Source: a virus
Strand: one strand, 5' to 3'
Virus record (IMG/VR): IMGVR_UViG_3300035670_001228
Coordinates: 1-24,020 of that record
Length of the DNA stretch: 24,020 nt
The translations under genes were made by a program, and so were the position numbers. The stretch's first letter is position 1. Each line of letters opens with the position of its first letter. Positions 1 through 24,020 of this stretch are shown here, in pieces. Under the pieces are notes generated by a model. That model was given only the letters and a program-made list of their open reading frames with translations, did no database searches and was not told the origin of the DNA.

Positions 1-136
1 CGGCGTCCCGTGCGGCGGCCTCTGCGGCGGCCCGTGCGGCGTCCCGTGCGGCGGCCTCTGCGGCGGCCCGTGCGGCGGCCCCTGCGGCCCGTGCGGCGTC
101 CCGTGCGGCGGCCTCTGCGGCGGCCCGTGCGGCGGC
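1..136. repeat. Tandem 12-bp coding repeat
   Basis: Twelve-base units of the form TGCGGC(G/-)(T/G)CCCG or TGCGGCGGCCTC repeat head to tail and group into 36-bp higher-order units. One unit is shortened to 9 bp (near 91-99), an in-frame loss of one codon. In the minus-strand gene each unit encodes four residues, so expansion and contraction keep the frame. The array continues past the left edge. Confidence 0.85.
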
Positions 137-454
137 TAGTTCCTCATCGGTCGCCTGCCCGTTGGCGTGGCGCTTGGCCACATCCAGAGCGGCGATGCTC
201 CGCTCGTCCTTCATCAGGTACTGGACCTGCCGCGCGCACCAGACAGCGAAGAGCCGCCACTCGCGGGCGTGCTGCGGCTCGGCGCGGCAGCACCAGAGTG
301 CGTCATCAAGGCCGTTGATCTCGACGATGCGGGCGAACGGCAGCGGCTCGTCATCGGCGGCGGTTTTGCCCAGCCCCTTGAGCAGTGTCTTCCAGCCCTC
401 GCGGCAGGGGTCATGCGCCCGGATGCGGTTCAGTGTGGTGGTGATGTCAGTCAT
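1..454 (-). CDS. Alanine-rich repeat phage protein, 3' end cut by window edge
   Basis: The minus-strand frame is open from ATG at 454 to the window edge, so the C-terminus is missing. The first ~95 residues are an ordinary globular sequence with several Trp and Cys residues (motifs LDDALWCCRAEPQHAREWR and FAVWCARQVQ). After about residue 100 the protein becomes a run of Ala, Arg, Glu and Asp in four-residue units (ARDA, ARAA, AEAA), which should form a long helix or coiled coil. The start ATG overlaps the upstream gene's stop as ATGA, so translation is probably coupled. I recall similar phage hypothetical proteins with Ala-rich tails, but the function is unknown. It is the last visible gene of the nuclease-methyltransferase-helicase operon. 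Confidence 0.8.
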   Translation of the reverse strand, partial: MTDITTTLNRIRAHDPCREGWKTLLKGLGKTAADDEPLPFARIVEINGLDDALWCCRAEPQHAREWRLFAVWCARQVQYLMKDERSIAALDVAKRHANGQATDEELAAARAAAEAAARDAARAAGAAARAAAEAAARDAARAAAEAAARDA

Positions 455-633
455 TGCGCTGCCCTTTCCAGCAGTTCCTTGCGTTCGCGCTGCGCCCGCA
501 GCATGGTGTATCGCTGGTGCAGCCGAACGATGAACGACGTGCGCTTGTGCTTCGTCACCTCGTCCTCCAGCATCTTCAGCACCTGGCGCTCGTCGCGCAG
601 GGGCAGCACGGCGTTGAGTTCGAACCAGTTCAT
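451..633 (-). CDS. Small charged phage protein, 60 aa, unknown function
   Basis: This short gene encodes a charged protein (MNWFELNAVLP start, then many Lys, Arg and Glu) that is predicted to be mostly helical. Its ATG overlaps the helicase stop as ATGA, and its own TGA overlaps the next start in the same way. A GAGGAG ribosome-binding site lies in the last helicase codons, about 10 bases upstream. The coupling on both sides is the main evidence that it is real. I see no signal peptide, membrane segment or recognised catalytic motif. Similar small proteins beginning MNWFELN are familiar beside phage SNF2 helicases, but no role is known to me. Confidence 0.75.
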   Translation of the reverse strand: MNWFELNAVLPLRDERQVLKMLEDEVTKHKRTSFIVRLHQRYTMLRAQRERKELLERAAQ

Positions 634-1973
634 CCTTTCAACTCCTCAAGGGCCAGATCGGACACGGACCGCTTGTCGGCAAGCGCGGCCCAAATGCGCT
701 CGTCGATGGTGTTGTTGGTGAGCAGGACGTAAACCCACACGTCGCGGGTCTGGCCGCTGCGGTGGATGCGGCCTATGGTCTGCTCGTAAAGTTCCAGCGA
801 CCACGGCAGGGACAGGAACACCATTTTGCACCCGCCGTGCTGGAGGTTGAGCCCGTGACCGGCGGACTTGGGGTGGACTGCCAGCAGCCGGATCTCGCCC
901 CGGTTCCACCGCTCGATCACGTCGGCGCCATCATCCAGCGTCCAAACGTGCGGGTAACGGTTCTTGAGCTGCGTCAGTTCCTCGACGAAGTTGTAGACGA
1001 CGATGGTGTTGTCCTGCTGGTTGCCTTCGAGGATCTCGTCCAGCATCTCGAAGCGGTGCCAGGAGTACCACGATGCGATCTTCTGCGTCATGCGCCCCCG
1101 GCCCGTGTCGGGCCAGTTGATCGTTGCGTAGGCCCAGCCGCCCGCTAGCTGCTGGAGCTTGGTCGTCAGCGCGGCAGCCGACAGCGCGGTGATCTCCTGC
1201 CCTTCCAGTTCGATCAGCATCTCCTTCTTCATCCGCTCGTAGGGCTCGCGGTTCTCAAGGTCGGAGCGCATCTCGACGACATGGCACGGCGGGAGCGTGT
1301 CCTTGTACTCGCCCGGCTCAAGGACGAAGGTGGCGGGCTTGATGCGGGCCATGACCTGGGCCAGCGCATTGGGGCGCGGTTCCCACTGGTTGAACTCGCG
1401 GTTGATCAGGTTGAAGTACTGCTGCATGAACACGCCTTTGGCGCGGCCCAGCAGCGACTGGTCGATCACGAAGCACTGCCCGAACACGTCTTCGAGGCCG
1501 TTCGACGTGAACGAGCCCGTGAGGCCGATCCGCACGTTGAAGCGGCCCAGGTGCTTGTGCAGTGCCTTGAACCGCTTGCCGGACGGGTTCTTGAGCCGGG
1601 TCAGCTCATCGAACACGATGCCGTCGAACTTTGCGAAGTCATCGCCCACCACGGCCAGCACGTCGTAGTTGACCACGACCACGGCGGCGTCGGACGCGAA
1701 GGCGGCGCGGCGCTTCTGCGCGCTGCCGACCGCCACGGCGATGGTCAGGTCTGGTGCCCACTTGGGGGCCTCGACCGGCCACACGTCGGTGCAGACCCGC
1801 TTGGGGGCGACGACCAGCCACCGCTTGACCACGCCGTTGACCATGAACTCGCGCATGGCGGTCAGCGTGATGGCCGTCTTGCCAGCACCCACCGGGGCGA
1901 GGACCATGCTGCGGTCGCGCTCGTAGATGAAGTCTACGGCTTGGTTCTGATATGGCCTAAGGGCGAGCGTCAA
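630..1973 (-). CDS. SNF2/DEAD-like superfamily 2 helicase
   Basis: This is an ATP-dependent DNA translocase or helicase of 447 residues. Visible motifs are the Q-like RPYQ (6-9), Walker A APVGAGKT (26-33), motif II FDEL (121-124, in place of DEAH), motif III LTGS (151-154) and motif VI QTIGRIHRSGQ (398-408). The last is typical of SNF2-type phage helicases. The chosen start is TTG at 1973, with GGAG about nine bases upstream; it overlaps the methyltransferase end by 17 bases. Its length fits a minimal two-RecA-domain core without extra domains. It probably remodels or unwinds DNA during phage replication or recombination, possibly with the VRR-NUC nuclease of the same operon. The family call is firm, the role is inferred. 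Confidence 0.92.
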   Translation of the reverse strand: MTLALRPYQNQAVDFIYERDRSMVLAPVGAGKTAITLTAMREFMVNGVVKRWLVVAPKRVCTDVWPVEAPKWAPDLTIAVAVGSAQKRRAAFASDAAVVVVNYDVLAVVGDDFAKFDGIVFDELTRLKNPSGKRFKALHKHLGRFNVRIGLTGSFTSNGLEDVFGQCFVIDQSLLGRAKGVFMQQYFNLINREFNQWEPRPNALAQVMARIKPATFVLEPGEYKDTLPPCHVVEMRSDLENREPYERMKKEMLIELEGQEITALSAAALTTKLQQLAGGWAYATINWPDTGRGRMTQKIASWYSWHRFEMLDEILEGNQQDNTIVVYNFVEELTQLKNRYPHVWTLDDGADVIERWNRGEIRLLAVHPKSAGHGLNLQHGGCKMVFLSLPWSLELYEQTIGRIHRSGQTRDVWVYVLLTNNTIDERIWAALADKRSVSDLALEELKG

Positions 1974-3120
1974 GGTAGGCTCCGATCACTTCTGCCGCTG
2001 CTTGCGGGACGATGGCGTTGCCGTAGGCGCGCAGGCGTCCCACGCGGGCGGGAGCCCCATGAGCCAACGGGAATGTGCCGGGCTCAACTGGCCGCCAGCG
2101 GCCATCCCGGCAGTGGAGCCAGTCAGCATCTCCCCAGTGGCCGTTAGTCGGGCTGGGCCTGCTTGTTGAGCCACTTGATTGAGGCTCACCGTCGCCTTGC
2201 TGCCATCCGGCCTGCGACCAGTCGGGCTGGCGTCCTTCGCCATCTGCGAACCGTCTGCGTTCCCCTTGGTCGGCGTCGGCCAGCCCGCGAGGTTCGCCTG
2301 CCTCGGCAACTGATCCAGCCGCTCCGTCCCATCCGCCCTCGGCCTGATGTCCGCGCCGCTGTCTTTCCAGTCGCGCGTCGTCGTCGTGACCCAGCCCGCC
2401 AGCTGCGCTTGATCCTGCAGCGCGCCCGAGCGGCCCTCGCCCTTCCCCGCTGCCGTGTATCGGTTGTAATCCGTGCCCTTCGTGTCGTGTACTGTCGGCG
2501 TCGCCCAGCCCGCTAGGTCCGCGTCCCTCACCAGGCAGGCGCAGCCGTGCTTCGTCCCGTGCTTCTCCTTCTGCCCCAGCGAGCGCCCTGAGGTGTCGTG
2601 CGCCTGGGGTGTAGTCCAGCCTTTCTCCAACAAACCAGAGGCGCTGGCGGATATGCGGGGCGCCGACGCCCGCAGCGCACCAATCGACAGCCCCGCAGGC
2701 GTAACCCGATGCTTGAAGGTCAGCATGTACAGTGTCGAGCCAAGCGAGGCCGTCCTTGCTCGCAACCTGTTCTCCAAAGACGACTGGAGGCTGGCGCTCG
2801 TTGATGAGCATGTGAAACGCGGGCCAGAGGTGACGCTCGTCCTCGAAGCCTTTGCCTTTTCCGGCGGCACTAAACGGCTGGCAGGGGCAGGAGCCGGTCC
2901 AGACGGGCCGGTCGTCGGGCCATCCGGCAAGACGGAGGGCATGGGACCAGACGCCGATACCCGCGAAGAAGTGGCACTGGGTGTAACCGTGGAGGTCCGC
3001 AGCAGCCACGTCCCGAATTGATCTTTCATCGACATCTCCGTCAGCGATCAGTTTATTGGCGATCAGGTTGCGCAACCATTGGGCTGCGTAGGGGTCTATC
3101 TCGTTATAATACGAAACCAT
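1957..3120 (-). CDS. C5-cytosine DNA methyltransferase
   Basis: The protein transfers a methyl group from SAM to cytosine in DNA. Motifs seen are SAM-binding FFAGIG (51-56), catalytic SCPCQPFS with Cys80, E117 in GEQV, QRLWF (159-163) and motif X YGNAIVPQ near residue 366. ATG at 3120 (387 aa) is preferred because AAGGAGG lies ten bases upstream and MVSYYNEIDP is a typical start; an open frame extends further upstream but looks non-coding. It overlaps the VRR-NUC end by 25 bases. The middle and C-terminal part (target recognition region) carries repeats of GL(G/A)(D/H)(A/D)D. It probably protects phage DNA from restriction or marks it; the target site cannot be read from the sequence. No cognate restriction enzyme is evident unless the VRR-NUC protein plays that part. 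Confidence 0.93.
   Translation of the reverse strand: MVSYYNEIDPYAAQWLRNLIANKLIADGDVDERSIRDVAAADLHGYTQCHFFAGIGVWSHALRLAGWPDDRPVWTGSCPCQPFSAAGKGKGFEDERHLWPAFHMLINERQPPVVFGEQVASKDGLAWLDTVHADLQASGYACGAVDWCAAGVGAPHIRQRLWFVGERLDYTPGARHLRALAGAEGEARDEARLRLPGEGRGPSGLGDADSTRHEGHGLQPIHGSGEGRGPLGRAAGSSAAGGLGHDDDARLERQRRGHQAEGGWDGAAGSVAEAGEPRGLADADQGERRRFADGEGRQPDWSQAGWQQGDGEPQSSGSTSRPSPTNGHWGDADWLHCRDGRWRPVEPGTFPLAHGAPARVGRLRAYGNAIVPQAAAEVIGAYLDARP
1986..3029 (-). CDS. Possible overprinted gene inside the methyltransferase (+1 frame)
   Basis: A second open frame of about 347 codons lies entirely inside the methyltransferase gene, one base out of register. ATG at 3029 has GGAG six bases upstream; an in-frame ATG at 3035 also exists. 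The product contains repeated W-x-T-P/T units (GWTTPQAHD, LAGWATPTVHD, LAGWVTTTTRDWKD, LAGWPTPTKG) and ends with SRWLMGLPPAWD and a basic tail. By hand count over the last ~170 codons, this frame has about 80% G/C at third positions, against about 64% for the methyltransferase frame. I recall database proteins with the same GWPTP and RWLMGLP pattern, but cannot check whether those are also overlaps. It may be a second protein, or a by-product of constraint on the enzyme frame. Confidence 0.38.
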   Translation of the reverse strand: MKDQFGTWLLRTSTVTPSATSSRVSASGPMPSVLPDGPTTGPSGPAPAPASRLVPPEKAKASRTSVTSGPRFTCSSTSASLQSSLENRLRARTASLGSTLYMLTFKHRVTPAGLSIGALRASAPRISASASGLLEKGWTTPQAHDTSGRSLGQKEKHGTKHGCACLVRDADLAGWATPTVHDTKGTDYNRYTAAGKGEGRSGALQDQAQLAGWVTTTTRDWKDSGADIRPRADGTERLDQLPRQANLAGWPTPTKGNADGSQMAKDASPTGRRPDGSKATVSLNQVAQQAGPARLTATGEMLTGSTAGMAAGGQLSPAHSRWLMGLPPAWDACAPTATPSSRKQRQK

Positions 3121-3374
3121 TCGTCCACTTCCTCCTTCGTGTAGAGCACTGCATAGTTCTGCTTGAGATCCGTCATGCGCCTGCCGAACCGCTCCTGCAA
3201 CGCCGTCAGCCTGCCGTCGGGGGCCTTCACCTCGATGAACCACACCGTGCCGTTGGGCAGGCACACCACCCGGTCGGCCACGCCTCGGTTCATGGGCGAG
3301 GTGAACTTGAACGCCTGGCCGCCGATCCGCTCGACGGTCTTGCAGAGGTACGTCTCGATCTCTTTCTCACGCAT
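3096..3374 (-). CDS. VRR-NUC domain nuclease
   Basis: This is a small PD-(D/E)XK-type nuclease of the VRR-NUC family. The core reads GVADRVV followed by VWFIEVKAPDGRLTALQ, giving the Asp and the ExK catalytic residues; the whole protein is little more than this domain (92 aa). Stand-alone VRR-NUC proteins are common in phage replication modules and are thought to cut branched or structured DNA. ATG at 3374 is chosen because GTGAGG lies just upstream; a GTG at 3383 in the same frame is an alternative giving 95 aa. It is the first gene of the leftward operon, and its end overlaps the methyltransferase start by 25 bases. Confidence 0.88.
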   Translation of the reverse strand: MREKEIETYLCKTVERIGGQAFKFTSPMNRGVADRVVCLPNGTVWFIEVKAPDGRLTALQERFGRRMTDLKQNYAVLYTKEEVDEWFRIITR

Positions 3375-3397
3375 GCCCCTCACCTATCAAACATCTC

Positions 3398-3426
3398 TTG
3401 ACAGGTCAACAAACAATTTGTAACAG
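3398..3426 (+). promoter_or_regulatory. Divergent promoter region with TTGAC palindrome
   Basis: A 12-bp inverted repeat, TTGAC-AG-GTCAA (3398-3409), offers a -35-like TTGACA on the plus strand and TTGACC on the minus strand. On the plus strand a weak -10 (TAACAG, 3421-3426) follows at 17 bases, upstream of the DUF2800 gene. No convincing -10 is seen for the leftward operon. The symmetry also fits a repressor operator. Confidence 0.5.
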
Positions 3427-3456
3427 GAGGGCTCAACACAGGAGAGGAGACTAGAC

Positions 3457-4581
3457 TTGGCCCAACACTCAACCATCGTCGGCGGCTCGACCGCGAAGCG
3501 CGTGATCAACTGCCCCGGCAGCGTCGCGCTCGTCCAGCAGGTGCCGCCCAAGCCGTCCAGCAGCTATGCCGATGAAGGCACGCTGCTGCACAACGTCATC
3601 GCCACCATCCTTGAGACGGACAAGCGCCCGGAGGACTTCCTCGGCACGATGCACAACGGCATCGAGTTGACGCAGGACCGGCTGGAGAGCAAGCTGTTGC
3701 CCGCGCTGGCGGCGCTGGAAGAGATCGACCCCGATGGGCAACTGGAATACGCGGTGGAGCAGGTGGTTGGCTTTGGCGATGCTCTGCCTGGCGTTTTTGG
3801 TTCCGCCGATCTTGTTGGCCGTATCGGCAATCGCGGCATTCTGCTGGACTGGAAGTTTGGCGATGGCGTACCGGTCGAGGCCGAGGAGAACCCGCAGGCG
3901 CTCTTCTATACCGCCGCCGCTCTTCGCACCGAGGCGACGCGCTGGGCCTTCGAGGGGGTCGAGAGCGTCGAGGTGATCATCGTGCAGCCGCCGCATGTGC
4001 GGCGCTGGGTGACGGACCTCGACCGCGTGCGCCGCTTCGAGGCGGAACTGATCATGGCGGTGCGGCAGGCCCAGCAACCGGACGCGCCGTTGGCGGCAGG
4101 AGATCACTGCCGCTGGTGCGCCGCCAAGTCGATCTGCCCGCTGGTGAACGGGGCCGTCGAGCGTGCCCGCCGCGAGAACATCAAGGCGGTCAACGTGGAC
4201 CGTCTGGTCGAGGCCCTCGGTCAGATCGAGCTGCTGGAGGGCTGGATCAAGGACGCCCGCGAACTGGCGGTGACGCTGTTGGAGGCGGGCGTTGAAGTGC
4301 CCGGTTGGAAGCTGGTCCCGAAGCGGGCCACCCGGCAGTGGGTGAATGAACAAGCAGCATTGACAGCCCTGACCGAAGCAGGCTGTAGTGCAGAGGAATT
4401 GACGGAGTTGAAGAGTCCCGCGCAGGTCGAGAAACTGCTGAAGAAGCACAAGCTCGCCATGCCTGAGAACCTTATCACCGCCGTCTCATCGGGTGACACG
4501 CTGGCACCCGCGGATGATCCGCGCCCGGCGTCGTTACAGATTGGGCGCGTTCTTGCGTCTAGTCTTGGTAAACTTGTCTAG
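3457..4581 (+). CDS. DUF2800 family Cas4-like nuclease
   Basis: The protein matches the DUF2800 pattern, a PD-(D/E)XK nuclease related to Cas4 and RecB. Visible landmarks are the N-terminal S-TAKR--NCPGS (Cys19), DEGTLLH (39-45), GSADLV (115-120, Asp118), LDWKFG (130-135, Asp131 and Lys133) and a C-terminal Cys group HCRWCAAKSICP (Cys218, 221, 227). Cys19 plus these three would bind a 4Fe-4S cluster. The start is TTG at 3457, with GGAGA six bases upstream. DUF2800 genes usually sit with a family A polymerase and an SSB-like gene in phage replication modules, as here. It probably acts in end processing or recombination during replication. It opens the rightward operon. Confidence 0.9.
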   Translation: MAQHSTIVGGSTAKRVINCPGSVALVQQVPPKPSSSYADEGTLLHNVIATILETDKRPEDFLGTMHNGIELTQDRLESKLLPALAALEEIDPDGQLEYAVEQVVGFGDALPGVFGSADLVGRIGNRGILLDWKFGDGVPVEAEENPQALFYTAAALRTEATRWAFEGVESVEVIIVQPPHVRRWVTDLDRVRRFEAELIMAVRQAQQPDAPLAAGDHCRWCAAKSICPLVNGAVERARRENIKAVNVDRLVEALGQIELLEGWIKDARELAVTLLEAGVEVPGWKLVPKRATRQWVNEQAALTALTEAGCSAEELTELKSPAQVEKLLKKHKLAMPENLITAVSSGDTLAPADDPRPASLQIGRVLASSLGKLV

Positions 4582-4594
4582 AAAGGACAATACA

Positions 4595-5242
4595 ATGAAC
4601 GCGATTACCTTTGCGAAGGCCAACCTTCCCTCCGTCCAGAACCTGTCGCAGGCGCTGCGCTCGCTCGATGCGAGCGTCGGCGGTTCCGACGGCGTGGCGA
4701 TCCTCAAGATGGACAAGACCGGGCACTGGGTGTTCGGCGCTGACCAGACCGAGGTCGAGGACGGCAGCACCTGGGCCGTCAACCCCTTCTCGTTCGTGCA
4801 CGGCTACATCGCCTGGGGCGATGGCGAAGTGCTGGCCGAGAAGATGGTGCCGGTCAACGAGCCGCTGCCGGAAGTCGATCCGGCGCCGCCGCAGGCCAAG
4901 CGGGGCTGGGAGTTGCAGGTCGGCATGGGCCTCAAGTGCGTGTCCGGCGAGGACGAGGGACTTGAGGTGCGCTACAGCGTGACCAGCGTCGGCGGCAAGC
5001 GCGCCGTGCAGAAGCTGGCCCTCGACATCGCGGCGCAGGTGGAGACGGACCAGTCGAAGCCTGTGCCCGTGGTGAAGCTGAAGAAGGACCACTACACCCA
5101 CAAGAGCTACGGGCGCATCTTCACGCCCGTGTTCGAGATCGTGGGCTGGTTGGGTCTGGACGGCAAGCAGGACGATACCCCTCCTGTTGAGGCCGCCCCG
5201 GCCACCGAAGCCGCGCCGGTTCGTCGCCGCCGCGCTGGCTAA
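4595..5242 (+). CDS. Conserved phage protein in SSB position
   Basis: This 215-residue protein begins MNAITFAKANLP at 4595, with AAAGGA upstream; the same frame is open further upstream but that part overlaps the DUF2800 gene and looks non-coding. It has the look of a beta-rich protein (GHWVFGAD, WAVNPFSFVHGYIAW, WELQVGMGLKC) with a low-complexity Pro/Ala/Glu tail ending in RRRR. In related modules the gene between DUF2800 and the polymerase encodes DUF2815, a single-stranded DNA-binding protein. I cannot recognise DUF2815 directly here, so an SSB-like role rests on position and fold impression only. Confidence 0.8.
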   Translation: MNAITFAKANLPSVQNLSQALRSLDASVGGSDGVAILKMDKTGHWVFGADQTEVEDGSTWAVNPFSFVHGYIAWGDGEVLAEKMVPVNEPLPEVDPAPPQAKRGWELQVGMGLKCVSGEDEGLEVRYSVTSVGGKRAVQKLALDIAAQVETDQSKPVPVVKLKKDHYTHKSYGRIFTPVFEIVGWLGLDGKQDDTPPVEAAPATEAAPVRRRRAG

Positions 5243-5248
5243 GGGAGA

Positions 5249-5284
5249 GCGGCGGGCCGCTGACCCCACACGGTGGCCCGCCGC
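5249..5284. other. Hairpin with 10-bp GC stem
   Basis: The arms GCGGCGGGCC (5249-5258) and GGCCCGCCGC (5275-5284) pair perfectly across a 16-base loop. No T-run follows, so it is not a standard terminator. It fills the gap before the HNH gene and may dampen or process the transcript. Confidence 0.6.
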
Positions 5285-5293
5285 GTTCATCTG

Positions 5294-5725
5294 ATGTCAG
5301 AGGAAATTTGGAAACCTGTGCCCGGCTACGAAGGGCGGTATGAAGTAAGCGATCAGGGCCGCGTTCGGTCGCTTGACCGCGAAATCGAACAGTTGTCACG
5401 GCAAGGCAACGCATACAAAAAGATGGTGCGCGGTATTGTTTTAAGACCGGGGCGTATGCCTGCGGGTCACGTGTCCGTCTCGTTGGGGCGTTTTAATTCG
5501 CATTGTGTGCATAAGTTGGTCTTATTGGCGTTTGTTGGTTCTGCGCCAGCAGGGTGCGAATGCCTTCACAACAACGGCAACCCTGCCGACAACAGACTTG
5601 AAAATCTTCGTTGGGGTACGCGTGGCGATAACATTCGGGACGCGGTTAAACATGGTACATGGATGACACCGGCCCGCAAGGCGGCGCTAGATAAGGGCCG
5701 AGCTACGCGGTGGGGGTTTAAGTGA
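5294..5725 (+). CDS. HNH homing endonuclease (NUMOD4-HNH)
   Basis: The protein has an N-terminal NUMOD4 motif (EIWKPVPGYEGRYEVSDQGR, about residues 4-23) and an HNH_3 nuclease core (VHKLVLLAF, LHNNGNPADNRLENLRWGT). It should nick or cut DNA at a specific site and spread its own gene. It is free-standing, with no intron visible. ATG at 5294 is chosen because the NUMOD4 domain begins there, although there is no clear ribosome-binding site, which is common for such genes. The stretch 5390-5680 is richer in A/T and uses more T-ending codons than its neighbours, which fits recent transfer. Its stop shares a base with the polymerase start (TGATG), so it sits precisely between two replication genes. 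Confidence 0.9.
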   Translation: MSEEIWKPVPGYEGRYEVSDQGRVRSLDREIEQLSRQGNAYKKMVRGIVLRPGRMPAGHVSVSLGRFNSHCVHKLVLLAFVGSAPAGCECLHNNGNPADNRLENLRWGTRGDNIRDAVKHGTWMTPARKAALDKGRATRWGFK

Positions 5726-7686
5726 TGGTTTTGTATTGCGATTTCGAAACCCGCTCCCGCTGCGACCTGCCGAGCCGGGGCGTGTACAATTACGCCCAAG
5801 ACCCAAGCACACAAGTGCTCTGCATGTCCTACGCCTTCGACGACGAGGACGTGCAGACCTGGACGCCGGACCAGCCGTTCCCGACGCGCGTTGCCATCTA
5901 CAACGGCCAGATCCGCGCGCATAACGCCGCCTTCGAGCGGCTGATGTTCTGGTACGTCATTTGCCCCGACTTTGGCGTACCGGAGCCTGCCTTGGAGCGG
6001 TTCTACTGCACCGCCGCGCAGGCCCGCGCCAATTGCGCGCCGGGGTCGCTTGAGGACGTGGGCCGCTTCGCCGGGGTCGGCATGAAGAAGGACCACCGGG
6101 GTGCTGCGCTGGTGCGGGCGCTCTCGATCCCGCAGGCAGACGGCACGTTCCGCGAGGACGCCGCGCTCATGCGCGAGATGATCGAGTACTGCGAACAGGA
6201 CGTGCGGGCCATGCGGGCCTTCTCCAAGGCCATGCGCGACCTGACGGACGATGAGCTGCTCGACTACCACGTCAACGAGCGCATCAATGACCGGGGCGTG
6301 CGCCTCGACCGTCCGCTGGCGCAGGCCGCCGTCAGGTACGCCGCCGCCGAGCAGGACGAGATCGAGACACGTTTTCGTGAACTGACCGGGCTGCCGAGTG
6401 TCCGCAGTCCCCGCATGCGCGAGTGGGTGCTGGAGCGCGTCGGGCCGCAGGCCAAGGCCATGATGATGGTCTGGAAGGACGGCGAGCAGAAGGCCAGTAT
6501 CGACAAGACTGTTCGCGCCAACCTCTTGGCAATGGAGAACCCAGATGAAGTCCCACCGGAAGTCGCGGAAGTGGTGCAGTGCGCGGACGATCTCTGGGCA
6601 TCGTCCGTGGCGAAGTTTGAGCGAAGCGCGGCGCTTGCAGATGATCAAGACAGTCGCATCCGGGGTGCGTTTGTATTCGCTGGCGGCTCAGCTACAGGTA
6701 GAGCTTCAAGCTATGGCCTCCAGGTCCACAACTTCCCCCGAAAATGCGCCAAAGACCCTGAACTAGTCCGGCAGGCGCTGGTGCGCGGGCATCAAATCGT
6801 GCCGCAGTTCGGCAAGCGCGTCACGGACGTGCTGAAGTCCATGCTGCGCCCCGCGCTGATCCCTGCCGAGGGCAAGTCCTTCGCCGTGTTCGACTATGCC
6901 CAGATCGAGGCCCGCGTCACGCCATGGCTGTCGATGAAGGGCGAGGAGACGCTCGACGTGTTCCGGCAGGGCCGTGACATCTATGTCGCCGTCGCCGCGA
7001 GGATGTTCAACGTGGACGAAGCGGCGGTTACGGACGAGCAGCGCCAGCTTGGCAAGGTTGCCGTGCTGGCCTGCGGGTTCGGCGGCGGCGTGGGCGCGTT
7101 CAGCGCCATGGGCCGCGTCTATGGTGTCCATATGCCGGAGCATGAGGCCAAGCGCACCGTCGATCTCTGGCGCCGTGCCAACCCGTGGGCCGTGCCGTTC
7201 TGGTCGGACCTGGAGTTCGCTTACATCAGCGCCATACGCTGCCCCGGCGAGGTGTTCACCGCCGGTCGCGTCCAGTACATGATGCAAGGCGATCACCTCT
7301 GGTACGCGCTGCCGTCGGGCCGCGTGTTGTGCTATCCTTACGCCCGCATCGAGGAGGACGGGGTCGGCTATGCGAAGGCGTCGTGGAAACCTGCGGCTGA
7401 CGCGAAGGAGTGGCCGCGTGCGAGACTCTGGCGCGGGCTGGCCTGCGAGAACATCGTGCAAGCCACCGCTAATGACATCCTGCGCCATGCGCTGCGCGGA
7501 TTGGACGCCGCCGGGGTCGAGGTCGTGCTGCACGTTCACGATGAAATTGTAGCCGAGGTTGATACAGAAAAATCAGAAGAATTGGCAGCCGCGATGCGGG
7601 CTGTTATGGTCACCCCTCCCGCTTGGGCCGAGGGCCTGCCTTTGGGCGCCAGCGGCAAGGTGCTGTCTCGTTATGGCAAGGCATGA
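5725..7686 (+). CDS. Family A DNA polymerase with 3'-5' exonuclease
   Basis: This is the phage replicative polymerase, 653 residues. The exonuclease motifs are DFET (Asp6, Glu8), HNAAFE (66-71) and YCEQD (155-159, Asp159). The polymerase motifs are A, FDYAQIEAR with Asp390; B, R440 and K444 in RQLGKVAVLACGFGGG; and C, HDE at 605-607. All expected catalytic residues are present. No 5'-3' exonuclease domain is seen, as expected for phage enzymes of this type. ATG at 5725 is preferred; GTG at 5722 would add one residue. The start overlaps the HNH stop by one base. It works with the primase-helicase encoded further downstream in the same operon. Confidence 0.96.
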   Translation: MVLYCDFETRSRCDLPSRGVYNYAQDPSTQVLCMSYAFDDEDVQTWTPDQPFPTRVAIYNGQIRAHNAAFERLMFWYVICPDFGVPEPALERFYCTAAQARANCAPGSLEDVGRFAGVGMKKDHRGAALVRALSIPQADGTFREDAALMREMIEYCEQDVRAMRAFSKAMRDLTDDELLDYHVNERINDRGVRLDRPLAQAAVRYAAAEQDEIETRFRELTGLPSVRSPRMREWVLERVGPQAKAMMMVWKDGEQKASIDKTVRANLLAMENPDEVPPEVAEVVQCADDLWASSVAKFERSAALADDQDSRIRGAFVFAGGSATGRASSYGLQVHNFPRKCAKDPELVRQALVRGHQIVPQFGKRVTDVLKSMLRPALIPAEGKSFAVFDYAQIEARVTPWLSMKGEETLDVFRQGRDIYVAVAARMFNVDEAAVTDEQRQLGKVAVLACGFGGGVGAFSAMGRVYGVHMPEHEAKRTVDLWRRANPWAVPFWSDLEFAYISAIRCPGEVFTAGRVQYMMQGDHLWYALPSGRVLCYPYARIEEDGVGYAKASWKPAADAKEWPRARLWRGLACENIVQATANDILRHALRGLDAAGVEVVLHVHDEIVAEVDTEKSEELAAAMRAVMVTPPAWAEGLPLGASGKVLSRYGKA

Positions 7687-7694
7687 GGTGACAC

Positions 7695-8054
7695 ATGAAG
7701 AACGTGCTGCTGGCGGCGATGGCCGCGCTGCTGATCTCCACCGCTGGTGCGGAGGCCCACCGCCGCGAGCCCGGCCAGCCGAAAGGCTGCCCGTCGCGCT
7801 GGTGCGGCTGCTATCTGGCCCACTATTTTGGAATGCCCCACCGCAAGGATCTGTGGCGGGCGCGCAACTGGGCCAAGGTCGGACGCGCGACCCACGCGCG
7901 GATTGGAGCCATCGTCGTTTGGCCCAATCACGTCGGCGTGATCGTGGGCAGGACGGCCAAGGGCTGGGTTGTGAAGTCTGGCAATGACGGCAACCGGGTG
8001 CGAACAAGGGTCAGAACAATACATAACGCCATCGCATTCCGCACACTGAAGTAA
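7695..8054 (+). CDS. Exported NlpC/CHAP-like cysteine peptidase-type protein
   Basis: The first ~21 residues are a signal peptide (MKNV then a hydrophobic stretch ending in AGAEA). The mature part has the layout of small NlpC/P60 or CHAP-like proteins: Cys (RWCGCY, Cys37), GAIVVWPNHVGVI with His79, and SGNDGN with Asn97. These would be the catalytic Cys-His-polar triad of a peptidoglycan amidase or peptidase. A GAGGTGA site precedes the ATG. It lies between polymerase and primase, far from the virion genes. It could be an endolysin, an entry-blocking or wall-remodelling enzyme, or a periplasmic binding protein that has kept the fold. The family resemblance is good; the role is inferred. Confidence 0.72.
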   Translation: MKNVLLAAMAALLISTAGAEAHRREPGQPKGCPSRWCGCYLAHYFGMPHRKDLWRARNWAKVGRATHARIGAIVVWPNHVGVIVGRTAKGWVVKSGNDGNRVRTRVRTIHNAIAFRTLK

Positions 8055-8073
8055 CGACAGAAAAGAGGAAAAC

Positions 8074-10383
8074 ATGTCGGAATTTCTGGACTACCTGACC
8101 GGCCTCGCCCCGGACGGCGAGACGGCGCTGATCGTGCGCCAGAAGGCCGTGATCTATGACGGCAAGCAGGCGACGCACAAGGACGGCACGCCGAAGTACA
8201 CCTGGCCCGCCTTCCTGCCGGACGCCTCGCGCATCAAGGCGGGCCAGAGCTGGTTCATCAACACCGGCTCGTTCATCATCGACCGTTTCAAGGACGGCAA
8301 GCCGTCGGCGTCCAACGCCAACTGCGAATTCGTCCTGTTCATGATGCTGGACGACATCGGCACCAAGTCGAAGGAGCCGCCGCTGGAGCCGACGTGGGTC
8401 GTTGAGACCTCGCCCGGCAACTACCAGTGGGGCTATGCCTTCAGGGAGCAGCCGACCAAGGGCGAGTACGTCGCGGCCATCACCGCCATCGCGGCGGCGG
8501 GCTACACCGACCCCGGTGCGACCAACGCGGTCCGCAACTGCCGCCTGCCGGGGGCCGTCAACCAGAAGCCGGGCATGGACGGGTTCACGGCGCGGCTGGT
8601 GAAGTTCACGCCCGGTCGCGAGTTCCTGCTATCCGACATCTGCGAGGCTCTCGGCGTCACGCCCGGCGAGGCCGACGGGGCCGGGATGCCAGCGATCAGG
8701 ATCAGGGACACAGGCTCGGACAGCGTTCTGCGCTGGTTGTCGGACGAAGGGCTGGTGCTGTCCAACGTCAACCAGGAGGGTTGGTGCGGCGTTGTCTGTC
8801 CCAACCATGGCGAGCATACGGACGGTCAGATTGAGGGCCGTTACTCGCCCATCAACCGGGCGTATTGCTGTTATCACGCCCATTGCGAGGAGTGGGACAG
8901 CAACCGCTTTCTGGCATGGGTGGCCGAGCAGGGCGGTCCGAAGGTCACGCCGGGGTTCCGCGAGGAGCTGGTGGCCGAGCGCATGGCGATGGTGGCCGAG
9001 ACGATCAAGCCGACCGAGGCGTTCCCTGACGCCGCAGCCGAGGTTGTGGCCGAGGTCGAGCGGAAGGAGATGGGGCGGCTGACCAAGCGGGACTGGTTCA
9101 CCCGCTTTGCCTACGTCGTCGAGGATGACAGTTATTTCGACATGATCGACCGGCAAGAACTGTCGCGGTCATCATTCAACGCGATCTTCCGGCATGTCGA
9201 ATGCAAGTCGATCCACACCGCGCGCCGGGTCGAGGCGTCCGTCTGCTTCGATGAAAACCGCCAAGGTGCCGGGAGCCGGGTGTTGCGCGGCATGACCTAT
9301 GCGGCGGGCGAGAGCGTGCTGGTGGCCAAGAACGGCGACGTGTACGGCAACCGCTGGGTTGATGCCCGGCCCGACCTGTCCGGGCCTGCGGCCAGTGAAA
9401 TTTCACCATGGCTGTCCCATGCCGAGCTGCTGATCCCCGACCCGGAGGAGCGCGAGCACGTCTTTGATGTCATGGCGTTCAAGTTGCAGCGCCCGGAGGT
9501 CAAGATCAACCACGCCGTGTTGCACGGCGGCGACGAAGGTTGCGGCAAGGACACGCTATGGTTCCCGTTCATCTGGTCCGTCTGCGGGCCGGACCTGCGC
9601 AACCGGGGGCTTGTTGACGCGGATGGCATCAATTCGCGCTGGGGCTACGCCCTGGAGAGCGAGATCCTGATCCTCAACGAACTGAAGGAGCCTGAGGCGG
9701 CGCAGCGCCGGGCGCTGTCCAACAAGTTGAAGCCGATCATTGCGGCGCCGCCGGACACCCTGCCCATCGAGCGCAAGGGCCTGCACCCGTACCACATGGT
9801 CAACCGCGTGTTCGTGCTGGCATTCACCAATGACCCCGTGCCGATCTCGCTGCCGACGCAGGACCGGCGCTGGTTCTGTTTGTGGTCGCATGCCCCGCGC
9901 ATGGACAAGGTCGAGGCCAAACGGCTCTGGGACTGGTACAAGCACGGCGGCGGCTTGGTGGCGGTGGCGCGCTGGCTGAAGGACCGCGACGTGTCGGCGT
10001 TCAACCCGGCGGCCATGCCGCCTTGGACCGACTACCGCTCGCGCCTGATCGAGACAGGCCGGTCAATGGCCGAGAGCTTCGTGATCGAGGAAATCCTGAA
10101 GCCGTCGCCGGAATTCGCCGCAGGCGTCATCGCCTCGCCGTTCCACCGGCTCTGCAACATCCTGCAACAGAAGGCGCCGGGCGGCGTCAAGATCCCGCAG
10201 GCGGCGCTGCTGCACGGGCTGAAGGAGGCGGGCTGGGAGGATCTCGGAGCGGTCAAGTCCGCCGAGTACCAGACCAAGAAGAACATGTGGGCGCGGCCCG
10301 ACATGCTGCGGATATACAACAAAAGTGAACTCCGGCGGATGGTCGAGCAGCCGCCGGAGCCGGGATTGAAGCTGGTGAAGTAG
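8074..10383 (+). CDS. Primase-polymerase/helicase fusion (RepB-like primase, D5-type ATPase)
   Basis: This 769-residue protein looks like a two-part replication enzyme. The N-terminal part resembles the RepB/AEP primase group (FMMLDDIGTK with Asp93 and Asp94; TNAVRNCRLPGAVNQKPG). A Cys/His cluster follows (Cys242, His245, Cys266, His268, Cys271), probably a zinc finger. The C-terminal half is a superfamily 3, DUF5906-like ATPase with Walker A GGDEGCGKDT (485-494, Lys492) and Walker B ILILNE (531-536). It would unwind DNA and make primers for the polymerase. The start at 8074 has GAGGAAAAC directly upstream. It is the last gene of the rightward operon and faces the opposing operon that ends at 10385. 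Confidence 0.88.
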   Translation: MSEFLDYLTGLAPDGETALIVRQKAVIYDGKQATHKDGTPKYTWPAFLPDASRIKAGQSWFINTGSFIIDRFKDGKPSASNANCEFVLFMMLDDIGTKSKEPPLEPTWVVETSPGNYQWGYAFREQPTKGEYVAAITAIAAAGYTDPGATNAVRNCRLPGAVNQKPGMDGFTARLVKFTPGREFLLSDICEALGVTPGEADGAGMPAIRIRDTGSDSVLRWLSDEGLVLSNVNQEGWCGVVCPNHGEHTDGQIEGRYSPINRAYCCYHAHCEEWDSNRFLAWVAEQGGPKVTPGFREELVAERMAMVAETIKPTEAFPDAAAEVVAEVERKEMGRLTKRDWFTRFAYVVEDDSYFDMIDRQELSRSSFNAIFRHVECKSIHTARRVEASVCFDENRQGAGSRVLRGMTYAAGESVLVAKNGDVYGNRWVDARPDLSGPAASEISPWLSHAELLIPDPEEREHVFDVMAFKLQRPEVKINHAVLHGGDEGCGKDTLWFPFIWSVCGPDLRNRGLVDADGINSRWGYALESEILILNELKEPEAAQRRALSNKLKPIIAAPPDTLPIERKGLHPYHMVNRVFVLAFTNDPVPISLPTQDRRWFCLWSHAPRMDKVEAKRLWDWYKHGGGLVAVARWLKDRDVSAFNPAAMPPWTDYRSRLIETGRSMAESFVIEEILKPSPEFAAGVIASPFHRLCNILQQKAPGGVKIPQAALLHGLKEAGWEDLGAVKSAEYQTKKNMWARPDMLRIYNKSELRRMVEQPPEPGLKLVK

Positions 10384-10384
10384 G

Positions 10385-10444
10385 CTACAGGTCGAGCCAG
10401 GCGGCGATCAGGGCCGCGAGCACAAGGGCGGCGAGGTAGATCAT
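10385..10444 (-). CDS. Tiny membrane peptide, 19 aa
   Basis: The peptide reads MIYLAALVLAALIAAWLDL, a single hydrophobic helix with an acidic end. Its ATG overlaps the stop of the DnaA-like gene as ATGA, the same coupling used throughout this operon, which is the main reason to call it. It could be a membrane-acting inhibitor or a chance frame. Function unknown. Confidence 0.45.
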   Translation of the reverse strand: MIYLAALVLAALIAAWLDL

Positions 10445-10809
10445 GCTTCGTCGCCCAGTGCTTTTGCGACCGCCGCGCGGTGCGCCTTGTACCAGCCTTT
10501 GAGCACCGCCGCATTGAATGTGCGATAGCTATGGATGGCCGTTGTATGATCGACCCGGCGCAGGGCGCGCGCGATCAGGGGATAGCTGAGATCCAACCGG
10601 CGGCGGCGCAACTCCCACACGGCATGGTGCCGCGCGTAGGCCAGTGCCGAAATCCGGCACCGGCTCAGCAAGTCGTCAACCGTGACGCCATGCGCGTCGG
10701 CAACGGCCTGCACGATTCGCTCCGGCGGAAACCGTTCCGCCTGCAAGGCGACCCATAGCTGATGCTCTGCCCAGACCTTGTCGTCGTCAACGTAATGGTC
10801 GTCGATCAT
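10441..10809 (-). CDS. DnaA domain IV-like DNA-binding protein (copy 1)
   Basis: The 122-residue protein matches the C-terminal DNA-binding domain of the replication initiator DnaA, without the ATPase part. The order is IVQAVADAHGVTVDDLLSR (32-50), YARHHAVWELRRR (58-70) and the signature DHTTAIHSYR (87-96), which corresponds to the DHTTV-H box that reads DnaA boxes. It should bind DnaA-box-like DNA but cannot hydrolyse ATP or oligomerise as DnaA does. It follows copy 2 with an ATGA overlap. It could occupy host or phage origins as a competitor or recruiter, or be a phage transcription regulator; these roles are inferred. Confidence 0.82.
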   Translation of the reverse strand: MIDDHYVDDDKVWAEHQLWVALQAERFPPERIVQAVADAHGVTVDDLLSRCRISALAYARHHAVWELRRRRLDLSYPLIARALRRVDHTTAIHSYRTFNAAVLKGWYKAHRAAVAKALGDEA

Positions 10810-11192
10810 GCGTCGTTTCCAAGGGCCTGCGCGACCGCCTGCCGTTCGGCGGCGTAATACCCACGCTTGACGTACTCACTGAACACCATGACGCTGTTGA
10901 GCGCCGTGGCGTGGTTGTCGCGGTCAAGGGCGGCGGCAATCTGCTGGAGGGTCATATCCAAGCGACGGCGCCGCATTTCCCATGCCGCGTGGTGCCGCGC
11001 GCTGGAGGTCGCCCGATCACGGGCGCGCGACCGCAGGGCGGCGGGCGTCGTGTCATGGGCCGCCGCGACCGCCGCAAGGATATCGTCGGCGGGATAGCGG
11101 CGGGCTTGTTCGGCGGCATGTGCAAGTTGCGCGTTCCACAGGCGTTCCACTTTCCGCTTTACGTCAGTGCTGTTTCGGCGTATGGCTCTCAT
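10806..11192 (-). CDS. DnaA domain IV-like DNA-binding protein (copy 2)
   Basis: This is a 128-residue paralogue of the gene downstream. It shares ARHHA-WE-RRRRLD and the same helix order, but the signature box is altered to DNHATALNS (92-100) in place of DHTTAIHS, and the linker QQIAAALDRD differs. The two probably arose by tandem duplication and then diverged, so they may read different sites. The start has GAGGAAAAC immediately upstream. The basic N-terminus (MRAIRRN) could add DNA contacts. It was recognised by comparison with copy 1; alone it would be a weak DnaA match. Confidence 0.72.
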   Translation of the reverse strand: MRAIRRNSTDVKRKVERLWNAQLAHAAEQARRYPADDILAAVAAAHDTTPAALRSRARDRATSSARHHAAWEMRRRRLDMTLQQIAAALDRDNHATALNSVMVFSEYVKRGYYAAERQAVAQALGNDA

Positions 11193-11524
11193 GTTTTCCT
11201 CCCTGTGACTCGGCCCGGCGTCATTGCCGGGCCTTTTTCTTGCGGCACCAGGTTGCGGCGGCGGGCTTCGGCTGTTGCGGCGGCGAGCGCCGCGCCGTAG
11301 TAGTCGCGCGTATGGTTCAGAAGGGTCTCCACCGCATTGATGAACCGCAACAGTGCGGCGTCCATCAATTCGGCGTTCAGGGCGTCATAGTCCGCGAGGG
11401 CGTCAATGTGCTCTTCCAACCGATCCGCAAGCGCGCGGATCAGTCCGTCGTCGCCGTGCGCGCGGGCGCGGTCGAGCAGGTCGGCAACGGTGAGCTGGCT
11501 CAAGTAAGTGTAGTCATGTGTCAT
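11189..11524 (-). CDS. Helical phage protein, unknown function
   Basis: The protein begins MTHDYTYLSQLTVADLLDRA and is predicted to be largely helical, with acidic and Ala-rich segments. ATG at 11524 is chosen over one at 11542 because AAGGA lies eight bases upstream. It overlaps the preceding gene by 11 bases and the following gene by ATGA. Its last codons run through a GC-rich hairpin (11212-11233), and the C-terminal tail PAMTPGRVTGRKT is basic. No family is recognised. Confidence 0.72.
   Translation of the reverse strand: MTHDYTYLSQLTVADLLDRARAHGDDGLIRALADRLEEHIDALADYDALNAELMDAALLRFINAVETLLNHTRDYYGAALAAATAEARRRNLVPQEKGPAMTPGRVTGRKT
11212..11241 (+). terminator. Rho-independent terminator, plus strand
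   Basis: GGCCCGGC (11212-11219) and GCCGGGCC (11226-11233) form a perfect 8-bp stem with a six-base loop, followed on the plus strand by TTTTTCTT. It would stop rightward transcripts running past the primase gene. It lies inside the end of a leftward gene, where it would instead read as a hairpin without a U-run. Confidence 0.65.
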
Positions 11525-11699
11525 GGTCGAGATCCTTTTCATCTAACAGTTTCAATTCGCGCAGCACGTCCGCCATGCGTGACGGCGGCCATGAGATTTC
11601 GTCGGTGATGGGGTCGCGCTTGACGTGGTCCGCATCCGCCAGGCGTTGCGGATCGGGCACCATGCCGCGCGCGTCATAGCGCGCCTTAGTCGCGGCCAT
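11514..11699 (-). CDS. Small phage protein, 61 aa, unknown function
   Basis: The chosen start, ATG at 11699 (MAATKARYDARGMVPDPQ), overlaps the end of the upstream gene by 14 bases. The frame is open further upstream, but that part reads as a Ser/Pro/Thr-rich shadow of the neighbour. The product is polar and ends in an acidic helix (LRELKLLDEKDLDHD). Its end overlaps the next gene by 11 bases. No family is recognised. Confidence 0.68.
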   Translation of the reverse strand: MAATKARYDARGMVPDPQRLADADHVKRDPITDEISWPPSRMADVLRELKLLDEKDLDHDT

Positions 11700-12018
11700 A
11701 GTCAATGCCCCCGTACAGATTGACAATGCCATCCTGCGCGAGGGCCTCGCGCAACTGGGTGTCAATCCATTCGCGGTCCATGTCGGCGTACAGCACGTCG
11801 AACAAGGGCTCAGTGCGGTAGATTTCGACGGTCTTGCGCTTGCCGGGTTCAGTCCCGGCATTGTCAAACCAGAATGCAGTCACGTCCCAATCAATCGAGC
11901 CGGACGGCCCGTCCGGCAAGCTCCACTCGCATTTCGCTTCGCAGCCGCACTCGAAAAGGCACACGTCGCCTTTCCAAACGGAAATCGTTATGGGGATATA
12001 GCAGTATCGGTCAGACAT
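11686..12018 (-). CDS. Cys-containing phage protein, 110 aa, unknown function
   Basis: ATG at 12018 has GAGGAAAAC right before it. The protein starts MSDRYCYIPITISVWKGD and contains four Cys in the first 30 residues (C6, C19, C24, C26, C30 region), plus aromatic-rich beta-like stretches (WDVTAFWFDNAG). A Cys cluster of this kind could bind metal. It looks like a small beta-sandwich or zinc-ribbon protein, but I do not recognise the family. It follows the clamp-like gene after a hairpin gap. Confidence 0.75.
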   Translation of the reverse strand: MSDRYCYIPITISVWKGDVCLFECGCEAKCEWSLPDGPSGSIDWDVTAFWFDNAGTEPGKRKTVEIYRTEPLFDVLYADMDREWIDTQLREALAQDGIVNLYGGIDYGRD

Positions 12019-12052
12019 GTTTTCCTCATTAGTTGCTTAAGGTTGATAGAAT

Positions 12053-12074
12053 ACGGGCGGCACTGGCCGCCCGT
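12053..12074. other. Intergenic hairpin
   Basis: ACGGGCGGC (12053-12061) and GCCGCCCGT (12066-12074) form a perfect 9-bp stem with a four-base loop between the clamp-like gene and the next gene of the leftward operon. There is no U-run in either direction, so it may be a processing or stabilising element. Confidence 0.6.
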
Positions 12075-12087
12075 CAAGGGTTGTTTG

Positions 12088-12681
12088 TCAGCCCGCCATG
12101 ACGACGTTGCGCGTGAGCACGGCGGTCGCGTCCGGCTGGCGGCGCAATGGCATAAGCACACCAAAACAATCGGCCCGTTCACCGAAGGTCACAAGGGCGG
12201 GGTGACTTGCGGATCGAGGGTGCAGAACGGACTGGCCCAGGGTGGACTTGCCGCACAAAATGTCCGCCATCTTTTCAAAGTCCCCGACGTAACGGTTGTT
12301 GAAATGGACGTGCTCAGGCCCGTCATTGGCGCCGGGCTTGCTCGAGGGCATTTCCTCGCCCGTTGGCACGACGCGGCGCCAGTCCGGGAACGTACCGTCA
12401 ATAGGCGTGTACTGGATCTGGCCGATCCGATTGGCGGCCAAGTCGATCTCGATTTCCTTCACGCGGGCGCCCGCCATCTTGAGGGCCGCCGCGACCGCGT
12501 CATAGGGCACGATCACGTCCACCGCCGGACGGTCGGTGAGGCGCGCGACGAACATGCGATGGCCGTCCGTCGTCACCATATGGCCGGACGTGGCCAAATG
12601 CACGCCGCGCAGATAGTAGCGCGTTGCCTCAGAGCTGGCGCACACAAGGGCGGCCTTGAGCAGGTCAGTAGCAATAAGCAT
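12088..12681 (-). CDS. Shortened beta sliding clamp-like protein
   Basis: The sequence aligns by eye with the bacterial sliding clamp DnaN. RYYLRGVHL (21-29), TDGHRM (38-43), DVIVP (55-59) and DGTFPDWRRVVP (95-106) match the whole of clamp domain II (compare RYYLNG, TDGHRL, GRFPDYRRV-P). FNNRYVGDFEKM (127-138), PALV (161-164) and VLMPLR (175-180) match the second half of domain III, including the VMPMRL end. Domain I and the first half of domain III are missing, so it has 197 residues rather than about 370. It may still form a ring by higher oligomerisation, or bind clamp partners without encircling DNA. AGGAGA lies upstream of the ATG. It could serve the phage polymerase or interfere with the host clamp. 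Confidence 0.78.
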   Translation of the reverse strand: MLIATDLLKAALVCASSEATRYYLRGVHLATSGHMVTTDGHRMFVARLTDRPAVDVIVPYDAVAAALKMAGARVKEIEIDLAANRIGQIQYTPIDGTFPDWRRVVPTGEEMPSSKPGANDGPEHVHFNNRYVGDFEKMADILCGKSTLGQSVLHPRSASHPALVTFGERADCFGVLMPLRRQPDATAVLTRNVVMAG

Positions 12682-12701
12682 AGGTCAGTCTCCTGTTGAG
12701 T

Positions 12702-12726
12702 TTAGGTTAGGTTAGGTTAGGTTAGG
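12702..12726. repeat. Five tandem TTAGG units
   Basis: TTAGG is repeated five times without a break (CCTAA in the leftward transcript). It lies in the leader of the clamp-like gene, ending about 20 bases before its start codon. The period is five bases. It could be a protein-binding site or a slippage-prone leader. Confidence 0.9.
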
Positions 12727-12735
12727 GTCTAGTGA

Positions 12736-12757
12736 GCCGCCGGGCGTGACCGGCGGC
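12736..12757. other. Intergenic hairpin
   Basis: GCCGCCGG (12736-12743) and CCGGCGGC (12750-12757) pair perfectly with a six-base loop, between the 32-residue membrane peptide gene and the clamp-like gene. No U-run follows on the minus strand. Confidence 0.6.
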
Positions 12758-12767
12758 CTGCTAGGCA

Positions 12768-12866
12768 CTAAAGCAGCATGCCCACATAGGCGAAGGCATA
12801 GGCGGCGAACACAAGCGCCGCGACCTTTGCGAGCTGGACGGCAAGGTAAATGGTGTCGTTTAGCAT
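12768..12866 (-). CDS. Small membrane peptide, 32 aa
   Basis: The frame begins MLNDTIYLAVQLAKVAAL and continues as a hydrophobic helix rich in Ala, Val, Phe and Tyr, ending in YVGMLL. One membrane span is likely. GAGGAAAAC lies a few bases upstream of the ATG, the same site used by other genes of the operon, and the spacing between neighbours leaves room for exactly this gene. Function unknown; small phage membrane peptides often act on host membrane proteins. Confidence 0.62.
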   Translation of the reverse strand: MLNDTIYLAVQLAKVAALVFAAYAFAYVGMLL

Positions 12867-12880
12867 GTCGTTTTCCTCTT

Positions 12881-12912
12881 GTTAGACCGTCGTTAGACCG
12901 TCGTTAGACCGT
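12881..12912. repeat. Three copies of an 11-bp repeat
   Basis: GTTAGACCGTC occurs at 12881, 12892 and 12903, with the last copy missing its final C. The 11-base period is about one helical turn, so a protein would meet the same face of the DNA three times. It forms the leader of the 32-residue peptide gene and touches the stop of the gene upstream. Confidence 0.88.
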
Positions 12913-13076
12913 TAGTTGACGCGGACGCCATATCGCGTGGCGCCGTCCTTATTGCGGTACGCCTCAACACGCGGGCGCTCGCCAGGCATGACGTCGCCCG
13001 CGGCATATGCAGTCTCGAGCACCAATTCAGCGCTTGCGCGCGTCTTGTAGCCGTACGCGTACCAATAGCTTTCCAT
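12912..13076 (-). CDS. Small phage protein, 54 aa, unknown function
   Basis: The product begins MESYWYAYGYKTRASAELV and ends in ATRYGVRVN. ATG at 13076 is preferred because GGAGG lies about seven bases upstream; an ATG at 13082 is too close to that site. It is a compact, aromatic-rich protein with a likely helix-strand order. No family is recognised. It sits between two other small genes of the leftward operon. Confidence 0.65.
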   Translation of the reverse strand: MESYWYAYGYKTRASAELVLETAYAAGDVMPGERPRVEAYRNKDGATRYGVRVN

Positions 13077-13094
13077 TGTCATCCCTCCACAAAA

Positions 13095-13286
13095 TCAGAA
13101 AGCGATTGCGCGCCAGTGAAACCGGCACATAGGCGCCGTCGCAGTGCCCCAGTCCAGCGCATCAAACATACGTTCGACGGCGCGCTCAATCTGAAACTCG
13201 GTCATCTTTCCTTCGGTATACTGCGCGCGCGCCCAGGTATCGATTGCACGCGCGCGTGCTTCGTATTGCTCGTATGTCATTGCCAT
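13095..13286 (-). CDS. Small helical phage protein, 63 aa, first gene of the leftward operon
   Basis: ATG at 13286 follows GGAGGAAAACCA closely; the frame is open upstream but lacks a site there. The sequence (MAMTYEQYEARARAIDTWAR, then TEFQIERAVERMFDALDWG) should form two or three helices and ends in a short hydrophobic tail. It is the promoter-proximal gene of the cluster that includes the clamp-like and DnaA-like genes, so it could be a regulator, but no DNA-binding motif is clear. Confidence 0.7.
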   Translation of the reverse strand: MAMTYEQYEARARAIDTWARAQYTEGKMTEFQIERAVERMFDALDWGTATAPMCRFHWRAIAF

Positions 13287-13353
13287 TGGTTTTCCTCCAT
13301 AGATTGGCAATGTGGACACTAGCATGATTTCCGTTTGGCTGTAAAGAATTTTC

Positions 13354-13382
13354 TTGCAAAGGCAAACGGCGCACACTATAGT
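13354..13382 (+). promoter_or_regulatory. Sigma-70-like promoter
   Basis: TTGCAA (13354-13359) and TATAGT (13377-13382) are separated by 17 bases, about 38 bases before the Cys-rich protein gene. The spacing and both boxes are close to consensus. The leftward operon must start in the same gap; a weak minus-strand candidate (TTTACA near 13340) is visible. Confidence 0.7.
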
Positions 13383-13419
13383 TATTCACATTAGACACTA
13401 AACGAAAGGAAACGACACT

Positions 13420-14196
13420 ATGATTAAGACGGCTCAAGATATGCTCAAGGCCTTGAAGCGCGACAAGTATTGTGGCGTGATACTATACCAAGGCCCATCA
13501 CTGATAGACGGCGCGCCGATTGTGGTCATCGCTAACAGGATTGTGAGCGACAGCGATAACGTCAAAACGGGCGCAATGGTGCAAACGTTCATCCTGCGTC
13601 AGGATATGCGCCCGCTTGACGCCGCACGTTTGGGATACGACTACAGCATCTGTGGCCATTGCCCACATAGGCCGTCCAATGACGGCTCATGTTATGTGAA
13701 CATCGGCCGTTCGGTCGAATCCGTTTACGGCGCATACAAGCGCGGGCGTTATGCGCGCCCGCATATCGATTATGACGTGGCGCTATTGCCGGACTTGTTC
13801 GCCGATAGCGTGTTCCGTCTCGGATCCTATGGCGACCCGGCGGCCGCGCCGTTCCGCGTCTGGCAGCATGCCACGGCGCGCGTGAAGGCGCGCAACGGGT
13901 ACACCCACCAGTGGCGAGCTTTCCCGCAATTCGCAAGCTTGTGCGTGGCCAGTGTCGATAGCGAAGCACAAGCCACCGAAGCGCGCGCTGCAGGTTGGCG
14001 GACGTTCCGTGTGCGCGCGGCCGTGACGGCGCCCGTCATGGCAGGCGAAATTGCATGTCCTGCTAGTGAAGAAGCTGGTAAAAAGACGACGTGTTCGGAT
14101 TGCCGCGCTTGTGGTGGAACATCGGCGCGCGCGCGCGTCTCAATCGTCATTGCCGCGCATGGAACGACGAAGGCAAGGTTCGCTGCAGCCGCTTGA
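13420..14196 (+). CDS. Cys-rich phage protein, possible metal binder
   Basis: This 258-residue protein has two cysteine groups: CGHCPHR with Cys78, Cys81 and Cys91, and a C-terminal CPAS-EAGKKTTCSDCRACGG with Cys213, 225, 228 and 231. Such groups usually bind zinc or an iron-sulfur cluster. The central part (NIGRSVESVYGAYKRGRY; RNGYTHQWR) is rich in Arg and aromatic residues. AAAGGAAACGACACT precedes the ATG. I recall phage hypothetical proteins with the same CPAS and C-C-C ending, but no function. It is a single-gene unit between a strong promoter and a strong terminator, which suggests early, high-level expression. Confidence 0.82.
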   Translation: MIKTAQDMLKALKRDKYCGVILYQGPSLIDGAPIVVIANRIVSDSDNVKTGAMVQTFILRQDMRPLDAARLGYDYSICGHCPHRPSNDGSCYVNIGRSVESVYGAYKRGRYARPHIDYDVALLPDLFADSVFRLGSYGDPAAAPFRVWQHATARVKARNGYTHQWRAFPQFASLCVASVDSEAQATEARAAGWRTFRVRAAVTAPVMAGEIACPASEEAGKKTTCSDCRACGGTSARARVSIVIAAHGTTKARFAAAA

Positions 14197-14215
14197 CGGC
14201 GCGGCAATAGATGTG

Positions 14216-14233
14216 CTACGGCTTAAGCCGTAG
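14216..14233. other. 18-bp perfect palindrome
   Basis: CTACGGCTTAAGCCGTAG is fully self-complementary with no spacer. It lies between the Cys-rich gene and its terminator. It could be an operator for a dimeric protein or an upstream part of the termination structure. Confidence 0.75.
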
Positions 14234-14240
14234 TGAGCAA

Positions 14241-14267
14241 ACGGGCGCCAAACGGCGCCCGTTTTTT
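14241..14267 (+). terminator. Strong rho-independent terminator
   Basis: ACGGGCGCC (14241-14249), loop AAAC and GGCGCCCGT (14254-14262) form a perfect 9-bp stem, followed by a run of six T. It ends the transcript of the Cys-rich gene. Confidence 0.9.
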
Positions 14268-14575
14268 GTTGGGCAGTGGTTGGGGCATTGCTGGGGTAGC
14301 GTTTGGGGCATCGGAAAGCTGCTCTAAAAGCCTTATGCCATGCTATGATGGGTATTATGGGTAATCTCTCTAACTATAAGACTGTTAAGTTGTATATTAG
14401 CAAATGCTAATATAATAGTGTACTGTAAATCTAACGATTAACGAGCCTAGGTCTTTCGGATGGGCATTGCCCATTTTGCCCATCTTGCCCATCGCCCCTC
14501 CGACGCCATTGCGGCGCTTGCAATCCCTATCGCATAACGCTATATGCTATCTATTGCTTTTTACGGAGAGAGCTA
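14268..14575. other. AT-rich non-coding island with palindrome and repeats
   Basis: No gene is seen here. Between about 14340 and 14450 the sequence is far richer in A/T than the rest of the window. It contains a 22-bp inverted repeat (TATATTAGCA, two bases, TGCTAATATA; 14393-14414) that overlaps a perfect -10 box TATAAT at 14411-14416. GGGGCAT motifs occur near 14280-14310, and ATGGGTA motifs near 14350-14370. The combination suits a replication origin, an operator region or both. Confidence 0.65.
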
Positions 14576-14608
14576 ATGCAGAAACTGCCCATATTGCCCA
14601 TCGCCCAT
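14460..14608. repeat. TTGCCCAT repeat family
   Basis: TTGCCCAT occurs at 14467, 14476 and 14485 with a nine-base period, and again as CTGCCCAT (14585), TTGCCCAT (14594) and CGCCCAT (14602) inside the first codons of the next gene. An inverted ATGGGCA (14460-14466) makes a perfect palindrome with the first copy. The two clusters look like a local duplication. Confidence 0.8.
14518..14546 (+). promoter_or_regulatory. Candidate promoter for the 90-residue gene
   Basis: TTGCAA (14518-14523), 17 bases, then TATATG (14541-14546), about 30 bases before the ATG. The -35 box and spacing are the same as in the promoter at 13354. Confidence 0.55.
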
Positions 14609-14848
14609 GTTGTGGACCAGGACGCAATTCGCGCTTGGGCCGTCGACGCAATCACGCAAAAGAAAATTACGCGGCGTCAATTTTCCGCCGTCACCTTGCT
14701 GGCAGGGCGGCACGTTCCCTGTTCCGTCGAATTGCGTCAACGCTCGCCAAAGAGCGTCCTATATCTTTGGATCGATGGAACGCTAGAGTATCGTATCGGC
14801 CAACGTGCTGAGATGTATGGCGGCCATCCGCAATCCATCACGCTCTAG
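14576..14848 (+). CDS. Small phage protein, 90 aa, unknown function
   Basis: ATG at 14576 follows GGAGAGAG. The first residues, MQKLPILPIAHV, are encoded by the GCCCAT repeats that also occur just upstream. The rest (QDAIRAWAVDAITQKKITRRQFSA pattern, then a beta-like LYLWIDGTLEYRIG) looks like a small helix-plus-strand protein and is fairly basic. It might bind DNA, given its place beside the repeat-rich island, but no helix-turn-helix can be claimed with confidence. It is the last gene before the non-coding stretch upstream of the terminase genes. Confidence 0.65.
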   Translation: MQKLPILPIAHVVDQDAIRAWAVDAITQKKITRRQFSAVTLLAGRHVPCSVELRQRSPKSVLYLWIDGTLEYRIGQRAEMYGGHPQSITL

Positions 14849-15079
14849 AGCAAAAGGGCCACGGCAACCGGCCACCAGGCGCCACTAGCTGCAGCTAGTC
14901 GTGCGCCGCGCGCGCTCGGGCGTTGACTGAACATTCATTCAGTTTGCAGTGCAGCATTTTGCTGCGAGTGCTCAGAGGGGAGGAGGGGGGCAAGGCCAGG
15001 CGCGGCTGCTGTTGCCGTGGCCAAGGACCGCAGAAACTTTTTTATTTTTTCACCACGCTTACAACAAAATACTTGACGC
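14849..15079. other. Non-coding stretch before terminase, possible packaging region
   Basis: No gene with a credible start is seen. Landmarks are a 16-bp palindrome (ACTAGCTG/CAGCTAGT, 14884-14899), a 12-bp inverted repeat GGCCACGGCAAC (14857-14868) and GTTGCCGTGGCC (15011-15022) enclosing about 140 bases, a purine-rich GGGGAGGAGGGGGG tract near 14977-14990, and a T-rich tract at 15037-15050. Phage cos or pac sites often lie near terminase genes, but this is inference. Confidence 0.5.
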
Positions 15080-15108
15080 TTGCTCAAACAGCCAACCCGC
15101 GCTATCTT
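15080..15108 (+). promoter_or_regulatory. Promoter giving a leaderless terminase transcript
   Basis: TTGCTC (15080-15085), 17 bases, then TATCTT (15103-15108). The ATG of the small terminase gene begins seven bases after the -10 box, so transcription would start at or next to the A of the ATG. No ribosome-binding site exists there, which agrees. Confidence 0.6.
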
Positions 15109-15114
15109 AACGTC

Positions 15115-15558
15115 ATGACCTTCCAGTCGCTGCCCTATGACCCGCGTCCGCTGACCGCCACCGAGGCGCGTCTGGAGGCGATCTACGCGGCAGCCAAGCT
15201 GGGGCTCAAGGGCGACAGCCTGGCACTCGCCGCTGGCATGACGCCGGTCGAGTACCGCAAGCTCTGCCAGATGGACCCCATCGCGGAGTACGCCGAACAG
15301 AAGGGCCGCGCCGACGGCGAGCGCGCCATGGCCACCACCCTGTACGCCGCTGCCGAGGCGGGCGACGCCAAGGCGGCGACCGAGATGCTGCGCTACGCCC
15401 ACGGGTGGGTGGCCAAGCAGGCGGTCGAGGTCAGCATCGAGCAGAAGATCAGCATCACGGCGGCGCTGGAGCAGGCGAAGCAGCGCGTGATTGACGCCGT
15501 CGCCACAGACCTGACCGGAGCCGGATCGGAGCCAGCGCGTGCAGACACCGATCTATAG
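15115..15558 (+). CDS. Terminase small subunit-like protein
   Basis: The 147-residue protein is helical. An N-terminal helix-turn-helix-like stretch (AAKLGLKGDSLALAAGMTPVEYRKLC, about 23-48) is followed by a charged helical region and ISITAALEQAKQRV near the end. Small terminase subunits recognise the packaging site and recruit the large subunit. Its position directly before, and overlapping, the large terminase gene supports the call. ATG at 15115 is chosen because homologous-looking sequence starts there and a promoter lies immediately upstream; the frame is open further upstream but without a start site that looks used. Confidence 0.8.
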   Translation: MTFQSLPYDPRPLTATEARLEAIYAAAKLGLKGDSLALAAGMTPVEYRKLCQMDPIAEYAEQKGRADGERAMATTLYAAAEAGDAKAATEMLRYAHGWVAKQAVEVSIEQKISITAALEQAKQRVIDAVATDLTGAGSEPARADTDL

Positions 15559-17065
15559 CGCGGAGGACGAACAGTCGCTGATGGCGTCCCTGTGGGCGCC
15601 GTCTATCGCCAACGACCCGCTCAAGTTCGTCATGTACCTGTTCCCGTGGGGGCAGCCCGGCACGCCGCTGGAGCACTTCAACGGCCCGCGCAAGTGGCAG
15701 CGCGAGGTGCTGAAGGAACTGGCGGACCACATCAAGAACAACCAAGGCCGACTGGACTTCGACACGTTCAGGATGGCCGTGTCGTCGGGTCGCGGCATCG
15801 GCAAGTCGGCCCTCGTCAGTTGGTTGGTCATCTGGATGCTGTCCACCCGGATTGGGTCCAGCATCATCGTGTCGGCCAACTCCGAGACGCAGCTCCGGTC
15901 CATCACCTGGGCCGAAATCACCAAGTGGCTGGCCCTGGCGCTCAACAGCCACTGGTTCGAGGTCTCGGCCACCCGCGTCATGCCCGCCAAGTGGCTGGCC
16001 GAACTGGTCGAGCGCGACTTGAAGAAGGGCACGCGCTACTGGGGCGTCGAAGGCCGTCTGTGGTCGGAAGAGAACCCGGACGCTTACGCGGGCGTTCACA
16101 ATTTCGATGGCGTCATGCTGGTCTTCGACGAAGCCAGCGGTATTTCCGACAGCATCTGGCAGGTGGCGCAGGGCTTTTTCACCGAGAACACGCCCAACCG
16201 CTTCTGGCTGGCGTTTTCCAACCCCCGCCGCAACACGGGCTACTTCTACGAGGCGTTTAACGCCAAGCGGGACTTCTGGCGCAATAAGACCGTGGACGCC
16301 CGCACGGTCGAAGGGACGGACAAGGCGGTCTATGAGCAGATCATCCAGGAATACGGGCCTGACAGCGTTCAGGCGCATGTTGAGGTCTACGGTGAGTTTC
16401 CCTCGGCTGGAGATGACCAGTTCATCCCGATCCATCTCGTCGACGACGCCATGGGCCGACCCCGCCATAAGGACGCCTCGGCTCCGGTTATCCTCGGCGT
16501 GGACCCGGCACGCTTCGGTGCCGACGCTACAGTTATCGCGGTACGGCAAGGCAGAGACCTTGTGGCAGTCCGCCGATACCGTGGCGACGACACCATGGAA
16601 GTCGTAGGCCGCGTCATCGAGGCCATGGAGGAGTACCAGCCCGCGATGGTCGTCATCGACGAGGGCGGTCTGGGGGCGGGCGTCGTGGACCGCCTGAAGG
16701 AGCAGCGGTACAAGGTAAAGGGGGTCAACTTTGGGTCCAAGAGCAGCAAGCCGGTCATGTACGGCAACAAGCGGGCCGAGATGTGGGGAGCCATGCGCGA
16801 ATGGCTGAAAACCGCGTCGATCCCCCCGGACCGGGTGCTGAAGACCGACCTGATCTCGCCGCTGATGAAGCCGGACAGCAAGGGTACGATCTTCCTCGAA
16901 GGCAAGAAAGAGATGAAAGCCCGTGGGCTCGCAAGCCCCGACGCTGCGGACGCGATTGCCGTTACATTCGCGTTCCCCGTGGCCTCCAGAAGCGAGCGCG
17001 TTGACAGGACGCCGCGCAAGGCTTATGGTCCGGGCAGTATTTCAACCTCTTGGCTAGGATCATAG
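15539..17065 (+). CDS. Terminase large subunit
   Basis: This is the packaging motor ATPase and nuclease, 508 residues. The ATPase has Walker A SGRGIGKS (83-90) and Walker B MLVFDEAS (193-200, Asp197 and Glu198). The RNase H-like nuclease has GVDPARFGAD (320-329, Asp322), VVIDEGGLG and a final SPDAADAIA with its acidic residues. The start is GTG at 15539 with GGAG seven bases upstream; it overlaps the small subunit gene by 20 bases, so the two are probably translated together. It pumps DNA into the prohead through the portal. All key residues appear present. Confidence 0.95.
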   Translation: MQTPIYSAEDEQSLMASLWAPSIANDPLKFVMYLFPWGQPGTPLEHFNGPRKWQREVLKELADHIKNNQGRLDFDTFRMAVSSGRGIGKSALVSWLVIWMLSTRIGSSIIVSANSETQLRSITWAEITKWLALALNSHWFEVSATRVMPAKWLAELVERDLKKGTRYWGVEGRLWSEENPDAYAGVHNFDGVMLVFDEASGISDSIWQVAQGFFTENTPNRFWLAFSNPRRNTGYFYEAFNAKRDFWRNKTVDARTVEGTDKAVYEQIIQEYGPDSVQAHVEVYGEFPSAGDDQFIPIHLVDDAMGRPRHKDASAPVILGVDPARFGADATVIAVRQGRDLVAVRRYRGDDTMEVVGRVIEAMEEYQPAMVVIDEGGLGAGVVDRLKEQRYKVKGVNFGSKSSKPVMYGNKRAEMWGAMREWLKTASIPPDRVLKTDLISPLMKPDSKGTIFLEGKKEMKARGLASPDAADAIAVTFAFPVASRSERVDRTPRKAYGPGSISTSWLGS

Positions 17066-17067
17066 CG

Positions 17068-17496
17068 ATGGGCAACACCAAACCGATTGGCGTGGCGTAT
17101 GAGGACCAGGACATCATCGGCGCCGATAACATCACCGCCGCTGACGTTTATGCGTCCGACGAAATTGGTTACACGGCGGCGGCGCAGTCCACCGTTACCC
17201 AGGCGACGAGCAAGTCCACGGGTGTGACGATCAACGCCTCGGCGGGCCAGATCACGATGAACAACGCCGCGCTCAACGCCACCACCAACGTGGCGTTCAC
17301 CATGACCAACAGCAAGATCAGCGCCAAGGACGTGGTGATCGTCAACGTGGCGGGCGGCGTGGCGTCGAATGAAACCTATAACTGCTGGGTTTCCGGTCAT
17401 GCGGCGGGTTCCTGCACCTTTGTCCTGCGCAACATTTCGGGTGGTTCGCTGTCCGAGGCCGTTGTGCTGAACTTCGCAGTCATCCACTGCACGTAA
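17068..17496 (+). CDS. Beta-rich virion protein, possibly head decoration
   Basis: ATG at 17068 follows AGGATCATAGCG. The 142-residue product (MGNTKPIGVAYEDQDI, then SKSTGVTINASAGQITMNN and a Thr/Val/Asn-rich run ending VVLNFAVIHCT) has the alternating pattern of a beta-sandwich. Similar proteins are common in phage head modules as decoration or head-fibre proteins. Two Cys lie near the end. The position right after the large terminase fits a head protein, but the precise role is inferred. Confidence 0.75.
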   Translation: MGNTKPIGVAYEDQDIIGADNITAADVYASDEIGYTAAAQSTVTQATSKSTGVTINASAGQITMNNAALNATTNVAFTMTNSKISAKDVVIVNVAGGVASNETYNCWVSGHAAGSCTFVLRNISGGSLSEAVVLNFAVIHCT

Positions 17497-17497
17497 C

Positions 17498-17755
17498 ATG
17501 GCCAAGAAGGGCGTATCCCTGTCCGTCGGACGCGGCGAGAAGCTCCCTGTCAGCAAGGGCGCGGGGCTGACCGCCAAGGGCCGCGCCAAATACAACCGGG
17601 CGACTGGCTCAAAGCTGAAGCCGCCCGCTCCGAACCCCAAAACGGCGGCGGACAAGGGCCGGAAGGCCAATTTTTGCGCCCGGATGGGCGGCGTGGTCGC
17701 CAAATCGAAGAACGCGGAGCGCGCAAAAGCCTCCATGAGACGGTGGAAGTGCTGA
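17498..17755 (+). CDS. Lysine-rich small protein, DUF6321-like
   Basis: The 85-residue protein starts MAKKGVSLSVGRGEKLPVS and ends in NFCARMGGVV-----AERAKASMRRWKC. The FCARM-G and final RRWKC blocks resemble the DUF6321 family found in phage structural modules. It is very basic, with Cys near both ends of the C-terminal block. It may be a virion-associated or DNA-condensing protein. The ATG lies one base after the previous stop. Confidence 0.78.
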   Translation: MAKKGVSLSVGRGEKLPVSKGAGLTAKGRAKYNRATGSKLKPPAPNPKTAADKGRKANFCARMGGVVAKSKNAERAKASMRRWKC

Positions 17756-17756
17756 A

Positions 17757-17906
17757 ATGGCCAAGAAACCCGGACTTTACGCCAACATTCACGCCAAACG
17801 CGCCCGTATCGCCGCCGGATCGGGCGAAAAGATGCGGAAACCCGGCGCGAAGGGTGCTCCGACCGCCGCAGCGTTCAAGAAATCAGCCAAAACACGGAAA
17901 AAGTGA
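17757..17906 (+). CDS. Tiny basic phage protein, 49 aa
   Basis: The product begins MAKKPGLYANIHAKRARIAAG and ends KKSAKTRKK, with about a third Lys and Arg. This start is familiar from many phage head modules. The ATG lies one base after the stop of the previous gene. It may be packaged with DNA or bind the portal; no function is established. Confidence 0.82.
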   Translation: MAKKPGLYANIHAKRARIAAGSGEKMRKPGAKGAPTAAAFKKSAKTRKK

Positions 17907-17907
17907 C

Positions 17908-18048
17908 ATGCCGCTTGTGAAATCAGCGTCCAAGGGCGCGTTCCGCAAGAACATCAAGACTGAAATGGCCGCAGGCAAGCCTCAGAAGCAGGCCGTGGCC
18001 ATCGCATACAGCGTCAAGCGCAAGGCGCAGGGCAAGAAGGGCAAATAA
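17908..18048 (+). CDS. Tiny basic phage protein, 46 aa (DUF6496-like)
   Basis: The product runs MPLVKSASKGAFRKNIKTEM then KPQKQAVAIAYSVKRKAQGKK. The pattern N-KTE-AAGKP-KQAVAIAYS is common in small phage proteins of this type. It starts one base after the previous stop and its TAA shares a base with the portal ATG (TAATG). It is strongly basic and of unknown function. Confidence 0.82.
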   Translation: MPLVKSASKGAFRKNIKTEMAAGKPQKQAVAIAYSVKRKAQGKKGK

Positions 18049-20198
18049 TGGCCGACGACGGCATCTCGACGGCAGCGACGGTCGCCAACGGCGGTACGGA
18101 CCGCGAGGACATGCTCGCGACCATGCGGTCGCGGTTCACCATGGCCATTTCGGCCTACAGCGAGAGCCGCGAGGACGAGCTGGACGACCTGCGCTTTATG
18201 GCGGGCTCGCCCGACAACCAGTGGCAGTGGCCCGCCGACGTGCTGGCAACGCGCGGCTCGGTGCAGGGCCAGACCATCAACGCGCGGCCCTGCCTGACCA
18301 TCAACAAGCTGCCGCAGCACGTCCGGCAGGTCACCAACCAGCAGCGCCAGAACCGGCCCAGCGGCAAGGTGATCCCGGCGGACGACAACGCCGACGTGGC
18401 GGTGGCCGAGGTCTTCGACGGCATCATCCGCCACATCGAGTACATGTCAGATGCGGACGTGGCCTACGACACCGCCTGCGACAACCAGGTGACCTACGGC
18501 GAGGGCTACATCCGCGTTCTGACCGAGTACGCCCGCGAGGACAGCTTCGATCAGGATCTGCGGATCGGGCGCGTGCGGAACTCGTTCAGCGTCTACATGG
18601 ATCCGACGATCCAAGACCCCTGCGGGTCGGACGCGCAGTGGTGCTTCATCACGGAGGACGTGCTGAAGGCCGACTACGAGCGCATGTTCCCCGACGCCGC
18701 CCCGGTATCGTCCATCCTGACACGCGGCATCGGCGACCAGTCGCTTAGCATGTGGATCAGCGAGAACACAATCCGCATCGCGGAGTACTTCTACATCGAC
18801 CACGAGAAGGCCACGCTGCACCTCTACCCCGGCAACGTCACGGCCTTCAAGGGCACGCCGCAGGACGCGCAGCTCAAGGAGATGTTCGGCAAGCCGGTCC
18901 GCACCCGCACCGTGGACCGCCGCAAGGTCATGTGGCTCAAGACCAACGGCTACGAGGTGCTGGACGAGCGCGAGTGGCTGGGCAAGTACATCCCGGTCGT
19001 GCGCGTCGTCGGCAACGAGTTCGAGGTGGACGGCAGGCTGTACGTGTCGGGCCTTGTGCGCAATGCCAAGGACGCGCAGCGCATGTATAACTACTGGACC
19101 AGCCAGGAAGCCGAGATGCTAGCGCTGGCGCCCAAAGCCCCCTTCATTGGCTACGGCGGCCAGTTTGAAGGCTACGAGATGCAATGGAAGACGGCCAACA
19201 CGACGAACTGGCCGTATCTCGAAGTGAACCCGGATGTGACCGACGGTGCTGGCAATGTCCTGCCTCTCCCGCAGCGTGCCCAGCCGCCCATGGCGCAGAC
19301 GGGCCTCATTCAGGCCAAAATGGGCGCGTCCGAGGACATCAAGTCCACAACGGGCCAGTACAACGCCAGCCTTGGTCAGCAGGGCAACGAGCGGTCCGGC
19401 AAGGCCATCCTTGCCCGCGTGCAGGAGGGCGACACCGGCACGTACCATTACGTTGATAACCTTGGCCGCGCCATTCGCCACGTTACCCGTCAGCTTGTCG
19501 ATCTGATCCCGAAGATTTACGACACAGAGCGCATCGCGCGCATTATCGGCGTCGATGGCGAGGTCGGCATGGCGAAGATCAATCCGCAGCAGCCTGAGCC
19601 CGTGCGGGCTATTCAGGACGCCGCTGGCAACGTCATCGAGAATATCTACAACCCGACGGTCGGCACCTATGATGTCGTCATCACGACGGGCCCAAGCTAC
19701 CTGACCAAGCGCCAGGAAGCAGTGGAGGCCATGGCCAACATCCTCCAGACCAGCCCGCAGCTTTGGCAGGTCGCGGGCGACCTGTTCATCAAGAACATGG
19801 ACTGGCCGGGAGCGCAGGAGATGGCCGACCGCTTCCGCAAGATCCTTGACCCGAAGGTGCTGGCCGAGGACCAGAAGTCGCCGGAACTGCAGTCCGCCGA
19901 GCAGATGATCGAGGCGCTGACCCAGCAGTTGAACCAGACCATGGGGCTGATCGAGAACATCCAGAACTCGATGGAAGCGCAAGAGATGCAGATCAAGGCG
20001 TATGACGCCGAGACGAAACGCATCTCGGCGGTCCAGAACGCCATGACGCCCGACCAGATACAGGACATCGTCATGGGCACCATTGCGGCGGCTATTGAGA
20101 CGGGCGACATCTCGAACGGGCGCCCGACGATGCCGCAGCCATCCGAGCGGCAGATGCCGTTGCCACCTGAAATGCCGACCGAAGGAGCCCCTGTATGA
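18048..20198 (+). CDS. P22-like portal protein
   Basis: The 716-residue protein resembles the P22 portal family. It forms the ring at one capsid vertex through which DNA enters and leaves. Landmarks are ARPCLTINKLPQHVRQVTNQQRQNRP (about 80-105), VTYGEGYIRV, DPTIQDPCGSDAQWCF, RMYNYWTSQEAEMLALAPKAPFIGY and the helical barrel-like C-terminal region with Gln-rich coiled stretches. Length and order fit the family. Its ATG shares a base with the preceding stop, and its TGA overlaps the next ATG. Confidence 0.95.
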   Translation: MADDGISTAATVANGGTDREDMLATMRSRFTMAISAYSESREDELDDLRFMAGSPDNQWQWPADVLATRGSVQGQTINARPCLTINKLPQHVRQVTNQQRQNRPSGKVIPADDNADVAVAEVFDGIIRHIEYMSDADVAYDTACDNQVTYGEGYIRVLTEYAREDSFDQDLRIGRVRNSFSVYMDPTIQDPCGSDAQWCFITEDVLKADYERMFPDAAPVSSILTRGIGDQSLSMWISENTIRIAEYFYIDHEKATLHLYPGNVTAFKGTPQDAQLKEMFGKPVRTRTVDRRKVMWLKTNGYEVLDEREWLGKYIPVVRVVGNEFEVDGRLYVSGLVRNAKDAQRMYNYWTSQEAEMLALAPKAPFIGYGGQFEGYEMQWKTANTTNWPYLEVNPDVTDGAGNVLPLPQRAQPPMAQTGLIQAKMGASEDIKSTTGQYNASLGQQGNERSGKAILARVQEGDTGTYHYVDNLGRAIRHVTRQLVDLIPKIYDTERIARIIGVDGEVGMAKINPQQPEPVRAIQDAAGNVIENIYNPTVGTYDVVITTGPSYLTKRQEAVEAMANILQTSPQLWQVAGDLFIKNMDWPGAQEMADRFRKILDPKVLAEDQKSPELQSAEQMIEALTQQLNQTMGLIENIQNSMEAQEMQIKAYDAETKRISAVQNAMTPDQIQDIVMGTIAAAIETGDISNGRPTMPQPSERQMPLPPEMPTEGAPV

Positions 20199-20560
20199 GC
20201 AGTTGCGACAAGTTTCTCGGCATACTGTTCCTCGCCCGCGACGTGACGCACTCGGCGCACCTCAACACGCGGTCGTTTGCCAAGCATCAGGCGCTGGGCG
20301 GCTTTTATGATGAGATCATCGGCCTGGCCGACAAGTTCGCGGAAATGTATCAAGGCAAGTACGGCCTGATTGGTCCGGTCATGCTGATGTCAGCCGACAA
20401 GTCGAACAATGTGCTGGAATTTCTTGAGCGGCAGGCGACAGAAATCGAAGACATCCGGTATAAGGTGGTAGACAAGGACTGCACGCCGCTCCAGAACGTG
20501 ATTGATGAAATTGTCGGCTTGTACTATACCACCATCTACAAGTTGAAGTTCCTCGCATAA
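20195..20560 (+). CDS. Small helical phage protein, DUF5856-like
   Basis: The 121-residue product reads LGILFLARDVTHSAHLNTRS, QALGGFYDEIIGLADKFAEMYQGKYG and ends DEIVGLYYTTIYKLKFL. The spaced His, Glu and Asp in helices (ARDVTHSAHL, GFYDEI) recall ferritin-like or Dps-like bundles, and I recall the DUF5856 family with this pattern. Metal binding is possible but not shown. It is coupled to the portal gene by an ATGA overlap. Confidence 0.78.
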   Translation: MSSCDKFLGILFLARDVTHSAHLNTRSFAKHQALGGFYDEIIGLADKFAEMYQGKYGLIGPVMLMSADKSNNVLEFLERQATEIEDIRYKVVDKDCTPLQNVIDEIVGLYYTTIYKLKFLA

Positions 20561-20571
20561 GGACGCAGACC

Positions 20572-20847
20572 ATGGGCCTCAAGACCACAACGCAGTGCCT
20601 CGGCTACCAGCAGATCACCAGCCTGTCGAACTCCACCGCGCTTACCGTTCCTGCGGGGGCCACCATGGCGCTGATCGTGGCCGAGACGCAGGCCGTGCGC
20701 TGGCGCGACGACGGCACGGCGCCGACCGCATCGGTCGGAATGCCGCTGGCTGTCGGAACGTCGCTGTCTTACGACGGCGACCTTAAGGCCATTCGCTTTA
20801 TTCAGCAGACCGCATCCGCAACGCTCAACGTGTCCTATTACGCATGA
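20572..20847 (+). CDS. Small beta-rich virion-associated protein, 91 aa
   Basis: AAGGA lies upstream of the ATG. The protein (MGLKTTTQCLGYQQITSLSN, then VPAGATMALIVAETQAVRWRDDGTAPTAS) has a beta-sandwich-like pattern and contains RWRDDGTAPTASVGMPL, which is familiar from phage structural modules. It probably sits on the virion between head and tail, but the role is not known. It overlaps the tail protein gene by ATGA. Confidence 0.78.
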   Translation: MGLKTTTQCLGYQQITSLSNSTALTVPAGATMALIVAETQAVRWRDDGTAPTASVGMPLAVGTSLSYDGDLKAIRFIQQTASATLNVSYYA

Positions 20848-22526
20848 TCCGATCTCCGGCTGGCTTTGACGGCGAAGACCGCATCAAGCGGTACCTGGAC
20901 TATTATCAGCCCAGTTACGGCGTGATGATGCTGTCAGCAGGTCAGTTTTCCCCCGCCGCGCTCTTCGCCGCAGGCGAGCAAGGCGTCTGGTACGACCCGT
21001 CCGACCTCACGACGATGTTTCAGGACGCGGCTGGCACCACGCCCGTGACGGCGGTGGAGCAGCCCGTGGGCCTGCGGCTGGACAAGAGCCGGGGGCTGGT
21101 GCTGGGGAGCGAACTGATTACGAATGGCGACTTCGCCACCGACACCGATTGGACGAAGGCCACGGGGTGGTCGATTTCTGGAGGTGTTGCTTCGTATGAC
21201 GGGACAGATGCCCCGAATGCGATGTATCAAACAAGTGCGGCGCTTGTTGCCCCAAAAAGCTACCGCGTAACGATCACGGTCACGCTCACGCAGGGCGCTC
21301 TGCTGGTGCGTCCTCAATACAATACAACAGTTGGCCAGTACCAAATTAACTCCAGTGGCACGTACACCATTATCTTGCGAGGGCAATCTGCGGGCGGTTT
21401 TGGCGTAATTGCAGGTAGTAGTGGAGTTCGTTTTATCGGCTCCATCGACAACATCTCCGTCCGCGAACTCCCCGGCTCCCACGCCTACCAGACCACGGAC
21501 ATCAACAGGCCCGTGCTGGCGGCAAGAATAAATGCTTTGGTAGCGACTGAGGACTTCAGTTCGGCAAGTTGGAGCGTAGGGGGCACCGCTACAAAAACTG
21601 CCTCAACTAATCTTGATCCAGACGGCACACAAACCGCGTGGAGAATAACCTGTCCGGCATCTGGCGACAGCATTACTCAGTCATTCACCGCAATCGCGGC
21701 CACGTACAACGGATCAATCTGGGTTCGGTCGCGCACAGGCGTAAATCAAGTTGTTGGTCTGGATATTTCTGGAAGCACGACTATTACGGCAACTCCAACA
21801 TGGACGTTGCACTCAGTATCGTCTTCGGTCGGTGCTGGCTCTCGCATTTTCAGAATAAGGTATGTTTCTGCGGCTGTTGACGTAGATGTATGGCATCCAG
21901 ATGTCAGGGTATCGACTGAGCCGTCTTCGCTCCCCGCGTATCAACGTGTTGCAGCATCGACGGACTACGACACCACGGGCTTCCCGCTGTACCTCCGCTA
22001 CAACGGCACGAACTCCACGATGCAGACGGCGGCGATTGATTTCACATCGACGGACAAGATGAGCGTGTTCGCGGGGGTGCGGAAGCTGAGTGATGCGGCA
22101 GTTGGTATCCTTGTGGAGTTGAGTGCCACAGTGGCGTCAAATGCTGGTTCATTTGTTATTTCAGCGCCAAACTCGACAGGAGCAAGCGGAAACTACGGCT
22201 TCTATTCTCGTGGAAGTGTTGCACCCGTCACGCTAGCGACTAGTGCGACAACGCTTGCACCCGTAACGTCTGTTCTAACAGCGGAGGGTAGCATTACCGG
22301 AGATCTGATGTCGCTGCGAACAAATGGCGTGTCTGGAACAAACTCAACACTGGATCAAGGCACCGGCAACTACGGTAACTATCCGCTCTATCTTGGGGCG
22401 CGAAACGCGGCTTCAAACTGGTTCAACGGCAGAGACTACGGTCTCGTTGTCCTCGGACGCACGCCCACGGCTGCGGAGATCACCAGCATGGAAGCGTGGA
22501 TGAACGCCCGCGCAAAGGCTTACTGA
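20844..22526 (+). CDS. Tail protein with carbohydrate-binding-like and LamG-like domains
   Basis: The 560-residue protein starts with a conserved phage segment (FAAGEQGVWYDPSDLTTMFQ, 41-60). Next come two carbohydrate-binding-like modules (NGDFATDTDWT to about 210; ALVATEDFSSASWS to about 350) and a C-terminal ConA/LamG-like domain (FPLYLRYNGTNSTMQTAAIDF to YPLYLGARNAASNWFNGRDYG). Such proteins usually bind host surface sugars. No cleavage or chaperone domain is seen. The two middle stretches (about 21170-21900 and 22090-22420) are richer in A/T than the conserved ends, which suggests domain swapping between phages. It lies between portal and scaffold, an unusual place for a tail gene. Confidence 0.85.
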   Translation: MIRSPAGFDGEDRIKRYLDYYQPSYGVMMLSAGQFSPAALFAAGEQGVWYDPSDLTTMFQDAAGTTPVTAVEQPVGLRLDKSRGLVLGSELITNGDFATDTDWTKATGWSISGGVASYDGTDAPNAMYQTSAALVAPKSYRVTITVTLTQGALLVRPQYNTTVGQYQINSSGTYTIILRGQSAGGFGVIAGSSGVRFIGSIDNISVRELPGSHAYQTTDINRPVLAARINALVATEDFSSASWSVGGTATKTASTNLDPDGTQTAWRITCPASGDSITQSFTAIAATYNGSIWVRSRTGVNQVVGLDISGSTTITATPTWTLHSVSSSVGAGSRIFRIRYVSAAVDVDVWHPDVRVSTEPSSLPAYQRVAASTDYDTTGFPLYLRYNGTNSTMQTAAIDFTSTDKMSVFAGVRKLSDAAVGILVELSATVASNAGSFVISAPNSTGASGNYGFYSRGSVAPVTLATSATTLAPVTSVLTAEGSITGDLMSLRTNGVSGTNSTLDQGTGNYGNYPLYLGARNAASNWFNGRDYGLVVLGRTPTAAEITSMEAWMNARAKAY

Positions 22527-22527
22527 C

Positions 22528-22938
22528 ATGCCTGACATCTTCCGCACAATGATCATCACCGCCTCTAACGCCCCGCTGGCCCGTGAGCTTGCTGCCAGCT
22601 TCGGCCCCGGAGGCAGTGGCATGTGGCAAACGCCGCTCAGTGCAGACGGCACGGAACCCGCAACACACTTCATCAGCTCCGGCTACATCCCCGAAGCCTT
22701 CGCGTACATGGTGCCTTCGCAAGTGTGGGCGCAGGACGAGAACGGCGACTGGGTGATGACCGGCTCAGACCCCGGCAATCCCGTGGCCGTCTACGAGGCC
22801 GCCACGGCTCAAGGCGTTGTCACCACGCTGGCCGATGTCGAGGCCGTGTTCGCCACGGCTGACGTGACCGACGAGGAGCCCTTCGCCGCGATGGGCCGCC
22901 TGGGCCTCCAGATCGTGCAGCCTCCGATTGACTTCTGA
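22528..22938 (+). CDS. Small phage protein, 136 aa, tail-associated by position
   Basis: The product begins MPDIFRTMIITASNAPLARE and includes GYIPEAFAYMVPSQVW and MTGSDPGNPVAVYEAA. I recall closely similar proteins directly after LamG-type tail proteins in other phages. It may be a fibre chaperone or a tail accessory protein; no catalytic motif is visible. It starts one base after the tail gene stop. Confidence 0.8.
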   Translation: MPDIFRTMIITASNAPLARELAASFGPGGSGMWQTPLSADGTEPATHFISSGYIPEAFAYMVPSQVWAQDENGDWVMTGSDPGNPVAVYEAATAQGVVTTLADVEAVFATADVTDEEPFAAMGRLGLQIVQPPIDF

Positions 22939-22960
22939 ACTGTAACAGATATTATTACAG
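22928..22960 (+). promoter_or_regulatory. Promoter with inverted repeat before scaffold and coat
   Basis: TTGACT (22928-22933), 16 bases, then TATTAT (22950-22955). An inverted repeat CTGTAA (22940-22945) and TTACAG (22955-22960) overlaps the -10 box, so a bound regulator could block it. It would give extra scaffold and coat transcript. Confidence 0.6.
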
Positions 22961-23000
22961 CCTGTACTGGCCCGGTAGACCAGGACCGAAAGGTAGACGC

Positions 23001-23771
23001 ATGACCGACAATACCCAAGCGGTTGACCCCGCGCCGGAACAGGCCGCCACGGCGGCGCCTGCCCCCGAAACTGACAATTCCTCGCCGGAACCGACCGCTG
23101 TCGAACCGTCCAAGACCTTCACGCAAGAAGAGCTGGATGCCATCGTCAGCAAGCGCCTCGCAAGAGAGCAACGGAAATGGGAACGCGAGCAGAAGGCCAA
23201 GGTTCCAGCACCCCCGCCGCCGGCGGAACCGCTGAAACCGGACGACTTCACCAACGCTGAAGCTTACGCGGATGCGTTGGCCGAGCGCAAGGCGCAGGAA
23301 CTCCTCGCCCAGCGCGCGGCGGAGGCCGAACGGGCCGCCACGCTCGATGCGTATCAGGACCGTGAAGAGGAAGCCCGGGCCAAGTACGACGACTTCGAAC
23401 AGGTCGCCTACAATCCGAAGCTCCCCGTCACGGAAACCATGGCGCAGACCATCCAGGCTTCCGAGATCGGTCCCGACGTCATCTACTGGCTCGGGTCGAA
23501 CCCCAAGGAAGCCGACCGGATTGCACGTCTCTCACCGCTCTTGCAGGCACGGGAAATCGGGAAGATCGAAGCCAGACTGGCCTCGAACCCACCGGCCAAG
23601 AAGACCTCCACCGCCCCGGCTCCTATTGCTCCGGTGACGGCCCGCGCTGCAAGCGCACCCGCCTACGACACCACCGATCCGCGCTCAATCAAAACCATGA
23701 GCACGTCGGAATGGATCGAAGCGGACAGGCTGCGCCAGATCAAGAAGCTCGAGGCCCAACGTCGCAGATAA
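23001..23771 (+). CDS. Capsid scaffolding protein
   Basis: The 256-residue protein has a disordered Pro/Ala/Glu N-terminus, a helical charged middle (FTQEELDAIVSKRLAREQRKWERE; AERKAQELLAQRAAEAERAA), and a basic C-terminal helix (EADRLRQIKKLEAQRRR), which is typical for scaffold proteins that bind coat by a basic helix-turn-helix. It lies directly before the coat gene. The scaffold guides coat assembly into a prohead and then leaves. AAAGG precedes the ATG. Confidence 0.88.
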   Translation: MTDNTQAVDPAPEQAATAAPAPETDNSSPEPTAVEPSKTFTQEELDAIVSKRLAREQRKWEREQKAKVPAPPPPAEPLKPDDFTNAEAYADALAERKAQELLAQRAAEAERAATLDAYQDREEEARAKYDDFEQVAYNPKLPVTETMAQTIQASEIGPDVIYWLGSNPKEADRIARLSPLLQAREIGKIEARLASNPPAKKTSTAPAPIAPVTARAASAPAYDTTDPRSIKTMSTSEWIEADRLRQIKKLEAQRRR

Positions 23772-23789
23772 CTTAAGGAAATCAAAGAC

Positions 23790-24020
23790 ATGGGTAATTC
23801 CATCCTCACGATTGACATGATCACCCGCAAGGCGCTGGAGATCCTGGAAAACAACCTCGTCATCACCCGCAACGTCAACCGCCAGTACGACGACAGCTTC
23901 GCCGTCGAGGGCGCGAAGATCGGCTCCACCCTCCGCATCCGTCTGCCCGACCGTGCGCTGGTGACCGACGGCGCGGCGCTTCAGGTGCAGGACGACAACG
24001 AGCAGTTCACCACGCTCACC
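23790..24020 (+). CDS. P22-like major coat protein, 3' end cut by window edge
   Basis: The first 77 residues are seen: MGNSILTIDMITRKALEILE, then NNLVITRNVNRQYDDSFA and GAKIGSTLRIRLPDRALVTDG. This is the start typical of the P22 coat family. The frame is open to the window edge. AAGGA lies about ten bases before the ATG. With the portal and scaffold upstream it completes the prohead set. Confidence 0.93.
   Translation, partial: MGNSILTIDMITRKALEILENNLVITRNVNRQYDDSFAVEGAKIGSTLRIRLPDRALVTDGAALQVQDDNEQFTTLT

Follow-up and report, generated by a model that had tools for sequence, protein, structure and literature searches.

The leftward operon of this virus encodes two tandem stand-alone DnaA domain IV proteins, and on balance we favour the view that they serve as the phage's origin-recognition proteins, acting at its own box-rich origin with a VapE-like primase-helicase as the motor and a sliding-clamp fragment as an accessory. 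The window analysed is the whole stretch of 24,020 nucleotides. All genes of the operon lie on the minus strand and several have overlapping ends, as expected of an operon, and the two membrane peptides (10385–10444 and 12768–12866) that the preliminary description placed in it belong to this series. The genes discussed below, with the basis of each assignment in brackets, are:

5722–7686, plus strand: family A DNA polymerase (PolA)
8074–10383, plus strand: VapE-like primase-helicase (RepB_primase and DUF5906), the in the group next to the DnaA-like genes and convergent with them
10385–10444, minus strand: hydrophobic peptide of 19 residues, MIYLAALVLAALIAAWLDL, its start codon overlapping the stop codon of DnaA-like protein 1
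10441–10809, minus strand: DnaA domain IV-like protein 1, 122 aa (Pfam Bac_DnaA_C, AF2, Foldseek, residues)
10806–11192, minus strand: DnaA domain IV-like protein 2, 128 aa (Pfam Bac_DnaA_C, identity, tree, residues)
11189–11542, minus strand: 117-aa protein (phmmer: two adjacent ORFs in relatives)
11514–11699, minus strand: 61-aa conserved small protein (YDARG...ISWPPSRM...), at the same place in loci L076, L078, L093 and L107
11686–12018, minus strand: P110, conserved, with no assigned function; operon marker (20-member alignment)
12088–12681, minus strand: shortened beta-clamp, phrog_3007 (Pfam, phrog, hhalign, pocket residues)
12768–12866, minus strand: 32-residue membrane peptide, MLNDTIYLAVQLAKVAAL... 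(translation)
13095–13286, minus strand: first gene of the leftward operon (P93 from an internal ATG; phmmer homologues in relatives)

Both DnaA-like ORFs are stand-alone DnaA domain IV proteins, as was first proposed from their motifs. They match Pfam Bac_DnaA_C above its curated cut-off of 31.5 bits (protein 1 with 52.8 bits, E 4e-14; protein 2 with 37.2 bits, E 3e-9), and the AlphaFold (AF2) model of protein 1 (pLDDT 93.6) has the fold of the DnaA DNA-binding domain. Its best PDB matches in Foldseek are all such domains (3pvp, 1l8q, 8btg and 1j1v, probability 1.0), the top one being that of M. tuberculosis DnaA with a DnaA box bound, and DnaA entries also rank first when the family profile is compared with PDB sequences. 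The AAA+ domain is absent from both ORFs, which are only 122–128 aa long and score 45.9 and 28.7 bits with the full-length DnaA model of NCBIfam against a cut-off of 343.9. Neither protein contains domains I and III, the possible contacts to DnaA or Hda partners.

Most of the 26 family members are identical or conservatively changed at the equivalents of E. coli R399, R407, D433, H434, T435 and T436, which we take to be the base and phosphate contacts of the E. coli DnaA–DNA structure. The equivalents of R407, H434 and T436 are found in 26/26, that of R399 in 25 and that of D433 in 23; protein 1 retains all six residues and protein 2 carries the changes D433N and T435A. The equivalent of Gln408 is a histidine in every one of the 26 members, and this substitution, with the other contact residues kept, fits recognition of a related but altered box. 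Proteins 1 and 2 are 44% identical and have different nearest relatives: for protein 1 these are the single copies in loci L003 and L004 (about 74%), and for protein 2 the copy of L008 (60%), with those of L076, L009 and L037 near it, the placement of both copies in the DnaA_C tree being poorly resolved. The tandem is therefore not a recent duplication; from these comparisons the two proteins are assigned to different sub-types, which would have met in the window virus. The pair is restricted to this virus and one 100% identical contig, all other relatives examined having a single copy. As the two putative initiators differ slightly in their residues, each could read different boxes of the array described below.

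What do the DnaA-like genes travel with? A scan based on the clamp gave 32 viral loci, and in 26 of them Pfam DnaA_C follows closely behind the clamp in the same orientation. In each of the other six the contig breaks off shortly past the clamp, so the linkage holds without exception wherever it is visible (26/26 loci with enough downstream sequence). The idea that clamp and DnaA-like genes occur as one set thus stands when viewed from the clamp loci, but not from the other side, since a scan based on DnaA_C found about ten group members that lack the clamp although the DNA of its place is present, and five clamp-bearing phages outside the group (BcepC6B, Bcep781, Acinetobacter 4316, EP23 and K1M) lack DnaA_C. 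Loci L076, L081–L085, L087, L089, L093, L107 and others have P110, DnaA_C and VapE with no clamp even in a lenient search (L090, truncated by its contig ends, may or may not have one), and on the DnaA_C tree the clamp requires several gains or losses. Therefore DnaA_C goes with the replication genes while the clamp comes and goes. The fixed set of the phage group consists of DnaA domain IV, P110, the VapE-like primase-helicase and PolA; P110 adjoins DnaA_C across the group with or without the clamp, and DnaA_C, P110, VapE and the box cluster all persist in clamp-less relatives. A DnaA_C gene lies beside or near a replication gene in two unrelated phages too. Two contig scans, with the DnaA_C sub-family and with P110, returned no relatives in bacterial genomes and identified no host or prophage, and we found no description of this phage arrangement in the open-licence literature.

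Past the end of a rightward gene at 14196, and before the late genes begin, there are 12 DnaA-box-like 9-mers (positions 14280–14609; for example TTGCCCATC and TTACCCATA), which surround the 100 bp of highest AT content in the window. The features of this region and of the early promoter upstream of it are:

13354–13390, plus strand: promoter-like site TTGCAA-17-TATAGT, followed directly by a host-type DnaA box, TTATTCACA (13382–13390)
14239–14264, plus strand: intrinsic terminator of the rightward gene 13420–14196, bounding the origin-like region
14280–14311, minus strand: three box-like 9-mers, ATGCCCCAA, CTACCCCAG and ATGCCCCAA, aligned in relatives
14341–14440, no strand: most AT-rich 100 bp, 71% A+T against 37% for the record; candidate unwinding element
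14347–14364, minus strand: abutting inverted pair of DnaA-box-like 9-mers, TTACCCATA / ATACCCATC, in 30/31 loci, a conservation that partly reflects how this anchor pair was chosen, by its pattern
14459–14493, plus strand: three abutting 9-mers, TTGCCCATT-TTGCCCATC-TTGCCCATC, and one inverted copy
14585–14609, plus strand: three more 9-mers, CTGCCCATA, TTGCCCATC and TCGCCCATG

The tests of AT content and of clustering are independent of the anchor pair. Matches to the box core number 11 within 500 bp in the window, compared with at most three in 40 shuffles, and 5–11 in those pieces of relatives that hold the region. When 30 loci are aligned, the boxes rank with the most conserved columns while the flanks vary, and a hairpin equivalent to the terminator is found at the same place in most aligned relatives. 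The box region is at, or tied with, the AT maximum of the contig in 13/14 records; the cumulative GC skew turns there in only 2/14. The array includes three copies of xTRCCCCAx, and TTGCCCATT/C occurs three times in abutting register. These are not canonical DnaA boxes: the E. coli box TTATCCACA, which TTACCCATA matches at 7 of 9 positions, does not occur in the window, and TTWTNCACA, a looser form, is present twice and unclustered; the array is made up of a related 9-mer. No box cluster was seen in the five clamp phages without DnaA_C named above, nor in MW202483, the nearest outside relative with DnaA_C and VapE, nor in the other DnaA_C-bearing outsiders, and the box variants show no obvious correspondence to the DnaA_C sub-type. 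Since the link between boxes and DnaA_C is known from one phage lineage, co-occurrence alone does not separate common descent from function. The preliminary description had singled out 14340–14608 as a possible target of the DnaA-like proteins and had offered, as one alternative, that the phage runs its own origin; both suggestions gain from the conserved, box-rich and AT-rich character of the region, which looks origin-like.

Building on the domain identity, the conservation of contact residues, the conserved linkage and the box-rich, AT-rich region, we infer a mechanism in which the DnaA-IV proteins would bind the DnaA-box-like 9-mers at about 14280–14609, beside the AT-rich unwinding element, and this region would serve as the origin. 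As they lack an AAA+ domain of their own, their part would be to mark the origin, or to open it, for two other proteins: the convergently encoded VapE-like primase-helicase would supply the motor and PolA would copy the DNA. Such an arrangement would amount to a split initiator, in which a recognition domain of host type works together with a motor from the phage. In this view the clamp fragment would be an optional accessory that most likely docks clamp-binding partners rather than recognizing the origin.

The shortened sliding clamp reported in the preliminary description is borne out by Pfam DNA_pol3_beta_2, which the ORF matches above the cut-off (E 3e-7), as do 29/29 aligned clamp members. 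With hhalign it aligns to residues 138–252 of E. coli beta at 37% identity, its C-terminal part gives weak matches to the end of domain III and domain I is missing; the ORF is thus predicted to comprise domain II and about half of domain III, or ~1.5 of the three clamp domains, and is probably too short for a normal three-domain ring. The peptide-binding pocket (L155, T172, G174, H175, R176, P242, V247 and the C-terminal MPMR) is kept in 29/29 members, except for V247 in 28. Structure prediction was poor (pLDDT 55.4), and we give little weight to the Foldseek matches of this model, although all those shown are beta clamps. The window clamp is a member of phrog_3007 (residues 2–182 match profile positions 5–188 of 190, E 1.8e-33), which is named 'RusA-like Holliday junction resolvase', yet the members examined are beta-clamp fragments. 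In Bcep781 the depositor described the member gp15 as 'DNA Pol III b subunit fragment' and the resolvase annotated Rus is a different protein, gp22, and so the name of phrog_3007 looks wrong.

Is the fragment then a processivity factor of the phage PolA? In two phages with a similar replication gene set, BcepC6B and Acinetobacter phage 4316, the clamp gene adjoins PolA or lies close to it, and such a role is possible but doubtful, since only about 1.5 of three clamp domains are present, none of the 25 PolA proteins scanned contains a clamp-binding motif and sister phages whose PolA is of the same family have no need of the clamp. With no such motif in PolA and a clamp too short for a standard ring, docking of clamp-binding partners in the conserved pocket appears at least as likely. 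In the motif scan VapE shows a weak QAALL in some members, clamp-less ones included; the QAALKL matches inside the clamp itself are uninformative.

The main rival to the origin-recognition model is that the DnaA-IV proteins act on the box array as transcription activators or repressors of the late (terminase-side) genes or of early promoters, much like GafY/HdaB and GafA, for which gene transfer agents (GTAs) offer an experimental precedent. The N-terminal domain of GafA resembles the DnaA DNA-binding domain and GafA directly activates GTA transcription (PMC6363796), while Caulobacter GafY (= HdaB) works at GTA promoters with IHF and contacts RpoD (PMC11150451; PMC9632790). The array sits between early and late genes, upstream of the latter, which is the expected place for an activator site, and in five genomes (the window, L037, L004, L028 and L033) the –10 of early promoters is directly adjoined by a host-type DnaA box. 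However, a search at the boxes gave no consensus sigma-70 promoter, their position on both sides of the AT maximum is the arrangement of an origin, and no sigma-like (GafZ) domain was detected among the operon proteins tested; we consider this reading unlikely. The two roles are not mutually exclusive, given the box at the early promoters.

The remaining small genes of the operon allow an extension of the origin-recognition model. The 19-residue peptide, with a similar overlap with DnaA-IV, is conserved in 20 loci, ends in AAWLDL in all of them and has a pN/pS of 0.45; peptides resembling the 32-residue one occur near P110 or the clamp in relatives. Relatives have two separate small proteins in place of the 117-aa protein, which has apparently arisen from their fusion through an internal deletion. 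Searches of the window for RNA families and tRNAs gave no match. In this extension, coupled translation would tie the 19-residue peptide to the split initiator (DnaA-IV and VapE) for membrane anchoring or tuning, and in some lineages a pocket-only clamp would draw host clamp-binders; as a whole we regard it as rather improbable.

A joint action of clamp and DnaA pieces through RIDA, with which the preliminary description led, is rejected as the main explanation, since the clamp is optional and can be separated from the DnaA part, and the operon proteins tested include none that is Hda-like with AAA+. Going by the title of Frandi & Collier (cited in PMC8034640), HdaB is reportedly a DnaA-related protein that targets RIDA, which speaks for a takeover of the host. 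Such a takeover, with DnaA-IV on host DnaA boxes or disturbing Hda and the clamp competing in RIDA, to block or de-regulate initiation in the host, has further support in the conserved clamp pocket and in prophage YfdR, which binds DnaA and with yfdQST inhibits initiation, as well as in lambda P, which also binds DnaA (PMC4776307), but is very improbable here, since the clamp is optional in the group and found elsewhere without DnaA_C, the boxes of the phage genome differ from the canonical one and there is no DnaA domain I or III to contact DnaA or Hda partners.

If the origin-recognition model is true, a DnaA recognition domain has been cut loose from its ATPase and works for a viral replicon that has boxes of its own, so that a central initiator is split in nature. 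The model would also give all the uncultured phages of this group a precise candidate origin, and the naming of phrog_3007 as RusA-like is likely to be a widespread error.

Re-use of the domain away from DnaA is known from REP-associated transposases (TIRYT), which have a C-terminal Bac_DnaA_C and GGGG-containing flanking repeats (PMC6006769); there, however, it is fused to a Y1 transposase and unconnected with phage replication. The phages MW202483, MW202613 and Rhizobium phage RHph_N28_2 also have annotated stand-alone DnaA_C proteins, some of them encoded next to replication genes, but these proteins belong to different sub-families and no matching box array accompanies them. GafY/HdaB of Caulobacter and GafA of Rhodobacter, likened here by description, are also small DnaA domain IV-like proteins or domains without AAA+ that are tied to phage-like elements; they act on transcription with a sigma-like partner, whereas the phage genes sit with a primase-helicase and a polymerase. 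Another close parallel is DnaA domain IV at bacterial oriC, with the same fold, contact residues and 9-mer boxes beside an AT-rich stretch. The phage proteins differ from DnaA by lacking AAA+ and domain I, by the histidine replacing Gln408 throughout and by a one-residue insertion in the ARHHAxWExR segment, and the phage array differs from oriC in its box core, CCCAT/CCCCA, and in boxes that abut with no spacer.

A predicted early promoter is abutted by a DnaA box, and several smaller elements lie around the operon, the origin-like region and the polymerase gene:

13354-13390: predicted early promoter, with the canonical DnaA box TTATNCACA immediately after the -10
10385-10444 (-): 19-residue hydrophobic peptide, MIYLAALVLAALIAAWLDL, starting within the stop of the gene for a stand-alone DnaA domain IV protein
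12768-12866: second membrane micropeptide, of LQLAKVAALL type, conserved in the operon
14209-14228: palindrome TACGGCTTAAGCCGTA, adjoining the intrinsic terminator
5273-5725: NUMOD4-HNH endonuclease, immediately upstream of the family A DNA polymerase gene

The abutment of a canonical DnaA box on the early-promoter -10 is repeated in relatives' loci L037, L004, L028 and L033. Across the array-to-clamp stretch of the loci, from the DnaA-box-like 9-mers to the shortened beta-clamp gene, TTWTNCACA boxes were observed 6 times against 1.7 expected, and five of the six sit directly after a -10.

The 19-residue peptide is conserved at the equivalent position in 20 loci, with AAWLDL forming the C-terminal end of every copy and a pN/pS of 0.45. 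Counterparts of the LQLAKVAALL-type micropeptide are found in relatives near the clamp gene or the operon marker gene P110, and in some relatives it is swapped for an unrelated membrane micropeptide. Short tandem repeats occupy 12699-12727 and 12881-12913 (GGTTA-type 5′ of the clamp gene; GTTAGACCGTC in three copies). The 117-aa ORF at 11189-11542 looks like a fusion, via internal deletion, of two small proteins of the relatives.

On the side of the origin-like region, most relatives have a palindrome at the equivalent place beside the terminator, varying in sequence. The stand-alone gene at 13420-14196 matched the phrog_2554 profile at positions 276-521 only, of 529. The NUMOD4-HNH protein is probably a homing endonuclease.

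Finally, both phrog_3007 and RefSeq records (e.g. NC_005887, NC_004333) give the family of clamp fragments the name 'RusA-like Holliday junction resolvase', which is apparently a mistake.
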